Shown one piece after another: positions 1 to 64,000 of a DNA stretch of 64,000 nt (position 1 is the stretch's first letter; every line of letters starts with the position of its first letter). The position numbers and the translations under genes are program-made. Below the pieces are notes generated by a model that was not told the origin of the DNA, did no database searches, and saw only the letters and a list, made by a program, of their open reading frames with translations. The stretch lies in NCBI GenBank assembly GCA_944325605.1, contig CALVAX010000003.1:1-64000 (forward strand). Reading direction: 5' to 3'. The DNA is from Candidatus Gastranaerophilales bacterium. GTDB taxonomy: Bacteria; Cyanobacteriota; Vampirovibrionia; Gastranaerophilales; Gastranaerophilaceae.

Positions 1-516
1 TTAACCGTTATCTGGTGTTTGGAACGATTTGAAAATTCAAAATTCACAAGAAAAGTTAAAGTCTTGGAAAAAACACCGTTTCATATTCAATATGAAATAA
101 TCTCAGAAATTCTGAGACACCCGAAACTCCGCAGATGTTGTATTGACTCAACCGGCATCGGAATGCAGTTAGCAGAAACGGCTCAGAGAGATTTCGGAAA
201 ATACAGAGTCGAGGCTGTAATGTTCACGAATAAATCTAAAGAGGAGATGGCGTTTAACCTGAGAACCAATTTTGAAGATAAATCGGTGTTTATTCCCACA
301 GACCACGATATTCGTGAGGATTTACACTCAATCAGACGAGTTGCCACAAAAGCAGGAAATATCCGCTTTGATGCAGATACCGCCGAAGTCAACGGACACG
401 CAGATAGGTTCTGGGCATTAGCTCTCGCTCTAATCGCCTGCTATGTACCGTATTCCCCTGTCGAAATAGAAACAAGAAGAAGATATGAAACATTAAAAAT
501 GACAGAAAATTTCTAG
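1..516 (+). CDS. Phage terminase large subunit, Mu gp28-type, C-terminal nuclease part (5' truncated by window)
   Basis: The reading frame is open from the first base, so the gene starts upstream. The visible ~170 residues correspond to the RNase H-like nuclease domain that cuts DNA during packaging. An Asp in CIDSTGIG and the terminal HADRFWALALA segment, typical of gp28-type terminases of Mu-like phages, give the metal-binding acidic residues. The ATPase half is not visible. It is followed after only 143 bp by a tail assembly chaperone, whereas in Mu the portal and head genes come next; either those genes are deleted or they lie elsewhere in this phage. Confidence 0.85.
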   Translation, partial: LTVIWCLERFENSKFTRKVKVLEKTPFHIQYEIISEILRHPKLRRCCIDSTGIGMQLAETAQRDFGKYRVEAVMFTNKSKEEMAFNLRTNFEDKSVFIPTDHDIREDLHSIRRVATKAGNIRFDADTAEVNGHADRFWALALALIACYVPYSPVEIETRRRYETLKMTENF

Positions 517-659
517 GAACGATTTTAAGCCGTTTAAATTTACTCAGACGATAATTTATACCACCCACGACAGAAAAATTTAATACAGACGTTTTTGAAC
601 ACTTTTTGAACACTATCAAACTGCATCTAAAATATAAAAAATTTTAAGGAGAGAAATTT

Positions 660-989
660 ATGTTAAAAGAACTCACACTTCCATCCGGAAAAATTGCAAT
701 CATTGAAAAGGGCAAAGGCAAAGACCTTTTGCAGGCTCAAATCAAGGCAAAGACTTCAGATGAAATTCCCTACGCCCTTATCGCCGAACTTGTTGAAATT
801 GACGGACAAAAACTCGTTTATGAAGACATCCTTGAAATGGACTTAGAAGACGTTTTATCTCTTCAAGGTGAAATTTCGGGAAAGTTAGTGGTGGGGAAAG
901 CGAAAGAGATTCCGGAGAAAACGGAAGAAAAAACGGAAATAGTGACACCGCTGACATCTGCTCTTACCTCCCCAACTCCCAAAGCATAA
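660..989 (+). CDS. Phage tail assembly chaperone, unshifted product
   Basis: This 109-residue protein has the MLKELTLPSGK start and the short acidic alpha-beta fold expected of the Mu gp41/P2 E type tail assembly chaperone family, and it sits directly before the tape measure gene as that family does. A good ribosome site (aaggagag) lies before the ATG. The last ~30 residues are Pro/Thr/Glu rich and look like low-constraint read-on sequence behind a frameshift site at 878-884. The family coats the tape measure protein during tail assembly. It is expected to be made together with a longer -1 product ending at 1132. Confidence 0.8.
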   Translation: MLKELTLPSGKIAIIEKGKGKDLLQAQIKAKTSDEIPYALIAELVEIDGQKLVYEDILEMDLEDVLSLQGEISGKLVVGKAKEIPEKTEEKTEIVTPLTSALTSPTPKA

Positions 990-1132
990 TCCATTTATGC
1001 AAAACCACCGGATGGCAATATTCTGAAATTTGCGAAATGCCAATCCCTGCACTTGCTTACTGGTGCAATCAAGCCATTAAATACACAAATAACCATAATG
1101 AAAGCCTGAACGAATGTTGGACACAATGCTGA
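660..1132 (+). CDS. Tail assembly chaperone, -1 frameshift fusion product (about 157 aa)
   Basis: The -1 frame relative to the chaperone is open from 872 to the TGA at 1130-1132 and encodes protein-like sequence, including LCKTTGWQYSEI and IPALAYWCNQA, that resembles the second half of tail chaperone fusions. It has no start codon of its own in a sensible place. A heptamer G GGA AAG at 878-884 is in the right phase to shift ribosomes from codons GGA-AAG into GGG-AAA. The fusion would have 75 residues before the shift and 82 after it. The end overlaps the tape measure start at 1114. Shift efficiency cannot be judged from sequence. Confidence 0.8.
878..884 (+). promoter_or_regulatory. Programmed -1 frameshift slippery heptamer
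   Basis: GGGAAAG in phase G GGA AAG lies in the tail chaperone gene, inside the only window (872-986) where both frames are open. It is the same heptamer used in the lambda G/T tail chaperone. A second GGGAAAG at 894-900 is in the wrong phase. Confidence 0.8.
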
Positions 1133-3549
1133 AAGTATCATTAACGCTTGTTGCCTTTGATAAAATGTCGAGGGTAATTCGTGATGCAGTCGACAAATCA
1201 AATGATGAGTTTGATAAACTTCAGCGTGAAATCAAAAACACCTCAGATATGTTAGACAAACTCGGTCAGAATATGACAAAAGTCGGAGGAGCATTGACTC
1301 TTGCAGGGGGCGGACTTGCATATAAACTTGGAATCACAGAGGCAATTCCTGAAGCATTCCAAATGGAACACAGATTAAGAGAACTCGGCAATGTTGGTCA
1401 ATTATCCGCAAAACAGCTTGAGGATATGGATAAACGTCTTGCATCAATTTCAAGATATACAAACCAGATGCGGCCTGAAATCGCAGAAGGTTTGAATGTA
1501 CTTGTAGCTTCAGGTATTGATCCGACAAAAGCCCTTGATTATATGAATGTAATCGGAAGGACTGCAACCGGTGAACAGGCAGCTATTGAAGATATTTCAA
1601 GAACGGCTTTTGCCGTAAGCGATAACCTAAAAGTTCCTATTGATGACTTGGCAAAGTCAATGGATATTCTTGCGATGTCCGGTAAAGAGGGTCGTTTTGA
1701 ATTAAAGGATATGGCTACGGCATTTCCAAGTTTAACAGCTGGTGCCGCTATGCTTGGAATGAAAGGGACACCTGCCGTTGCATCTTTAGGTGCTGCTCTG
1801 CAAGTTGCCATGAAAGGTGCAGGCGAGGCTTCTGAGGCAGCAAACAACTTAGAAAACTTTATTCAAAAAGTTACTGCACCACTGTCTGTTAAAAATTTCA
1901 AAGAGACCTTTAATGTTGACCTTAAGCGAGTTTTGTTGGATGCCGCAGCAGCCGGACGAGATCCGATTCTTGAAGTCATAGAACTTATGAGCCAACTCTC
2001 TGGAGGAGATATATTCAAAGTATCCGAAGTCTTTCAGGATAAACAGGTTTTGAATTTCATAAAACCTATGATGCAAAATCTTGATGAATATAAACGAATA
2101 AAAGCATCTGCATTAAGTGCCGAGGGTGTTGTTGATTCCGACTTTGAACACATGATGGAAACAACAAACGAACAGTTCAAACTCTTAAAAATTAATATGA
2201 AAGAGCTTGTATTTCCACATCTGCACGAACCTATACAAAAAATTAATGAATTACTAACTAAAATAAATAACAATCCATTACTTCAAAAAGGCTTGTTTGG
2301 TGCAATTATAGGCACAATCGGCTTAGGAATTCTTCTTACAACTCTTGGCACAGCAACAATAATCATAGGTAAATTTGTCGGAATGTATGGCAAATTCTTG
2401 GGTTACGCTCGTGATTTAAGTCCTGTTCTTGCAAAAAATGCAGTTCTTTTATTGCAAAATGCAGGTTTAACAAGTTCTGCTCATAGTCTTGATACTGTGT
2501 TTAATGTTCTTAAATCAGGAAATAAACTCGGGTTGAATTTACCAAAACATTTTTCTTTAGGAGTAGGTGCAGATATACGAAGAATCGACAATAATTTAAG
2601 AGACGTTTTCAAATCTATGCCGGGCAATATTTCTAAATCATCCATTGCTCTCAAAGATTGGACTATTACTTCAATAAAAGCAATGCCAACTAATTTTATA
2701 AACGGTTTAAAGGCGTTCAAAACCGGTTTTCTGAATATTCCAAACCTGATTAAAAATGCGATTGTTGCATTCAGAGCATTTTCTGTTACTTTGCTTACAT
2801 CTCCGCTCGGTTGGATTGCTCTTGCAATCGGTGTTGTTGCCCTCGTCATCTATAAATATTGGAAACCAATTAGCGGTTTCTTTAAAGGGATGTGGCAGGG
2901 ATTAAAAGAAGGTTTACAGCCATTAATGCCGTTATTCCAAAGAATGGGAAAAGCACTCTCGCCTATTCTTGCACCTATAAAAGCCATTGTTGATTGGTTC
3001 AAAAAACTCATAAAACCTGTTGAAGATACAGGCGGTGCTGCTGAAAAAATGGGCGTTCGTTTTGGTAAAGCCATTGCTAATATAATCGTAAAATTGGTTG
3101 AACTTGTCACAAAAGCATTTGAATTCGGAAGTAAAATCACGAGTATGCTTGCCGCAGGGATTATGTCAGGCATTGCGAAAGTAAAAGGCTGTATTTCTCA
3201 GGTTGCTCAGGTTATAAGAGACCATCTGCCTCACTCTCCTGCTAAAACTGGGCCGCTTAAAGATTTGCACAAGGTCAAAATTGTTGAAACTATTGCATCA
3301 ACATTAAAACCATTGCCGCTTCAAAATGCGATGACTAAGACATTGGGAGTATTTTCAGGAGGCTTAAAAGCCAACGTGAGAGGTCGCTCATCTGCTCCGA
3401 CATCCATTGTTGTAACCTATAACCCGACAATCACAATTTCAGGTTCTGAATCAAAAGAAGAGTTTTTGAAGATGCTCAAAAAACACAAAGATGAAGTTGT
3501 GAACATTATTAAAAGGGAGTTTGAACGTAAGGAAAGGGTGGCTTATTAA
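1114..3549 (+). CDS. Phage tail tape measure protein
   Basis: An 811-residue protein in the fixed position after the tail chaperone. The N-terminal ~100 residues are coiled-coil-like, followed by a region with the feel of the TP901-type tape measure core (GLNVLVASGIDPTKAL). Two hydrophobic stretches at about 392-425 and 560-583 (SPLGWIALAIGVVALVIYKYW) are the usual membrane-active segments. The C-terminus contains a short HLPHSPAKTGPL motif common to tape measures of Mu-like phages. It sets tail length and probably helps DNA entry. The start at 1114 overlaps the frameshifted chaperone by 19 nt; ATG at 1126 is an alternative. Confidence 0.9.
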   Translation: MLDTMLKVSLTLVAFDKMSRVIRDAVDKSNDEFDKLQREIKNTSDMLDKLGQNMTKVGGALTLAGGGLAYKLGITEAIPEAFQMEHRLRELGNVGQLSAKQLEDMDKRLASISRYTNQMRPEIAEGLNVLVASGIDPTKALDYMNVIGRTATGEQAAIEDISRTAFAVSDNLKVPIDDLAKSMDILAMSGKEGRFELKDMATAFPSLTAGAAMLGMKGTPAVASLGAALQVAMKGAGEASEAANNLENFIQKVTAPLSVKNFKETFNVDLKRVLLDAAAAGRDPILEVIELMSQLSGGDIFKVSEVFQDKQVLNFIKPMMQNLDEYKRIKASALSAEGVVDSDFEHMMETTNEQFKLLKINMKELVFPHLHEPIQKINELLTKINNNPLLQKGLFGAIIGTIGLGILLTTLGTATIIIGKFVGMYGKFLGYARDLSPVLAKNAVLLLQNAGLTSSAHSLDTVFNVLKSGNKLGLNLPKHFSLGVGADIRRIDNNLRDVFKSMPGNISKSSIALKDWTITSIKAMPTNFINGLKAFKTGFLNIPNLIKNAIVAFRAFSVTLLTSPLGWIALAIGVVALVIYKYWKPISGFFKGMWQGLKEGLQPLMPLFQRMGKALSPILAPIKAIVDWFKKLIKPVEDTGGAAEKMGVRFGKAIANIIVKLVELVTKAFEFGSKITSMLAAGIMSGIAKVKGCISQVAQVIRDHLPHSPAKTGPLKDLHKVKIVETIASTLKPLPLQNAMTKTLGVFSGGLKANVRGRSSAPTSIVVTYNPTITISGSESKEEFLKMLKKHKDEVVNIIKREFERKERVAY

Positions 3550-3551
3550 AT

Positions 3552-3971
3552 ATGTTCGCTCAACTTGGAGACATAAAATTTGAATTAATAACTTATTTCA
3601 ACGGCTTAAATGAAACCGTATCCTACAATTACGCTCAGCACGACCGTATTGAAAATAAACCCATTCTGCAATTTTTAGGAAAAAATTTGCAGGAAGAAGA
3701 TATAAAATTAAACTTCCACCGCAATTTCTGCGTGCCGGAAGATGAGATAAAAAACTTAAAAGATGTCGCAGATGCGGCAACCCCTTTGAAATTTATCAAA
3801 GGAAACGGTGAATATGTCGGTGTTTTCGTCATTGATGAAATCGGACAAACCACAGAACAAGCCTCGCCGGAGGGTGATTTGATGTCGGTTCAGGTCGATG
3901 TCCGGCTAAGAGAATACACAGGAAAAATCCCTGAAGATAAACAGGAACAGAAAGGATTTAAAAAGAAATGA
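3552..3971 (+). CDS. Tail protein GpU family (tail terminator)
   Basis: 139 residues with the N-terminal MFAQLGDIKFELI strand and the PLKFI-GNGEYVGVFVIDEI segment typical of P2 GpU proteins, which cap the tail tube at the end of assembly. It starts 2 nt after the tape measure stop and its end overlaps the GpX start by 4 nt (ATGA), so the genes are translationally coupled. Order U-X-D-V matches P2-type and Mu-type contractile tails. Confidence 0.88.
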   Translation: MFAQLGDIKFELITYFNGLNETVSYNYAQHDRIENKPILQFLGKNLQEEDIKLNFHRNFCVPEDEIKNLKDVADAATPLKFIKGNGEYVGVFVIDEIGQTTEQASPEGDLMSVQVDVRLREYTGKIPEDKQEQKGFKKK

Positions 3972-4186
3972 CGGAGGAGTTCTATTCCTATATCACTCGT
4001 GACGGAGATCGTTGGGATATGATTTCGCAGAAATACTACAGCAACCCGAATTTGTATGAGGAGATTATAAAAGCAAACCCCGAAGTTCCGATTGAACCGG
4101 TTTTAGATGCAGGAATAAAACTCAAAATTCCAGTTCTTGAAGAATCGGAAACAATACAATTTGAATTACCCCCTTGGAAAAAATAA
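3968..4186 (+). CDS. Tail protein GpX, LysM-like
   Basis: A 72-residue protein with a single LysM-like fold: YITRDGDRWDMIS at the start and a YYSNPNLYEEIIKANP segment, matching the small GpX tail proteins between GpU and GpD. It overlaps both neighbours (ATGA with GpU; TAATG with GpD). The fold is expected to be a structural part of the hub or tail tip rather than a cell-wall enzyme. Confidence 0.88.
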   Translation: MTEEFYSYITRDGDRWDMISQKYYSNPNLYEEIIKANPEVPIEPVLDAGIKLKIPVLEESETIQFELPPWKK

Positions 4187-5154
4187 TGCTAGTACCAATT
4201 TTTGAATTATTTTATGAAAAAAAGAATATAACTAAAGATGTTTCCCCCTATGTTACTTCTATTGAGTACACTGATGTCGAACATGGAGAGTCTGACGAAC
4301 TTCAGATAACCTTTGAGGATTCTGAAAAGCTCTGGCAAGGCTCTTGGATTCCAACAAAAGGCGATGCTTTGCGTGCATATATAGGTTACGAGGCGGAAAA
4401 ACTTTTGAATTGCGGAGTTTTTGAAATTGACGAACTTGAATATGACACTCCGCCGGATGTTATTACAGTAAAAGGTCTTGCAACCGGGATTAAAAAGCCT
4501 TTAAGACAAAAGAACTCTGTCGGATATGAAAATAAAACTTTGAAACAAATCGCAAAAGAAATTGCCGACAAACATGGATACACATTAGTCGGAGAAGTTG
4601 CAGATATTCGTGTTGATAGAATTACTCAAAACAAAGAACGTGATTTGACATTCCTCACTAAACTTGCGGAGGAATACGGCTATATCTTCAAAATTGCTGA
4701 AAATAACCTCGTTTTTTATGATGTAAAAAAACTAAAAGGTGCGAAATCAACACAGATATTTTATAAATCAGATTTGCTGCATATAAATCTTAGAGAAAAA
4801 ACTTCTCAAAAATATAAAGCAGTTCAAGTTACTTATTTCAGCCCGAAAAAGAAAAAGGCAGTTAAAGCAACAGCAAGAAATGAAAATGTCAAAAAAGGTG
4901 ATACTTTAAAAATTACCGTTCGTTGTTCAGATAGAAAGCAAGCTATTGCGAAAGCAAAAGCAGCATTAAACACTGCTGATGATAAAATTGAAGGCTCACT
5001 AGAATTTACAGGAAATCCGTATTTGATAGCAGGTTCAAATATTGAACTAAAAGGAGTCGGACATTTTTCAGGTAAATACCACATTAAGCAAGCCCGGCAT
5101 GTAATCGATAGGGCAAGCGGTTATAAAACTTATTGCGAGGTGGAATCGTGCTAA
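4186..5154 (+). CDS. Baseplate hub protein GpD (late control gene D family)
   Basis: About 322 residues from the ATG that overlaps the preceding TAA (TAATG); an upstream in-frame TTG is less likely. The protein contains the late-control-D pattern, including LTKLAEEYGYIFKI near the middle and a C-terminal beta domain ending in YKTYCEVESC. GpD proteins form the hub at the tip of the tail tube to which the spike (GpV) attaches. The gene lies between GpX and GpV as expected. Confidence 0.88.
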   Translation: MLVPIFELFYEKKNITKDVSPYVTSIEYTDVEHGESDELQITFEDSEKLWQGSWIPTKGDALRAYIGYEAEKLLNCGVFEIDELEYDTPPDVITVKGLATGIKKPLRQKNSVGYENKTLKQIAKEIADKHGYTLVGEVADIRVDRITQNKERDLTFLTKLAEEYGYIFKIAENNLVFYDVKKLKGAKSTQIFYKSDLLHINLREKTSQKYKAVQVTYFSPKKKKAVKATARNENVKKGDTLKITVRCSDRKQAIAKAKAALNTADDKIEGSLEFTGNPYLIAGSNIELKGVGHFSGKYHIKQARHVIDRASGYKTYCEVESC

Positions 5155-5657
5155 GGTTTGGAATTGTTTCTCAAATTGATCCCATAAACGTTCAGGCACG
5201 TGTAAGTTTTGAAGATGACGAGTCAACATCTTTCTGGCTTCCTGTTCTTCAAACAAAAACATTGAAAGATAAATTTTATGCAATGCCGGATATCGGAGAG
5301 CAGGTCGCCTGCCTTATGGATGAAAACTCTGAAGACGGAGTAATCTTAGGTGCAATTTATTCAACTGAGGATGTTCCTGTTGTAACTTCAGAAAAACATA
5401 TTTCACTTAATTTAGAAAATAATTCTCTGATTAATATTGATAAAGAAACCAACTCTTTGAATATAACCTTTGAAAACATTAATTTAAACGGCAATATTAA
5501 TCACACTGGAAAGCTGATTAATACAGACGGTATTAAATCAAATGCGGATATTACGGACAAAACCTCATCAATGCAAGCAATGAGAGATACATATAATCCT
5601 CATACGCACATAGGCAATCAAGGTTCACCAACTTCAAAACCAAGTGGCAATATGTAA
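5148..5657 (+). CDS. Baseplate spike protein GpV
   Basis: About 169 residues starting at the GTG at 5148, which has a gaggtgg ribosome site 5-6 nt upstream and overlaps the end of GpD; a TTG at 5133 lacks a site. The N-terminal half is an OB-like domain (FGIVSQIDP, QVACLMDENSEDGVILGAIYS), the middle has beta-helix-like repeats (INIDKETNSLNI, NINLNGNINHTGK) and the end has THIGNQGSP, the usual spike tip style of short GpV proteins. It punctures the outer envelope in contractile tails. Confidence 0.88.
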   Translation: MLRFGIVSQIDPINVQARVSFEDDESTSFWLPVLQTKTLKDKFYAMPDIGEQVACLMDENSEDGVILGAIYSTEDVPVVTSEKHISLNLENNSLINIDKETNSLNITFENINLNGNINHTGKLINTDGIKSNADITDKTSSMQAMRDTYNPHTHIGNQGSPTSKPSGNM

Positions 5658-5669
5658 ATAAGGAACTTA

Positions 5670-6059
5670 CTATGGATTAACTCCTAAAGCACGAAGAATA
5701 GCAATCATACCCTCCGCAGCAGTATCACTAATAACTTTATATTGCTCATTAAATGCATAAAAATTCATAAAACTTGCGGAAAAACTTTTGCCGGTAGCAG
5801 GTATTCCCATAAATTCTCCGTCATGAGTACCAGAACAAGTCCAACGAACAGCCACCTTATTATCTTCAGCAATCATTTCTTCAAGTTTCCATTGTACATT
5901 AGAAAAACTTTTTCTTAACCAAAAAACTAATGATAAATATCCTTCACCACCATAAACAGGCTCGGGAAATGCAGGAGTAAAAAATGGAGCGTTTGGATCA
6001 ACAAGTTCATTAGCCAACTCAACATTAGCAGTATTAACCATTGTTTCAAATTTCTTCAT
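5670..6059 (-). CDS. SnoaL-like small protein inserted antisense in the tail operon (moron)
   Basis: 129 residues of the SnoaL/NTF2-like cone fold: an N-terminal helix (MVNTANVELANELVDP), a central RKSFSNVQWKLEEMIAEDNKVAVRW stretch (shown in parts) and FMGIPATGKSF, as in small polyketide-cyclase-like or ester-cyclase-like proteins. Function in the phage is unknown; the fold hosts many enzymes. It lies on the strand opposite to the tail genes and separates GpV from GpW, which are normally adjacent, so it is a late addition. The only good ribosome site (ggagg, 6091-6095) serves an ATG at 6084-6086 in the same frame but followed by a TAA after five codons; the annotated ATG at 6059 has no clear site. 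Confidence 0.75.
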   Translation of the reverse strand: MKKFETMVNTANVELANELVDPNAPFFTPAFPEPVYGGEGYLSLVFWLRKSFSNVQWKLEEMIAEDNKVAVRWTCSGTHDGEFMGIPATGKSFSASFMNFYAFNEQYKVISDTAAEGMIAILRALGVNP

Positions 6060-6121
6060 TTGATTTTTTTAAATCGCTAAATCCATGTTTCCTCCAAAGA
6101 AATTATAACACAAACAAATTT

Positions 6122-6493
6122 ATGACAAATTTAAATGAAATCACCTACGTAGACTGGCAATTAAAACTCAACACAATCGGCGGAGTTGCCGAGGGTGCTG
6201 AAGATATTAACCAATGCATCGCAATTATACTTCTGACTAAAAAAGGCTCTGTACCTCACCGCCCGACCTTTGGTTCGGACATATATAAATACATTGATTA
6301 CCCCATAAACGAAGCAACTCCAAATATTGTACGTGAGGCGACAGATGCAATCACTATGTGGGAAACCCGCATAAAAATAAATTCTATCGAGGTCGAGATA
6401 GAAGAATCCATTTTAACCGTAAAAGTCGAATGGACATTAAAAGATTCAAACGCTACAGGAACAGCCGAGGTTAAATATGACACAACTGCCTGA
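6122..6493 (+). CDS. Baseplate wedge protein GpW/gp25 family
   Basis: About 123 residues from the ATG at 6122. The pattern TFGSDIYKYIDYP and REATDAITMWETRI is characteristic of the gp25-like lysozyme-fold baseplate proteins (P2 GpW), which link the sheath to the wedge. Ribosome site is weak. It overlaps GpJ by 17 nt. The original junction with GpV has been broken by the antisense SnoaL-like gene. Confidence 0.85.
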   Translation: MTNLNEITYVDWQLKLNTIGGVAEGAEDINQCIAIILLTKKGSVPHRPTFGSDIYKYIDYPINEATPNIVREATDAITMWETRIKINSIEVEIEESILTVKVEWTLKDSNATGTAEVKYDTTA

Positions 6494-7586
6494 ACCTAAT
6501 TTTATCGAACGTGATCCCGATGTTGTTACAAAAGAATGGATTGCTACTTATGAAGAAAAGTCCGGCAAAGTTCTTCAGCCTGCACAAATTGAACGCTTGA
6601 TGATTGATGTAGGAGCTTATCGTGAAACTGTTTTAAGAATGAAAATTCAGGAAACCGCCAAACAAAACCTTTTAAGTTATGCACCGTTAGAAGTTTTGGA
6701 GCATATAGGCGAACCTTTTGGAGTAACCAAACTTCTTGCAAATTATTCCCATACAACCTTAAAATTTTCAGTTGACGAGGCATTGGATTTTGATTTTAAG
6801 ATTGATGCAGGGTGTGAAGTTGAAACTAAAGATGGCTTATTCATATTCCAAACAACTGAAGCGGTTACATTAAAAGCCGGAGAAACCTCAATTACAGCAG
6901 AGGCTATATGTGAAACTCCCGGAAGTGCATCTAATAATTATACTCTTGGCTCAATAAATAACCTTGTAACTCCATTAAGTTACATTTCAACCGTTGAAAA
7001 TATAACTATTTCAAGCGGCGGAGTAGATGATGAAACTGCTGATAGCTTAAGAGAACGCATACGGCAATCTCCTGAACAATTCTCAAATGCGGGCAGTAAA
7101 GGAGCATATCGTTTTCATACTTTATCTGCACATCAATCAATAATAGACGTTGCAATAACTTCTCCAAGTCCGGGAATTGTGAATGTTTATCCTTTGACTA
7201 AGGACGGAAATCCTACAGAAGAAATTTTACAAATTGTCAGAAATTACTTGAGTGATAGTAAGATCCGACCTCTTACCGACTGTGTAAAAGTAATTTCTGC
7301 TGAGAATGTTGATTTTACAATAAAGGCAAACATTATTCTATATATTGATGCGGATTCGACTACTGTTAAAAATACTATTGATGCAAAAATGCGTGAGTAT
7401 AAGGTCTCTTTATCTGAAAAATTAGGGAAAAATGTTGTTCAGACGCAGATCATATCTATATTAAACACCATTTACGGGGTATTCAAAGTTGAACTGGAAA
7501 CCCCGAAAGATATAGATATCAAGGAATATCAATGGGCAAATTTGATAAATTATGACATAACAATCGGAGGATATGCGGATGAGTAG
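6477..7586 (+). CDS. Baseplate assembly protein GpJ
   Basis: 369 residues of the Baseplate_J family: N-terminal region with AQIERLMIDVGAYRETV, a beta-rich centre around GSASNNYTLGSIN and SGGVDDETADSLRERIR, and the C-terminal TQIISILNTIYGVFKVEL. The protein forms the wedge ring around the hub in P2/Mu-type contractile tails. The start overlaps GpW and the end overlaps GpI, consistent with a tight operon. Confidence 0.9.
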   Translation: MTQLPEPNFIERDPDVVTKEWIATYEEKSGKVLQPAQIERLMIDVGAYRETVLRMKIQETAKQNLLSYAPLEVLEHIGEPFGVTKLLANYSHTTLKFSVDEALDFDFKIDAGCEVETKDGLFIFQTTEAVTLKAGETSITAEAICETPGSASNNYTLGSINNLVTPLSYISTVENITISSGGVDDETADSLRERIRQSPEQFSNAGSKGAYRFHTLSAHQSIIDVAITSPSPGIVNVYPLTKDGNPTEEILQIVRNYLSDSKIRPLTDCVKVISAENVDFTIKANIILYIDADSTTVKNTIDAKMREYKVSLSEKLGKNVVQTQIISILNTIYGVFKVELETPKDIDIKEYQWANLINYDITIGGYADE

Positions 7587-8223
7587 CGAATTTTGGCAAG
7601 AGTGCAGCGAAGCGGAACTCGCCCCTGTGAACAACCTGACGAAGCGGAGCAATTCAGCAGAATTGCAAAGCGGAGTACAAAGGTTGAGAACCGCCAATAA
7701 TTCAAGAAGTTTGGCACCGATTGATGATGTTAATTTAAAGATATTTGATGAAATTTGTGAAGAACGCTACGCAAAACTCAAACTGGATGTTTTAAATTTG
7801 ACAAACATTGATACAGTTCCATCAGATGTTCTGCCTCATTTAGCAGAACAGTATCATATAACCGGCGATGAAGGATGGATTTTTTGTAAAACGGAAGCGG
7901 AAAAGCGTGCATTATTGAAGAATGCCATTCAATTACATAAATATCGTGGTACTAAATACGCAATTATAAGTGCACTTGAAGTTTTAGATTTGAGGGCAGA
8001 TATTGCGGAATGGTTTGAATATAACGGAGAACCATTTTTCTTTAAAGTTTTTGTAGATTTAGAGACAAGTTATGAGTCGGAATTGGAAACACGCATTGTA
8101 AATATAATCAATGCACATAAAAATGTTCGTTCATGGCTTGAAAAATTGACAATTTATCTGACACAAACAGCAGTTTTACCAATAGCAAGTTATGTTTTGA
8201 CAAGCGAGGAGGTTACAATATGA
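7579..8223 (+). CDS. Tail protein GpI, with an unusual N-terminal insertion
   Basis: The conserved P2 GpI core starts around SLAPIDDVNLKIFDEI and continues through DVLPHLAEQYHITGDEGW and RGTKYAIISALEVL. ATG at 7579 is preferred: it has ggagg 8 nt upstream, while ATG at 7573 is only 2 nt from it. Between the start and the core lie about 35 residues of low-complexity sequence encoded by a repeat-rich, palindrome-bearing stretch (7597-7703). GpI connects the wedge to the tail fibre. It overlaps the fibre gene by 4 nt. Confidence 0.85.
   Translation: MSSEFWQECSEAELAPVNNLTKRSNSAELQSGVQRLRTANNSRSLAPIDDVNLKIFDEICEERYAKLKLDVLNLTNIDTVPSDVLPHLAEQYHITGDEGWIFCKTEAEKRALLKNAIQLHKYRGTKYAIISALEVLDLRADIAEWFEYNGEPFFFKVFVDLETSYESELETRIVNIINAHKNVRSWLEKLTIYLTQTAVLPIASYVLTSEEVTI
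7597..7703. repeat. Small palindromic repeat element inside the GpI gene
   Basis: Three near-copies of a CRAAGCGGARY motif occur in ~75 bp together with a perfect 7-bp inverted repeat (GCAATTC / GAATTGC, 4-nt loop, around 7650). Base content is more GC-rich than the flanks. It adds about 35 codons in frame without disturbing the conserved core, which resembles the behaviour of in-ORF palindromic elements. Its identity is unknown. Confidence 0.4.
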
Positions 8224-8912
8224 CTTCTTCTGTTGAGGAAATGAAGTTTAATTCAATAATTACAGATATAGGTTTTGAGAAAATAAATGCGGCTTTGATA
8301 GCCGGAACGAAATTAGACTTAAAATACATTGCTGTGGGTGATGCTTGTGGTGAATATTATGAATTGCGTCAGGATCAAACAGCGTTGGTTAATGAGATTT
8401 ATCGGGCAGAAACTCAGGAAGTTGACGGAGTTTCTGCAACGGCTCTAATACCGCATAACATAGGCGGATTTTATATCAGGGAAGTCGGTGTTTTTGATAG
8501 TTTAAATAATTTAATTTTAATTGCAAGACAGCCATTGACTTATAAACCGCAGGAGGAACAGGGCGGAATTAAAGATATATGGATTAAGGTCAGATTAAAA
8601 GGAATAAATCCCGATGCCGTACAAATAAAAATTGACCCAAGCATCCAGTATGCTTCAGTAGAATTTGTAACAGATTTAATTAAAAGTCATCAACACCCTG
8701 ATTTAATGCCGATTTGGTTATATGACACAAACGGCAATGGAGTTGTTGATTCTTGTGAATTTGTTGATGGCGGACTATTTACGGACAAGGGAGATATTGA
8801 AATTCCACAGCCGCCTGTTCTTCCTGATTTGATAATGAACACGAGTATTTATGATAAAAACCAGAACGGTATTGTTGATGATGCCGAAAATATTGATGCA
8901 GGTGAATTTTAG
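8220..8912 (+). CDS. Tail fibre protein, collar-type N-terminus with Ca-binding-like repeats
   Basis: The first ~150 residues (FNSIITDIGFEKINAAL, YIAVGDACGEYYE, IGGFYIREVGVFD) match the N-terminal baseplate-anchoring domain of P2/Mu-type tail fibres. The C-terminal ~70 residues instead carry two copies of a dockerin/EF-hand-like loop, DTNGNGVVDSCEF and DKNQNGIVDDAEN, separated by a proline-rich linker. No receptor-binding tip is present, so this is probably an adaptor to which the next two fibre proteins attach. ATGA overlap with GpI. Confidence 0.8.
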   Translation: MTSSVEEMKFNSIITDIGFEKINAALIAGTKLDLKYIAVGDACGEYYELRQDQTALVNEIYRAETQEVDGVSATALIPHNIGGFYIREVGVFDSLNNLILIARQPLTYKPQEEQGGIKDIWIKVRLKGINPDAVQIKIDPSIQYASVEFVTDLIKSHQHPDLMPIWLYDTNGNGVVDSCEFVDGGLFTDKGDIEIPQPPVLPDLIMNTSIYDKNQNGIVDDAENIDAGEF

Positions 8913-8932
8913 AAACAAAAGGAGATTTATTT

Positions 8933-9616
8933 ATGGGAACAATTCAGATTAAACGTGGACTTAAAGCAAATTTGCCGAGTGAAGCTCCGGCAGGTGCACT
9001 TTTATACACAACAGATGAAAAGAAATTTTATATAGGCAACGGTGAAGGAAAAGCTCTAACCGCCTTTGATAACGCACAACAGCTTGCGGAGTATCTTGCA
9101 ACAAAATCAGATGTAGGTCATACACATACTTCAGCCAACGTAACGGATTTTGCAACAGCAGTGGATAACAGGATTGCATTACAAAGAGGACAGAATAACG
9201 GACTTGCTTCATTGGATGGTAACGGGAAAATTCCCACAACGCAAATTCCTTCTGTATTTAAGGATGCATATGTTGTAGATGATATTGCTGCACGTGATGC
9301 ATTAGAAAAATTTTCAGGTTTACATGCTCTTGTAATTGATGCAACGGCAGACGAAACCGTTGAAACTGGCGGGGCAGAATATGTTTGTGATGGTACACAG
9401 TGGATAAAAATATCCGAATTAAAGGATTTGGATATGGTAATTGACTGGGAAAATATTCAGGGCAGACCTTTTGTTCCGCAAAATTTTACGGATTTGGCAG
9501 ATTGTCCGGGGGAACTTACAGGAAATAAAGGAAAAATCCTTGTTGTAAATGAAGCTGAAGATGGGCTTGAATTTACAACAGTTTATATGGGAGATGTTGA
9601 TGGAGGAACATTTTAA
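8933..9616 (+). CDS. Tail fibre protein with tropism-determinant-type N-terminal repeat
   Basis: 227 residues beginning with TIQIKRGLKANLPSEAPAG and LYTTDEKKFYIGNG, the short beta repeat seen at the start of many fibre and tropism-determinant proteins. A shaft follows (VGHTHTSANVTDF, GLASLDGNGKIPTTQIP) and then a domain around YVVDDIAARDAL that occurs in several phage fibres. The sequence ends with GDVDGGTF, echoing the DAGEF/DGG endings of the preceding gene. A good aaaggag site precedes it. Confidence 0.8.
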   Translation: MGTIQIKRGLKANLPSEAPAGALLYTTDEKKFYIGNGEGKALTAFDNAQQLAEYLATKSDVGHTHTSANVTDFATAVDNRIALQRGQNNGLASLDGNGKIPTTQIPSVFKDAYVVDDIAARDALEKFSGLHALVIDATADETVETGGAEYVCDGTQWIKISELKDLDMVIDWENIQGRPFVPQNFTDLADCPGELTGNKGKILVVNEAEDGLEFTTVYMGDVDGGTF

Positions 9617-10098
9617 TGCCGACTAATATACGAATTCGGCGTGGTAATAAAGCCGATTTACCCGCTTCTGCTCCCTCCGGTATGCCGCTTTGGTGTGAAG
9701 ATACAAAAGAATTATTCATGGGAACTGGGACTTCTGTAGTTAATCCTACAACCGTAAATACTGATTTTGTGAAAAATATTGTTTCACAAGTTTTAGGTCA
9801 AGGTGTTAGCTTGAAGGGAAACGGATATATTAAAATCCCTGTTACAAGTGGCAAGTCAGTTATTATTCAATGGGGATGTGCAACAGGTTTTGGTTTTGGA
9901 ACTTCAAGAGATATTTATTTTCCTATTGCATTTCCTACAACCTGTGGAGCACTTGCAATAGCAGCCGGATATTATCAGGGAGCAGGTAATAAAGGTTCAA
10001 CCGCTCAAGTTTACAGAGTTGCGGCTAACAGATTCCATATTACCAGTAGATTTGAACAGGGAAGTGCAAATATAGACTGGATTGCCATTGGTTGGTAA
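9616..10098 (+). CDS. Short tail fibre protein, gp53-like C-terminal tip
   Basis: 160 residues. The N-terminus NIRIRRGNKADLPASAPSG repeats the motif that begins the upstream fibre. The C-terminal ~85 residues (VIIQWGCATGFGFGTSR ... FEQGSANIDWIAIGW) match the beta-sandwich tip found at the end of many fibres, e.g. the gp53-like C-terminal domain. It is a plausible receptor-binding tip. The start shares one base with the stop of the preceding gene. Confidence 0.8.
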   Translation: MPTNIRIRRGNKADLPASAPSGMPLWCEDTKELFMGTGTSVVNPTTVNTDFVKNIVSQVLGQGVSLKGNGYIKIPVTSGKSVIIQWGCATGFGFGTSRDIYFPIAFPTTCGALAIAAGYYQGAGNKGSTAQVYRVAANRFHITSRFEQGSANIDWIAIGW

Positions 10099-10111
10099 TG
10101 AAAGGAGTTTT

Positions 10112-10549
10112 ATGAAATATTTCGGATTTAAAGAAAATGTAGGCTACGGGTTTTATGACGAAAAATTTGACGGAGCAATTCAGCTTTCTGATGATGAATG
10201 GCAGGAACTTTTGTCAGAGCAATCCAATGGAAAAGATATTGTAATGTTTGGTGGTGTCGTTTTTGCCTCTGAACCAAATTTGTATTATTTAGACACAAAC
10301 GGGATTTATCAAAAATATTCAAGTGAAGAGTTACAGGAACTTGCAGAAATAAATCAGGTTGTGACGACAACAAATACTGCACTTAATTTTTTAAATGATA
10401 CGGATTGGAAAGTAACACGACACAGGGATCAGCAGGCTCAAGGAATAGAAACATCATTGACGGAAGAAGAGTATCAACAGTTGCTTGTTGACCGTCAAAA
10501 TGCAAGAGATTCAGTAATAAGAGGAGAAAAATATGGCAACCTTGAATAA
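10112..10549 (+). CDS. Tail fibre assembly/chaperone-like protein
   Basis: About 145 residues from the ATG at 10112, which has aaaggag upstream. The N-terminal half has FDGAIQLSDDEWQELLSEQ, and the C-terminal half the LNDTDWKVTRHRDQQ motif of small proteins located next to tail fibres in many phages. Its position after the fibres suggests a role in fibre folding or trimerisation. The end overlaps the endolysin start by 17 nt. Confidence 0.7.
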   Translation: MKYFGFKENVGYGFYDEKFDGAIQLSDDEWQELLSEQSNGKDIVMFGGVVFASEPNLYYLDTNGIYQKYSSEELQELAEINQVVTTTNTALNFLNDTDWKVTRHRDQQAQGIETSLTEEEYQQLLVDRQNARDSVIRGEKYGNLE

Positions 10550-11090
10550 AATTTGTCTGCACTGGACAGCAGGATCTAATTATCCCTGTAAGGAAGATTT
10601 GGCAGCATACCACTATTGCGTGGATAAATACGGCAGAATCTATGTAGGAAAACACAAACCTGAAGACAACCTGAACTGCTATGACGGCAATTATGCAATG
10701 CACTGCGGTGGAGGAAATACCGGCTGTATTGGCTTGTCTGTCTGCGGAATGGCAGGTTTTACATCAGATAAAAAGCAGACAAAATATCCGCTTACACAAA
10801 AACAGATTGAATCATTATGCTGCCTTGCAGGGTATTTATCTGTAAAATACGGAATTTTAATTACTGACAAACTGGTATTTACCCATTATGAATTCGACCA
10901 AAGACGTGCCAAAAACAAACGTGAAGGCAAGATAGATATTACTTATCTGCATTATTTGCCGAATTTATCCCCGAATAGTGTCGGAAAATACCTCAGACAA
11001 AAAATATCCTGGTACAGAACCAAGATAAAAGCAAACAAATACAAGTTTATTAAGAAAGGAGACTATTATGAGTTTATTCTCGTGGCTTAA
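10533..11090 (+). CDS. Endolysin: N-acetylmuramoyl-L-alanine amidase (amidase_2)
   Basis: 185 residues with the zinc amidase pattern: CLHWTAG near the start (first His at residue 10), AAYHYCVDKYGRIY, MHCGGGNTGCIGLSV (His about 57) and a THYEFDQRR segment late in the domain supplying the last ligand region. It cleaves the stem peptide from MurNAc to release progeny. No signal peptide, so export needs a holin, possibly one of the next two small proteins. The C-terminal ~40 residues are basic and may bind the wall. Confidence 0.88.
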   Translation: MATLNKICLHWTAGSNYPCKEDLAAYHYCVDKYGRIYVGKHKPEDNLNCYDGNYAMHCGGGNTGCIGLSVCGMAGFTSDKKQTKYPLTQKQIESLCCLAGYLSVKYGILITDKLVFTHYEFDQRRAKNKREGKIDITYLHYLPNLSPNSVGKYLRQKISWYRTKIKANKYKFIKKGDYYEFILVA

Positions 11091-11358
11091 AGACTGGAAA
11101 GTTTTAAATGAACTGTGGGATTTGCTTGAGCCTTTTGTAATTAATCTTGCAGAAAAGAATGTTCCCAAGTATATTACAAAACTCTATGAAAATCTTGCCA
11201 AAGCAACACAGCCGGCTCTTGACAGTTTAAAAAAGCTGAAAGAAAAGATTAAAACTTCACCGAACGCTCTGGATGATTATTGTTTTAATCAAGGTGTTAA
11301 CGCTATTGAAACATTTGCAAATCACCTCTTAACCGTAGTTGCGGATTTGAGGAAATAA
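11068..11358 (+). CDS. Small phage protein of the lysis region, unknown
   Basis: 96 residues starting at an ATG with an aaaggagac site and overlapping the endolysin by 23 nt. It is amphipathic and helical (LFSWLKDWKVLNELWDLLEPFV then KKLKEKIKT), with no clear membrane segment. Position directly after an endolysin suggests a lysis role, but the sequence does not identify one. Confidence 0.6.
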   Translation: MSLFSWLKDWKVLNELWDLLEPFVINLAEKNVPKYITKLYENLAKATQPALDSLKKLKEKIKTSPNALDDYCFNQGVNAIETFANHLLTVVADLRK

Positions 11359-11362
11359 GCAG

Positions 11363-11605
11363 ATGTGGTTTTCTGCAATGATTAAATCTTTATTTGACTG
11401 TATCTCGCAAATTGCGAGGTACGGTCAGACTAAGATTGAAAATCAAGAGGCTTCCTCAATTATTCAGGACAAAGAAGATTTAGAAAAAGCCGGCAATTAT
11501 GCAGAGCAGATTATTGAAATCGCTCAAAAATACAAATCTTCAATGTCTAAAAGGGATCAGCGGAGACTGAAATCGTTAATTAAAAAATTTAATAAGGTGG
11601 ATTGA
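11363..11605 (+). CDS. Small phage protein of the lysis region, possible spanin-like
   Basis: 80 residues. The first ~18 residues (MWFSAMIKSLFDCISQIA) are weakly hydrophobic and the rest is a charged helix ending in KRDQRRLKSLIKKFNKVD. Such an anchor-plus-coil layout is seen in lysis accessory proteins, but no family is recognised. It sits 4 nt after the preceding gene and overlaps the upstream edge of the DUF4417 gene. Confidence 0.5.
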   Translation: MWFSAMIKSLFDCISQIARYGQTKIENQEASSIIQDKEDLEKAGNYAEQIIEIAQKYKSSMSKRDQRRLKSLIKKFNKVD

Positions 11606-11607
11606 AT

Positions 11608-12231
11608 ATGTCTTGGAGAGATTTATTAAACGTACAAAATGTTGAAAAAGGTTTCTTTGCCTCCTCCAATTCCTATGGCATACCCGATATTACCCCGGAT
11701 GAGTTTGATGTAAAAGAACTCATCCCTTATCGGGTAGATTCCAACAGAAACGGAACGGCACACTTTTTCTTGGATGATTACAGGTTTGAAAGATGTTGGA
11801 AAAACGCTGACTCTCAAATAGAAGAATTGAAAAAATACGATGGAGTTTTGTCTCCTGATTTTTCAATGTACACAAATTACCCCGAAGCGTTTCAAATTTG
11901 GCAGGTTTACAGAAACCGTTGGTGTGCCGCTTACTGGCAAAGTAAGGGAATAAAAGTTATTCCAACAATCAGTTGGTCAAATGAATCCAGTTATAAATAC
12001 GCATTCCTTGGTATTCCTAAAAATTCTATTGTTGCAATCGGAACAGTCGGAATCCTCAACGATAAAAATGCAGAAAAACTCTTTATGCAAGGGTTTAAAG
12101 AAATGTTAAAACAACTTGAACCCAAGCGTATTTTGATTTATGGAAACAGACTGACCGAACTTGAGGAATACAAAAATCTTCAATGGTTCGAACCGTACAC
12201 AAATAAATGGAATAAAAAGAAAGGCAGGTAA
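11608..12231 (+). CDS. DUF4417 family protein
   Basis: About 207 residues from the ATG at 11608 (aaggtgg 7 nt upstream; a TTG 6 nt earlier is less likely). The sequence contains the family patterns IPYRVDSNRNGTAHFFLDD (in part), LSPDFSMYTNYPEA and NRLTELEEYKNLQWFEPY. DUF4417 proteins are common cargo of phages and plasmids and have no established function. A glycine-rich protein gene follows after 2 nt, a pairing often seen in phages. Confidence 0.8.
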   Translation: MSWRDLLNVQNVEKGFFASSNSYGIPDITPDEFDVKELIPYRVDSNRNGTAHFFLDDYRFERCWKNADSQIEELKKYDGVLSPDFSMYTNYPEAFQIWQVYRNRWCAAYWQSKGIKVIPTISWSNESSYKYAFLGIPKNSIVAIGTVGILNDKNAEKLFMQGFKEMLKQLEPKRILIYGNRLTELEEYKNLQWFEPYTNKWNKKKGR

Positions 12232-12233
12232 AA

Positions 12234-12788
12234 ATGGGCGGACGTGGTTCAGGCGGAAGTCGTGGCGGAGGAGGTGCAAATAAATCTATTGATGCCAAAA
12301 CCGAAAATAAATTGAATTCATTGTTAAATCAATCATATAAATATGATGACGAGGCTTATGAATTTTCAAGAAGGGCAGCATCTGAAAGAGCCATTGCCAA
12401 AAGGTATAAACAACTCGGCAAAAAACAATTAGCAAAAGATTATACTCAATATGCTAAAGAGGCACAAGCAAGGGCGGATAAAGCAAAAATTCAGGCTAAA
12501 CAATATTTAGATGAGGCATCAAAACTGGCAAGCAAAAAAATTCGAGATATCCCGAGAACATATCAATATAAGGGAGAAAAAGGAGTTCGGACTGTATATA
12601 AAAGCCCGCAGAATGCAAGAAGAGCTTATGAACAATCAAGACGAAGTTTAGTTAGTACTGCATATAAAGACCATCCAACCATTGTAGAATCTCCAAAAGG
12701 CGGATATAGTGTAATGCCCCATGGTATAGCAAAATTAAACAAATTAAAAGAAATAAGCCCATATAGTATTGATATGGGAAATTCGTAA
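12234..12788 (+). CDS. Glycine-rich N-terminus phage protein, unknown
   Basis: 184 residues opening with MGGRGSGGSRGGGGANK, a start shared by many uncharacterised phage proteins next to DUF4417 genes. The middle is a long lysine/alanine-rich helix (about 30-110). The C-terminus PTIVESPKGGYSVMPHG suggests a small globular end. It could be a packaged internal or DNA-binding protein; nothing in the sequence decides. Confidence 0.6.
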   Translation: MGGRGSGGSRGGGGANKSIDAKTENKLNSLLNQSYKYDDEAYEFSRRAASERAIAKRYKQLGKKQLAKDYTQYAKEAQARADKAKIQAKQYLDEASKLASKKIRDIPRTYQYKGEKGVRTVYKSPQNARRAYEQSRRSLVSTAYKDHPTIVESPKGGYSVMPHGIAKLNKLKEISPYSIDMGNS

Positions 12789-12789
12789 T

Positions 12790-12883
12790 TGTGTCTGAAT
12801 GATACGGAATTGGGAGCAATGACTTCCAATTCTTTCTCTTCAGAGTGATGAATGTGGTTGTACTAAAAATAAAGGAGGTCATT
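12790..12883 (+). promoter_or_regulatory. Repeated ~95-nt leader, copy 1
   Basis: First of four related leaders. Starts 2 nt after the preceding stop with TGTCTGAATGATACG, has AATGACTT in the middle and CAGAGTGAT later, then an aaaggagg ribosome site. 94 nt from block start to ATG. In this copy the centre forms a 10-bp stem (GAATTGGGAG with CTTCCAATTC, loop CAATGA). Confidence 0.7.
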
Positions 12884-13684
12884 ATGACAGAAACAATCAC
12901 ACCAATTGAAGTTTTAAAAAGCAGACAAAACTTCTCAGATTACATTACAAAACATTCAAAGGAAGTAACAAATGATTTACTTCAAGGTTATCCAAGCAGG
13001 CCGCTACACATTATTTGTCCACAACTAACTCAAAATTCAGATGGACTAATGGAATCACTAGCCAAGTTAGTAGATAATCAAAAGGCATATATATTTTGGT
13101 TTGTAGCTAACATAAAAGAAGATTTGGAAAATATTTCCAAAAATTTAAATCAGATTTTTGACAAAAATTACTGTGGAATATTTATTATTAAAGCAGTTTT
13201 GAACGGGGATAAAATAGAATTTGAACCTATTTTGAAACCGGAAATTCCTTCAAAACAAGTACGCAATGAAAATACCCCCGCCAAACTTCTACAAAAAGCA
13301 TACTGGGAAAAATATTTTGAAATCTGTGATGAACTTCAAAGCGAAATGCAAGTAAATCCGGCACCACAACATTATCAATATATTCCAATCGCTAAAAAGG
13401 GTGTTCAGATAATGCAAACGGTAAATACAAAAGATAAGTATATCGCAACGGAATTATTTATAAATATTGACAAAGAGATATTTAATAAACTATTAGAACA
13501 TAAATCCGAAATTGAAGAAAAGTTAGGCTTTTTAGATTGGCAGGCTTTAGAGGATAAAAAATCTTCAAGAATCCGTCAAAGACTTAATTATGATATCTCA
13601 GATGCAAGTCAGATTGATAATGCTATTAAAGACCATATAAAAATGGCGGAAGATTTTAGGGAAACATTCAAAAAATATTTATAA
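12884..13684 (+). CDS. DUF4268-domain protein
   Basis: 266 residues from the ATG at 12884, which has a strong aaaggaggt site. The C-terminal ~100 residues (YIATELFINIDKEIFNKLL, LGFLDWQALEDKKSSRIRQ) match the DUF4268 pattern, a small domain related to the core found in some restriction and defence-associated proteins. The N-terminal ~150 residues (LKSRQNFSDYI, YIFWFVANIKEDLENI) resemble the leading part of such proteins. It lies in the accessory tail of the phage late region with the repeated leader upstream and a strong terminator downstream, so it is probably an independently regulated cargo gene acting against host or rival phage. That is inference. Confidence 0.7.
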   Translation: MTETITPIEVLKSRQNFSDYITKHSKEVTNDLLQGYPSRPLHIICPQLTQNSDGLMESLAKLVDNQKAYIFWFVANIKEDLENISKNLNQIFDKNYCGIFIIKAVLNGDKIEFEPILKPEIPSKQVRNENTPAKLLQKAYWEKYFEICDELQSEMQVNPAPQHYQYIPIAKKGVQIMQTVNTKDKYIATELFINIDKEIFNKLLEHKSEIEEKLGFLDWQALEDKKSSRIRQRLNYDISDASQIDNAIKDHIKMAEDFRETFKKYL

Positions 13685-13706
13685 GGGGCATTTCAAAGCC
13701 CCTTTT
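13683..13706 (+). terminator. Rho-independent terminator
   Basis: AAGGGGC and GCCCCTT arms with an ~8-nt loop and a TTTT run, immediately after the stop of the DUF4268 gene. Confidence 0.8.
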
Positions 13707-13724
13707 GAATAAAAGGAGCATTTT

Positions 13725-14012
13725 ATGAGCATATTGAATAAAAAAGATAGAGAAATATTAGAACAGTTGCATGACGAACTTCTTGCTGACATAGAAATGT
13801 TGGAACAACATTTTAGTAAGATTGAAGCACTTTTGAAAAAGGATAAAATTCATCTCTCAGAACTCGGCGATGACATTGAAACCGTAATACAACGCAGGAA
13901 AAATCGTAAATTTGCACTTATAACTGATATTGTAAATTTAGAAACAGAATATAACATTAATATTGACTTCAATGAAATCAACAGATGTATTATAGAGCTT
14001 TCGGAAAAATAA
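13725..14012 (+). CDS. Small phage accessory protein, unknown
   Basis: 95 residues, helical throughout, with heptad-like pattern (LNKKDREILEQLHDELLADI, MLEQHFSKIEALLKK). It has aaaggag before its ATG and lies between a terminator and the next small gene. It lacks the repeated leader. No family recognised. Confidence 0.6.
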   Translation: MSILNKKDREILEQLHDELLADIEMLEQHFSKIEALLKKDKIHLSELGDDIETVIQRRKNRKFALITDIVNLETEYNINIDFNEINRCIIELSEK

Positions 14013-14061
14013 GCCTTAGTGGCTAATAGACTCAAGAATAATAAAGGAATAGGATTGAACT

Positions 14062-14316
14062 ATGGCACAGAAAATTATTGTAAACAACAAAAGAACTCGT
14101 GAACTATTGGAATTAACCCTGCCGGAATTTAAGGAAAAGTTTAAAGCCGAATTAAAAACGGCTCTTGATAATTTTGAAAAGCAAGAAAGCCGAAAAAACT
14201 TTTTGCCTCCATTTATCAAGCCGAGCAATAATTTTGAATCAGATTTCTATTTCAATCTGCGTTGGAATTTCAATAATTTGCAAAATTCAAACTGGTATAT
14301 TGAACGTATCCTTTAA
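14062..14316 (+). CDS. Small phage accessory protein, unknown
   Basis: 84 residues; basic N-terminus (AQKIIVNNKRTRELL), helical middle and an aromatic end (FYFNLRWNFNNLQNSNWYIE). Ribosome site is weak (aaaggaatagg). It precedes copy 2 of the repeated leader by 4 nt. No family recognised. Confidence 0.55.
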   Translation: MAQKIIVNNKRTRELLELTLPEFKEKFKAELKTALDNFEKQESRKNFLPPFIKPSNNFESDFYFNLRWNFNNLQNSNWYIERIL

Positions 14317-14320
14317 TAAA

Positions 14321-14417
14321 TGTGTCTGAATGATACGAAATGTCTGCAATGACTTGATATTGATATTAATCAGAGTGATTAATACTGGTGTAGACGTTAA
14401 AAAGGAAGGATAAAGTT
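14321..14417 (+). promoter_or_regulatory. Repeated ~95-nt leader, copy 2
   Basis: Begins 4 nt after the preceding stop. Carries the TGTCTGAATGATACG block, AATGACTTGAT and CAGAGTGATTAAT. Here the last block forms an 8-bp perfect stem (ATTAATCA / TGATTAAT) around a GAG loop. 97 nt to the ATG. Confidence 0.7.
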
Positions 14418-14669
14418 ATGAAACAAACATCTTACAATGTAAAATTCTCCGCAACAGTAAAAATTAACGGAGAACTTCAAATTAATGCATCAAGCGAAGA
14501 TGAGGCACAGCTAATTGCCAGAATTATATTAAGACAAAATCTTAACAGTGAGGACTGCCTTATTGAAATAGGAGAAGACGATAATAGCAATAACATTACA
14601 GTAAGAGAAATGACGCTGTTGCCAAATATAACAGCTCTCGATATTCAAGATGCTATGCCCCTTGACTAA
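14418..14669 (+). CDS. Small phage accessory protein, unknown
   Basis: 83 residues with a beta-rich start (SYNVKFSATVKINGELQINASS) and an acidic end. The pattern 'KINGELQINASSEDEAQLIA' is shared in style with small phage proteins that have a ferredoxin-like fold, but no named family can be assigned. Preceded by the repeated leader (copy 2) and followed after 0-1 nt by copy 3. Confidence 0.6.
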   Translation: MKQTSYNVKFSATVKINGELQINASSEDEAQLIARIILRQNLNSEDCLIEIGEDDNSNNITVREMTLLPNITALDIQDAMPLD

Positions 14670-14767
14670 TGTGCCCGAATGATACGAAACACCAGTAATG
14701 ACTTGATGCTCAGCCTAATTAGAGTGATTAATGTCAATGTAGACATTAAAACAAAGGAGATAAAGTT
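14670..14767 (+). promoter_or_regulatory. Repeated ~95-nt leader, copy 3
   Basis: Begins immediately after the previous stop codon. GTGCCCGAATGATACGAA, GTAATGACTTGATG and TAGAGTGATTAATG match the other copies. The GAG-loop stem keeps pairing through a G-U change. 98 nt to the ATG. Confidence 0.7.
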
Positions 14768-14965
14768 ATGACAAAGAAAAATTTAAAAGTATCGACATTA
14801 AAATTTGAAATTATGACAAACCTTGATGAAGTATTAAAAGTGCTAGAAAAACTTAAATTAGTAGCCCCTTCAGAAGTATTTTTTGAAAGCCGAGCCGAAG
14901 ATTGGCTTTATAGCGAACCACCGGGGCAAGATATGGATAAGGTTTTGAAAGAGTTGGGGTACTAA
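14768..14965 (+). CDS. Small phage accessory protein, unknown
   Basis: 65 residues, starting MTKKNLKVSTLKFEIM. It is short, alternates charged helices with a C-terminal PPGQDMDKVLKELGY. The MTKK start and leader are shared with the next leader-bearing gene, so the N-terminal codons may belong to the repeated module. Its stop lies within the loop of the terminator hairpin. Confidence 0.5.
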   Translation: MTKKNLKVSTLKFEIMTNLDEVLKVLEKLKLVAPSEVFFESRAEDWLYSEPPGQDMDKVLKELGY

Positions 14966-14981
14966 ACTTCAACTCTTTTTT
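14948..14981 (+). terminator. Rho-independent terminator overlapping the stop codon
   Basis: AAAGAGTTG and CAACTCTTT arms (9 bp) followed by T6. The stop codon of the 65-residue gene is inside the loop. Confidence 0.75.
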
Positions 14982-14983
14982 AT

Positions 14984-15079
14984 TGTGTCTGAATGATACG
15001 AAGTTCCAGTAATGACTTGATGTTCATACTATTCAGAGTGATTAATATCAATGTAAACAAGCAAAGAAAGGATAAAATT
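14984..15079 (+). promoter_or_regulatory. Repeated ~95-nt leader, copy 4
   Basis: Follows directly on a terminator, so it must contain or be preceded by its own promoter if it is transcribed. TGTCTGAATGATACGAAG, GTAATGACTTGATG and CAGAGTGATTAAT are conserved. 96 nt to the ATG. Confidence 0.7.
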
Positions 15080-15595
15080 ATGACAAAGAAAATTTTAAAA
15101 ACACAAAATAAAGAATGGGGATTCTGGGGAACAACAGCACAACATTATACCAACAAAGAAACTCAACAGAGATGGAACGATGCTTTTGAAACCCTGCTTG
15201 AATTATCAGGTGCAAACCCTGAACAGGTTAGAGAATTATTAGATGCCAGAATCGGCAGACACTTCGCAGACCACTGTTTTGGAGAAAAAGATGTCAAACA
15301 AATAACAAAAGAATGTTATTTTAACTGGCTCGCCAAAGAATTATTTGATGATGCAAATTCAAAAAAGCCATTAGAAACAGAAAAAAATTCAGTTTTATTC
15401 GGAACTAATGTTTATAACACAATTTACGATAGAGTAGATGTTGTACTATACACTTACAAAAATAAAAACAGAATCCACGAAGATTACGCTCTCTGTATAA
15501 CTAAAGACCTTAAAAAATATAGAGTCGGGATGGATTACATAAGACCGATTGAAGATATGGATGAAGATGAATTATATAGAGCCGGACTGGCTTAA
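15080..15595 (+). CDS. Phage accessory protein, unknown
   Basis: 171 residues from the ATG at 15080 (aaagga upstream); an in-frame start at 14993 lies within the leader and is rejected. Features include GFWGTTAQHYTNKETQQRW at the start and a C-terminus IRPIEDMDEDELYRAGLA. No family is recognised; the length and acidic character fit an inhibitor or small effector. Last gene of the + strand block before the convergent terminator. Confidence 0.6.
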   Translation: MTKKILKTQNKEWGFWGTTAQHYTNKETQQRWNDAFETLLELSGANPEQVRELLDARIGRHFADHCFGEKDVKQITKECYFNWLAKELFDDANSKKPLETEKNSVLFGTNVYNTIYDRVDVVLYTYKNKNRIHEDYALCITKDLKKYRVGMDYIRPIEDMDEDELYRAGLA

Positions 15596-15615
15596 CCCCT
15601 TTAAATTTAATATTT

Positions 15616-15640
15616 AACGCTATATTTTATAGCGTTTTGC
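15616..15640. terminator. Convergent (bidirectional) terminator
   Basis: AACGCTAT / ATAGCGTT hairpin with a 5-nt loop and T-rich flanks at the meeting point of the late (+) and early (-) blocks. It overlaps the stop of the - strand gene. Confidence 0.7.
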
Positions 15641-15911
15641 TTTTCCCGATATATTCCAAATACCGTTTATAACAATTTAAAAATACGTTTTCCTCATCTA
15701 TAAAATTAGTTTTAAGAGCATCAATCAACACTTTTACCGGCATTGAAAAATAATCGCTCGGATAATTTCCCAGTCTTATTATAAGAGTACCTGAATCGAA
15801 TGACGAATGTTCTAAGCAAAAATAATAATCCCTGATTTCATCAGAACCTAAATAAATACAATCTTCACAATCGTGCTGATATAAAGGTTTTTGTTTTTCC
15901 GCAACCGGCAT
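15627..15911 (-). CDS. Small phage protein with Cys pair, unknown
   Basis: 94 residues; HDCEDCIYLGS near the start is a CxxC-type pair and a further Cys lies in YYFCLEH, a pattern seen in small phage metal-binding proteins. A TATAAT-like -10 box lies about 25 nt before the ATG with a gagggg ribosome site, so it appears to be transcribed separately from the early operon, whose terminator lies just upstream. It converges with the late block. Confidence 0.55.
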   Translation of the reverse strand: MPVAEKQKPLYQHDCEDCIYLGSDEIRDYYFCLEHSSFDSGTLIIRLGNYPSDYFSMPVKVLIDALKTNFIDEENVFLNCYKRYLEYIGKSKTL

Positions 15912-15940
15912 GTTATCCCCTCATGTAAAATAAATTATAC

Positions 15941-15970
15941 AAGAAAAACTCTAATGTTTAAACATTAGAG
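15941..15970 (-). terminator. Rho-independent terminator ending the early operon
   Basis: A perfect 22-bp palindrome (15949-15970; CTCTAATG / CATTAGAG arms) followed on the - strand by TTTTTCTT. It lies just after the Mor-like gene. Confidence 0.8.
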
Positions 15971-15995
15971 TAAAGAAGTGATGTTTAAAGTTTCA

Positions 15996-16307
15996 CTATT
16001 TCTCCGGCTTTGGCAAGTTGTGTTTTTTGTGGAGGTTCTTTTTTATAATTTTATAAACATACCTTTGAGATAGATCACATTCGATTGCGAGGCGGTTTAC
16101 GGTGTACTTTCTGCCGTCATACTGACTCATAATGTATTTTTCTTTTATTTCACGAAACGGATTTTTCGGGATGCTTACTGTTAAGCCCGGTGAGCAAAAG
16201 ATTAGAGCCAAGGCGGATTTTATGCCGGCTGATTCTGCGATGAAACGCAAATCATCGTTCGGCATATCTTCCGGTTTTATCAAGTCCATCCAAGGCTTGT
16301 AGTCCAT
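15996..16307 (-). CDS. Mor/C-type transcription activator
   Basis: 103 residues matching the Mor family of Mu-like phages: PNDDLRFIAESAG, PGLTVSIPKNPF and the C-terminal helix-turn-helix LAIECDLSQRYVYKIIKK. Mor binds middle promoters and recruits RNA polymerase to switch from early to middle/late expression. It is the last gene of the early operon here, as in Mu. Its mRNA 5' end is predicted to be made by ribozyme cleavage 47 nt upstream of the ATG (see the hammerhead at 16327-16391); a gaggag site precedes the start. Confidence 0.8.
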   Translation of the reverse strand: MDYKPWMDLIKPEDMPNDDLRFIAESAGIKSALALIFCSPGLTVSIPKNPFREIKEKYIMSQYDGRKYTVNRLAIECDLSQRYVYKIIKKNLHKKHNLPKPEK

Positions 16308-16326
16308 AATCTCCTCTTATTTATGT

Positions 16327-16391
16327 GGTCTCATCAGTTAACGCATTACATTAAGACGGTCAGCTTGCACTGTTAGCCGACCGTTTCGACC
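16327..16391 (-). ncRNA. Type II hammerhead ribozyme B (upstream of Mor)
   Basis: Read on the - strand: GGUC, GAAA, stem III CGGUC/GACCG with a 17-nt loop, cleavage triplet GUC, stem I UUAAUG/CGUUAA with a 5-nt loop, CUGAUGA, then GACC which closes the open stem II with GGUC. Every conserved core nucleotide is present. Predicted cleavage between 16355 and 16354. It starts immediately after the stop codon of the 92-residue gene. Stem I differs from copy A by paired changes. Confidence 0.93.
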
Positions 16392-16670
16392 TTATTGTGC
16401 TAATGTAGCAGAGTAAGCATTTTCAATATCATTTCGAGACTGTGTTAATGCGATTAAAAGATTTTCATTAACTTTTACTTCTCTAAGGTATTGCGGCAGT
16501 TTATCAATATCTTCAACAAAAGGGAGTGCATCTTTAGGACTTTTAATATCTCTAATATCAAGATCCATTGTCCTAATAAGTACATCTGCAATATTAACTT
16601 TTGCCTGAGTAATTTTTTGCTGAATATCGGCAATTCGTTCATCCAACACTGCTGTAGCTTTGTTTTCCAT
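16392..16670 (-). CDS. Early-operon small protein flanked by two hammerhead ribozymes
   Basis: 92 residues, helical, with IADIQQKITQAKVNIADVL and a C-terminal helix; no family recognised. An aaaggag site precedes the ATG. The gene is bounded exactly by two direct-repeat hammerhead ribozymes: one ends 23 nt before its start and the other begins at the base after its stop. Self-cleavage of both would release a ~367-nt RNA carrying only this ORF. Neighbouring Mu-like phages have host-nuclease inhibitors and other small early proteins at this position. Confidence 0.65.
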   Translation of the reverse strand: MENKATAVLDERIADIQQKITQAKVNIADVLIRTMDLDIRDIKSPKDALPFVEDIDKLPQYLREVKVNENLLIALTQSRNDIENAYSATLAQ

Positions 16671-16693
16671 TTTTGTCTCCTTTACTTTTAATT

Positions 16694-16750
16694 GGTCTCA
16701 TCAGTTAGAGCCTTACTCTAAGACGGTCAGCACAGCCGACCGTTTCGACC
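16694..16750 (-). ncRNA. Type II hammerhead ribozyme A
   Basis: On the - strand: GGUC, GAAA, stem III CGGUC/GACCG with a 9-nt loop, GUC cleavage triplet, stem I UUAGAG/CUCUAA with loop UAAGG, CUGAUGA, GACC. Core fully conserved, including the G-C pair closing stem II and the A-U pair at the base of stem III. Predicted cleavage between 16722 and 16721. Sits in the 90-nt gap between two early genes. Confidence 0.93.
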
Positions 16751-16760
16751 TATGTAAACC

Positions 16761-17081
16761 TTAGTCGGGAGGCATTTTTGCAGGGGTAAGCATATCTTCT
16801 AAGTCTCGTTCGATCTTAGATAAGATGAAGATTTGTCCTTCAAGAACCTTGCAATCAATTTCTCGTTCTTTTGCACAACTCCAGTTATCTTTAACCAAAT
16901 TTGCATCAGCAAATTTTAATTTTGCATCGTTCAAACGTTCTTCAAGGTCAATTTTTTGATTCTTGATTACCCCCATCATTGCATATTCTTTAGGGTCATC
17001 AGCATTGTGAGAAACTTCTCCAAAGAATGAATTTCCCATCATAGGTGACATTGAATCTGTTGTTTTTTCTGCTGTTAGCAT
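16761..17081 (-). CDS. Early-operon protein, unknown
   Basis: 106 residues. Start MLTAEKTTDSMSPMMGNSFF then a helical segment MGVIKNQKIDLEERLNDAKLKF (quoted in part) and a second helix ending LEDMLTPAKMPPD. It is predicted soluble and mostly coiled. Ribosome site ggaga before ATG. It lies between gp16 and hammerhead A; no family recognised. Confidence 0.6.
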   Translation of the reverse strand: MLTAEKTTDSMSPMMGNSFFGEVSHNADDPKEYAMMGVIKNQKIDLEERLNDAKLKFADANLVKDNWSCAKEREIDCKVLEGQIFILSKIERDLEDMLTPAKMPPD

Positions 17082-17109
17082 CTTTTTTCTCCTTTACTTT
17101 TTTCTTCTA

Positions 17110-17562
17110 CTACTCAAGTGTGGCCGCACTTTTTTCTTTTAATTTTTTCTTTATTGCCGTTATTGCCTGAATAACCTTACAGGCTTTGGCTCTGGTTAAA
17201 AACATAATGTCATCGACCTTAAACTTTGATTTTAAAAACTTTCTCAGGGATTTTTTCGCAAATTTATCATCATTGAAATAGCAGACATCTCTCCATAACC
17301 CCTCAATCATTCTGAGTTGAGCATCAGATGCCATATTTTCTGTGCGATTCAAATCCGCATATTTTTTCGGCTGTTTTGTCCACTTGTTTATAGCAACGGC
17401 TTTATCTTCAAGGATATCTACCAAAATTGCGGCTTCTGTAAATGTCAAATCCTTTGATGATGTAACATCAAAAGACATAAGCATTTCACGATATAAGTCG
17501 TCATCCATACCTATAACATTTTTTAATGCGTGGATTTTTCTAATCTGAAAAGTCGTAGCCAT
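17110..17562 (-). CDS. Mu gp16-like regulatory protein (DUF1018)
   Basis: 150 residues with the family pattern: FQIRKIHALKNVIGMDDDLYREML at the start (quoted in part), then ASDAQLRMIEGLWRDV and KSKFKVDDIMFLTRAKACKVI. Gp16 is a conserved early protein of Mu-like prophages located between the transposition genes and Mor; its molecular role is not settled. The start overlaps the end of a small membrane protein gene by 23 nt. Confidence 0.85.
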   Translation of the reverse strand: MATTFQIRKIHALKNVIGMDDDLYREMLMSFDVTSSKDLTFTEAAILVDILEDKAVAINKWTKQPKKYADLNRTENMASDAQLRMIEGLWRDVCYFNDDKFAKKSLRKFLKSKFKVDDIMFLTRAKACKVIQAITAIKKKLKEKSAATLE

Positions 17563-17701
17563 ACTTTATCCTCATATCCTCAAGCTGTAACTCTCGCCCA
17601 TGCTTGATTCCGATTTGTACTCCCAAAATAAAAATGGCTAGAGCTATTAAAAATATGTGTAACCATAATGAAGTGTCGGGTTGGAATTTCTTACCGTTCA
17701 T
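17540..17701 (-). CDS. Short single-pass membrane protein of the early operon
   Basis: 53 residues, MNGKKFQPDTSLWLHIF followed by a hydrophobic run (LIALAIFILGVQIGI) and a charged tail ending in GYDFSD. A gggag site lies 7 nt before the ATG. It overlaps the start of gp16, typical of coupled phage genes. Function unknown; perhaps a superinfection or holin-like membrane protein. Confidence 0.65.
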   Translation of the reverse strand: MNGKKFQPDTSLWLHIFLIALAIFILGVQIGIKHGRELQLEDMRIKYGYDFSD

Positions 17702-17773
17702 TTAATATCTCCCTTCTTGGCTTGTTCGCATTAAACGGATACGCTGACGCTTTCATCCTCTGCTCACAAGCCG

Positions 17774-18652
17774 CTATGCCATTAATAATTTGGAAGTTTG
17801 TTTAATCACAGCATCATCGACCTCAGCCTTACCGTTAAATTTGGCAATGCTGATGCTGTGGGAAATTAAGTGTTCTAATCTTCTTGTGTTTCCATCCGAA
17901 TACTGAAGATACGTTTCAGCAAGTTTTGTATTCTGACCGATAGACTCAAGAATTTTTATGACGTCTTGAATCAATATTTTGTCTATAATTTTTGTAAATT
18001 TTACTCTTGAATACAGCTGGTCATACTGATTGTTGTAACCTTTCAGGTTTTCAAGCAGAATTCCTCTACCCACTAAAAGGATACCTACACCTGTTTTATC
18101 GTGGATACGGCGAGTAATTTCTAAGGCTCTATATGGAAGATTTTCAGCCTCATCAATAATCAAAAGTCTGCCTGATTGGTTTAATTTTCTGACGACTTCA
18201 TCCATCAAATCATAAACCGAACCCTTACCGGAAAGTCCTAAACGTCTGTGGATTTCCTTGAGAAGAGATTTTGCAGTGTAGCCTGAATCGCTTTCAATAA
18301 GGATTGAGTCCATAAATTCTTTGGTATATCTTTTTACGGCAACGGTTTTACCGAGTCCGGCTTTACCGACACAAACTCCGATTTTACCCTGTGTATGGCA
18401 CAGTCTGCCGATTTCAGTGATATATTTAACCGTTGAAATATCTACAAAAGGCAGGTCGCTGTTGCCGGAACGTTCGTGTTCACGTTGGATAAAATTATTT
18501 ATAGCATCGGTAATTTTATCGTTTTTACCGTTATAATTACCGTTCATCCACATACTGATTGTAGACTTAGCAATCCCTGTAGCGGTTGAAACGTATGCTA
18601 TACTGTAATTTTTAGATTCCATCAAATCTTTTAATTCGGCTCTAATATCCAT
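17774..18652 (-). CDS. MuB-like transposition ATPase (module 1)
   Basis: 292 residues. N-terminal ~55 residues form a Cro-like helix-turn-helix (GIAKSTISMWMNG), as in MuB. Walker A GKAGLGKT at 96-103 and Walker B LLIIDEAE at 163-170 mark the AAA+ domain; a sensor-like LVGRG follows. MuB polymerises on target DNA, delivers it to the MuA transpososome and stimulates strand transfer. The start overlaps the MuA stop by 11 nt and has an aaggag site. Confidence 0.9.
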   Translation of the reverse strand: MDIRAELKDLMESKNYSIAYVSTATGIAKSTISMWMNGNYNGKNDKITDAINNFIQREHERSGNSDLPFVDISTVKYITEIGRLCHTQGKIGVCVGKAGLGKTVAVKRYTKEFMDSILIESDSGYTAKSLLKEIHRRLGLSGKGSVYDLMDEVVRKLNQSGRLLIIDEAENLPYRALEITRRIHDKTGVGILLVGRGILLENLKGYNNQYDQLYSRVKFTKIIDKILIQDVIKILESIGQNTKLAETYLQYSDGNTRRLEHLISHSISIAKFNGKAEVDDAVIKQTSKLLMA

Positions 18653-20585
18653 TGGCGACTCCTTTTAATTCTTGGTCGAGAATTTTATCCGTCTCGTATA
18701 AATAGAGAGGTTTTTCTTCCGGCTTGTTATCGTTTAAAAACATTGATAAATCGTACTTCCCAAAGGATTCCATCTCTTTACTTTTTTGAATAACTTTATC
18801 CATTTTGGTGTTAGCGATTAACGAAACTTTTGGTTTGGCTTGCTTTTCAACGCTTGCGTATGCTGCTTTATAATTTGCACATTTTTCTTCAATACTAATC
18901 TCTCGATTCTGTTTAATATATGATTTTGCAATCTTCAAACTGCGTTTTTTAATAGCCATAGCCTCTTTGAAAGCTTCTTTTGAAATTTCGTCTGCATGAA
19001 GTGCCGCAACAGCTTTGACCGCAGTAACCTTACCGACAAATTCGTTATTATCGGCTCTAAAAGCCCAAGCATCTTTATAATTTTGAACATCCCGGCGGAG
19101 ATAAACTTTTAATCTGGTTTTTGAAACCATCCAATCAGCCCAGTAAGTAATACCGAGTTCATTATCCTTAATGCCGTTTCTAATAATCGTGAATGTTTTA
19201 GATGTCCTCATGCAGAACAATTTAAGTGCATCTTTTGATGGTCTGATTTTTTCTGCAAATTCCTGATTAAATAATTGGTTTGGTGATAATCCGGCAAGGT
19301 TTTTACCTTGTGACGGACGTTTGTTTAAGACATTAATCACAAAATCGTCAAAAATTTCCTTAAACTGTTCAAACGGAATAATCTTCCCTGCTTTAATCTC
19401 TTTTGCAAGTTTTTCCGGACGTTCAACAACATTGCCGCCACGATATCCGACACAGTGTTTAGAGAGCAGTTCCTTTATTTTTAAGAAATCTCTTTCAATT
19501 GGTTTTGTCTGTGCATTATATGGAAGAGCGAAATGTACATTGACATTCAATTCTCCAAGCATAGACCTTGTTTTACATTGATTAGTTTCGACTTTAAATT
19601 GACGTCCGCCGGCAAAGTCTTTCGAGCGATAGTCCTTGCCGTTATCTATGATGACATCTTTAGGTAAGCCAAATTCATTGACCGCATAATAAAATGATTG
19701 AAAAATATGATCCGAATTTGGATTTCCTGATTGCAGTATCCAACCGAGCCATTTCCCTGATTTATAATCTCTCCAAGCTGTAACCCAAGGAAATACAACG
19801 TTGCCGTCTTGAGTAAGACAAGCAACGTCTATCTGAGCGTGATCTGAAACCCACGCTTCACCGCAAATTACAGTAGAGTAGTCTCTATCAATGTAATTGC
19901 CGTATTTTCTGTTCCAAGCGGATTCCCCATATCTCGCTAAATAAATACTTTGCTCAGGAACTTCTCGTCTTAACCTGCGTTTAAAGGTTGAACAACTAGG
20001 GAAACTAACACTTTCAATTTTGTGTTCTCTCATTGCATAGCCAAGTGTCAAATCCCAACAGGTTTGTAAAGAGGGAGCACCCTCCATCAAATACAAATTT
20101 TTGAAGTAATCAAAATAGCAATCTTTTATTATTGATCTGCCTGAATTGTTTCCATATCTTGATAGTAAACCATTTATTCCACAAGCAAAGTATCTATTTC
20201 TCATTCTAATTAAGGAAGAATAAGACGTTTGGTTATCAGGATTATTTTTATTCCAATTTTCGATGAACAGTTTTAAGGCTCTGCCTCTCAAACAAAGACT
20301 TTTTTGGATAACATCTATGTATTTATCTGCCTGAATGCGTGACCATAAAGGGGCTTCAGAATATTTTTTATTATCAGATTCGTTGTCAATTTTTTTTGAT
20401 ATAGGTAAAGATGAATAACGAATAAAAATTTGTTTTATATTATCTTTTACTTCAATTTTATAAATAAAATCACCTTTGTAGCAGCGATTTTTGATTGTCT
20501 TTTCCTTGACATTCAAAAGGTTACACGCTTCTTGAATTGAAATCCAAGCCGGAATATTTGATTTTACTTGCTTGGTTTCATTCAT
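18642..20585 (-). CDS. MuA-like DDE transposase (module 1)
   Basis: 647 residues. N-terminal winged helix/Mu DNA-binding domain (WISIQEACNLLNVKEKTIK), catalytic core with D248 (VSDHAQID), D314 (VIIDNGKDY) and E364 (KPIERDFLK), spaced 66 and 50 residues as in MuA-type integrases, and a C-terminal Mu_C-type barrel followed by a basic tail that would contact the ATPase. It cuts and joins phage ends into target DNA during replication and lysogeny. Overlaps the Ner-like gene and the ATPase, so the three are coupled. Second such pair in the prophage. Confidence 0.9.
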   Translation of the reverse strand: MNETKQVKSNIPAWISIQEACNLLNVKEKTIKNRCYKGDFIYKIEVKDNIKQIFIRYSSLPISKKIDNESDNKKYSEAPLWSRIQADKYIDVIQKSLCLRGRALKLFIENWNKNNPDNQTSYSSLIRMRNRYFACGINGLLSRYGNNSGRSIIKDCYFDYFKNLYLMEGAPSLQTCWDLTLGYAMREHKIESVSFPSCSTFKRRLRREVPEQSIYLARYGESAWNRKYGNYIDRDYSTVICGEAWVSDHAQIDVACLTQDGNVVFPWVTAWRDYKSGKWLGWILQSGNPNSDHIFQSFYYAVNEFGLPKDVIIDNGKDYRSKDFAGGRQFKVETNQCKTRSMLGELNVNVHFALPYNAQTKPIERDFLKIKELLSKHCVGYRGGNVVERPEKLAKEIKAGKIIPFEQFKEIFDDFVINVLNKRPSQGKNLAGLSPNQLFNQEFAEKIRPSKDALKLFCMRTSKTFTIIRNGIKDNELGITYWADWMVSKTRLKVYLRRDVQNYKDAWAFRADNNEFVGKVTAVKAVAALHADEISKEAFKEAMAIKKRSLKIAKSYIKQNREISIEEKCANYKAAYASVEKQAKPKVSLIANTKMDKVIQKSKEMESFGKYDLSMFLNDNKPEEKPLYLYETDKILDQELKGVANGY

Positions 20586-20793
20586 TAATTGTGTAATCCT
20601 TTACTTTTATTCCGAAAATCTTTTCAATAATATAAAGGTCAATTTCCGGACACCTTCTCTCCCCAGTCAAATAGCGGCTTACTACACTTTTGGAAATATT
20701 CAAAGCCATCTGAATTTCTTTTGATTTAAGATCCAAAAGGGAAAAAATAAATTTAGTTAAAATTTGTTTTTTGCAATAAACACAATTTGACAT
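20578..20793 (-). CDS. Ner/Cro-like small HTH repressor
   Basis: About 71 residues from the ATG at 20793 (gagagg 10 nt upstream; a TTG at 20802 is too close). ALNISKSVVSRYLTGERRCPE is the helix-turn-helix and a paired C-terminal helix follows. It begins with a CVYCKK cysteine pair. In Mu, Ner turns down early transcription and its gene precedes A; the same order is seen here. The gene overlaps the transposase start by 8 nt. Confidence 0.75.
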   Translation of the reverse strand: MSNCVYCKKQILTKFIFSLLDLKSKEIQMALNISKSVVSRYLTGERRCPEIDLYIIEKIFGIKVKDYTINE

Positions 20794-20802
20794 ATTTTTC
20801 AA

Positions 20803-21149
20803 TCCTCTCTTGATATAGTTAGTTGTCTATAATCAAGCTGTATAAGATTTTGAAAATTTTTCTATAAGCCGACTGTCCAGTATTTTTGCACAGCAGAATA
20901 ATGCCTAATAAGGCAATATGACTGGCTCTACCGGGAAATCTTTAACCTATAACTCAATTATATGAAAATTATTTATATATGGAAGAGGCGAAGATTCAAC
21001 AGCGGGGAATATTCCCCGACTTTTAAAAGTAATAAACAGTAATAACAATAAAAGAAAAAATTAGAAAATTTTTAATATTTACTTTTAAAGCAGACAACAA
21101 AAAGGATAAGGACTATTTAAAAAATCGGGGAAAAGTTTATGAAGAAATA
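20803..21149. promoter_or_regulatory. Intergenic control region between the two transposition modules
   Basis: 347 bp without a gene. An imperfect inverted repeat (CTTGATATAG / CTATAATCAAG, 20812-20839) lies just upstream of the Ner-like start and overlaps a weak - strand promoter. A perfect 16-bp palindrome CGGGGAATATTCCCCG is at 21003-21018, followed by ACTTTTAAAAGT and a second ACTTTTAAA copy at about 21080. These look like operators for a repressor. None of the transposase end repeats seen at 24.6-24.8 kb occurs here. Confidence 0.45.
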
Positions 21150-21824
21150 TTAAGCAAATAATAATGTATTTATCCCTGAGTATCTTTCAGGAAAATCCTT
21201 TCCATATTTCCACAACTCTTCAGCCAGGTGTAAATGAAATCTATGAGCAAATGAGCGGCTTAAAACTTTTCTATAACTTCTCAAATAGATGTTTTTTATT
21301 TCTAAACGTTCGTCATTAGTATGTTTACGTGCATCTTTAGATATTAAGTATTTATCAGATACAAATAATTTGTGTTCATATAAATACAGATAAACTTTTG
21401 CATTCATATAAATCCTTTCTTGCGGTATTTTAGGGGATTTTTCAAAATACTTAACAAGTTCTTTCTTTTGTTGTTCATAAATTATTGTCCTAAAATATTG
21501 ATAAAAATTATTCATAACATGTTTTGAAAAACCAAATAAATCAATCATTTTTAAGACTTCTATATCAATACAAAACCCTTTTATTATGTAATCTATATCA
21601 GTTTTGGAATGGTGTTGAAAAAATTGCGGAAGTCTTTGTTTGTTTCCACCTTGTTCTTTATTATATAAATATATATTGTCTCTAAAAATAAGTTTTCCTT
21701 CTTGCACCAGAGTCAAGAGGAGTAACTCTAAAACAGCCTCATCAACATCTTCAGCAATAGTTGAAATCTCATCAAGTGTAAATTTATCCAACCGTTTGCA
21801 AAGTCTTAATATTCTGTCTTTCAT
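21150..21824 (-). CDS. Third gene of second transposition module, winged-helix-like, unknown
   Basis: 224 residues. The first ~60 (LRLCKRLDKFTLDEISTIAE, LLLLTLVQEGKLIFRDN) look like a winged helix. The rest is helical, aromatic and basic (FFQHHSKTDIDYIIKGF, SYRKVLSRSFAHRFHLHLAEELWKY in parts). It lacks the zinc-finger cysteines expected of a TniQ protein. It overlaps the ATPase gene by 41 nt, which implies joint function. It may be a target-selection or regulatory partner of the second transposase. Confidence 0.5.
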   Translation of the reverse strand: MKDRILRLCKRLDKFTLDEISTIAEDVDEAVLELLLLTLVQEGKLIFRDNIYLYNKEQGGNKQRLPQFFQHHSKTDIDYIIKGFCIDIEVLKMIDLFGFSKHVMNNFYQYFRTIIYEQQKKELVKYFEKSPKIPQERIYMNAKVYLYLYEHKLFVSDKYLISKDARKHTNDERLEIKNIYLRSYRKVLSRSFAHRFHLHLAEELWKYGKDFPERYSGINTLLFA

Positions 21825-22500
21825 TTAATATTCCTTTCAAAGTGTATTCGTCAATTTCTTGTATTTTGTTAGTTTCAGACAATTTTTCTATTTTATTAAT
21901 CAACTTAACCAGTTGCCTGAACTGATTTGTCCTTGTTGCGAGATAATTTATTGCATCAGGAGTAAACTCCAAATCCGTTATTTGTTGAAGAATGTCTGTA
22001 ATATCGTCTTGATTAAATTGTTCAAACTTAAGTATTTTGTATAGCCTGTCCAACAGATGCGGATATCTTGCAAGTTTTTTATCAGCCGCTCCCATTCCGA
22101 CTAAAACTATCGGGCAGGCTGTTTTATCGTGCAAATCCCTTAATGTTTCAACCGTATGCTTTTCAATCAAATAATCAATCTCATCAACAATAATTATTTT
22201 AGGATTCTGTCTTAAATAATTTTCTATGAGTTCAAAGGTTTCCTGTGTATGCCAGTAAGGTTCTTCACCAAGTTCCTCCGCTATTTCAGATAAAAGCCAT
22301 CTGCTCGTCATTCCCTGTGTTGCCCGAACATATACAGAATCGTTTTTATCCGCCCACCACTGGATTGTCTGAGATTTTCCAAGCCCATGGTCTCCGTAAA
22401 CTAATGCAAGTTTCGGAATGTTCGGCGAAAGTTTTTGCAACTCATTCATCAATGCTACAAACCGCTTAACGTTTTTTGTTTTAATAAATGTTTTCTTCAT
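21784..22500 (-). CDS. MuB/TnsC-like transposition ATPase (module 2)
   Basis: 238 residues, without the N-terminal helix-turn-helix of the first ATPase. Walker A GDHGLGKS at 36-43 and Walker B IIIVDEID at 102-109, then a PIVLVGMGAADKKLA sensor segment. The HxxL pattern and C-terminal helical lid match the TniB/TnsC/MuB clade. It would activate the adjacent transposase and choose target DNA. It starts 3 nt from the transposase stop, with ggaga upstream. Confidence 0.88.
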   Translation of the reverse strand: MKKTFIKTKNVKRFVALMNELQKLSPNIPKLALVYGDHGLGKSQTIQWWADKNDSVYVRATQGMTSRWLLSEIAEELGEEPYWHTQETFELIENYLRQNPKIIIVDEIDYLIEKHTVETLRDLHDKTACPIVLVGMGAADKKLARYPHLLDRLYKILKFEQFNQDDITDILQQITDLEFTPDAINYLATRTNQFRQLVKLINKIEKLSETNKIQEIDEYTLKGILNERQNIKTLQTVG

Positions 22501-22503
22501 AGA

Positions 22504-24492
22504 TTAATCTCCATATAAGTTGTAATATTCATCGCTTTTTATATAATCCGCAAGCCACTTTCTATCCTGCGGATTTGTTGTTCCGTTTATCATCAACCAT
22601 TCATATTTTTCATAATTTGAATTAAACATCGGCACGTTCATCTGCCGTTCACGAGGGGTTAATTTTCGTGCACGCTTTGGCTTTGGTTGTTCTTCTATTT
22701 CTAAAACAGGTTCCTGTTCAATTTCTAAAACCTGAAGTTCATCTTTAGTGAATGTCTTTTTAATTTGTTTAACAAGCCGGTTTTTAATTTTCTGCTGCCT
22801 TTGATACTGCTGCTTGTATTCTTCCATATCTTTAACTGTGCCTAGAACATTTGCCATCGGGTGAACTTTTTGCACCCTATGTGCCACGCATAAAAATTCA
22901 CCTTTCATTGAATAAACTTGAATCTTGGAAAGGTCAAATAAGCTGTACCGTACATAGACCTTATCCCGAAGTCCAAGAATAACATCACTCCTGTAATGCA
23001 TTCCGAGAAATGTTATTCCGTGTTTATTTATAGTTCGTGATTCTGTTTGCATCATTAAATAATCGAGTGCAGATTTATTAATATCTTGTTTCTGAACAGA
23101 ATTTAATACCTCTTGAATTTTCTTTGAACGATCATTAGGACAGGCTTTTTGATTCCTGTATTCAAGCCACGCATTAATATATTTAATAGTCTCTTGTACT
23201 GTCGGAATATTTCCTTTTGTTTGTTGATTATGAAGTTGCAAATGCAGTTTTTCATTTCTATTCATCCACGCAGGACGGTTTTCAATTGAAGTGCCGATAT
23301 AACTTGGCATAAGTTTTTCAAATTCTTCCTGAAAATCTAAGAAAAATCTTTCTATAACTTTTGCACGTGCATTGTAAGGTTTAGCAAAAACGGAGTGAAT
23401 ACCTAAATTGGCATACACTCCGTTAAATATCCCCTCATCAAAATCTGCATCTTGGAAGAATTTAGATTTAAATGCTTTGCCGTTATCTTGATAAACTACT
23501 TTCGGGATTATTCCGAGATTTAAAATAGCGTTCCTTAAAGCACTTGCAATACATTGAGTATTTTCAGTCATCATAATTTCATAACCGACTAATGCCGTTG
23601 ATTTCCAATCTAAAAAACCGACCAAAGTTGCTCTGGTCGGCTTTCCTGTAAATGGATTTATTACTTGAAAATTAAGAACGTGTCCGTCTGCAATCAAGAC
23701 ATCTCCAACTTCTATTTTACTTATATCTCTTTCAATATATGGTTCAACCTTATCGTGGTAGGCTTTCATACCCTCACGTCTTAACACCCACTCCGCATAA
23801 TGATTTCTTCTGAAATGCTCCGCAAACCTTTTGAAAGTTATATTACTCGGCAGAGCATCTTCATCATAACCTTTTTTAATCAATACTTGTTTTGCAAGTC
23901 TGATTGCCGTATTGTATCCGAATTTATTCTGATGAAGTAAAAGAGCAAGCAGAACTTTTTTCATATTGTCATCTAAAATGCTGTTATACTCACCTTGCTT
24001 TGTTATTTTGTATTGGGGTATTAGGGATTCTGCGTTGCCTGTTTTCTTGTAGGTTTGTATGTATCTTCTCAAAGTTCCGATTGAAATACTTCCCAAAAAT
24101 TCGTATGCTTTTGGTAAATACAAACCTGAATTATACAGATCTAAAAATTCCGTATCAGCTTCTTTTATTGTCGGATATTTATTTCTATGTTCAAGTGCGG
24201 CTTTAACAATGTTCATTCTGTGATTTGCCGTCAATCTTGCTTTATCCGTTACAGTCGGCGGTTTGTAATTAAGGGGAATTATAGCCGTTGATTTGGTTTC
24301 GCATTCCCGAAGTTTTTGTTGTAATTCAGGTTCTAAACTTGAAAACAATATTTCGTATGACATTCCGCCGTTAACTTTGACTTCTCTTGAAATATATTTG
24401 CTTTCAGGTTTGTTTATTTCCATTCGGATTGAGCGGGTACTCTTTAATCCCTTAGCCTGAGCGATTTCTTTAATAGTTACATATTCATTCAT
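22504..24492 (-). CDS. MuA/TnsB-like DDE transposase (module 2)
   Basis: 662 residues from the ATG at 24492 (aaggtg 8 nt upstream); a GTG at 24501 is less likely. Two DNA-binding domains in the first ~240 residues, a core with D269 (VLIADGHVLNF), D336 (VVYQDNGKAF) and E381 (AKVIERFFLDF), a Mu_C-type barrel around DKVYVRYSLFDLSKIQV, and a basic C-terminal tail ending PMFNSNYEKYEWLM, the short motif that contacts MuB-type ATPases. It shares little sequence with the module 1 transposase. The end-type repeats at 24.6-24.8 kb lie just upstream, as binding sites for this enzyme would. Confidence 0.88.
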   Translation of the reverse strand: MNEYVTIKEIAQAKGLKSTRSIRMEINKPESKYISREVKVNGGMSYEILFSSLEPELQQKLRECETKSTAIIPLNYKPPTVTDKARLTANHRMNIVKAALEHRNKYPTIKEADTEFLDLYNSGLYLPKAYEFLGSISIGTLRRYIQTYKKTGNAESLIPQYKITKQGEYNSILDDNMKKVLLALLLHQNKFGYNTAIRLAKQVLIKKGYDEDALPSNITFKRFAEHFRRNHYAEWVLRREGMKAYHDKVEPYIERDISKIEVGDVLIADGHVLNFQVINPFTGKPTRATLVGFLDWKSTALVGYEIMMTENTQCIASALRNAILNLGIIPKVVYQDNGKAFKSKFFQDADFDEGIFNGVYANLGIHSVFAKPYNARAKVIERFFLDFQEEFEKLMPSYIGTSIENRPAWMNRNEKLHLQLHNQQTKGNIPTVQETIKYINAWLEYRNQKACPNDRSKKIQEVLNSVQKQDINKSALDYLMMQTESRTINKHGITFLGMHYRSDVILGLRDKVYVRYSLFDLSKIQVYSMKGEFLCVAHRVQKVHPMANVLGTVKDMEEYKQQYQRQQKIKNRLVKQIKKTFTKDELQVLEIEQEPVLEIEEQPKPKRARKLTPRERQMNVPMFNSNYEKYEWLMINGTTNPQDRKWLADYIKSDEYYNLYGD

Positions 24493-24507
24493 GGTACACA
24501 CACCTTA

Positions 24508-24544
24508 ACTCGGAAGATGAAGAATTGGAACAGTACTTCCGAGT
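24508..24544 (-). promoter_or_regulatory. Inverted repeat upstream of the module 2 transposase
   Basis: Perfect 9-bp arms ACTCGGAAG / CTTCCGAGT separated by 19 nt, with outer ACACA / TGTGT that partly enclose the transposase ribosome site on the mRNA. It could fold in read-through transcripts and limit transposase translation, or be a protein-binding site. Confidence 0.5.
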
Positions 24545-24615
24545 ATGTGTCGGTTTTGTATCAATTAAAAAATTTAACAGAACAGCAGAATTTTCAAAAA
24601 CCTCAAAAGACTCAC

Positions 24616-24835
24616 TTGCCCGCAATAATCATACCATTTGAACCAAGCCTTAATTTACCCAAAATATAGGCACAAAGAGGTTTAAAATCCTTTTGCCCGA
24701 AATAATCACACCATCTGCACCGAGTAGAAAAAGAGTAAAAAGAGTAATTACAGTTCACATGGTTTGATTATTTCCTACCCATGAAATCCGCTACACAAGC
24801 CGATTACCCAAAATAATCGCACCATCTGCCCTACG
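24616..24835. repeat. Transposon-end binding-site array (four copies)
   Basis: Four ~30-bp copies of a site with core GCCCGAAATAATCACACCAT: direct at 24616-24647, 24693-24724 and 24804-24835, and one inverted at about 24753-24780. Multiple short sites, one reversed, next to a MuA/TnsB-type gene are the layout of Mu and Tn7 ends. They mark the right end of the prophage close to 24.84-24.88 kb. The matching left end is not in this window. Confidence 0.75.
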
Positions 24836-24879
24836 CAAAACACTCACTTTAATACACACTTTATTACATACAAAAAAGT

Positions 24880-24914
24880 TAAAAAATAGAGATAAGGCTT
24901 AAAACCTTATCTCT
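24880..24914 (-). terminator. Terminator of the tRNA-fMet gene
   Basis: AGAGATAAGG / CCTTATCTCT hairpin with a 7-nt loop followed on the - strand by ATTTTTTA. It lies 13 nt past the CCA of the tRNA. The prophage end lies just beyond it, so the prophage did not break the tRNA transcript. Confidence 0.85.
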
Positions 24915-24927
24915 ATTGCTTTTTAAT

Positions 24928-25007
<80 letters not shown>

Positions 25008-25320
25008 AATTCTCTTACACCCCATTATTAAACGCTAAAAAACAAAAATCAAGACCCATGATTTTTTATTTAAAAATGAACCTTCCCTACAATAATTGTA
25101 GGTATGTTTGTAGGAGCGGTATGTCACCGGTAAAATAGATTAATTTTTTAGAAAACCGCCGGCGGAAAATTTATGAATAAAATTAAATGGCTGCCGGAAA
25201 TTTGTATTTAGTAATAGAAATGTTTAATAAGTATTTTATAAATACCAATAACACTGATTATATCAAGCAAAGAAACAAATTTAAAATAATTCTTATGAGC
25301 CGCCGAGCTAATTATACTTA
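25008..25320. repeat. Degenerate att remnant at the left end of the element
   Basis: No gene. 25226-25276 repeats 31962-32012 with one mismatch in 51 bp, and at 25291-25310 a shortened copy of the core (TCTTATGAGCCGCCGAGCTA) follows, just as the true core follows the right-hand copy. CCTACAAT-type arm repeats occur at about 25088-25118. A GC-rich palindrome CCGCCGGCGG at about 25156 recurs at about 27293. This looks like the scar of an earlier integration/excision at the same site. Confidence 0.6.
25019..25052 (-). promoter_or_regulatory. Promoter of tRNA-fMet supplied by the element
   Basis: On the - strand: TTGATT (25047-25052), 16 bp, then TAATAA (25025-25030), 20 nt before the tRNA 5' end. 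The same TTGATT-16-TAATAA geometry is found beyond attR at 32109-32136 in front of the displaced tRNA half. Confidence 0.7.
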
Positions 25321-25325
25321 ACAAA

Positions 25326-25354
25326 TTGAAATATCATTTTTTAATTGGTATACT
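25326..25354 (+). promoter_or_regulatory. Sigma-70-type promoter for the AIPR gene
   Basis: TTGAAA (25326-25331), 17 bp, TATACT (25349-25354), with the start codon 23 nt downstream and a weak aggggt ribosome site. Confidence 0.7.
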
Positions 25355-25376
25355 TGTGTTGATATAAGGGGTTGTT

Positions 25377-27197
25377 ATGGCTAAAACTGTTCAGAAAAAA
25401 GATATTTTCAAAAACAATATGTTAGAAGATATGTATAAAATTGCTAATAATGAAATGGGATATTCATTGAAAAATCCTAACGATGTAAACAATTTGGATT
25501 CTAAGACTAAAGGAAAGTTGTTTTTAAAATTTTACTTAAATGAGATTTTTCAAAAGAGTTATAATATTGATGCAGACTCTATAGAACAAGGAATTGTAGA
25601 TAATGCAAATGATAAAGGTATCGATTTTATAGCTATTGATGATAACAAGGTTTATATTATTCAAACAAAGTATCAATCTCGACCGTTAAAAGAAATCCCT
25701 GATTTTATAAAACTACCTAACAGTATAAAGACTGAATTATATAATAATACTTGTAACGCTGAGTTAAAAGCATTTTTTTCCGAAATAAAACGAAAGAAGA
25801 ATGTAGAATATAATTTGTTATTTGTAACTACAGAGAAAGTAACAAATGAAGAAGAAGAATATTATTCATCTTTAGTAGAAGATGAAAATATACAATTTTC
25901 CATAATTGATTCTACTAAATTAAGGACAGAATATGAAAGTATAAAAACAATGGGGGATAATCCACCGGATAAAGTTACATTAAATTTGGGCAATGAAGAT
26001 GTTATTGAACTTAATACAATATCCCCAAATGAAACTATACTTATTACTCAAAAAGGTTCTAAATTAAGAAGCCTATATCAAAATAGAGAATATAGAGAAC
26101 GATTGTTTAATCTTAATATTCGTCAATGGTTAGGAAAAAATACTGTTAACAAAGGAATGATTGAAACTATAGAAAAATCTCCTGATAAATTTTTCTATTA
26201 TAACAATGGAATAACGGCAATTTGCGAGAATTATTATTTAGATAAAGAAAAGCAATCATTAGATTGTACTAAATTTCAAGTGGTAAATGGAGCTCAAACA
26301 TTAACTACAATAGCAAAAGAACCTGAAACGGTGGATTTAACAAATGTAAAAGTTTTAATAAAGATAGTAAAAGCTGATAAATATACTAGTGGAGATAAAG
26401 AAAGTAGCCTTGCTTTTAATATTGTAAAAAACAATAATAGTCAAACCGTTATTAAATCTATTGATTTTAGAAGTAATGATGAAGTACAAATCGCTATTGA
26501 AAACAAAGTAAAAGAATATAAGTTAAAATATCCTTTAGATTATCCTATATCCAAAGAAGTAGTATATAAACGCAAACGAAGATTAAATGAGCCCAAGAAA
26601 AAAACTATTTCTATGGAAAATATTGCAAAGACATACTATTGTATGTTCATAAATCCTCCAGATGTTTATTTAAGCTCTAAAAAAATGTGGGATATTAGTG
26701 AAAATGGGCATTATTATAAAATATTTGGTATCAATGGACAAAAAGTTAATACTATATCAGATGAAGAATTTTATAAACTATTTGCTAGCTATTATATTTA
26801 TTGCTATATAGATATGAAAATTAAAAATATCTTAGTAACAAAGAATAAAGAAGAATATGCTCCGTATTATTTTAAATATCATATAATATGGGGAATTAAC
26901 GAGTTATTAAAGTTGAAATATAGCAATGAAGAAATTATAAGAATTTTTAAACAAATTGTTAATAAAGGGTATTATGTAAATGCATCAATAAATGAAAGTA
27001 AAGAACAGGCATTTAATGTATACTTTGATAAAATACAAAGATTTATCAATAGTAAAGTAGATGAAGCTAAAGAAGATGCAGAAAATGTAGCTTATAGAAG
27101 TTTACTTACTGGAGAAAAATTCATAAAATCATTAAAGCGGAGAATTACAGAAGAACGACCAGAAGATTTGCCTGAACTAATCCCTTTAGGGGAATAA
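25377..27197 (+). CDS. AIPR-family abortive infection protein with PD-(D/E)XK-like N-terminus
   Basis: 606 residues. The AIPR core spans about 215-480: RQWLGKNTVNKGMI, KFFYYNNGITAIC and FQVVNGAQTLTTIA are the family signatures, linked to phage resistance by abortive infection. The N-terminal ~200 residues contain GIDFIAI-DDNKVYIIQTKYQ (shown in parts), a D-x12-QxK layout of Mrr-like nuclease folds (D83, Q96, K98). So this may cut phage or host nucleic acid on infection. It is transcribed alone from its own promoter at the left end of the island. Sequence is markedly AT-rich. Confidence 0.88.
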   Translation: MAKTVQKKDIFKNNMLEDMYKIANNEMGYSLKNPNDVNNLDSKTKGKLFLKFYLNEIFQKSYNIDADSIEQGIVDNANDKGIDFIAIDDNKVYIIQTKYQSRPLKEIPDFIKLPNSIKTELYNNTCNAELKAFFSEIKRKKNVEYNLLFVTTEKVTNEEEEYYSSLVEDENIQFSIIDSTKLRTEYESIKTMGDNPPDKVTLNLGNEDVIELNTISPNETILITQKGSKLRSLYQNREYRERLFNLNIRQWLGKNTVNKGMIETIEKSPDKFFYYNNGITAICENYYLDKEKQSLDCTKFQVVNGAQTLTTIAKEPETVDLTNVKVLIKIVKADKYTSGDKESSLAFNIVKNNNSQTVIKSIDFRSNDEVQIAIENKVKEYKLKYPLDYPISKEVVYKRKRRLNEPKKKTISMENIAKTYYCMFINPPDVYLSSKKMWDISENGHYYKIFGINGQKVNTISDEEFYKLFASYYIYCYIDMKIKNILVTKNKEEYAPYYFKYHIIWGINELLKLKYSNEEIIRIFKQIVNKGYYVNASINESKEQAFNVYFDKIQRFINSKVDEAKEDAENVAYRSLLTGEKFIKSLKRRITEERPEDLPELIPLGE

Positions 27198-27378
27198 ATT
27201 TATCACCCCATACAGCCCGTCTCATTGTAGAATGAGGTTTCTTGGTTGTGGACACAAGTTTTCGGCTGTAAGATTTTTCTCGGTTACAAAACCGCCGGCG
27301 GTGATTAAAGAGAATGAGAGCATTCTCCGGCTGATGATGAAAACTTTATGGGCGGCGAGGTATAAAATTACAGAAAAA

Positions 27379-27702
27379 TTATTTTAACAAAAATGTCCGC
27401 ACATACTTATGTGCAAGGGCTAGTTCATCATTATTCAGTTTATTAAGCATTTTTATAATATCTGATTTTAAATCTTCTATATCTTGCAGGTAATAAAATT
27501 CAAATAAGTCTTTTGGTTCAACATCTAAATATGTTGCTAATCGCTCAATTAAATCCGGAGAAGGAAAATTTTTGCCACTCTCTATACAGCTTATATGCTT
27601 ATCATCAACATTGACCAATTCTGCAAGTTGTGCCTGCGTTAGATTTTTCTTTTTACGATATTCTTTTATTTTCCGCCCGAATAAAATTTTAATATTAACC
27701 AT
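27379..27702 (-). CDS. XRE-family transcriptional regulator
   Basis: 107 residues. A Cro/CI helix-turn-helix covers about 8-65 (LTQAQLAELVNVDDKHISCIESGKN in parts; KDLFEFYYL after it). The C-terminal 40 residues are an oligomerisation helix. It faces away from the glycosylase-like operon across a 166-bp gap that has an inverted repeat over a promoter, so it probably represses that operon and itself. Confidence 0.88.
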   Translation of the reverse strand: MVNIKILFGRKIKEYRKKKNLTQAQLAELVNVDDKHISCIESGKNFPSPDLIERLATYLDVEPKDLFEFYYLQDIEDLKSDIIKMLNKLNNDELALAHKYVRTFLLK

Positions 27703-27758
27703 TTAAACCTCTCTTTTGATTTTATTAACTTTGTAGAATATTCAGAATGGGAAATTAG

Positions 27759-27795
27759 GTAAGTATTTGACTTAAACTTACGTATTTGATAGAAT
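27759..27795 (+). promoter_or_regulatory. Promoter with overlapping operator for the glycosylase-like operon
   Basis: TTGACT (27767-27772), 17 bp, TAGAAT (27790-27795). A perfect GTAAGT / ACTTAC inverted repeat (27759-27781) covers the -35 box, a likely site for the divergent XRE regulator. Start codon of the operon follows 73 nt later. Confidence 0.65.
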
Positions 27796-27868
27796 TTATA
27801 ACGAGATAGGTAAATTTTTCTTGATTTCATACTTAATTTACAGAAATTTATCTTCTCAATAGGTAAGA

Positions 27869-28633
27869 ATGGTTAATAAATGTTCCCAAATTCTATATAT
27901 ACTTTCAGAGTTTTTAAAAGATTATCCCAAATTGGATATATCAATTTTAGAAGCAGTAGAAGCACGCAAAAATGGCAAGCATTTTAGTATTGAAGAACAT
28001 ATTAGAGGCATGATATTTTCTTTGCTTAGCAATCAAAGGGATTGGGGTGCTGTATACGAAAATAAAAAAGTTATAGAACAAATATTTTTTAATTTTGACA
28101 AAGACAAACTTAAAAATACTGATTATACCTATTTTGTTAATGCTTTAAAATCTAGAAAACTTGCTAACAGGTCTATCAATGCTCAAATGCAGAACTTAAA
28201 ATACAATGTTGAAGTTTTTGAGCAGATAGAAAAAGAATACTTTTCGCTTGATTATTTTATTACAGCTTTAAAGCCTGCAGCAGTTGCTGTTTTATTTGCA
28301 AGTACAGAAAGCCCCTACAAGTTAAAACAAATGAAATTTGCCCTAGTTCTTGAATATTTACGAAATGTCGGAATTGATACAGCAAAACCAGATGTCCATA
28401 TTGTAAGAATTTTAAAACGACTTGGCTTATTAAATAAAAGCGGCAATGAAGAAAATCAAGTTATTAATATTTTGGAAAAGATAAGTTTAGAAACCGGTAT
28501 ATCAGTAGCAAAGATTGACTTTTTGCTATGGCATTATTGTTCAGAGAATTTTTGTAATATTTGCTCTGCCAATCCTAAATGTAGTCAATGTGTGATTAAA
28601 GAGTTTTGTAATAAGGAGGAAATATGTCTGTAA
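27869..28633 (+). CDS. Endonuclease III-like HhH-GPD protein with 4Fe-4S motif
   Basis: 254 residues. The helix-hairpin-helix/GPD pattern appears late: LRNVGIDTAKPDVHIVRILKRLG (quoted in part) with the catalytic-type Asp in KPDVH. The C-terminus carries C-x5-C-x2-C-x5-C (CSANPKCSQCVIKEFC), close to the C-x6-C-x2-C-x5-C of endonuclease III. The first ~120 residues lack the usual glycosylase start. It is expected to act on modified or damaged bases; within a defence island it may recognise modified phage DNA. It overlaps the next gene by 10 nt. Confidence 0.8.
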   Translation: MVNKCSQILYILSEFLKDYPKLDISILEAVEARKNGKHFSIEEHIRGMIFSLLSNQRDWGAVYENKKVIEQIFFNFDKDKLKNTDYTYFVNALKSRKLANRSINAQMQNLKYNVEVFEQIEKEYFSLDYFITALKPAAVAVLFASTESPYKLKQMKFALVLEYLRNVGIDTAKPDVHIVRILKRLGLLNKSGNEENQVINILEKISLETGISVAKIDFLLWHYCSENFCNICSANPKCSQCVIKEFCNKEEICL

Positions 28634-28905
28634 TAAAAGAAATAGATGAATTTGTAAAATCAATGCCAATGGATTATGAATTTTCAACAAAATGGTTTAA
28701 AACAGAATTGAGTAAAAAGTATAATCGTTCTGAAGACTGTTATATTCCGTCTGACTATTGTTATAACCGTAAAAATAACGGCATAAATTATGATAAGCAA
28801 CCGCATTATTTTCTATATATCAAAAGAGGAAAATATAAATATGTAGGCAAAAACTATACTCATAATGGAATAGTGGAACATAAGCCAAGAAGAAAGAAAT
28901 CATAA
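28624..28905 (+). CDS. Small protein downstream of the HhH-GPD gene, unknown
   Basis: 93 residues. YIPSDYCYNRKNNGINYDKQ and KYVGKNYTHNGIVEHKPRRKK look like a small domain known from C-termini of some restriction-type proteins, but I cannot name the family with confidence. It starts within the end of the glycosylase gene (gaggaa before ATG) and is therefore co-translated. A basic C-terminus suggests nucleic-acid contact. Confidence 0.6.
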   Translation: MSVIKEIDEFVKSMPMDYEFSTKWFKTELSKKYNRSEDCYIPSDYCYNRKNNGINYDKQPHYFLYIKRGKYKYVGKNYTHNGIVEHKPRRKKS

Positions 28906-28916
28906 AAGAGGGAAAT

Positions 28917-29177
28917 ATGCCAGTAATAATGGATTGGATTTCAATAATTGGAAGTTATTTAGTTATTGGTACTATAGAAGATATAGTTAATGTCTTTAAA
29001 CTTGTATTAGAAAATTTTATACTTGTATTACTGGGTATAACTTTTCTTTTTGGTATTAGTGCAATTATTAAAGAAAGTATAAAAGAGTTTAAATATAAAA
29101 ACGAATCGCCGGAAGATAAAAAGAAACGGGAAGAATTAGAAAAGATTAAGGAATGGAGCCGGCGTAATAAGTGTTAA
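28917..29177 (+). CDS. Small membrane protein of the defence operon
   Basis: 86 residues with two hydrophobic stretches, WISIIGSYLVIGTIEDIV and LENFILVLLGITFLFGISAII (in parts), then a charged tail ending KKREELEKIKEWSRRNKC. It has agaggg before the ATG and follows the previous gene by 11 nt. A membrane partner next to a nuclease-type gene is common in abortive-infection modules, but its role here is not known. Confidence 0.55.
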   Translation: MPVIMDWISIIGSYLVIGTIEDIVNVFKLVLENFILVLLGITFLFGISAIIKESIKEFKYKNESPEDKKKREELEKIKEWSRRNKC

Positions 29178-29705
29178 AAAATGTACCGGCGGCGGAAAGA
29201 AAAAAATAAAAAAGATGTTTTTTAATTAAATATCCTAGTAGTAACAGTATAAGCAATATAGGAATATACAAAAATTCTGATGATAATATCGAAGTATCTA
29301 TGATAATAATTTTTTAAAAGTATTTAGACCTGAATTTTACCAGCAGAAAAAGCCCTGTTTGGCGAGGAAATGGTAAAAATTTTACAATATTTACACTTCT
29401 TCATATAAGTTTAAATTTTAAAATACAGATATAATGGGAATGTCCGGCACTTTTAAAAATTTATTGTATAACAAAATTCAAGTATAATAAGGGTTTATAG
29501 AATTTTTTATTTGACAATTTACAAAAAATTTTATATCATGAACATACAATTAAATAGGTAGTGACGATTCACCTTTATTTCTCGTCCCCAGCGTGAGCCT
29601 CCGCTATTGGTACAAATAATTTAGGCTCGACTGTAGAGATTATAATTTAAAAAGGAGAAAAAACGCACCAACAAGCAATCAAGTAGCAAAATAGGAGACA
29701 TTCTT
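29178..29705 (+). other. Intergenic region with strong promoter and structured leader
   Basis: No convincing gene. A strong promoter TTGACA-17-TATCAT at 29511-29539 would start transcription near 29547. The downstream leader has several inverted repeats: GTGA/TCAC around 29561-29572, AGCG/CGCT around 29591-29606 and GAGCCT/AGGCTC from about 29596 to 29628. It is more GC-rich than the flanks. It may be a structured RNA controlling the recombinase genes. Confidence 0.5.
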
Positions 29706-30050
29706 ATGAAACATTTGATTGTTTACGCCGGTTCAAAGACTGGCAAAAAGCGTAACAACTGTATGAGCCTGGTGCACCTTGTACGACCGTTACAAAACAC
29801 TTTTAGGACACACAAAACAGGGGAGGAACACTACCGCAACAGAATTTTAATTGAATACCGGATGTCGCCGCACCGCTTGATAAAACTTGATAAAGTTATG
29901 TCAAGTGATAGGCTATACCCTATTCACGCACTCTCATGGCATTTAAAAAGCCTTTGTTTAGAGTTGGATTTTGTTTTTTCACTCACTTCTGTGACAAAGT
30001 CTTTACATCTAACAATCGTTATCCTACAAAAAAATAAAAAGGGGAAAACG
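29706..30050 (+). other. In-frame open extension upstream of the serine recombinase
   Basis: An ATG at 29706 with taggaga 7 nt upstream opens a 115-codon stretch that runs without a stop into the recombinase. Its translation (MKHLIVYAGSKTGKKRNNC, then HLVRPLQNTFRTHKTGEEHY) resembles no known domain. It may be a short coding leader, an N-terminal extension or chance. The recombinase has its own good start at 30051. Confidence 0.4.
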
Positions 30051-30626
30051 ATGACAGGACAAAGAATTGCGTACATTAGGGTAAGCACAGCCGAACAAAA
30101 CACAGACAGTCAAAAGGCACTTTTGGCACAATACAACATAGATAAACCGTTTGAGGAAAAAGTCAGCGGTAAAAACACTGATGACCGTCCGGAACTGCAA
30201 GCGATGTTAGATTATGTCAGAGAGGGCGATACTGTCTATGTTAAAGACCTTTCAAGACTTGCACGCAATACTAAGGATTTGTTAGATATCGTGGAATATC
30301 TTGACAAGAAAGGTGTAGGCTTGTTTAGTATCAAGGAAAACATTGATACTTCAACAAACTTCGGCAAATTGATGATTACCTTTCTTGCCGCAATATATGA
30401 ATTTGAGCGTGCAAATCTTTTAGAAAGACAGCGTGACGGTATCGCCGTTGCTAAAAAGTTAGGCAAGTACAAGGGGCGAAAGAAAGTTCCAAAACCTGAT
30501 AACTTTAAAGAGGTTTATAAGAAATGGCTGAATCGTGAAATTAAATCGAATGCCGCAATACGTGAGCTGAACATTAGCGAATACGCATTCTACAAGTTCG
30601 TAAGAGAGGAGAATGCTAATGGCTAA
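30051..30626 (+). CDS. Serine recombinase, resolvase/invertase type
   Basis: About 191 residues from the ATG at 30051 (aaggggaa upstream). The catalytic domain has RIAYIRVSTAEQNTDSQ with the nucleophile Ser, VYVKDLSRLARNTKDL and LAAIYEFERANLLERQRDG, followed by a C-terminal helix-turn-helix (REIKSNAAIRELNISEYAFYK in part). It would invert or resolve short DNA segments by a cut at a dinucleotide. The end overlaps the tyrosine integrase start, so the two are coupled. Having both recombinase types in one operon is unusual. Confidence 0.88.
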   Translation: MTGQRIAYIRVSTAEQNTDSQKALLAQYNIDKPFEEKVSGKNTDDRPELQAMLDYVREGDTVYVKDLSRLARNTKDLLDIVEYLDKKGVGLFSIKENIDTSTNFGKLMITFLAAIYEFERANLLERQRDGIAVAKKLGKYKGRKKVPKPDNFKEVYKKWLNREIKSNAAIRELNISEYAFYKFVREENANG

Positions 30627-31893
30627 GAGAAGACGTAATGGGGAAGGCTGTTTTTCAAAAAACAGCAACGGATTTGATTATAGAATTTCTTACAATGATG
30701 AGCACGGTAAACGCAAGTATAAATACTTTTGGGCAAAAACAAAAGAAGAATGTATTGCTAAAGCTACAAAGTGGCGCAATGAGCAAAATGGTATTTATAC
30801 AGATGATGAAGTAAACGGAAAAATGTTAACTTCTCAATGGGCTAATTATTGGTTTGACAATTTTGTTGTAGGACACGTCAAAATTACTACTATCAATGAT
30901 GATAGAAGTATCTTAGATAAACATATTATTCCGGGAATAGGGCATATTCCGTTAAAAGAAATAAGAGGTCTAAGGTTAACAAAATTCTATAATGAATGCT
31001 TAAAGAAAAGTAACGGCAGAGGCGGCACACTTGACCCTAAAACCGTTAAAAACATTCGTGCAGTTGTTAATAGAATGCTTGAATGTGCGTATCAAAATGA
31101 ACTTATAAAAGAAAATCCGAACAAGAAGGCAAAATATCCTAAATGTACTACAAAAGAAACGCAGATATTAAGTCCTGAAGATTATGACAAACTCATAAAA
31201 TACTGTATTGAACAAGGTACTCAGTGGGATATGCTTATAGTATTTTTACTTTGTGTCGGCACAAGATTAGGTGAAGCACTGGGATTGCAATGGACAAAGG
31301 TTAATTTTGAAAAACGCACAATTCGGATTAGCCAACAGTTGCAGGCGGTGCCTGATAGTGATAAAAACGCGAAATACAAGTATAAAAAAGAGATTATCGA
31401 CTCAACAAAAACTAAAACTTCAAATCGCACAATATCAATGTCTGAACCTGTTGAGAGGATACTCCTCCATGTTAGAGCATTACAAGCTGTAAATAAAATG
31501 AAGCTTGGACAAAAGTATCATAGAGATTTAGACTTAGTCTTTCCTAGAGAAGACGGTTATTTTATCTGCGATACAACTTTTAGAGCATTCGTTAACAAGC
31601 GTTTAGCGGAAGCGGGTATTGAACACTATAAAATACATTCATTCAGGCATTCGTGTGCTACAACACTGTTTGAAGAAAAAGCCGATATTAAAAAGGTTTC
31701 AAAATGGCTCGGGCATAGTTGTATAGGTATTACTTTGGGTATTTATACTCACGTGTTACCGCACCATTTAGAAGAACTGGCAGAACTTCAAAGCAATCGT
31801 TTTAAACGGATATTCAGCAGTAATGAAAAAGACATTCCTGATGAAATGCTGCCGCAAAGAGAAACATCAAAACAAGATGATTGGGGTGCATAA
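30619..31893 (+). CDS. int: Tyrosine recombinase / site-specific integrase
   Basis: About 424 residues starting at MAKRRRNGEGCFSK (ATG at 30619; ATG at 30613 is possible). The N-terminus has an AP2-like arm-binding domain, then a core-binding SAM-like domain, then the catalytic domain with GTRLGEALGL (R about 214), HSFRHSCATTL (HxxR about 340), KVSKWLGHS and the Tyr in IYTHVLP (about 375). It integrates the element at tRNA-fMet. The gene ends 136 bp from attR. Confidence 0.92.
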   Translation: MAKRRRNGEGCFSKNSNGFDYRISYNDEHGKRKYKYFWAKTKEECIAKATKWRNEQNGIYTDDEVNGKMLTSQWANYWFDNFVVGHVKITTINDDRSILDKHIIPGIGHIPLKEIRGLRLTKFYNECLKKSNGRGGTLDPKTVKNIRAVVNRMLECAYQNELIKENPNKKAKYPKCTTKETQILSPEDYDKLIKYCIEQGTQWDMLIVFLLCVGTRLGEALGLQWTKVNFEKRTIRISQQLQAVPDSDKNAKYKYKKEIIDSTKTKTSNRTISMSEPVERILLHVRALQAVNKMKLGQKYHRDLDLVFPREDGYFICDTTFRAFVNKRLAEAGIEHYKIHSFRHSCATTLFEEKADIKKVSKWLGHSCIGITLGIYTHVLPHHLEELAELQSNRFKRIFSSNEKDIPDEMLPQRETSKQDDWGA

Positions 31894-32028
31894 AAAATGA
31901 TAAGTTGTGGGGATAAAAGACCTATAATTATTGTAGGTCTTCCCTACAATTTTCATCAAAAAATAAGTATTTTATAAATACCAATAACACTGATTATATC
32001 AAGCAAGGAAACTAATTTTCAATGAGTC
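31894..32028 (+). promoter_or_regulatory. attR arm with integrase arm-type repeats
   Basis: Contains an inverted repeat AGACCTA / TAGGTCT (about 31919-31941) and CCCTACAAT after it, echoing CCCTACAAT / ATTGTAGG in the left arm at about 25085. A 51-bp segment at 31962-32012 repeats 25226-25276. These are candidate arm-type binding sites and could also serve as a terminator for the integrase gene. Confidence 0.5.
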
Positions 32029-32070
<42 letters not shown>

Positions 32071-32147
32071 TATTTTGTATTGCCGGACATATTCTCCCGA
32101 CATATACATTATTATACGCTGAAAATCAAAAATCAAGTACCCTGAAT

Positions 32148-32287
32148 AGGGATGTATATAGCAAATTCCGCCAAAAATTCTCAAAACAGCTTCATACAGA
32201 GGGTTAGCGAAGTATCTCAATAAAAAAGATTCTTCGGACTAAAGTCCTCAGAATGACGGGTTTTTATAGTATCTGTGGTTTCCCTTT
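32148..32287. repeat. MITE-like element, copy 2 (degraded)
   Basis: Homologous to the element at 42512-42645 in reverse orientation over ~110 bp (shared blocks CAAATTCC, TTCTCAAAACAG, GTTAGCGAAGTATCTC and CCTCAGAATGACGG). It carries an extra 14 bp (ATTCTTCGGACTAA) that completes an ATTCTTCGGACT / AGTCCTCAGAAT hairpin, and its right end is shortened. Terminal inverted repeats are poor. Confidence 0.7.
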
Positions 32288-32306
32288 TTGATAACTTTAC
32301 AACAAC

Positions 32307-32828
32307 CTATCTTTTTATGGCTCCCCAGGCTTTAATTGTGCCTCTTACATATTTTACAATGTAATAGCTGCCGTCTTTGATATATTCAATAGAAGCTTCC
32401 ATAAAAATATCTTCTTTATCGGGAGGCATTCCTGCTTTTGCTCGTTTTTCGTTAATCTTTTCTCTCTGTTTAGCTTCTTTTTTTAATCGTTTTTTATTTT
32501 CAGAATCATTAAGTCGGTCACGCTCAGAGAGGTCTTCTTCAACTTTAATAACCGGAATAATTGCAATGGGGGTTTTACTCTGGAGAAGCAGAAGAAAATC
32601 CCATTCGTCTGATAGAGCAAGTTCGTAGTGCCCCGGAGGGATAAAATCCATTTCGCCGTCAAAGAGGTAGTCAGGAATTGTGAGTGTAGGATAATCACTT
32701 TCCTGCAGTGAATACCTGTATATGGAGTCCGAACCGAGGGTTACGCCCGAGGTTTCCTGCGGCTGCTGCGGGTAGGGACGGATGGTCGGATGCATTAAAA
32801 CACGGTCTGTAAAAGTTCCTTCAAGCAT
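32307..32828 (-). CDS. Conserved-position protein downstream of rnpA, unknown
   Basis: 173 residues, ending with GSYYIVKYVRGTIKAWGAIKR. The centre is a charged helix (LSERDRLNDSENKKRLKKEAK in part) between a beta-rich N-terminal part (HPTIRPYPQQPQETSG, IPPGHYELALS) and the C-terminal strand pair. No family recognised. The stop of rnpA overlaps its ATG by one base, so they are co-transcribed; in many bacteria yidD and yidC occupy this place and are absent here. Confidence 0.6.
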   Translation of the reverse strand: MLEGTFTDRVLMHPTIRPYPQQPQETSGVTLGSDSIYRYSLQESDYPTLTIPDYLFDGEMDFIPPGHYELALSDEWDFLLLLQSKTPIAIIPVIKVEEDLSERDRLNDSENKKRLKKEAKQREKINEKRAKAGMPPDKEDIFMEASIEYIKDGSYYIVKYVRGTIKAWGAIKR

Positions 32829-33196
32829 CAGAGTTTCTCCAGAAGATGTTTTATTATAGGTTGAATTTCATTCATTGATTTTCCAAGCGCTCTTTCTCCT
32901 CCGACAAAAATCAGGGACATGTATTGATTTGCAGCACCGGTGTTATTAGATTTTAGAAGAAGCCTGTAACTTTCTCTCATAAGCCTTTTAAGTCGATTAC
33001 GCTTAACGGAGCGTTTGTGGGTTTTCTTGGATACGACAAAGCCGGCGCGGGTCGGAACTTCATCTTTCTTTTTTTTGCCGGCAAAAAGTGTTATCCCGCC
33101 TTTGTGGAAGGAGTTTTTAATCCTGTATGTTGCGGCAAAAGCCGCTTTATTTTTCAATCTGAATTGTTTTGGAAGCATAGGTTTTAATTTTCTCAC
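32828..33196 (-). CDS. rnpA: Ribonuclease P protein component
   Basis: 122 residues with the family signature RNRLKRLMRESYRLL and GFVVSKKTHKRSVKRN. It is the basic protein partner of the RNase P RNA that matures tRNA 5' ends, including the hybrid fMet tRNA in this window. The C-terminal LIFVGGERALGKSMNEI is also typical. It lies downstream of rpmH as in most bacteria. Confidence 0.95.
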   Translation of the reverse strand: MRKLKPMLPKQFRLKNKAAFAATYRIKNSFHKGGITLFAGKKKKDEVPTRAGFVVSKKTHKRSVKRNRLKRLMRESYRLLLKSNNTGAANQYMSLIFVGGERALGKSMNEIQPIIKHLLEKL

Positions 33197-33286
33197 AACA
33201 ACACAGCATGCCTGAAATATTCCGGCCTGCTGTGTTATTTTTTATAAATTTGCTTTTATTCCTAAGGGGTACAAGGGGGTCAGGAA

Positions 33287-33439
33287 TTAAGCAAGTTTTT
33301 TAGCTTGAATTGCCAGTCTGTGGCGGCCTTTAGCGCGGCGTCTGTTCAAAACTTCGCGTCCGCCCGGAGTTGCCATTCTTGCTCTGAAGCCGCTTACGTG
33401 CTGTCTTTTAATTTTTGTTCCTTCTAGTGTACGTCTCAT
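33287..33439 (-). CDS. rpmH: Ribosomal protein L34
   Basis: 50 residues starting [18 protein letters not shown], with [19 protein letters not shown], the invariant L34 core. A longer reading frame adds 13 residues upstream and is rejected on length. The rpmH-rnpA pair usually lies near dnaA and the replication origin; dnaA is not found next to it here, with proC divergent on the other side. Confidence 0.95.
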
Positions 33440-33535
33440 TTTTTTATTCCCTTTTGTTATTTTTGTCGTATAATTCAAATGTTAAACAAAAAAAACTAAT
33501 TAGTCAACATCAAAGAGGGAGTCAGGTTAAATATT

Positions 33536-34351
33536 ATGAACAAAACTTTAAAAAAGATAGGATTTATAGGCTGCGGCAAGATGGCAGGGGCGATTATAGC
33601 GGGCATTAAGGCATCGGAAGGCGCAAAAAATCTTCAGCTTAAAGGCTCGGAGGTCAACTTTGAAATTGCTGAACTTGCACAAAACAAGCTAGGAATTGAA
33701 GTTTTGACGGATAACAGGCTTCTTGCAATGGACAGTGATGTTATTTTTATTGCGACAAAACCTAATTTAGTGAGAGAAATTCTGGACGAAATAAAAGATG
33801 AAATCACGCCCGATAAACTTATCGTTTCGATTGCAGCCGGAGTTTCGATTGATACGATTGAGGGAATAGTTCCGAACAGCCGTGTTGTAAGGGTTATGCC
33901 GAACACTCCGGCGCTTGTAAAAGAAGGGATGTTCGCGCTCGCAAAGGCTGAATACGCAACGGAAGAAGATCTTGAATTCGTTATGTCGCTTTTATCTTCA
34001 ATCGGCAGAGTTATAGAAGTTGAAGAAAGCCAGATAGATATTGTAACGGCAATTTCCGGTTCAGGCCCTGCATTTTTCTATAAAGTTATAGAGGATATGG
34101 CGCGTGCCGGCGAAAAACTCGGGCTTGAATATGACAAATCCCTTCTGCTTGCAACGCAGACGGCTCTGGGGTCAGCCAAGATGGTTTTTGAAAGAGGAGA
34201 AGTTCCTGTACAGACTCTTATTGACAATGTCGCAACAAAAGGCGGCTGTACGTTTGTCGGGATAACTGTTATGAATGAAGAAAAATCAGACAAACTTTTC
34301 TACGACGTAATCGAAAAAACCACTCAAAAGGCTCACGAACTCGGGAAATAA
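33536..34351 (+). CDS. proC: Pyrroline-5-carboxylate reductase
   Basis: 271 residues. The Rossmann motif KKIGFIGCGKMAGAII is at the N-terminus, VVRVMPNTPALVKEGM in the middle and the C-terminal dimer region has AISGSGPAFFYKVIEDM and DNVATKGGCTFVGI. It catalyses the last step of proline synthesis, NAD(P)H reduction of pyrroline-5-carboxylate. Full length for the family. It is divergent from rpmH and convergent with the pilin gene. Confidence 0.95.
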   Translation: MNKTLKKIGFIGCGKMAGAIIAGIKASEGAKNLQLKGSEVNFEIAELAQNKLGIEVLTDNRLLAMDSDVIFIATKPNLVREILDEIKDEITPDKLIVSIAAGVSIDTIEGIVPNSRVVRVMPNTPALVKEGMFALAKAEYATEEDLEFVMSLLSSIGRVIEVEESQIDIVTAISGSGPAFFYKVIEDMARAGEKLGLEYDKSLLLATQTALGSAKMVFERGEVPVQTLIDNVATKGGCTFVGITVMNEEKSDKLFYDVIEKTTQKAHELGK

Positions 34352-34352
34352 T

Positions 34353-35087
34353 CTATTTTAAAAGCAATTCAGCGGAACACCCTATGCCGGATATTGGCGA
34401 ACCGTTGTGCATTCCGTTTTGTGAAGAGGCATAGATTTCTTTTTCTGAAGTACAGGAGTCTTTGAAGTATTGTGGTTTGTATCCGCAATCAGCTCCTATC
34501 GGGCAGGTGCCTTTCGGGGTGATGACAAGCGCAAGAAAATCTTTGCCAAGGATATTCGGGGCAGATTTTTCTCCGTTTACGTCAACAAATACATAGATTA
34601 CAAACATGTCGTAAAATGTATTTACCCTGAAATAAATTGTTGCCCCATCAGGAGAAAGCCAGATAACAGCATCGCTTTCAGATGGTTCGAATCCGTATCC
34701 GCCGAATGAATACGGGTTCATTCCGGTGCCAAACATTGTATGGTAAGTGTCAATAGAGCCTTCTCCGGCTATGCATGTTTCGCCTTCTGCACAGGACTTT
34801 TGATATTTACTTGTCCTTATATTAAGGCTGGTTTTCATTACATCAAGTATGCTTATCATTTCTTCTTTCGACGTAAACATTTCAGCGTTGTCTTCAAGGG
34901 CAAGTTCCTGTCTTGCATACAGGTATGCATTACTGATTTTTGAATACAAAGTTTTCCATTTATTTTTAAATACAACTTCCTGATACTTTCCGATTAAAGC
35001 TGGGAGTGTCATGGCAATAACTATTCCCAGAATCCCAAGCGTAATAAGCACTTCTGCCATTGTAAATGCAATATAATTCTTTTTCAT
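34353..35087 (-). CDS. Type IV pilin-like protein (prepilin)
   Basis: 244 residues with a class III-type leader MKKNYIA cut before FTMAEVLITLGILGIVIAMTL, with the Glu at +5 of the mature protein. The hydrophobic helix is followed by a disulfide-rich globular domain (CAEGETCIAGE, CPIGADCGY, CTSEKEIY). It could be a pilus or pseudopilus subunit. It stands alone, with no pilus machinery in the window. Ends 1 nt from the proC stop. Confidence 0.85.
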   Translation of the reverse strand: MKKNYIAFTMAEVLITLGILGIVIAMTLPALIGKYQEVVFKNKWKTLYSKISNAYLYARQELALEDNAEMFTSKEEMISILDVMKTSLNIRTSKYQKSCAEGETCIAGEGSIDTYHTMFGTGMNPYSFGGYGFEPSESDAVIWLSPDGATIYFRVNTFYDMFVIYVFVDVNGEKSAPNILGKDFLALVITPKGTCPIGADCGYKPQYFKDSCTSEKEIYASSQNGMHNGSPISGIGCSAELLLK

Positions 35088-35172
35088 AAAATATCCTTCT
35101 TTTTACATGAATTATATTTCTATAAAAGTATTTTATCATGGATATTAAAAAACTGTCAATTTGTCTAAGATT

Positions 35173-35394
35173 ATGGCTATGGATGATAAATTAATTTTAG
35201 AAGAAGTTGCTGATAATATAAGAATTGAACGTTTAAGACGAAGGCTCTCGCAGGAAAAACTTGCAGAAATGGTTGATATTTCAACCAAATACCTCAACAT
35301 GATTGAAAACCGCAAAGCAAATCCGACAATTGTTATTGTCATTAAAATCTGCGGGGCACTGGATATTGACCTTAACACTATCTGGTCAAAATGA
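35173..35394 (+). CDS. Small XRE-family HTH protein
   Basis: About 73 residues; the start is uncertain (TTG 35161, ATG 35173 or 35179, none with a clear ribosome site). The helix-turn-helix runs RLRRRLSQEKLAEMVDIS, TKYLNMIENRKANPTI. It lacks an additional domain. A lone regulator of this size may act on its own promoter. Convergent with the FeS protein gene. Confidence 0.75.
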   Translation: MAMDDKLILEEVADNIRIERLRRRLSQEKLAEMVDISTKYLNMIENRKANPTIVIVIKICGALDIDLNTIWSK

Positions 35395-35395
35395 T

Positions 35396-36493
35396 TTAAT
35401 AACTCTTTTCTAACGCAATTTCATCCGCCTGAGCAAGGAAATCAACGACGTTCATAACTTTCGGGTGCCGCCTGTGGTTAAAGCCCCGCAGAATCCCGAG
35501 AATACATGCAGGACAAGTCGTCAAAACAACATCTGCGCCGGTTTCAATTATGTTTTTCGCCTTGTTTTGAGCAAGTGTTATTGAAAGATTACTGTTTTTC
35601 AGCGCAAAACTGCCGGCAAACCCGCAGCATTCGTCAAAATCTTTCATCTCAATGTATTCAACATTTTCACAATTTTGGAATAATTCAGGCACAAAATCAG
35701 CGCTTTTCAAGTGGCATGGTTTGTGGAAAGTTACTCTTACCGGCTTTTTGAAACGAAATCTGACGTTTTGTTTTGCAAGAAATTCTGCGGCATTTATAAA
35801 TTCCGGCGCTTCGCATTCTTTAAAGTATTCTCTTAATGTGCTCTCACAGCTTGCGCAATCCGTCAAAACCGCATCAAAATCGCAATCCATAAGCTTCAAA
35901 TTCCGCGCCTTAACCTCTTCGAACCTTTCAAGGTTTCCGCCAGACAAAAACGGCTGGCCGCAGCAGTCAAAATCACGTTCTATCAATTCTACATCAAGCT
36001 TCTGCAATATTTTTTTCAGAGCTTTTTCGGTTTTCGGGTAGATATTATTCACACACCCTTTAAAATATAGAAGCCTTGTTGTTTCTTTGCAGTCATTCGC
36101 CGGTTGGAGGCGGCTGGCGCCAAAGTGCGAAATTTTACGCGCAAGTTTTATGAAATTTCCGAACACAAAATCCGATTCTAAAAACTTCTCAATTTTGCCC
36201 TGCAGAGTATTTTTAGAGCACTCGTATTTTGCAATATTAAAAATCTCGCAAACATCAATTCCGCTGGGGCAAAAGTCTTTGCATTTTCCGCATCTGAGGC
36301 ACATATCAAGGTATTTTTCGATTGTCCTGTTGAGTTTTAAATCGCCTTTCAAAACGCCTTCCAGCATAACGAATTTTCCGCGCGAAACTGCGCAGTCATT
36401 GCCCGTAATTTTGTAAACAGGGCAGACAGACTGGCAGAGTCCGCATTTTGAACATTTGTTTATGTCATCCGCAAAGTCTTTTAAGGTTTTCAT
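35396..36493 (-). CDS. (Fe-S)-binding oxidoreductase subunit, GlcF/CCG-domain type
   Basis: 365 residues. Two 4Fe-4S motifs at the N-terminus: CSKCGLCQSVCPV and CLRCGKCKDFCPSG. Two CCG domains follow, with DFDCCGQPF and MKDFDECCGFAGSF. These are the features of the iron-sulfur subunit of glycolate/lactate-type oxidases and heterodisulfide reductase B-like proteins. A flavin partner is not adjacent. It is the last gene of the ftsI-murE-nagA-ilvD operon, 23 nt after ilvD. Confidence 0.85.
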   Translation of the reverse strand: MKTLKDFADDINKCSKCGLCQSVCPVYKITGNDCAVSRGKFVMLEGVLKGDLKLNRTIEKYLDMCLRCGKCKDFCPSGIDVCEIFNIAKYECSKNTLQGKIEKFLESDFVFGNFIKLARKISHFGASRLQPANDCKETTRLLYFKGCVNNIYPKTEKALKKILQKLDVELIERDFDCCGQPFLSGGNLERFEEVKARNLKLMDCDFDAVLTDCASCESTLREYFKECEAPEFINAAEFLAKQNVRFRFKKPVRVTFHKPCHLKSADFVPELFQNCENVEYIEMKDFDECCGFAGSFALKNSNLSITLAQNKAKNIIETGADVVLTTCPACILGILRGFNHRRHPKVMNVVDFLAQADEIALEKSY

Positions 36494-36516
36494 AACGGTA
36501 TAATATCACAAAATGT

Positions 36517-38166
36517 TTAAACAATAGCGCCGTGGCTTGCATCCTGAACATTTCTGGCATATTTTGCAAGGTAGCCGGATTTAACTTTTAATTCAAAAGG
36601 TTTCAAGTTTTTCCGGCGGGCTTCAAGTTCTTCTTCGGTTACGAGAAGTTCGATTTTTCTTTTCTGAATATCAATTTTTATTTTGTCTCCGTTTTGGATA
36701 AGCGCAATGCTGCCGCCTTTTGCAGCCTCCGGGCAAATATGTCCGACGCAGATGCCGCGGGTTGCGCCGGAAAATCTTCCGTCAGTAATCAGTGCACAGG
36801 ATTTGCCAAGCCCCTTGCCGACAAGAAGTGATGTCGGTGCAAGCATTTCCCGCATTCCGGGGCCGCCTGCAGGGCCTTCATAGCGGATTACGATTACATC
36901 TCCAGCTTTAATTCTGTCGTTTTCAAGCGCTTCCATTGCCTCTTCTTCGCTGTCAAAAGTTACGGCAGTCCCTTCAAACTCATAACACTCGGGAGTCACT
37001 CCGGAAATCTTTATGACACATCCGTCTTTTGCGATGTTGCCGTAAAGTACGCCGAGTCCCGCTTCCGTATATTTGGAATCTTTGTAATAAGGAATAATAT
37101 CAGTGTTTATGTAAGCCTCTTTTGCAATCTCTTTGTTTGTCAGACCGCAGACGGTTTTTGTTTCGGCAAGCAAATCCCCGAGCGATTTTACAACTGCCGG
37201 AATTCCGCCTGCGTTGTGAAAATCAGCCATCGTTAATGTCGAGGAAGGATTAATCTTCACAATCTGGTGTACTTTGCGGCTCAGTCTGTCAAAATCGTCT
37301 ATTGTAACATCAAGTCCTGCCGCGTTTGCGACTGCCAGAAGATGCAAAAATGTGTTTGTCGACCCGCCGAGCGCAAGCGAGGCGGTTATTGCATTAATAA
37401 GCGCGTCTTTTGTGATTATGTCTGAAGGCTTTGTGTCTGATTTCACAAGTTCTACAATCTGCATACCGCTTTCAAATGCTATCCTGCGTTTTTTTGACGA
37501 AACTGCAGAGCTGGAGGCGCAATAAGGAAGCGACATTCCCATAATTTCCGTTAAACACGCCATTGTATTTGCAGTGTACATTCCCTGACATGCGCCGGCA
37601 GACGGGCAGGTTTCTTCTTCAAGAGCAAGAAGTTCTTCTTCTGTAATTTCTCCGTTTCTGAACTTTCCGACCGCTTCAAATGAGCCAGTTACCATTGTTA
37701 ATTTGTGAAATTCCCTGCACTCTCCGTCAAGCATAGGCCCTGCTGTCACAATCAGGCATGGAATATTCAGCCTCAAAGCTCCGATAAGCATTCCGGGGGT
37801 GATTTTGTCGCAGTTTGAAAGCAAGACAACACCGTCAAGCTGGTGTGCTGAGGCAACGCTTTCAACACAGTCCGCAATCAGGTCGCGTGAAGGCAGAGAA
37901 TACCTCATTCCGTTGTGCCCCATTGCAATTCCGTCGCAGATTGCTGGAACCCCGAATATAAAAGCCTGTCCGCCTGCCGAGTGAATTCCTTTTTCAATCT
38001 GTCTTTCAATATCGCGCATTCCGGTATGCCCCGGCACAAGATCCGAAAATGAACTTGCAATCCCGATAAATGGCGCCTTCATATTCTTTCTGCTCACTCC
38101 CGCAGCCATCAAAAGCCCCCTGTGCGGCGTGCGGGCTATTCCTGTTTTGATATTGTCGCTTCTCAT
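36517..38166 (-). CDS. ilvD: Dihydroxy-acid dehydratase
   Basis: 549 residues. The signatures CDKITPGML (cluster Cys), [18 protein letters not shown] (quoted in part) and the C-terminal [18 protein letters not shown] are all intact. It converts dihydroxyisovalerate and dihydroxymethylvalerate to keto acids in branched-chain amino acid synthesis. Full length for the family. It is placed between nagA and the FeS protein with 6-nt and 23-nt gaps; other ilv genes are not in the window. Confidence 0.95.
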
Positions 38167-38172
38167 AACTTT

Positions 38173-39078
38173 CTATCCTATTTGAACTTTTTCTATATTC
38201 CAGTTTTCATCCCATTCAATATAGCCGTTAAGATTTACGTTGTGGTATATATACGGATTTTCTATAAATTGCGGATTGAAAAGTTTTATTGAATGAAGTC
38301 TTTTTATTATATCCGGCAAAAGTGCTGTGCTTCCCGCAAGCGTTCCATCTTTTGATGTTGCTTTAATTCCGTCATAATAGATTTTTTCATCTGCAAAAAA
38401 CATTTCGGTTCTGTTGCTTTTTGTGATTGGCAGACTGTCGCTTACAAGAATTATTTTATCTGCCGGTTTCATTTTAAAAACAAGTTTTATTGCATCATCA
38501 GATACGTGAATTCCGTCACAGATAATTTCTGTATAAATAAAATCATTAATCAGCGCCGACAGAGCCGTTGAAACACCCCTGTGCGCAATCCCGCTCATTG
38601 CATTAAACAGGTGGGTTACTCCGCGGCAGCCGTTTAAGTGTCCGCTTATGCAGTGTCCGGCCTGAACCTTTACACCTTTATTCCACAGGTACATAATTAA
38701 CCCTTCGTCAAATTCCGGTGCCAGAGTTACAATTTTGATAAAAGGATCTTCTATTGTCCGGTAATTTTCGATTGTAGGTTTAAGAAAATATTTCGGGTTA
38801 TGAACTCCCCGTTTTTCAACGTTTAAGAAAATCCCTTCCAGATGTATGCCAAGAATTTTTGCCATATCCGGAGTTTGTTTTTGTGCAGCCTGTTTTATGA
38901 CCTCTATCTGGTGTTTGATGTTCATTATGTTATCGGTTACAAGTGTCGGAAAAATCCCGCCGATACCGTATTTTGTGATTTCTTTTGTAAGGTAAAGCAG
39001 ATCATCTGTTGCGGCTGTATTGAAATCAATTCCGAATGCTCCGTGAGAGTGCTGTTCTATTAAAAGTTTTGTCTTCAT
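38173..39078 (-). CDS. nagA: N-acetylglucosamine-6-phosphate deacetylase, short form
   Basis: 301 residues against ~380 for typical NagA. The metal-site motifs are present: QHSHGAFGIDFN, GIHLEGIFLN (Glu), AGHCISG, THLFNAMSG, CDGIHV and the catalytic Asp in VSDSLP. The missing part is the small N-terminal beta domain. It removes acetate from GlcNAc-6-P, recycling wall or dietary amino sugars. Its ATG overlaps the murE stop by 4 nt (ATGA). Confidence 0.85.
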   Translation of the reverse strand: MKTKLLIEQHSHGAFGIDFNTAATDDLLYLTKEITKYGIGGIFPTLVTDNIMNIKHQIEVIKQAAQKQTPDMAKILGIHLEGIFLNVEKRGVHNPKYFLKPTIENYRTIEDPFIKIVTLAPEFDEGLIMYLWNKGVKVQAGHCISGHLNGCRGVTHLFNAMSGIAHRGVSTALSALINDFIYTEIICDGIHVSDDAIKLVFKMKPADKIILVSDSLPITKSNRTEMFFADEKIYYDGIKATSKDGTLAGSTALLPDIIKRLHSIKLFNPQFIENPYIYHNVNLNGYIEWDENWNIEKVQIG

Positions 39079-40586
39079 ATTACACTTCCTTCAAATACTT
39101 TTCGTGCTTCTTCTCTGTCGTCAAAGTGGATTGTTCTGTCTTTTAAAATTTGATAATCTTCATGTCCTTTGCCTGCAATAATTACAACATCATTGTTGCC
39201 GGCAATGGTTTTTAAAAGTGCAATTGCGTGTCCTCTGTCCGGCTCGACCGTAACTGTTTCCGTGTTTACGTTTTTAAGCCCTGCAATAATATCTGTTATT
39301 ATCTGCTGAGGATCTTCGCTTCTCGGGTTGTCGCTCGTAATAATAATTTTGTCGGCAATTCGTTCTGCAATTGCGCCCATTTTGGGTCTTTTGGTTGCAT
39401 CTCTGTCGCCGCCGCAGCCGAAAAGACAAATCAATTTGCCTTCTTCTGGCGTAATTTCTCTTGCGGAATTTAGCACATTTTCAAGACCGTCGGGAGTATG
39501 TGCGTAATCTACTATAACAAGCGGTTTTTTTACAACAACTTCAAATCTTCCGGCTACACCTTTTACATTTTCAAGAGCCTTAAGCGCTGTTTGAACATCA
39601 ATTCCCATTGCAATTGATGCTGTAACGGCAGCCAAAACATTATAAACGCTGAACATTCCGTTCATATGAAGATTTACTTTGTAAGAGCTTTCACCATCTT
39701 GCGGGGTTGTGTTTGAAAGAATTTTGTTCCTTACAACCAGTGTGAATTCTGCGCCGTTAAGAGAAAAATTAATATCTTTTGCTTTTACATCCGCATCTTT
39801 TTTTACCCCGTACGTGTATTTTTTGACACCTTCCGGAGTTACGCTTAAGAATTTTTCCGCATAGCTGTCGTCAAGATTAATGACCGCAAAATCACCTTCT
39901 GAAAGATGTTTGAAAAGCAGCGCCTTAGCTTCAAAATAATTTTCCATTGTAATATGGTAGTCCAGATGATCCTGTGTAAGATTTGTGAATACTGCGCCGT
40001 TAAACCGGCAGCCTCCGACACGGTTCTGTTCAAGAGCGTGCGAGCTTACTTCCATTACTACGTTGTCTATTTTTTCAACATCTTTAATCATTCTTAATGT
40101 TGCTTGAAGTTCCGGAGCCTGCGGGGTTGTGTGTTTTGCGTCGCGGTATTCGCCATTTGATGAAAGTTTGTAGCCTAAAGTGCCGATAAGTGCACATTTT
40201 TGGCCGTTTTCTTCAAGAATTTTCTGGATAAGGTGGGTAACTGTTGTTTTGCCGTTTGTGCCGGTAATGCCGATAAGGTTTATGCCTTTAGACGGGCTTG
40301 AATAAAATCTGTCTGCTATATCTGCGATTTTGTGTCTTGTAGAGTTTACCAAAATTTGAGGTATTTTGCCTGCGTCTACTGCATGTTCGGCAAGAAGTGC
40401 AACAGCACCGTTTTCTATTGCGTTTTTTGCATATTCATGTCCGTCTGTGTATTCGCCGGTCAGACATACAAAAATATCTCCGGGTTTTGTTGTCTTTGAA
40501 TTATATGAAATCCCTGTTATTTCGACGTTTTTAAAGTTTATTAAATCTTTATAATCCAAATGCTCAATGAGTTCATCAAGTTTCAT
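39075..40586 (-). CDS. murE: UDP-MurNAc-tripeptide synthetase (meso-DAP adding)
   Basis: 503 residues of the Mur ligase fold: N-terminal UDP-binding part, ATP site GITGTNGKTT (about 108-117), and the specificity motif DNPR (in TSDNPRSEDPQ), which is the signature for meso-diaminopimelate rather than lysine. It adds the third residue of the peptidoglycan stem. Lies 3 nt from ftsI and overlaps nagA, so wall synthesis and amino-sugar recycling share one operon. Confidence 0.95.
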   Translation of the reverse strand: MKLDELIEHLDYKDLINFKNVEITGISYNSKTTKPGDIFVCLTGEYTDGHEYAKNAIENGAVALLAEHAVDAGKIPQILVNSTRHKIADIADRFYSSPSKGINLIGITGTNGKTTVTHLIQKILEENGQKCALIGTLGYKLSSNGEYRDAKHTTPQAPELQATLRMIKDVEKIDNVVMEVSSHALEQNRVGGCRFNGAVFTNLTQDHLDYHITMENYFEAKALLFKHLSEGDFAVINLDDSYAEKFLSVTPEGVKKYTYGVKKDADVKAKDINFSLNGAEFTLVVRNKILSNTTPQDGESSYKVNLHMNGMFSVYNVLAAVTASIAMGIDVQTALKALENVKGVAGRFEVVVKKPLVIVDYAHTPDGLENVLNSAREITPEEGKLICLFGCGGDRDATKRPKMGAIAERIADKIIITSDNPRSEDPQQIITDIIAGLKNVNTETVTVEPDRGHAIALLKTIAGNNDVVIIAGKGHEDYQILKDRTIHFDDREEARKVFEGSVI

Positions 40587-40589
40587 TTT

Positions 40590-42329
40590 TTAGTCATCTC
40601 CTTTTACTGCGGGTCTTTTATCCTGTTTTAAATTTAAAATTCTGGCGGTCTGGGTTGCGACTTCCTTAAATATCGGGCCTGCGACCGTGTTGCCCCAGAT
40701 TGCTCCGACTTTTGCGCTGTCTACCATTACGTAAATCAATATTTGCGGGTCTGATGCCGGAAGATATCCTATTGTAGATGTGTACATATAAGGCGTGTAG
40801 CCTGCGGCATTTTCTTTAGGTTTTCTTGAGGTGCCGGTTTTTGCGGCTACGTTGTAGTTGTCCATTTTTATAACCGAACGTCCGTTGTTTACACTTTCAG
40901 CAAGAAGTTTGGTAATTGTTCTGGCTGTTTCAGGGGTTACGACCTGCGTGTAGTGAATTTTCTGGTCGTATTCTTCCTGAGAATATTTTATTATGTGCGG
41001 CGTTACTTTTACACCGTTGTTTGCAAGTGCCTGAACTGCAGATATCATCTGCATTGCCGTAACAGATGTTCCGTATCCGTAAGACATTGTTGCCTGAATT
41101 CCTTTGTCCCATTGTGCCCAGTATGGCAGCAGACCTGATGATTCTCCGGGTAAATCTATGCCGGTTTTTGAACCGAAACCGAAGTTTTTCAGGACATCAT
41201 AAAATTCTTTCGGGGTCATTGTTTTGGCGACATTAATTGCACCGATATTACTTGAGTGTTCAAAAAGGTATTCCAGAGAAATATCGCCGGGGTACGGGTG
41301 AATATCGTAGTCATAATTCTTGATTTCCCAGTTTCCGATTTTTGTTTTTCCGGTATCAAGAATTTTTGAGTGTTCATTGATTTTGCCAAGGCTCATTGCT
41401 GCGGCTACTGTTATGATTTTGAATGTGGAGCCGGGCGGGAAAACGTCCGTCAGTGTCCAGTTTTTAATCTGTTCGGCAGTTGCTTTGCGGTAATTATTCG
41501 GGTCGTATGTCGGATAAACTGCATAAGCTAAGATTTCACCGTTTTTGGGGTTCATTACAATAACGGTTCCTCTGAGAGCCTCTTTTTCTTCAACCATTTT
41601 TTGAAGCTCTTTTTCGCATATATGCTGAATTGCCGCATCTATTGTCAGTGTAAGGTTTTCACCCTTAGGCGGCTGGGTTGTGGCAACAGGATCTGTCGTA
41701 AAATCGTATATGATTTTTCCGTCCCTTGTGCTCTGAAATTTAACCGGATTTTCTACGTTTTCAAGTTTATCTTTTGCTGTGTATTCAACTCCGTTTGCTA
41801 TGTCGGCATCAAAGTTGTAATAACCGAGAACATGTGCGGCAAGTGTCCCTTGAGGGTATTCCCGGGTGTTCTTTTTACCCATTGAAATTTCTCTTAAATG
41901 AAGTTTTGCAATTTCTTTTGCTGCATTCCGGTCAATGTCTTTTTTAATAGTTATTACCGGCCCGGGTTTTTTAAGGGTTTGTGCAAGCTGATCTTTTGGT
42001 ATTTTTAAAATAGGGGCAATAAGTTTTGCAAGTTCTTCCGGTGTGCTGTCGTAGTTTGCCGGATGCGCATAGACGTCAGAATATACCTTATCTGTTGCAA
42101 GTTTAATCCCGTTCCGGTCATAAATGTCACCACGCATTGAAAATGTTCTTCCTGCGCGCTGGTTTTGTGCCCGTACTCTGTATTTACCCGTATCAATTAC
42201 CATTATGAAGAAAAGGTAAATTACAAGTGCAGCGGCAAAGCCTACAAAAAAAATGTGAAGACAGCTCAACAGTCTGTCAAATCTTTTAAATCTTTTTTCT
42301 TTTGTCCTTTCAGACTGTTTAACTCTCAC
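40590..42329 (-). CDS. ftsI: Division-type penicillin-binding protein 2 (FtsI/SpoVD family)
   Basis: 579 residues. A cytoplasmic basic start and a single membrane segment (about 26-48), a dimerisation domain starting FSMRGDIYDRNG, and the transpeptidase domain with SxxK (PPGSTFKI), SxN (HSSNIGA) and KTG (AKTGTSRKP). No PASTA repeats. It crosslinks septal peptidoglycan. First gene of the operon with murE, nagA, ilvD and the FeS protein; ribosome site ggggag. Confidence 0.92.
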   Translation of the reverse strand: MRVKQSERTKEKRFKRFDRLLSCLHIFFVGFAAALVIYLFFIMVIDTGKYRVRAQNQRAGRTFSMRGDIYDRNGIKLATDKVYSDVYAHPANYDSTPEELAKLIAPILKIPKDQLAQTLKKPGPVITIKKDIDRNAAKEIAKLHLREISMGKKNTREYPQGTLAAHVLGYYNFDADIANGVEYTAKDKLENVENPVKFQSTRDGKIIYDFTTDPVATTQPPKGENLTLTIDAAIQHICEKELQKMVEEKEALRGTVIVMNPKNGEILAYAVYPTYDPNNYRKATAEQIKNWTLTDVFPPGSTFKIITVAAAMSLGKINEHSKILDTGKTKIGNWEIKNYDYDIHPYPGDISLEYLFEHSSNIGAINVAKTMTPKEFYDVLKNFGFGSKTGIDLPGESSGLLPYWAQWDKGIQATMSYGYGTSVTAMQMISAVQALANNGVKVTPHIIKYSQEEYDQKIHYTQVVTPETARTITKLLAESVNNGRSVIKMDNYNVAAKTGTSRKPKENAAGYTPYMYTSTIGYLPASDPQILIYVMVDSAKVGAIWGNTVAGPIFKEVATQTARILNLKQDKRPAVKGDD

Positions 42330-42511
42330 AGCTTTCTCCCCTTACATAGAAATATTTTAGCATAAGGAATGCTAAAATCATGAAATATTAACGAATATTT
42401 ACGCATTTGGCTGATGAATATTGAAAATCGTTCAGCGGGTGAAGAGTTTGACTGATTTTATTGCCTCAGCCTTCTGGGCGGGAGAAAATACCGGAATTTC
42501 TCTTTTTGTAT

Positions 42512-42645
42512 AGGGAGTTATGTAGCAAATCTCATTGATACTATAAAAATCCGTCATTCTGAGGACTTTTTTATTGAGATACTTCGCTAACGCTCAGTAT
42601 GACACTGTTTTGAAAATTTTGGTGGAATTTGCTACATAACTCCCT
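42512..42645. repeat. MITE with 19-bp terminal inverted repeats and 6-bp target duplication
   Basis: Ends AGGGAGTTATGTAGCAAAT and its exact complement (42512-42530 and 42627-42645), 134 bp in all, flanked by TTGTAT on both sides. No ORF. Internal blocks match the degraded copy at 32148-32287. It lies between ftsI and the amidase gene, close to the amidase promoter. Confidence 0.9.
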
Positions 42646-42692
42646 TTGTATATCACTTGTATTCATTTAATTTAAGATATATAATTGTCAGT

Positions 42693-44045
42693 ATGAAATA
42701 TTTTGGTTTGATTTTTGCGGTTTTGTTGAGTGTTCAGTCAGTTTATGCGTTAGATGTTGTTTATCCTAAAAAAAATGAAGTGACAATTAATTCGCCATCT
42801 ACTTTTTTTGTCGGAAACGCAGATACCGCAATTCCTCTTAAAATTAACGGTACGGAGATTCCGGTGCACAAGTCCGGCGGTTTTGCTCATGCGGTAAAGC
42901 TTAATGCCGGTAAAAATGAGTTTGTGATTGAATCCGGGGAGGAAAAACACGTTTATAAAATTACACGTCCGGTGTCAAAGGTTTCATCGGCTCTAACAAC
43001 AAGAAATACAGAACTCCCTTACGAGTCCGCGCGGACTTTTGTCACGATAAAAGATAATGTTCCGCTTCGTTCCACTCCGGTTGATGGCGGAAATAACAGA
43101 ATTTCGCATTATCAAAAAGATATCCCGCTTAATGTTGTCGGTGAAAAAAGCGGGTTTTATAAGGTCAGACTTAACGATAAAGAATTCGGCTGGGTTGCTT
43201 TTTGTGATGTAACTTCAGCAGATGAATTTACTCCCGCAAAACTTTTAAATAGAGAAGCTGTTCAGGATAAAAATTATTATATTTTCAAAATAGATTTTGA
43301 TAAGAAAGTTCCGTACGTTATAGAAGGTGTGCATCCTTTTGTTGTTAAGTTCTATAATATTGAAGGAAAACCTGACAATACTTTTACATTTAAGTTCCCG
43401 TTGAAACAAAATCTCATTGGTTACAGCGGGGAGTTTGAGGGAAATACATTTGTTTTGAAAGTCAGAAAATTCCCTAAAATCAGAAAGGACAGACCGCTTA
43501 AAAATATAAAAATAGTGGTTGATGCAGGCCACGGCGGGGATGAAATCGGGGCAATCGGATGCTTGAGAAACAATGAAAAGGATGTAAACCTTGCTATAGC
43601 AAAAAATCTTGCCTCGGAATTGAGATTAAGAGGTGCACATGTCGTTATGACCCGCTCGGGAGATGAAACTGTCGGATTGCTTGATAGAGTCCGCAAAACT
43701 AATGAAAATGAAGCATTGATATTTATAAGTATTCACGGGAATGCGCTTCCTGATAATATGGATCCGAACGAACACGAAGGAACAAGTGTTTTCTATTATT
43801 ACCCGCAGGCAAAACCTCTTGCTGACAGTATCTTAAAATCAATGACCGCACAGCTTCCGCTTGCAGATGACAGAGTCCGTCAGGGGAGCCTTGCAGTTGT
43901 TAGAAACACTGAGGCTCTAAGTGTTCTGATTGAAGTCGGATACCTTATTAATCCATCGGACAACGCGTATCTGCTGGATAAAGAAATTCAGGCTAATGCC
44001 GGCAAAGCTATCGCTGACGGGGTTGAAGATTTTATGACAGAGTAA
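42693..44045 (+). CDS. Secreted N-acetylmuramoyl-L-alanine amidase (Amidase_3)
   Basis: About 450 residues from the ATG at 42693; the signal peptide MKYFGLIFAVLLSVQSVYA is complete, so the upstream in-frame ATG is rejected. An SH3-like region follows (NVPLRSTPVDGGNNRISHY). The zinc amidase domain at the C-terminus has VVDAGHGGDEIGAIG, the second His region FISIHGNALP and the Glu in SVLIEVGYLINP. It splits daughter cell walls or trims septal peptidoglycan. Confidence 0.9.
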   Translation: MKYFGLIFAVLLSVQSVYALDVVYPKKNEVTINSPSTFFVGNADTAIPLKINGTEIPVHKSGGFAHAVKLNAGKNEFVIESGEEKHVYKITRPVSKVSSALTTRNTELPYESARTFVTIKDNVPLRSTPVDGGNNRISHYQKDIPLNVVGEKSGFYKVRLNDKEFGWVAFCDVTSADEFTPAKLLNREAVQDKNYYIFKIDFDKKVPYVIEGVHPFVVKFYNIEGKPDNTFTFKFPLKQNLIGYSGEFEGNTFVLKVRKFPKIRKDRPLKNIKIVVDAGHGGDEIGAIGCLRNNEKDVNLAIAKNLASELRLRGAHVVMTRSGDETVGLLDRVRKTNENEALIFISIHGNALPDNMDPNEHEGTSVFYYYPQAKPLADSILKSMTAQLPLADDRVRQGSLAVVRNTEALSVLIEVGYLINPSDNAYLLDKEIQANAGKAIADGVEDFMTE

Positions 44046-44136
44046 TTGTAAAAGAATGTAATTTTTAGTGCAAAAATTAACAAATTAGTATATGTTTTGT
44101 TTTATATAAAAACAGGTAGAAATTTAGGGAATCGTT

Positions 44137-44775
44137 ATGCAAATAGATAACACAAACAATACAACTCAGAGAATTACTTATACACTGATAGGCTGCGGAG
44201 TTGGTGCAGCAGCGGGCTGGGCAGGTGACAGGATTGCAAAGCCTTTGTTTAAAGATGATGCAATTACAGATTCTTTTGTGAAAAAAGTTACTGAGCGGGA
44301 AAATAAATTAAATGAAAACGATTTTAAAGTTTTTGTTGATGATTTGAAAAAAATCTCTGACTCAGGTGAACTTAAAAATACGCAGGAGTTTACAAAAGCC
44401 TATTTTGCAGATTTGACAACTACTGACGAAATCAAAACACTCGGCAATAAAATGCTTGATGATTTGAAAGCCGAATTCGGTGACGGAATTGTTGACGGAA
44501 ATTTTGATGATTACAGAGCAAAGGCTGGTGTTTCTCCTGAAAATTTGCCGCTTCAAAAAGAAAGAATTAAGTCGGCAATTGATTTTAAAAATAAAACAGT
44601 GAAAAAATTATCGGAAAATGCGGATTTGTCGGATAAAAATTTGTTTGAAGCCTTGAAGAAAACAATTTTTGAAACAAAATTGAAGTCTGCAGGCAAAAGT
44701 GCGGCAATAGTTGCCATAATACTTGGAGCAGCAGGCTATGGACTTTCTTTGCTGACCGGTAATAAAAATAAATAG
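44137..44775 (+). CDS. Hypothetical protein with glycine-rich hydrophobic ends
   Basis: 212 residues. The first ~30 contain a small-residue hydrophobic run (YTLIGCGVGAAAGWAGD) and the C-terminus another (SAAIVAIILGAAGYGLSLL). Between them is a charged helical region. Small proteins of this shape, with Asn/Thr-rich starts, occur in several gut bacteria but have no known function. Likely membrane-associated. A MITE-like element begins at its stop codon. Confidence 0.6.
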   Translation: MQIDNTNNTTQRITYTLIGCGVGAAAGWAGDRIAKPLFKDDAITDSFVKKVTERENKLNENDFKVFVDDLKKISDSGELKNTQEFTKAYFADLTTTDEIKTLGNKMLDDLKAEFGDGIVDGNFDDYRAKAGVSPENLPLQKERIKSAIDFKNKTVKKLSENADLSDKNLFEALKKTIFETKLKSAGKSAAIVAIILGAAGYGLSLLTGNKNK

Positions 44776-44912
44776 CAATTGCCCCTTGGTGTAAAGAAAA
44801 AGAATAAATTTATCATTTTGCGCTTATAATAAGAGATTCTTCGGGCTCTGCCCTCAGAATGGCAGTCAGGCGAAGAATTCCATTACTGTTCTGTAAGTAA
44901 AAGGTTAATTGC
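44776..44912. repeat. MITE-like element, second family, copy 1
   Basis: Shares ~90 bp with 46916-47062: GAATAAATTT, TATAATA-GAGATTCTTCGGGC, GCCCTCAGAATG and GGCGAAGAAT. The core forms a hairpin ATTCTTCGGGC / GCCCTCAGAAT. Ends GCAATT are weakly inverted. Confidence 0.65.
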
Positions 44913-44921
44913 GTTAAATAA

Positions 44922-44954
44922 AACAGCAGGCTCCGTAAAGAGTCTGCTGTTTGA
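44922..44954 (-). terminator. Rho-independent terminator after thrS
   Basis: AAACAGCAG and CTGCTGTTT arms; the - strand continues TTTTATTT. Confidence 0.8.
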
Positions 44955-44974
44955 TGTCAAAGTTTTTCTTTGTC

Positions 44975-46780
44975 TTAAGCTTTCACAAGAGCTTTAGCAA
45001 AAGACTCAAGGCTTCTTGATTTAATCTCGTCTTCAATTTTAGAGATGAAATCATCGACTTTGAAAGTTCCGACCTGACCGATGCCTCTTGCTCGAACGGC
45101 AACTGAATTCGATTCAATTTCTTTGTCGCCGACTACTACAACGTAAGGAATTTTCTTATCCTGAAGACTTTCTCTGATTTTGTAGTTCATGCTTTCGGAT
45201 CTGTCGTCGAGTTTTGCTCTGATACCGGCTGCGCGCATTTTTTTGTAAACTTCTTCTGCAAAGTCTGCGTGTTTTTCGTTACTGATAGGAACTATTGCTA
45301 CCTGCGCAGGTGCAAGCCATGTCGGGAAAGCGCCTGCAAAGTGTTCAATTAGGATTCCGTGGAATCGTTCCATAGAACCGAAAATTACTCTGTGAAGCAT
45401 TACAGGTGTTTTCATAGAGCCGTCTTTGTCCTGATATTTAATGCCGAATCTTTCAGGCAGGTTAAAGTCAAGCTGGATTGTTGCACACTGCCATGTTCTG
45501 CCGATTGCGTCTTTGACTTTGAAGTCGATTTTCGGCCCGTAAAATGCGCCGTCGCCTTCGTTGATATCATATTTCATGCCGCGTCTGTCCATAGCTTCTT
45601 TCAAACCGGCTTCTGCTCTGTTCCAGTTTTCAATATCTCCGACAAAGCTTTCCGGACGGGTTGAAAGTTCAACTTCAAACGGAAGGTTGAATATTGCCAT
45701 TGTATCAGCTACAAAATCTATGATTTCGTTGATTTCTCCGATTAACTGTTCAGGTGTGCAGAAAATGTGGGCATCATCCTGTGTGAACCCTTGAACCCTT
45801 GTCAAACCTGATAGAGCACCGGATTTTTCTTTTCTGTAAACAGTGCCGAGTTCTGCCATTCTCAAAGGTAATGACCTGTATGAATGTCTGTTTGCCTGAT
45901 AAATCAGAATGTGGAACGGACAGTTCATCGGTTTTACAACGTACTGATCTTCAGAGTCGTCGTCTTTTTGTACAAAGAACATATTTTCTTTATAGTGACC
46001 CATGTGGCCTGAAATTTCCCAGAGTTTTGATTTTGCAATCTGCGGGGTGTTTACTATCACATAACCGCGTTTTCTGTGTTCTGTTCTCCAGTAATTTTCG
46101 ATTTCTTCCCTTACTGTTGCAAGGTTCGGGTGCCACAGAACAAGTCCTCCGCCGATTTCTTCTCTTACTGAGAACAAATCAAGTTTTGCGCCGAGTTTTC
46201 TGTGGTCGCGTTTTTCGGCTTCTTCCAAAAATGTCAGATATCCCTGTAAATCTTCTTTATTCCAAAATGCTGTTGCATAAATTCTCTGAAGCATTTTGTT
46301 TTTTTCGTTGCCTCTCCAGTATGCGCCGGCAACTTTGAGTAATTTAATTGCGTTTGCTTTGATGAATGAGGTGTTTGGAATGTGAGGGCCTGCGCAAAGA
46401 TCATTAAACAATACATTTCCGTCTTTGTCTTTTGTCAGGTACAAAGTCGGGTTGTCGTTTCTGTGTTCTTCAAGAAGCTCTGCTTTGTAGATTTCACCCT
46501 CTGCTTTAAATTCTTTAATCTGTTTGTCCACATCTGGAATTACGTACTTTTCAAACGTAAGATTTTGTTTGATGATGTTTTTCATCTCTTCTTCGATTTT
46601 AACAAGGTCTTCTTCAGTAAAAGCATGACCGTCAGTTAAATCAAAATCGTAATAAAAACCTGTGTCCGTAGAAGGTCCGATAGCTAACTTTGCTGACGGA
46701 AACAGCTTCTGAACAGCCTGTGCCATGATGTGAGAGCAAGAGTGCCTCAAGATGTGTAAAGTTTCGTTGTTTTTTTCCAT
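44975..46780 (-). CDS. thrS: Threonyl-tRNA synthetase, lacking the TGS domain
   Basis: 601 residues, starting almost at once with the editing domain (RHSCSHIMAQAVQKLFP, with the HxxxH pattern), then the class II catalytic core (MNCPFHILIYQ, VYRKEKSGALSGLTRVQGF in part, VMLHRVIFGSMERFHGIL in part) and the anticodon domain (VVVGDKEIESNSVAVRARG in part). The usual ~60-residue N-terminal TGS domain is missing. It charges tRNA-Thr. No T-box signature was seen in the 200 nt upstream. Confidence 0.95.
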   Translation of the reverse strand: MEKNNETLHILRHSCSHIMAQAVQKLFPSAKLAIGPSTDTGFYYDFDLTDGHAFTEEDLVKIEEEMKNIIKQNLTFEKYVIPDVDKQIKEFKAEGEIYKAELLEEHRNDNPTLYLTKDKDGNVLFNDLCAGPHIPNTSFIKANAIKLLKVAGAYWRGNEKNKMLQRIYATAFWNKEDLQGYLTFLEEAEKRDHRKLGAKLDLFSVREEIGGGLVLWHPNLATVREEIENYWRTEHRKRGYVIVNTPQIAKSKLWEISGHMGHYKENMFFVQKDDDSEDQYVVKPMNCPFHILIYQANRHSYRSLPLRMAELGTVYRKEKSGALSGLTRVQGFTQDDAHIFCTPEQLIGEINEIIDFVADTMAIFNLPFEVELSTRPESFVGDIENWNRAEAGLKEAMDRRGMKYDINEGDGAFYGPKIDFKVKDAIGRTWQCATIQLDFNLPERFGIKYQDKDGSMKTPVMLHRVIFGSMERFHGILIEHFAGAFPTWLAPAQVAIVPISNEKHADFAEEVYKKMRAAGIRAKLDDRSESMNYKIRESLQDKKIPYVVVVGDKEIESNSVAVRARGIGQVGTFKVDDFISKIEDEIKSRSLESFAKALVKA

Positions 46781-46915
46781 TTTTATCCTTTCCGGTCAGT
46801 TGACAACGTTCAAAAGACCTATAACGGGGCGGATCCCCCTAACTAACTACAGCAAAATTTTACCACCCGAAAAAAATGATTACAAGAAAAAATCTAAAAA
46901 ACTTATATTAAGGCA

Positions 46916-47062
46916 AATTGGAAATTATCTCTTAACATAGACGAAAATAGAATAAATTTGTCATTCTGAGCCTATAATAGGAGATTCTTCGGGCTATGCC
47001 CTCAGAATGACAGTTAGGCGAAGAATCTCATTCCTGTACATCAAAAGAGATAATTCCTAATT
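46916..47062. repeat. MITE-like element, second family, copy 2
   Basis: Inverted ends AATTGGAAATTATCTCTT and its near-complement at 47045-47062. The core hairpin ATTCTTCGGGC / GCCCTCAGAAT is shared with 44776-44912 and with the extra 14 bp of the first family. Overlaps the last codon of the GT8 gene. Confidence 0.75.
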
Positions 47063-47993
47063 ATTTTCTGTTCAGAGTGAATTTTAAACCCAGCAGAGTG
47101 AGTTCTTTTTTCTCCTGATTAAGATTTCTAATCCTGAAAATTTTCTGTCCTGTTGATTTCAAAAGCCTGCCGGCATAAAGCATTGAGAATTCTTTTTGGT
47201 ATGGCGTTTTCAGAAACAGCGGGAAAGAGTTGTAGACAAAATCTCTTTTATCTCTTGCAACATAGTGGATAATGCAGGCTTCGGGCAGAGTTTTCACAGC
47301 AGAGAGTTCTTTGCATTGAAAGTTCCATTTTTTATCAAGTTTTTTTATTTTGCCTGCGAAATAGAGATTAAGCACATCCTGATCGTGCAGTTTTAGTTTT
47401 TCCTGATGAACGTTTATCCAGTCGAAGATTTTTTTGGAGAATGCGGATTCTCTAAGGTAATCAAGGTTCATCAAAAGCATTCCGGCATTAAAATATTCAT
47501 CAAGGTTAAGTCTTTTTTTATGTTTTTCGGATGCAATATCTTCAACCATAGCAAGCGGATTTTGTGAAATCTCTGTGTTAAACAGCGGCGCAAGCGAATG
47601 TTTGATTTCCATATCACAGTCGAGGTAGATAATTTTTTCAACTTCCGGCAAAATATCTGAAATTACAAGTCGGTAATAAGATGCAATTGTAAGCCTTTTG
47701 GAGTTGTGCATAGGGCAGGAGTTGAATTTGGCTGTATCAACAGGAACAAATGTTATTTCACAGGGGGCAAGTTTTTTTAAGGAGAGAATTTTTTCTTTAT
47801 CTTCCGGACGGATGCCGCCGTCTAAAATGTAGAAATGAAGATTGTCTTCGGGATTTTTTGACAGCAAAACCGACGCAAGCGAAAGAGACAGATATTTTGC
47901 GTAATTTTTGTCGCTTGAATAGCAGATATTGATGGTATAGGCTGATTGTGAATTCAAATCGGTTCCGGTATTTTTGTTTTCTGTTGCCGGCAT
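47061..47993 (-). CDS. Glycosyltransferase family 8 (LgtC-type)
   Basis: 310 residues. INICYSSDKNYAKYLSLSL at the start, the DxD metal site in KIIYLDCDMEIKHSL (in part), and the LNLDEYFNAGMLLMNLDYL substrate loop (in part), followed by HDQDVLNLYFAGKI, all typical of GT8 enzymes that add galactose or glucose to surface glycans. It has no adjacent polysaccharide cluster. The C-terminal helix is basic, as in peripheral membrane GT8 proteins. Confidence 0.9.
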   Translation of the reverse strand: MPATENKNTGTDLNSQSAYTINICYSSDKNYAKYLSLSLASVLLSKNPEDNLHFYILDGGIRPEDKEKILSLKKLAPCEITFVPVDTAKFNSCPMHNSKRLTIASYYRLVISDILPEVEKIIYLDCDMEIKHSLAPLFNTEISQNPLAMVEDIASEKHKKRLNLDEYFNAGMLLMNLDYLRESAFSKKIFDWINVHQEKLKLHDQDVLNLYFAGKIKKLDKKWNFQCKELSAVKTLPEACIIHYVARDKRDFVYNSFPLFLKTPYQKEFSMLYAGRLLKSTGQKIFRIRNLNQEKKELTLLGLKFTLNRK

Positions 47994-48052
47994 GAGGGAA
48001 ATCCTTATTTTTATGTTTTTTCTAATCCCAGAAGTCAGGAAAATTAAGCAAA

Positions 48053-48352
48053 TTAAATGTTATTTTGTCTGTTCTGTAAATTCAGATATTGCTGTTTGGT
48101 TTCCTGCAGATGTTTTTCAAGCATTTTCAAATGTTCTACTGCAATTTTGCTATGCTCGTCTACTTCCTGTTTCCAAATTTCAAGATTTCTTTTTTGTTCA
48201 TCATCCGCTTCTTCAAAAGTGTGATGCTGCATTAGTTTTTCGACTGTTGCTGCCAAATTTTCCCGTTCTTTTCTGATTTCGTCCAATTGTTCCTGAAGAT
48301 GTTTTAACATTAATTCAGTGTTTTGTTTTGAAATACTATCCTTATTTTCCAT
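48053..48352 (-). CDS. Small coiled-coil protein
   Basis: 99 residues from the ATG at 48352, which has aaggag upstream; a longer reading from 48391 lacks one. Almost entirely coiled coil (KHLQEQLDEIRKERENLA, VEHLKMLEKHLQETKQQYL in part). No family recognised; may be a partner of the larger coiled-coil protein upstream. Confidence 0.6.
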   Translation of the reverse strand: MENKDSISKQNTELMLKHLQEQLDEIRKERENLAATVEKLMQHHTFEEADDEQKRNLEIWKQEVDEHSKIAVEHLKMLEKHLQETKQQYLNLQNRQNNI

Positions 48353-48404
48353 GACGCTCCTTATTTTATATGTATATGAATTATCATACAAAAATAAGAA
48401 TATT

Positions 48405-48432
48405 GAAAGCGCCGGAATTTTAATTCCGGCGC
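48405..48432 (-). terminator. Hairpin terminator between two coiled-coil genes
   Basis: GCGCCGGAATT / AATTCCGGCGC inverted repeat with a tiny loop; the T-run after it on the - strand is short (TTTCAATATT). It likely ends the 262-residue gene. Confidence 0.65.
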
Positions 48433-48456
48433 CTGTTCGTAAAATTATTATAAAAA

Positions 48457-49245
48457 TTAATCAAGACCGTTAAAATCTTTAATTTTATCTATTTCGGTCA
48501 GTCTTTTCATTGTTTCAATCCGTTCTTGTTCTTCTTTAAGTGTCTCGATTTGATTTCTAAGAAGCTCGTATTCAACTTCTTTTTTGGCCAGTTCTTCTGT
48601 GTTGCCGGATTCACGCAAGTCTGCAATTTCAAAGTGGAGCCGGCGCCAATCCGATTCAAGTTTGGAGATGTTGTCAGACACTGCATCCAACTGAGAATCT
48701 AATACAAATCCTTTTCTCTGATTCTCAAGCTGTCTATCAATCTTTTCTTTTTTAGCGGCAAGTTCATTTTCCATTTGCTCCATCAGTTTTTTTTCTTCTT
48801 CTAGATGTTTTTTCAAAATTTCGTCAACTTTAGCCTGCATATCTTCACCAGTGTTTGCGGATTTTGTTTGGATAGACTCTTTAACTTTTGCTTCCTGCTG
48901 CTGTTTTTCTACTTCCAGTTCGGCTTCAAGTTTTTTGATATCTTCTAGGGTTTTCCCTTCAACTGTTTTCATTATATCGCTGAAATCATGACCTTTTGCC
49001 TGCTCTGCAGAGTAATGTTTTTGAATATCCTGTGCTTTTTTTGCAAGCCGCTTTTGTTCATCATCAAGTTTCATCATATCAAGAGTTTCCTGATGTTCAT
49101 CGTGTTTTTTGTAATATTCTTGTATCTTTTCAGAAGTGGATTTTTTTTCATTTTTTGCTTTTTCTTCTTCGCTCAATCTGTTTTCATTTTTAATGTTGTC
49201 AACATTCTTCTGTGAACCTGCACTATTAATTTTGTCTGCACCCAT
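48457..49245 (-). CDS. Long coiled-coil protein, unknown
   Basis: 262 residues, almost wholly charged helix with heptads (KNEKKSTSEKIQEYYKKHDE, LKEEQERIETMKRLTEIDK). A short nonhelical N-terminus MGADKINSAGSQKN resembles the starts of some injectisome or cell-structure proteins. No membrane or signal segment. It may be a structural or adaptor protein. gagaaat site before the ATG. Confidence 0.6.
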   Translation of the reverse strand: MGADKINSAGSQKNVDNIKNENRLSEEEKAKNEKKSTSEKIQEYYKKHDEHQETLDMMKLDDEQKRLAKKAQDIQKHYSAEQAKGHDFSDIMKTVEGKTLEDIKKLEAELEVEKQQQEAKVKESIQTKSANTGEDMQAKVDEILKKHLEEEKKLMEQMENELAAKKEKIDRQLENQRKGFVLDSQLDAVSDNISKLESDWRRLHFEIADLRESGNTEELAKKEVEYELLRNQIETLKEEQERIETMKRLTEIDKIKDFNGLD

Positions 49246-49356
49246 GATAAATTTTCTCCTTTAAATTATCTACACATTGTCTTTTTACGGAATTGGTAGG
49301 ATTAATCTTTACAGTTTTTAGAGATAATTTTACATTAATTTACAATTGTTTTATTA

Positions 49357-49391
49357 GAAAAGCGCCGGAACTTTCGCTCCGGCGCTTTTTA
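49357..49391 (-). terminator. Rho-independent terminator after hppA
   Basis: AGCGCCGGA / TCCGGCGCT arms with an 8-nt loop and flanking A/T runs. It lies between the pyrophosphatase and the coiled-coil gene. Confidence 0.8.
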
Positions 49392-49424
49392 TATGAGATA
49401 ATACTCATCTCCCTATTTTGCTCT

Positions 49425-51926
49425 TTAAGATTCAGGATTTTGTGTGTCTTCAAGTTCAACACCCAGTTCAGCTGCCAGTTGGGCTTCCAGTTCCGGATCA
49501 AGTTTTGGTTTTGACGGAATTCTCATTGCATAGAATGAGCGGATTACGAAAATCAAAGCGATTACTAAGAATATCCATCCGGCAACCGGTGCAATATTTC
49601 TGAAGCTTTCAGAAATTGCGATTTCCATTGCAAGAAGTCCGAACAGGGTTGTGAACTTGATAATCGGGTTCATTGCAACAGAAGATGTATCTTTGAACGG
49701 GTCGCCGACAGTGTCGCCGACAACGGTTGCTTCGTGAAGCGGAGTGCCTTTTTCGGCTAAGTCAACTTCAACGATTTTCTTAGCGTTATCCCAGCAGCCG
49801 CCGGCGTTTGCCATAAATACTGCCTGGAAAAGACCAAATACTGCAATTGCAATCAGGTAGCTTACAAAGAACGCTACAGGTGCTGATGTAAACCCTGCCG
49901 GTGCTGATAAACAAGCAAAGGCAAGTGCAAACGTAAACAGTGCAATAAAGATATTAATCATACCTTTTTGTGCGTACTGTGTGCAGATTTTAACAACTTC
50001 TTTAGAGTTTGCAACGTTGGCACTCTTTGAATCAGCTTCGCCGAGTTTGATGTTTTCTTTGATGTATTCGGTTGCGGAATATGCACCTGTTGTAACAGCC
50101 TGCATAGATGCGCCGCTAAACCAGTAGATTACTGCACCGCCTGCGAGGAACCCGAGAAGTGTGTACGGGTTAAGTACGTTCAATATCATTTCCGGTTCAA
50201 TACCGAGAGTTGATTTGATAACAAGAATCAATGAGAAAATCATTGTTGTCGCACCAACTACCGCAGTACCGATTAACACCGGTTTTGAAGTAGCTTTGAA
50301 CGTATTTCCTGCACCGTCGTTTTCTTCTAAGTATTTCTTAGCATTGTCAAAATCGGGTTTGAAGCCGAAATCTTTTTCGATTTCTTCCGAGATGTTCGGG
50401 ATTTCTTCAATCAAAGACAATTCATAAACTGATTGAGCGTTGTCTGTTACAGGGCCGTAAGAGTCAACAGCGATTGTAACAGGCCCCATTCCGAGGAAAC
50501 CGAATGCTACAAGACCGAAAGCAAATACTGACGGATAAATCATCAGAGCTTCCGGAATGAATGTTGAAGCTACATAAGCCAATCCCATCAAAAGCACGAT
50601 AACCATGCCGATCCAGAAGGCAGAGAAGTTACCTGCAACAATACCTGAAAGGATTGTCAGGGATGCGCCGCCTTCACGTGAAGCTGTAACAACTTCTTCG
50701 GTATGTTTAGCTTTGGGTGAAGTGAATATTTTGGTAAATTCAGGAATAAGAGCAGCGCCGAGTGTTCCGCAAGAAATTATGCAGGAAAGAACGAGCCACA
50801 GATTTCCTTCCAGACCTCCGAGGAGCCAGTGGCTTACGCCGAAGGTCATAGCAATTGACAATATTGATGTCAGCCATACAAGGTTGGTCAACGGTTTTTC
50901 AAAGTCGAATTTTTCTGTTTTTGCTGCGTAAATTCTGTCTGCAATTCCGTTAATCCAGTATGCAACAACAGAAGTTACAATCATCAAAAATCTCATAACG
51001 AAAATCCAGGTTAAAAGCTGAACCTGATTTTCAGGCCCCGCAACTGCAAGCAGGATGAAAGAAACAAGCGCAACACCCGTTACACCGTAAGTTTCAAAAC
51101 CGTCAGCAGTAGGTCCTACAGAGTCGCCTGCGTTGTCACCTGTACAGTCAGCGATAACACCGGGGTTTCTCGGGTCATCTTCTTTGATACCGAACTGGAT
51201 TTTCATCAAATCTGATCCGATATCTGCAATTTTTGTAAAGATACCGCCTGCAACACGGAGGGCTGAAGCGCCTAAAGATTCACCGATTGCAAAACCGATA
51301 AAGCATGCACCTGCGATTTCGCCCGGTACAAACAATAGAATTGTAAGCATCAAAATCAATTCAACTGATACAAGGCAAACACCGATTGACATACCGGCTT
51401 TCAGCGGAATGTTCAATACATTAAGCGGGTTGCCTTTTAATGAAGCAAACGAAGTTCTTGCGTTTGCAAGGGTGTTCATTCTGATTCCGAACCATGCAAC
51501 TGCATAAGAGCCTAAAATCCCGATTACTGACCATGCCAGAATAATCAGAACGTTTTTAAGCGGCATTCCCTGCAGGTAGCCGAAATAAAACGCAATACAC
51601 AGCCCTATCAACACTTCAAGAACTAAAAGGAATTTGCCCTGCTGAATAAGGTAAGTTTTGCAGGTTTCAAAAATAGTGTTGCCTACATCAGCCATCGCTG
51701 CGTGGACTTCCAGTTTTTTAATCCTTGCAAATTCAATAAATCCGAATATCAAGCCGATAACCGAAATTGCAATACCAATAAGCAGCAGATTGTAGCTTGA
51801 AAGGCTTGCGTCTTTAATACTCGGAACAACTAAATCAGCTTCGCTTGCAAGAGCAGGCGAAACAGAGCAGAACAATGCAGCAAGAAGAGCCGCCATCGTT
51901 CCGGATGAAAGTAATTTCTTAAACAT
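49425..51926 (-). CDS. hppA: Membrane-bound ion-translocating pyrophosphatase
   Basis: 833 residues with about 16 membrane segments. Conserved acidic motifs DDPRNPGVIADCTGDNAGD (in part), TVVGDTVGDPFKDTSS and DNAKKIVEVD are intact. A Lys at GNTFKATSKP is the position where potassium-dependent enzymes have Ala, pointing to the K-independent, proton-pumping type (needs alignment). It hydrolyses pyrophosphate to pump protons, useful in low-energy fermenters. The first ~27 residues look like a signal sequence. Confidence 0.92.
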   Translation of the reverse strand: MFKKLLSSGTMAALLAALFCSVSPALASEADLVVPSIKDASLSSYNLLLIGIAISVIGLIFGFIEFARIKKLEVHAAMADVGNTIFETCKTYLIQQGKFLLVLEVLIGLCIAFYFGYLQGMPLKNVLIILAWSVIGILGSYAVAWFGIRMNTLANARTSFASLKGNPLNVLNIPLKAGMSIGVCLVSVELILMLTILLFVPGEIAGACFIGFAIGESLGASALRVAGGIFTKIADIGSDLMKIQFGIKEDDPRNPGVIADCTGDNAGDSVGPTADGFETYGVTGVALVSFILLAVAGPENQVQLLTWIFVMRFLMIVTSVVAYWINGIADRIYAAKTEKFDFEKPLTNLVWLTSILSIAMTFGVSHWLLGGLEGNLWLVLSCIISCGTLGAALIPEFTKIFTSPKAKHTEEVVTASREGGASLTILSGIVAGNFSAFWIGMVIVLLMGLAYVASTFIPEALMIYPSVFAFGLVAFGFLGMGPVTIAVDSYGPVTDNAQSVYELSLIEEIPNISEEIEKDFGFKPDFDNAKKYLEENDGAGNTFKATSKPVLIGTAVVGATTMIFSLILVIKSTLGIEPEMILNVLNPYTLLGFLAGGAVIYWFSGASMQAVTTGAYSATEYIKENIKLGEADSKSANVANSKEVVKICTQYAQKGMINIFIALFTFALAFACLSAPAGFTSAPVAFFVSYLIAIAVFGLFQAVFMANAGGCWDNAKKIVEVDLAEKGTPLHEATVVGDTVGDPFKDTSSVAMNPIIKFTTLFGLLAMEIAISESFRNIAPVAGWIFLVIALIFVIRSFYAMRIPSKPKLDPELEAQLAAELGVELEDTQNPES

Positions 51927-52020
51927 AAACTCTCCCTCTTTAAATTAAGTCGTTACACGCAACATATTATACTTCAAAGAAAAAAATATTACAACTTTTA
52001 ACAATATTTGAATACTTATT

Positions 52021-52965
52021 TTAAGGTTCTAAAATCCGTTTGTAATAAATATCACTTTTAATCGACAAAAAGCTTGCAATAAGGAATAGTAATGCCATAC
52101 TTGAAATAATTTCTCCGCACAGAATTCCTTTATCAAAATAGTAAATTATATACGCAAACAGTTTAGGAAATACCAGAAAATGTGCAACAGTAATAAAAGG
52201 ATGAAGTTTTATGACATCCCATATTGAAACCGGCACCCATACCCCTTTATCTTCAATATAATTTTCATACGTCAAAAACCGCCACAAAAGCGTGCAGAAA
52301 AACGCAAGAATTACAAAACCGAATGCAATCTGCCCTGATAAAAAAGACGCAACCGTCATTAAATAAAAAACGACAAGCGAGAGCGGAAATACTATGCTAA
52401 AATAAATATTGCCTTTTAACACATCAAACACCGAAATCTGTATTTTAGCAGCATCTTGCAGCGACTGCAAATACATTTCATCCATGTTTGAATGTTTTAT
52501 TGCTTTATTATAAATCTTTTTGTCAATTAAATTTTTATCCGACAATTCTTTGAGAGATTTTTTAAAACTTTCTTTAACGATTTTTTCTATTTTTATCAAA
52601 TGTCTTTCTCTTTGCGGGCCGAATTTTTCCAGCTTTCCCGTCTGTTTTAAATTCTTCAGTCCAAAGTCATACAAATCCGAATACAGGTTATTTAAAACGG
52701 TTTCATGCAAATCCTCAGGAACCCCTGATGCAATAAGGTCAACGGTTTTGTGAAAAATCCATTCTGCTATAACCTGTACAAAAATACTGCGTAATTCATT
52801 ATCTTTGCAATCCTCCAAACTTACACGCTCTCCGGCAAGAATGGAATACTTATAAACCAGATCACGGATGTAAATTCCTCTGTCACTGTATTCTTCAGGT
52901 ATCATACCTCTTACCTGAAACCTCAGTTGATTGGCAAATCCTTTATAATCAAATTCTTCGTTCAT
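52021..52965 (-). CDS. Multi-pass membrane protein, unknown
   Basis: 314 residues. The first ~190 are soluble and helical (VYKYSILAGERVSLEDC, NLYSDLYDFGLKNLKQTGK), and the last ~120 hold four to five membrane segments (YFSIVFPLSLVVFYLMTV, FGFVILAFFCTLLWRFL, AYIIYYFDKGILCGEII). No family is recognised. It is followed on the same strand by a secreted protein, 15 nt apart, suggesting a pair. Confidence 0.65.
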   Translation of the reverse strand: MNEEFDYKGFANQLRFQVRGMIPEEYSDRGIYIRDLVYKYSILAGERVSLEDCKDNELRSIFVQVIAEWIFHKTVDLIASGVPEDLHETVLNNLYSDLYDFGLKNLKQTGKLEKFGPQRERHLIKIEKIVKESFKKSLKELSDKNLIDKKIYNKAIKHSNMDEMYLQSLQDAAKIQISVFDVLKGNIYFSIVFPLSLVVFYLMTVASFLSGQIAFGFVILAFFCTLLWRFLTYENYIEDKGVWVPVSIWDVIKLHPFITVAHFLVFPKLFAYIIYYFDKGILCGEIISSMALLFLIASFLSIKSDIYYKRILEP

Positions 52966-52980
52966 TTAACTTCCCTTTTC

Positions 52981-53868
52981 CTATAAGCTCAAATAAACAT
53001 CTTCCTGTAATTTTATCTCAAACTCGCTTCCTGCAGGGATTGAGACCCGTCCGCCTTTATAACCTATCGAAAACAGAGGAGAGCCTGCAAAATTAACAAT
53101 ATACGCCGCAACTCCGACGATTGTCGGAACAGGCGAAATGATTACGCCGACAGGATTATCCGCAAGTTTTTGGGAAGTCGCACGTGTTTTTTTATAAAAT
53201 TTGTGGCCTTTTTCAACCTGATTTGCGACACCTTTCCAGTACTGGCGTTTGCCCTTTATGTTATTAATAAAGATTTTTTTATGGTTTGCTTTTGTGACTT
53301 TTCCGTGGGCGGAATATGTGCGGCCTTTAAATTGAACCGTTTCGATTTTTAATTCAACAAGCCCGCCGTTTCCGGTAATCTGCGGAAGGTGAGAATCCAC
53401 AACTGTTGCCGTAAATACAGTTCCGACAGGAATTGTCACATACCTCTGGTAAACCGGCGTGAGGGAAGTAAAGCTGACTTTTAAACCTTCTTTCAGATAA
53501 TCCGACACAAGATTATTTGATTTCAGGCGGAATTTTGTGCCTTTTTTGATTTTGATTGCAGTGAAATCATCCTGTGTTAAAGTGGTTCCGGGAAGATTTT
53601 TGTTGACTTTTTTTCTTGCAGGTTCCGTGACTTGCGGGGTTGTTTTTGGCGGCGCCGCGGAAGTTGATGTTGTTGATTTTGGTTTTGTGGTTACAGTTTT
53701 TGAGGGTGAAGCAGTCTTTGGCAAAGGCGGAAGACTTTCCTGTTCAAGTTTCGAGGGGTTGTAATTTTTCCTGATTTCTTCATCCACGGACAGGTCAAGC
53801 TGTAATGCCTGCACCGGCATAATTGACAGCATCAGCAATATATAAAGTAACAAAAATCTCTTTTTCAC
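52981..53868 (-). CDS. Secreted beta-rich protein, unknown
   Basis: 295 residues. A signal peptide (LLLYILLMLSIMPVQA) and a Pro/Thr/Ser linker (about 45-90, TTKPKSTTSTSAAPPKTT) precede a beta-rich domain (AIKIKKGTKFRLKSNN, YVTIPVGTVFTATVVDSH) and a C-terminus GYKGGRVSIPAGSEFEIKL. The repeated 'P-x-G-T-x-F' shape is typical of surface or periplasmic proteins. Function unknown. It stands in one unit with the upstream membrane protein. Confidence 0.65.
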   Translation of the reverse strand: MKKRFLLLYILLMLSIMPVQALQLDLSVDEEIRKNYNPSKLEQESLPPLPKTASPSKTVTTKPKSTTSTSAAPPKTTPQVTEPARKKVNKNLPGTTLTQDDFTAIKIKKGTKFRLKSNNLVSDYLKEGLKVSFTSLTPVYQRYVTIPVGTVFTATVVDSHLPQITGNGGLVELKIETVQFKGRTYSAHGKVTKANHKKIFINNIKGKRQYWKGVANQVEKGHKFYKKTRATSQKLADNPVGVIISPVPTIVGVAAYIVNFAGSPLFSIGYKGGRVSIPAGSEFEIKLQEDVYLSL

Positions 53869-53888
53869 AAGCTCCCCTGAAAATTAAT

Positions 53889-53932
53889 AACGTCAGGCTC
53901 GATTCCTGTACGAAATTGTTGAACCTGACGTT
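53889..53932 (-). terminator. Hairpin between gltA and the secreted-protein gene
   Basis: AACGTCAGG / CCTGACGTT 9-bp arms with a long loop, just after the gltA stop on the - strand. Confidence 0.65.
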
Positions 53933-53944
53933 ATTATAACAAAA

Positions 53945-55318
53945 TTATTTGTTTAACAATTCATTGATAGCCTTGGCGGCTTTTTTACCGGCGCCCATTG
54001 CGTTAATTGCGTTGGATTCACCAACCGGCGCAACGTCACCGCCTGCGTAAACTGTCGGAATATTCGTGGCTCTGGTTTCGCCGTCAACAGTTATGTAGCC
54101 TTTTTTATCAGTAATTATTTCAATACCGTCAGCCTCGGCAGAACGCTGTATAATCGGATTCGGGCCTGTGCCGAGCGCAACGATTACCGTATCAAGTTCC
54201 ATTGTTTCAATTTTGCCTGTCGGAACAGGTTTTCTGCGGCCGCTCTCATCAGGTTCGCCAAGTTCCATAACCTCAAGGTCTACAGCTTTTACGTAACCTT
54301 CTTCTCCGATAATTTCTTTCGGTGCATAAAGGAATTTAAATACAACACCTTCTTCTTTTGCGTGGCGGATTTCTTCAAGACGTGCGGGAAGTTCTTTTTC
54401 CGTACGACGGTAAATGATATAAACTTCTTCAAAACCGACTCTGACAGCGGTTCTTGCAGCGTCCATCGCAACGTTTCCGCCGCCGAATACAGCAACTTTT
54501 TTGCCGACTCTTAACGGTGTCGGGCTGTCAGGCTGGCCGGCATGCATCAGGTTTACACGGGTCAAAAATTCGTTTGCGGAAAATACTCCGTTAAGATTTT
54601 CGCCCGGAACGTGAAGCATTTTCGGAAGTCCGGCTCCGGAACATATAAATATTGCATCAAATCCGTCATCTTTTAATTGCTTGATAGTAATAGATTTTCC
54701 GACAACAACGTTAGTATGGAATTCAACCCCCATAGCCTTGAGGTTTGTAATTTCTCTGTCCAAAACAGTACGTGGAAGTCTGAACGGAGGAATACCGTAT
54801 CTTAAAACCCCGCCGAGCTCATGGAGTGCTTCAAACACAACAACTTCGTGTCCGGCTTTTCTCAAATCCGCAGCCGCCGTAATTCCGGCACATCCGGAAC
54901 CGACAATTGCAACTTTTTTACCGGAAGGTTTAATTTCCGGCATATCAGCTTTTGTATTGTCGCCGACATATCGTTCTAAAGCCCCTATTGCGACCGGAAG
55001 CCCTTTAATTCCTAAAATACATTTGCCTTCACACTGTCTTTCCTGCGGGCAGACTCTGCCGCAGACTGACGGGAGCATACTTGTTTCACGAATAATTTCA
55101 CCGGCTTTATCAAGATTTCCTTCCTTAATTTCGTGGATAAACTGCGGAATTTGAATATTAACCGGACAGCCTTTTACGCACTGCGGATTTTTGCAGTTCA
55201 AACATCTGGAAGCCTCAAGTTTAACCTGTTCGGGCGTAAGATTGCTCTCAACAGGGTCAAAATTGTGACGTCTTTCCATTTTATCCTGTTCTATAACTCG
55301 TTGTCTTTCTACAGCCAT
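53945..55318 (-). CDS. gltA: NADPH-dependent glutamate synthase small-chain type, homotetrameric
   Basis: 457 residues. N-terminal 4Fe-4S region with CLNCKNPQCVKGCPV and CGRVCPQERQCEGKCILG, FAD motif AIVGSGCAGITAAADL (about 132) and the NADPH motif VAVFGGGNVAMDAARTA. Close to the homotetrameric GltA family; this subunit can act alone or with sulfide/NADH oxidoreductase partners. A large gltB subunit is not in the window. It may make glutamate or serve ferredoxin:NADP electron transfer. Confidence 0.9.
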   Translation of the reverse strand: MAVERQRVIEQDKMERRHNFDPVESNLTPEQVKLEASRCLNCKNPQCVKGCPVNIQIPQFIHEIKEGNLDKAGEIIRETSMLPSVCGRVCPQERQCEGKCILGIKGLPVAIGALERYVGDNTKADMPEIKPSGKKVAIVGSGCAGITAAADLRKAGHEVVVFEALHELGGVLRYGIPPFRLPRTVLDREITNLKAMGVEFHTNVVVGKSITIKQLKDDGFDAIFICSGAGLPKMLHVPGENLNGVFSANEFLTRVNLMHAGQPDSPTPLRVGKKVAVFGGGNVAMDAARTAVRVGFEEVYIIYRRTEKELPARLEEIRHAKEEGVVFKFLYAPKEIIGEEGYVKAVDLEVMELGEPDESGRRKPVPTGKIETMELDTVIVALGTGPNPIIQRSAEADGIEIITDKKGYITVDGETRATNIPTVYAGGDVAPVGESNAINAMGAGKKAAKAINELLNK

Positions 55319-55464
55319 TTTTATATCCCCTTCTTATATGTTATGATTTACTATCAACATATAATATTGTAATTAAAAAACAGCACCAATGCAAGAAGTA
55401 AATTTCTCCGAACCTGACAGACCAATCCTCTTGCAAAACCTGCTTTTAATAGTAAAATTGCCTT

Positions 55465-57840
55465 ATGAGTATCGAAGAAAAGACCCTGAAAACTTTAGAA
55501 TTCGACAAAATACAGGAAAAAATTTCTCTTTTTGCTAAAACATCACAAAGCAAGACTATAGCTTTGAATGCTCCGGTTTTTGAAAAATATGATGACATTC
55601 AAAAAGCGCTTGATTATACGAAAGAAGCAAAAAGTCTTCTTGATTATGCTCTCGATATTCCGATAGGATTTGTTGCGGATATTGATACTATTCGCAAAAA
55701 TTCCCTCATCAGCTACCTTACGCCGGAAGAATTAACGGAGTCTGCCAAAACACTTCGTTCTTCAAGGCTTGTTAAAAAGTTTCTCGCTGAAAATTCGGAA
55801 CAAACAAAAATCCCGCAGCTTTTGACGCTTGCCGGCAATCTTGTTTCTGCAAAAGAACTTGAAGATAAAATTTTCGATACGTTTGACGAAAGCCTTGAGA
55901 TAAAAAAAGATGCAACTCCGGAACTTAAGGGGCTATGGGCGTCGCTTGGCGACAATGAAAAAAATCTGAAAAATAAAGTTAATGACCTTTTAAATTCCGC
56001 AGAATTTTCAAAACACCTGCAGGAAAATATTTACACAACCCGCGATGACAGAATTGTTTTTCAGGTCAAAGCGCCTTCCAAAAACAAGGTAAAAGGGATT
56101 GTACACGATGTTTCCGCAACAAACAAAACGTTTTATATTGAGCCGGAAGAGCTTGTTCCTGTAAACAATAAAATCAGAGAAATTAAAGCTCAAATTCACT
56201 CTGAAGAAGTCAAAATTCTGGTTTCACTTTCCCTGTTGCTGAAAGAGCGAATGACAGACCTTAAGATTGCAGAAAGAACTTTAGCTGAAATAGATTTTCA
56301 TTTTGCAAAAGCCAGATATGCAGCAAGAATTGAGGCTGTTGAACCGGAGCTTTCAAAAGAAAACAAGGTTGTTCAGTTTGAAAATATGCGGCATCCGCTT
56401 CTTATCGGAACCGTCGAAAATATTGTTTCTAACAATTTCGAAATCGGAAAAGATTACAAATCAATCATCATAACAGGCTCAAACACAGGCGGAAAAACAG
56501 TTACTATCAAAACAATCGGACTGTTTATTCTGATGGCAAAGGCAGGATTTTTCCTTCCCTGTACAATGGCTAAACTTTATCCGTTCAAAAAAGTTTTCGC
56601 AGATATAGGTGATGACCAGAGTATTCTGCAGAGTTTATCTACATTTTCATCTCATATGAAAAACATCATTGAAATTACGGAAAAATCGGATGCCGATACT
56701 TATGTGCTTCTTGATGAAATCTGCGCCGGCACCGACCCGCAGGAAGGTTCGGTTCTGGCTAAAGTTATTCTTGAAAATCTGGCAGAAAAAGGTGTTTATT
56801 CTACTATCACAACCCACTACGGAGAATTAAAAGCGCTTGAGTATTCAAACCCGTATTTTAAAAATGCATCTGTAGAGTTTGATACAAATACGCTGAAACC
56901 GACCTACAAACTCTTAATCGGAATTCCCGGCTTAAGCAACGCAATTGCGATTTCTGCAAACCTCGGACTCGACAAAAAAATTACGGAGAAAGCCAAAGAG
57001 ATTTTGACAGAGCAAAAAGATCCGTCAATTCTTGTGGTCGAAAAATTACAGCAAACACAGCAGGAGTTGAGCGACAATTTGAAAGAAACCGAAATTGCAA
57101 AAGAAGAAGCGGATGAACTAAAAAAAGAATATGAAGAAAATCTTGAGGCAATTAAAAAAGACAAGAAAAAAACTATTAAAAATATAAAGACAAAATTTGA
57201 CTATGAAATGCTTGAAGTAAGAGCCGAATTAAAATCAATTATTGATGATATGCGCAAAGAAAAATCAGAAAAAATTGCACGCAGATCATATTCACGCCTT
57301 GCAAAACTTGAACAGGGATTCAGAGAAAAACTTGATGAATACGATGAAAAGAATACCTATGCTCCTGTTGATTTTGAAAACATTCAAACAGGATGCAAAC
57401 TTCTTGTAAAAGATCTTCATCAGACTGTAACTCTTCTTTCGAAACCTGACAAAAAAGGGAAAGTTCTGGTTCAGATGGGCAACATAAAAACACAAATGGA
57501 TAAAAATAAACTTGCTCCTTATGACAAAAAATACGAAACAAAATCATCAGGCTACAAACCTGTGATTACTGAAAGATTTGAACTAAGAAAAACCGAACTT
57601 TCAAACAGATGCGATCTCAGAGGAAAAACGGTCGAAGATGCGCTTGATGAATTGGAATTGTTTCTTGATCAGGCAAGCCTTGCAGGTTTCAGCGAAGTAA
57701 CTGTTATTCACGGACACGGAACCGGAGCGCTTAAATCCGCCGTTCGGGAATTCCTTAAAAACTCTCCGTATCTGCAGAATTTCAGGCCCGGCGGCGACGG
57801 CGAAGGCGGAGATGGCGTTAGTATTGCTTTTTTAAGATAA
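55465..57840 (+). CDS. mutS2: MutS2 family endonuclease / ribosome rescue factor
   Basis: 791 residues. Clamp and lever helices in the N-terminal 300, Walker A IITGSNTGGKT, Walker B VLLDEICAGTDPQEG, then a long coiled coil (about 520-640), a KOW-like segment and a C-terminal Smr nuclease domain (CDLRGKTVEDALDELELF, VIHGHGTGALKSAVREFL in part). MutS2 suppresses recombination and in some bacteria splits collided ribosomes. Full length. Confidence 0.95.
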   Translation: MSIEEKTLKTLEFDKIQEKISLFAKTSQSKTIALNAPVFEKYDDIQKALDYTKEAKSLLDYALDIPIGFVADIDTIRKNSLISYLTPEELTESAKTLRSSRLVKKFLAENSEQTKIPQLLTLAGNLVSAKELEDKIFDTFDESLEIKKDATPELKGLWASLGDNEKNLKNKVNDLLNSAEFSKHLQENIYTTRDDRIVFQVKAPSKNKVKGIVHDVSATNKTFYIEPEELVPVNNKIREIKAQIHSEEVKILVSLSLLLKERMTDLKIAERTLAEIDFHFAKARYAARIEAVEPELSKENKVVQFENMRHPLLIGTVENIVSNNFEIGKDYKSIIITGSNTGGKTVTIKTIGLFILMAKAGFFLPCTMAKLYPFKKVFADIGDDQSILQSLSTFSSHMKNIIEITEKSDADTYVLLDEICAGTDPQEGSVLAKVILENLAEKGVYSTITTHYGELKALEYSNPYFKNASVEFDTNTLKPTYKLLIGIPGLSNAIAISANLGLDKKITEKAKEILTEQKDPSILVVEKLQQTQQELSDNLKETEIAKEEADELKKEYEENLEAIKKDKKKTIKNIKTKFDYEMLEVRAELKSIIDDMRKEKSEKIARRSYSRLAKLEQGFREKLDEYDEKNTYAPVDFENIQTGCKLLVKDLHQTVTLLSKPDKKGKVLVQMGNIKTQMDKNKLAPYDKKYETKSSGYKPVITERFELRKTELSNRCDLRGKTVEDALDELELFLDQASLAGFSEVTVIHGHGTGALKSAVREFLKNSPYLQNFRPGGDGEGGDGVSIAFLR

Positions 57841-57948
57841 ATTATTATATAATCATTAAACTTTCAAAGATTTTTTTTAATATAGTATAAAATAATTATT
57901 TTCTGTGTTATAATACTATGACGGACAGATTTTACCAAGGAGTTTCAT

Positions 57949-59109
57949 ATGCTGATTGTAGATTTGAGAGAACAAAATAAGCTGATAGATTTATTCTGCA
58001 CACTTGCCGAAATACCGTCACCGTCAATGAAAGAAGAAAAAGTAATTGAGTGGCTTGAAAACTATTGTAAAGATCATTCACTTGAATACAGGCTTGATGA
58101 TTATAAAAACGTTCTAATTAAAATTCCAGCAACCGACAATACAAAACCGCCATTGCTTTTATCTGCGCATATGGATGTAATAGGAGATGACAGCCCTGTT
58201 GTAACTTATCTTGACGGAGATTTGATAAGAGCAAAAGGCAGAACTCTCGGTGCCGACGACAAAGCCGGACTTGCAAATGCGCTTTATTTTGCAACAGAAT
58301 TGTCTAAATCAGACACCCCGCACGGAGAATTGGAACTTGTATTCACCAGAGACGAAGAAAACGGCGCTTCCGGTATCAGGAATATTGAATTTGACAAATT
58401 GAATTCAAAATACGTGCTTGTGCTTGACAGCGACAGCCTTGGACAACTTATGACATCCGGCGCAAGTTATACAACAGTAAAAATTCACGTAAACAGTTTT
58501 AAAGGCGGTCATTCAGGGATTGATATTGCCGATACGACAAGAGAAAATGCTGCAAAATTGATTGCGGATATTGTTTCAAACCTTCCGCAGGGCGTGTATT
58601 ATTCAAAAGACGGAGAAGTCGTCACCTCCTGCAACATTGGCGGAATTTCATCAGGAAATATAAATGTGACAAATATTATTAACACTACCGCCGATGCCAG
58701 TTACTCAATCAGAAGCTCAAGCCGTGATATGGAAAATGAATTGAAAGACAGAATGCTTTTTGAAATAGAGGATTTTAACAGGCAATACAAAGGGGTTGCT
58801 GAAGCTAAAATAACATTTGAAGAACATCTCCCGCCGTTTGAAAAAGCGGATGATGATTATATCCCGATTTTGTTTGAGGCTGTTGCTAAAAAAACAGGCG
58901 TAAAGCCGGAAATTTCTTCATTTCACGCAGGTGCTGAAACCCATATTTATGCTAACAGAACAAATTCTAAAGGCGAAAAATTTCTTCCGTTTCTTGTCGG
59001 ACTTGCAGATGTGCAAAATATGCACTCCGCTGAGGAAAATGTAAATTATAAATCTATCATTAAAGGTCAGGAATTGCTTAAAGCCTTTTATGAAGCATAC
59101 AACGGATAA
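57949..59109 (+). CDS. M20 family peptidase, tripeptidase T-like
   Basis: 386 residues. Zinc ligands are in LLSAHMDVIGDDSP, GADDKAGLANALY, RDEENGASGIRN and a late SFHAGAETHIYANR. A dimerisation lid lies at about 190-300. Predicted cytosolic aminotripeptidase or dipeptidase that frees amino acids. An aaggag site precedes the ATG. A short terminator closes the unit. Confidence 0.88.
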   Translation: MLIVDLREQNKLIDLFCTLAEIPSPSMKEEKVIEWLENYCKDHSLEYRLDDYKNVLIKIPATDNTKPPLLLSAHMDVIGDDSPVVTYLDGDLIRAKGRTLGADDKAGLANALYFATELSKSDTPHGELELVFTRDEENGASGIRNIEFDKLNSKYVLVLDSDSLGQLMTSGASYTTVKIHVNSFKGGHSGIDIADTTRENAAKLIADIVSNLPQGVYYSKDGEVVTSCNIGGISSGNINVTNIINTTADASYSIRSSSRDMENELKDRMLFEIEDFNRQYKGVAEAKITFEEHLPPFEKADDDYIPILFEAVAKKTGVKPEISSFHAGAETHIYANRTNSKGEKFLPFLVGLADVQNMHSAEENVNYKSIIKGQELLKAFYEAYNG

Positions 59110-59126
59110 AAAAATTATTTAGTAAT

Positions 59127-59162
59127 AAAAAAAAGGAATCTTTTAAAAGATTCCTTTTTTTA
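59127..59162. terminator. Bidirectional terminator
   Basis: GGAATCTTTT / AAAAGATTCC palindrome flanked by A8 and T7, between two convergent genes. Confidence 0.9.
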
Positions 59163-59183
59163 ATGTTTCAAAATTCTTGAAGC

Positions 59184-59783
59184 CTATATAGCAAGTGTAG
59201 TTGCTTCGATTTTCAATTCTATCGGCAATTCTTCAAGCGACTCTACACTTGGCTTAAGCGGTTCAACTTTCGGAGCCGGAGGCTTTGCTGAGGTCGCAGG
59301 CTTTGCGGCCTTTACCATCATAAGATCCGGATTTGCCTTGTAATTATGATAATCCGCCATAATCTTGTTTACAAAACGCTTGGTTTCAGCATACGGAGGC
59401 ACGGCATTGTATTTTTTTACATTACCCGGGCCTGCGTTGTAAGCTGCAAGTGCCAGTTCCATAGAGCCGAACATTTTGTACATCATCTTGTAATACATAA
59501 TCCCGCCTTTGATATTATCATTCAGCAGGTATGGATTTAATCCCATTCTTCTGGCAGTAGACGGCATAAGCTGGAATACTCCGACAGCACCGTGGGCGCT
59601 TTTTGCTTCGTGCCTGAAACCTGATTCTGTTCTTGCTATAGAAAGAGCAATTGCAGGATCTACTCCCATCTCCAGTGCATGTTTAACAATAGTAGCCTTT
59701 ACTGTGTTTATGTCCGCAGCATTTGCAGACGTAGGACAAAACATACACAAGAGTGTAAAAGTGATTAATAGTAGTTTTCTCAA
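59184..59783 (-). CDS. Secreted lytic transglycosylase (SLT)
   Basis: 199 residues. Signal peptide LLITFTLLCMFCPTSANA, then the SLT domain with the catalytic Glu in RTESGFRHEAKS, GAVGVFQLMPSTARRMG and LAAYNAGPGNVKKYN. A short Pro-rich tail follows. It cleaves the MurNAc-GlcNAc bond of peptidoglycan. No lipobox, so it is periplasmic and soluble. Confidence 0.92.
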   Translation of the reverse strand: MRKLLLITFTLLCMFCPTSANAADINTVKATIVKHALEMGVDPAIALSIARTESGFRHEAKSAHGAVGVFQLMPSTARRMGLNPYLLNDNIKGGIMYYKMMYKMFGSMELALAAYNAGPGNVKKYNAVPPYAETKRFVNKIMADYHNYKANPDLMMVKAAKPATSAKPPAPKVEPLKPSVESLEELPIELKIEATTLAI

Positions 59784-60076
59784 AATGTAATCCTCTGGTT
59801 GTAAATTGAAAATCCCTGATAAGCCATATTCTCTCCTCTTTTTCTAAAAGGTCTTTGACCTTCAGGAACCAAATCTATACATCTATAATATTACAAAAAT
59901 TTTAAATTTCAACCCCTTATTCAAAGCCACTCGCCAAAACCCGCTCAGGACAGGTATTTAGCAATTGTAAATTTTACATTTATTTGTCAAGTATAAAGTC
60001 AAATTGTTAAGTTTGCTATAAGATTTTTTTATGTTAGAATTTGAACAAGGAAGTATAGTTTTTAAGGAGAAGCAAA

Positions 60077-60880
60077 ATGGAAAACAAAAAACTTGCAACT
60101 ATAGGTGTATTCGGCGGTTCAGGATTTTACAAGTTTTTGGACAATATTGAAGAAGTAAGAATAGAAACCCCGTACGGAATGCCGAGTGACAATCTTTTTA
60201 TCGGCACGGTCGGACCTCATAAAGTTGCATTTATGCCGCGGCACGGCAGAAACCATACCATATTGCCTCACCTTTTAAACTACAGAGCAAACGTTTGGGC
60301 GATGAAATCTGTCGGAGTTGAAAGAGTAATTTCTCCCTGTGCGGCAGGCAGCCTTCAAAAACATGTAAAGCCGGGCGATTTTGTGATTTGCGACCAGTTT
60401 GTAGATTGGACAGACGGCAGAAAATCAACCTTCTTTGAAGGGCCGATTGTTACTCACCCTTCTGCAGCTGAAACTTACTGTCCGGAATTAAGAAAACTCG
60501 CAATTGAAACAGGTAAAGAAATGGGTATAAATATTCACGAAACCGGTACTGTTGTTGTTATTAACGGCCCGAGATTTTCGACTAAAGCAGAATCAAAGTT
60601 CTTTACCAATCAGGGTTGGGAAGTTATTAATATGACAGCTTTCCCTGAAAATTATCTTGTAAAAGAAATGGATATGTGCCCGCTAAACATTTCATTGATA
60701 ACTGATTATGATGCAGGACTTGTCGGGGATGTTCCGCCGGTTTCACACCATGAAGTTATTGAAGTTTTTGACAACAATCTCGCAAATCTTAAAACACTGC
60801 TCTTCAAGATGATTGAAAAAATTCCTTTTGAACGCAACAATTGTAAATGTGCCCAAACTCAAAAAAGTTCAAGATTATAA
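60077..60880 (+). CDS. mtnP: S-methyl-5'-thioadenosine phosphorylase
   Basis: 267 residues with GVFGGSGFYKFLDN, the phosphate-binding RHGRNHTILPHLLNYRAN in part, SPCAAGSLQKHVKPGDFV in part, and NMTAFPENYLVKEMDMC in part. It splits methylthioadenosine into adenine and methylthioribose-1-phosphate in methionine salvage. The family pattern 'STKAESKFF' is also present. An aaggag site precedes the ATG. It is followed by yggT after 21 nt. Confidence 0.93.
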   Translation: MENKKLATIGVFGGSGFYKFLDNIEEVRIETPYGMPSDNLFIGTVGPHKVAFMPRHGRNHTILPHLLNYRANVWAMKSVGVERVISPCAAGSLQKHVKPGDFVICDQFVDWTDGRKSTFFEGPIVTHPSAAETYCPELRKLAIETGKEMGINIHETGTVVVINGPRFSTKAESKFFTNQGWEVINMTAFPENYLVKEMDMCPLNISLITDYDAGLVGDVPPVSHHEVIEVFDNNLANLKTLLFKMIEKIPFERNNCKCAQTQKSSRL

Positions 60881-60901
60881 AATTAAAAAGGTAGTGTTAT
60901 T

Positions 60902-61171
60902 ATGATAAAAGGCCTGCTTTACGGCATAAATAATATATTTTTATTATTTTATATACTTATTTTCACAAGACTCCTCTTAAGCTGGGTTCCGAGATTGGAC
61001 TGGTATAGACAGCCGTGGAGGTTTATCTATCAATCGACTGAACCTTATCTTGCAATATTCAGAAGATGGATTCCGCCTTACAGAATGATTGATTTTTCGC
61101 CGATTGTTGCACTGCTGGCGCTTAACCTTGTGCAAAATCTGATTATTTTTGTGATGCTGCAATTTACATAA
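60902..61171 (+). CDS. yggT: YggT family membrane protein
   Basis: 89 residues with two membrane segments and the family patterns RLLLSWVPRLDWYRQPWRFIY (in part) and TEPYLAIFRRWIPPYRMIDFSP (in part). YggT is present in many bacteria and helps osmotic or potassium homeostasis; it often lies near division or K transport genes. Here it precedes trkA-trkH. Confidence 0.9.
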   Translation: MIKGLLYGINNIFLLFYILIFTRLLLSWVPRLDWYRQPWRFIYQSTEPYLAIFRRWIPPYRMIDFSPIVALLALNLVQNLIIFVMLQFT

Positions 61172-61237
61172 TACGGTGGACGGCTGCCGTTTATAAGATA
61201 TTGTTTTTTTTTCTGGTTTGCGTTAAAGTTTTTTATT

Positions 61238-62578
61238 ATGAAGATAATAATTTTCGGGGCAACGGAGGTGGGTTGCCTGCTTGCTACGGAATTCTTTGAA
61301 GACCATGACATTACGATAATCGACAAAGAAGAAAACCGTACAGATGAGTTTAATAAGCTGGATATCAGTTTCATTCAGGGAAATGCTTCGGATTTAGAAG
61401 TTTTAAATCAGGCTGATATAAAAAATGCTGATATATTTATTGCTTGCACAGCAATGGATGAAATCAACATTGTCGCATGTCTTGCGGCAAAAAGATACGG
61501 CAAAATCAGAACTATTTGTTTTGTAAGTAAAGAAGAATACAAAAATACTTTGACTTATGAAAAAAATGATGATTATTTTACGGATGTTTTCATTGATTAT
61601 ATAATCTGGCCGGAAGAACTTTTGACTCAGGAAATTTTCAGAATTGTCACGGTTGCGCATGCACTTGATGTTGAAAATTTTGCGGACGGCAAGGCAAGGC
61701 TTCTTGAATACAAGGTTAAAGAAGGACTTGCTATAATCGGTAAAAAAATAAAAGATATCGGGTTTACGGAAGAAACGTTAATTGTCGGAATTACAAGGGA
61801 AGGCCAGCTTTTCATCCCGAATGGTGAAACTGAAATTTTAACAGGCGACAAGCTTATCTTTATGGGAACTTCGCACTCGCTTGACATTCTAGCCGGTACA
61901 TTTTTCCATGAAAAAGAGTGCGTGAAAAACGTTGCCGTAATAGGCGGCGGCAATGTCGGGCTTATGCTTGCAAAGAGTCTTGAAACTCTTAAAATTAAGA
62001 CAAAAATTATCGAAAAAAATCTTGAAAGATGCCACTATCTGGCTGAAGAACTTACAAACACTCTTGTAATAAACGGCGACGGAACAGATTTGAAACTTCT
62101 GGATGAAGAAGACATCGGCTCTTCTGACGTTGTAATCAGCGTTACGAACAATGACGAAAGAAATCTTTTATGCTCGCTTCTTGCAAAACAGCTTGGCGTA
62201 AAACGTGTTATTGCAAGAGTGTCCAAGGTGTTGAATATTCCGCTGTTTGAAAAAGTCGGAATTGATATTGCAATATCTCCAAAAAATTCAGCGTTGAACG
62301 AAGTTAGAAATGACTTGCAGGAAAATGATGTTGACATTCTGGCAACTGTAGAGCAGGGTCAGGGTGAAGTTTTGGAAATCGGTGTTCTTCCGGAATTCAG
62401 CTGCCGAAAACTGATGGATTTAAACCTTCCAAAACGTGCAATCATCGGGATTATAGAACGAAAAAATGCCGTTATTATCCCTAAAGGTGATACTGAACTC
62501 AGATCCGGTGATGTTTTAATTATATTTACAAAAGCTGAAGACGCGCCGGAAATTAAAAAATTCTTTAAGGTAAAGTAG
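61238..62578 (+). CDS. trkA: Trk potassium uptake, NAD-binding regulatory subunit
   Basis: 446 residues with two RCK modules: GATEVGCLLATEFFED near the start and VIGGGNVGLMLAKSLE at about 230, each followed by a C-terminal subdomain (GEVLEIGVLPEFSCRKLMD in part). It gates TrkH in response to NAD(H)/ATP. The stop overlaps trkH by none (1 nt gap), so both are one operon. Confidence 0.93.
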   Translation: MKIIIFGATEVGCLLATEFFEDHDITIIDKEENRTDEFNKLDISFIQGNASDLEVLNQADIKNADIFIACTAMDEINIVACLAAKRYGKIRTICFVSKEEYKNTLTYEKNDDYFTDVFIDYIIWPEELLTQEIFRIVTVAHALDVENFADGKARLLEYKVKEGLAIIGKKIKDIGFTEETLIVGITREGQLFIPNGETEILTGDKLIFMGTSHSLDILAGTFFHEKECVKNVAVIGGGNVGLMLAKSLETLKIKTKIIEKNLERCHYLAEELTNTLVINGDGTDLKLLDEEDIGSSDVVISVTNNDERNLLCSLLAKQLGVKRVIARVSKVLNIPLFEKVGIDIAISPKNSALNEVRNDLQENDVDILATVEQGQGEVLEIGVLPEFSCRKLMDLNLPKRAIIGIIERKNAVIIPKGDTELRSGDVLIIFTKAEDAPEIKKFFKVK

Positions 62579-62579
62579 T

Positions 62580-64000
62580 ATGCGTTTAAATTATCTTGCA
62601 AATGCACTCGGACTCATTCTTAAATATATCGGGCTTGTTGTGTTGATTCCGATTATTGTTGCGATAATCTACGGGGATTATGAATCAATTTATCCGTTTT
62701 TAATATCAGGCCTCGGCTCAATTATTGTCGGATATCTTTTAAGAAAATACGTTAAAGATGCATCAACCATAGAAAATCTTAACGATATCAAAAAATCCGA
62801 AGCCCTTTTGATAGTTGCTGTATCTTGGATTTTGTTTGGAATAATATCCGGAGCGCCGTATTTGTTTTACGGCTTAACTCCGACGGATGCACTGTTCGAA
62901 GCTGTTTCGGGAATTACAACAACGGGAGCTACAATACTTACAAACTTTGATTATCCTGAAGCTTTTTTCTTCTGGCGTTCATTGTCTCAGTGGCTGGGCG
63001 GTTTGGGAATAATCGTGTTATTTATTGCGATTTTACCTCAATTTGCGGTTGCTGGACGACAGATGTTCTTTGCGGAGGCTCCGGGGCCGACGGAAGATAA
63101 AATTACTCCGAGAATCAGAAACACGGCAGGAGCTTTGTGGAAAATTTATGCGGGTTTGACTGTTATAGAAATTATCCTGCTTCACTTTACCGGAATGCCC
63201 TGGTTTGATTGTGTTTGTAATTCTCTGTCAACTCTTGCGGCAGGCGGGTTTTCTCCAAATCCGCAGAGTCTTGCCGGATACAATTCAAATGCTGCAATCT
63301 GGATTACTACAGTATTTATGTTTCTTGCCGGCGCAAGCTTTATTCTTCAGTATAAAGTTGTTGTTCAAAAGAAGCCTTTGCTAATATTCAGAAATGAAGA
63401 ATTCAGAGTATATGCGGGCATGGTTTGTATAATGTCGCTCTTAATTGCTCTGTCACTGTATTTTTCAGATGGTTATACAATGAAAGACGGGCTTATGCAT
63501 GCTTTTTATCAGGTAGCCAGTATAACAACGTCAACAGGAAGCGCAAGTGTAGATTTTGCTCAATGGAGTTTTGTGCCGCAGGTGCTTTTGTTTACGGTTA
63601 TGTTTATGGGATCCTGCGCAAGTTCTGCCGGCGGCGGTATCAAAATGATGAGATGGATCCTTGTATATAAATCAATGAAAAATTCGATAACAAAAGTTCT
63701 ACATCCGAATGCCATTTTGAACGTCAAAGTTGATAATGTCATTATTCCGCACGAAATTTTAAATCAGACGGTAGTATTTGTATTCTTTTATTTTTTATGT
63801 TTTTCTGTTGGTGCACTACTGATTACTATGGTAGAAAAAGATGTTGTAATCGGACTTGCAGGCTCAATCACCGCTCTTGGAAACATTGGCCCGGGATTTG
63901 GGACAATTACAGGTCCGATGGGTTCATTCAGCAGTATGCATGAATTAACAAAAATTATAATGATTGCGTCAATGCTTATCGGCAGGCTTGAAATAGTTCC
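62580..64000 (+). CDS. trkH: Trk potassium transport channel subunit (3' truncated by window)
   Basis: The frame is open from ATG 62580 to the window end (about 473 codons). It has the TrkH pattern of repeated M1-P-M2 units: SGITTTGATILTNFDYP, SQWLGGLGIIVLFIAIL (in part), CNSLSTLAAGGFSPNP, YQVASITTSTGSASVDF and ALGNIGPGFGTIT, the last being a filter-like loop. It forms the K+ channel gated by TrkA. The final ~10 residues are likely cut off. Confidence 0.93.
   Translation, partial: MRLNYLANALGLILKYIGLVVLIPIIVAIIYGDYESIYPFLISGLGSIIVGYLLRKYVKDASTIENLNDIKKSEALLIVAVSWILFGIISGAPYLFYGLTPTDALFEAVSGITTTGATILTNFDYPEAFFFWRSLSQWLGGLGIIVLFIAILPQFAVAGRQMFFAEAPGPTEDKITPRIRNTAGALWKIYAGLTVIEIILLHFTGMPWFDCVCNSLSTLAAGGFSPNPQSLAGYNSNAAIWITTVFMFLAGASFILQYKVVVQKKPLLIFRNEEFRVYAGMVCIMSLLIALSLYFSDGYTMKDGLMHAFYQVASITTSTGSASVDFAQWSFVPQVLLFTVMFMGSCASSAGGGIKMMRWILVYKSMKNSITKVLHPNAILNVKVDNVIIPHEILNQTVVFVFFYFLCFSVGALLITMVEKDVVIGLAGSITALGNIGPGFGTITGPMGSFSSMHELTKIIMIASMLIGRLEIV

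Follow-up and report, generated by a model that had tools for sequence, protein, structure and literature searches.

The window, that is, the whole 64,000-nucleotide stretch of DNA analyzed here, contains a Mu-like prophage, and two type II hammerhead ribozymes (HHR1 and HHR2) lie between the genes of what appears to be its early/middle operon. The features of the locus are as follows:

18642-20585, MuA-type transposase, Mu-like prophage gene
17774-18652, MuB-type ATPase, Mu-like prophage gene
17110-17562, minus strand, GemA, syntenic anchor in the Mu-like prophage (Pfam GemA, E 3.5e-18)
16761-17081, minus strand, 106-aa ORF, the cistron 5' of HHR1
16694-16750, minus strand, HHR1, type II hammerhead between ORF 16761-17081 and the 92-aa ORF (model R1, built without HHR1, 64.6 bits, E 2e-19)
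16721-16722, minus strand, predicted HHR1 cleavage site, after C17 at 16722 (hammerhead consensus, between GUC and stem I)
16676-16680, minus strand, putative ribosome-binding site GGAGA of the 92-aa ORF (from the sequence)
16392-16670, minus strand, 92-aa ORF between the ribozymes, exchangeable unit (from comparison with relatives)
16327-16391, minus strand, HHR2, type II hammerhead between the stop codon of the 92-aa ORF and Mor (model R1, 60.5 bits, E 5e-18)
16354-16355, minus strand, predicted HHR2 cleavage site, after C17 at 16355 (hammerhead consensus)
16311-16316, minus strand, putative ribosome-binding site GAGGAG of the Mor-like gene (from the sequence)
15996-16307, minus strand, Mor-like late/middle transcription activator, the downstream cistron (phrog_836, E 2e-13; Pfam Mor, E 1e-4)

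A sequence-only reading of this DNA had described two type II hammerheads on the same strand that bound a single ORF of a Mu-like operon, ahead of Mor, and this arrangement was borne out by the sequence and the gene annotation; likewise, the predicted cleavage positions (16722/16721 and 16355/16354) and the 367-nt interval between them are correct. The stop codon of the 106-aa ORF precedes the start of HHR1 by 10 nt, the TAA of the 92-aa ORF abuts HHR2 without a gap, and a ribosome-binding site and start codon follow 3' of each ribozyme. The junction between GemA and the 106-aa ORF carries no ribozyme. Neither a Pfam nor a PHROG match was found for the 106-aa ORF, and no convincing family of either collection for the 92-aa ORF; the Pfam family CoA_binding_3 was rejected for the latter, as the match lay below the cut-off and is probably due to coiled-coil similarity. 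Moreover, a protein search of viral contigs returned no relatives of the 92-aa ORF and a nucleotide search with 3 kb against phage records returned no match. The nearest relatives that bear a name are Candidatus Gastranaerophilales genomes assembled from animal-gut metagenomes. A weak, profile-based N-terminal similarity of 37 columns was observed between the 92-aa and 106-aa ORFs, which may possibly be paralogues derived from tandem duplication of an ORF-ribozyme unit; this paralogy is not claimed here, since cleaned profiles leave those 37 columns at 51% probability. Adjoining the Mu-like prophage, a second transposition module (21150-24931) encodes a Mu-type transposase (22504-24501, Mu-transpos_C), a TniB/AAA ATPase (21784-22500) and a 224-aa protein (21150-21824), with a tRNA gene (24931-25004) beside it, and could be a Tn7/Tn5053-like element.

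Both type II hammerheads of the window are real. On the minus strand, HHR1 reads from 16750 to 16694 as GGUC GAAA CGGUCGGCUGUGCUGACCGUC UUAGAGUAAGGCUCUAA CUGAUGA GACC and HHR2 from 16391 to 16327 as GGUC GAAA CGGUCGGCUAACAGUGCAAGCUGACCGUC UUAAUGUAAUGCGUUAA CUGAUGA GACC, cleavage being predicted between the two variable segments of each. The core (CUGAUGA, GAAA and NUH) and the three helices are complete in both, as had been noted from the letters alone, and in both stem II is open and stems I and III are closed, i.e., the type II form; the minimum-free-energy structure is the hammerhead for both copies (z of -4.0 and -2.8). The difference in stem I between the copies is also genuine, with the qualification that stem I of HHR2 has one U-G pair where relatives have C-G. 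A pattern of this architecture matched twice in the window, at HHR1 and HHR2, and never in 100 dinucleotide shuffles. Rfam scans (gathering and E-value) reported no hammerhead family for the window; RF02276 (Hammerhead_II) left the window copies undetected in the window region even at E up to 5 and, at the gathering threshold, 8 relative loci as well. Because the Rfam scans reported no hammerhead family, a covariance model of our own (R1) was built from 42 viral-contig ribozymes only, the window copies being excluded, and in the genome of about 2.15 Mb it matched these two copies and nothing else. The sequence-only reading had looked to Hammerhead_II for the recurrence of pairs in related prophages; that model detected neither the window copies nor, at gathering, the 8 relative loci, and matches to our own model recur as pairs in several genomes of the order. 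A large hammerhead subclass escapes the current Rfam model.

Conservation of RNA pairing was assessed in two sets of relatives. Stem pairs were kept in 460/460 cells of 23 distinct 71-nt Gastranaerophilales relatives, nine pairs showing double changes, and in all 672 of 672 cells of 42 viral 58-nt relatives, with 11 doubly changed pairs; selection of the viral copies had used only the core, stem II and the length of stem I, and not pairing in stems I and III. In both sets the covariation score was reached by none of 500 shuffles and sliding of the pairing partners abolished pairing. Unpaired core bases are invariant across divergent copies. Furthermore, in two relatives whose middle ORFs are about 99% identical (L143 and L144), stem III of HHR1 is wholly replaced with pairing retained. 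The class is characterized by a 4-bp stem II (GGUC/GACC), which is nearly invariant everywhere, a 6-bp stem I, a 5-nt UNANG loop and flanking A residues. Viral contigs were scanned with the GGTC/GACC pattern, so that the counts describe that subclass only: among the matches listed, stem I and its loop (UNANG) span 17 nt in 172/195 ribozymes, an A precedes GGUC in 187 of the 195 and an A follows GACC in 146. A pseudoknot of at least 4 bp between loop I and the 3' tail, common but not universal in the set of 2011 (PMC3088659), is absent from the window copies, where 3 nt at best can pair, and in the class such pairing is at chance level (35 observed vs 32.8 shuffled), for which reason it was rejected as the tertiary contact. 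In these features the class departs from the type II consensus with its pseudoknot. Additionally, the stem III apical loop GGCU-AACRGUGCA-AGCU (window 16372-16364) is strongly conserved among Gastranaerophilales copies and stands at the same place in most 65-nt relatives, shorter loops also occurring. The core CUGAUGA (window 16331-16337, and in relatives) holds overlapping UGA and AUG triplets, and in L143, L151 and L154 an in-frame ATG within the ribozyme extends the middle ORF as MRPIKVKETKM.

The position of the ribozymes relative to genes was likewise found to be regular. Among the matches listed in the viral-contig scan, a stop codon closing a frame open for at least 40 codons lies -8 to +3 nt from the first stem II base in 145/184 non-redundant ribozymes, as compared to 321 of 3680 random positions (8.7%) in the same contigs under the same criterion, and the distance from the ribozyme to a ribosome-binding site with start codon has a median of 21 nt. 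Within the same scope, exactly one ORF bridges 45/86 pairs of neighbouring ribozymes and a single ribozyme is present in 69/115 viral locus-strands, the latter being an upper figure as many loci are partial. In three viral contigs, at least 9, 9 and 12 ribozymes are present, and each set is restricted to a single small-gene block. Between 5 and 12 type II hammerheads were counted in phage gene blocks at L002, L065 and L109 and on the contigs of L033 and L079, many of these blocks having one ribozyme for every small gene.

A model match was present in 37 of 241 sampled genomes of the order, several having two copies about 360 nt apart, and the pair is kept between GemA and Mor in Mu-like prophages of Gastranaerophilales. 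Prophages with a middle ORF have two ribozymes, one occasionally a variant; where it is lacking, a single ribozyme lies between the 106-aa ORF and Mor, and the many single ribozymes of Gastranaerophilales prophages show the same order of stop codon, ribozyme and ribosome-binding site. In L145 as compared to L144, exactly the middle ORF and one ribozyme are absent while the flanking genes are 97-99% identical, and the junction falls inside the ribozyme, such that the sequence upstream of HHR1 is joined to the body of HHR2 and to the sequence behind it; L159 shows the same kind of loss relative to L138. Moreover, the middle ORF has been swapped between closely related prophages: the window and L143/L144/L154 share nucleotide identities of 0.95-0.96 in GemA, 0.91-0.93 in the 106-aa ORF and 0.89 in Mor vs 0.62 in the middle ORF, and L139 and L153 share 0.98, 0.98 and 0.99 vs 0.65 in the same genes. 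The proteins of the middle ORFs belong to a single coiled-coil-like family, in which they have diverged from one another. In L145 and L167, mosaic breakpoints were also seen on the downstream side of Mor, at places that carry no hammerhead; the ribozymes are therefore not the sole exchange points and, since exchange there needs no ribozyme, a special recombinogenic role is not established. One of the two copies has an extra U after CUGAUGA in L138 (4508-4575), L168 (1731-1800) and L174 (4758-4851), the L168 variant also lacking GUC, and activity in every copy is thus not to be assumed; all three loci retain the ORF and the second hammerhead next to the variant. The conservation of the pair between GemA and Mor in Mu-like Gastranaerophilales prophages is new, as is the turnover of ORF-plus-ribozyme units, for which no earlier description was found in the open-access literature.

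We propose, with a probability of roughly 0.6, that the hammerheads act by intercistronic self-cleavage, which would yield separate mRNAs with hairpin ends from an operon of exchangeable ORF-plus-ribozyme units. The structure and covariation of the ribozymes, their geometry, their conservation and the turnover of the units are shown by the data, and from these the cleavage of the window copies, the stabilization or insulation of mRNAs and the route of recombination are inferred. The transcript from GemA to Mor would be cut by each ribozyme during its synthesis, giving separate messages for the upstream genes, the 92-aa ORF and Mor. Since stems I and III are both closed hairpins, both cut messages would have hairpin ends: the upstream message would end in the stem III hairpin with a 2',3'-cyclic phosphate right behind the stop codon, and the downstream message would begin with the stem I hairpin and a 5'-OH about 50 nt before the start codon, 5' of the ribosome-binding site. 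By analogy with RiboJ, an engineered insulator derived from the sTRSV hammerhead, such ends might shield the messages from nucleases and uncouple each gene from its neighbours, with a stabilizing and insulating effect at the window locus; the self-cleaved 5' hairpin of RiboJ raised transcript levels about twofold and protein levels two- to tenfold in E. coli (PMC6206723). As in RiboJ, cleavage 5' of the ribosome-binding site is predicted to leave a 5' hairpin and to remove the upstream context; unlike RiboJ, the window ribozymes are natural type II hammerheads whose 5' hairpin would be stem I, and their intercistronic site would give the upstream mRNA a 3' hairpin as well. Turnover of the units, by gain, loss or replacement, would use breakpoints within the ribozymes or next to them, homologous recombination being the simplest route. 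It may be speculated that translation delays cutting, since a ribosome terminating at the adjoining stop codon would occlude the 5' half of the ribozyme. Several observations count against this proposal. Punctuation by ribozymes is partial, because the junction between GemA and the 106-aa ORF has none; variants with an extra U after CUGAUGA occur in some relatives, exchange points without a hammerhead exist downstream of Mor, and in precursor folding the predicted probability of the 4-bp stem II is low, namely 0.03 for HHR1 and 0.60 for HHR2, which is tempered by the fact that thermodynamic models ignore the tertiary core.

The sequence-only reading had instead suggested that the pair could serve to release a 367-nt RNA with the 92-aa ORF and to ligate it into a circular mRNA. 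The copies do share orientation and identical stem II strands, the pair recurs in several relatives at a spacing of 357-394 nt, and the termini of the excised RNA are mutually complementary, so that closure by an end-to-end 4-bp stem II (GACC/GGUC) is geometrically possible, its probability being predicted at 0.43 for the window fragment and at 0.06-0.98 in relatives. This part of the claim stood, and a circle is possible as a side product, although the proposed reading does not require one. However, stem II is near-invariant everywhere and cross-compatibility is not specific to pairs; it was discarded as a test for circles because it has no power. Single ribozymes of the same geometry, which are incapable of forming a circle, are common, and the sole accessible published search for circular products from such clusters was negative (PMC3088659), which makes the circle unlikely as a selected function; the frequent singles also imply that the selected unit is the single intercistronic ribozyme rather than the pair. 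It is similarly improbable that the hammerheads are mainly conserved DNA linkers for recombination with RNA cleavage being incidental: the gain, loss and replacement of the middle ORF do map to the ribozymes, and the window copies have exact runs of 18, 15 and 13 nt in common, but compensating stem substitutions reduce DNA homology while preserving RNA pairing, and a pure linker would need neither these nor invariant unpaired core bases.

A main role in the regulation of Mor, by timing or tuning the separation of its cistron with the second copy as a duplicate, would fit the hammerhead (sometimes a variant) that precedes Mor in those Gastranaerophilales loci that extend far enough; we nevertheless regard it as rather unlikely, given that ribozymes of the same class precede many unrelated genes in other phages, so that the class would stay unexplained. 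The inserted or altered junction nucleotides of a few relatives might suggest inactive relics devoid of current function; this is very improbable, as divergent copies keep 100% of their pairs, with covariation, and have invariant cores. Intercistronic self-cleavage into separate mRNAs is the reading that we retain.

Since small genes of a phage region are flanked here by several hammerheads on the same strand, the window arrangement is of a known kind, namely the clustered phage hammerheads of Perreault et al. (2011; PMC3088659), who described multiple hammerheads flanking single prophage genes, e.g., the triple hammerhead around ardA in Agrobacterium tumefaciens; the earlier statement that a pair delimiting a coding gene was undescribed therefore does not hold. 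Three tandem sets were found to cleave in vitro and the Agrobacterium set also in E. coli, processing into gene-length mRNAs was proposed, and spliced or circular products were raised as a possibility and went undetected when looked for (Perreault et al., 2011). Those clusters likewise have hammerheads in one orientation that flank single genes or small blocks in prophages, and they comprise type I, II or III hammerheads with varying gene identities. The window copies differ from them in the stem, loop and flanking-A features of their class, in the lack of a loop I-tail pseudoknot above chance, in the setting of a Mu-like prophage in a Gastranaerophilales host and in the documented turnover of the slot. 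With Rfam RF02276 they share the type II permutation, stems I and III closed and stem II open, whereas that model scores neither them nor the 8 relative loci above gathering. As in retrozymes and in viroid or satellite hammerheads, a direct pair delimits an RNA whose ends could form a ligation-competent ribozyme. Retrozymes, however, are dispersed hammerhead-bounded repeat families propagated through circular RNA and reverse transcription, and the window locus is not of this type: the genome holds two model copies in about 2.15 Mb, neither a repeat family nor a reverse transcriptase was seen, the insert is coding and ribozymes of this class are often single.

The ORFs flanked by motifs of this kind encode small proteins that are not conserved, and the role of the motifs was left open (De la Pena, 2017; PMC6155905); the role of prokaryotic and phage hammerheads is listed as an open question in reviews (PMC6155905), a question that this locus family makes testable. 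Near-identical prophages with zero or one extra ORF-plus-ribozyme unit, or with swapped ORFs, allow the role of the hammerhead to be tested, and the insulation, stabilization and circle models could be separated using these loci. More tentatively, the locus may represent a natural insulated gene-cassette system, in which phage operons are assembled from interchangeable ORF-plus-hammerhead units that bring their own self-cleaving punctuation, the ribozyme sequence doubling as homology for exchange. If this were true, genes could be inserted, removed or replaced in such operons without disturbing the expression of their neighbours.
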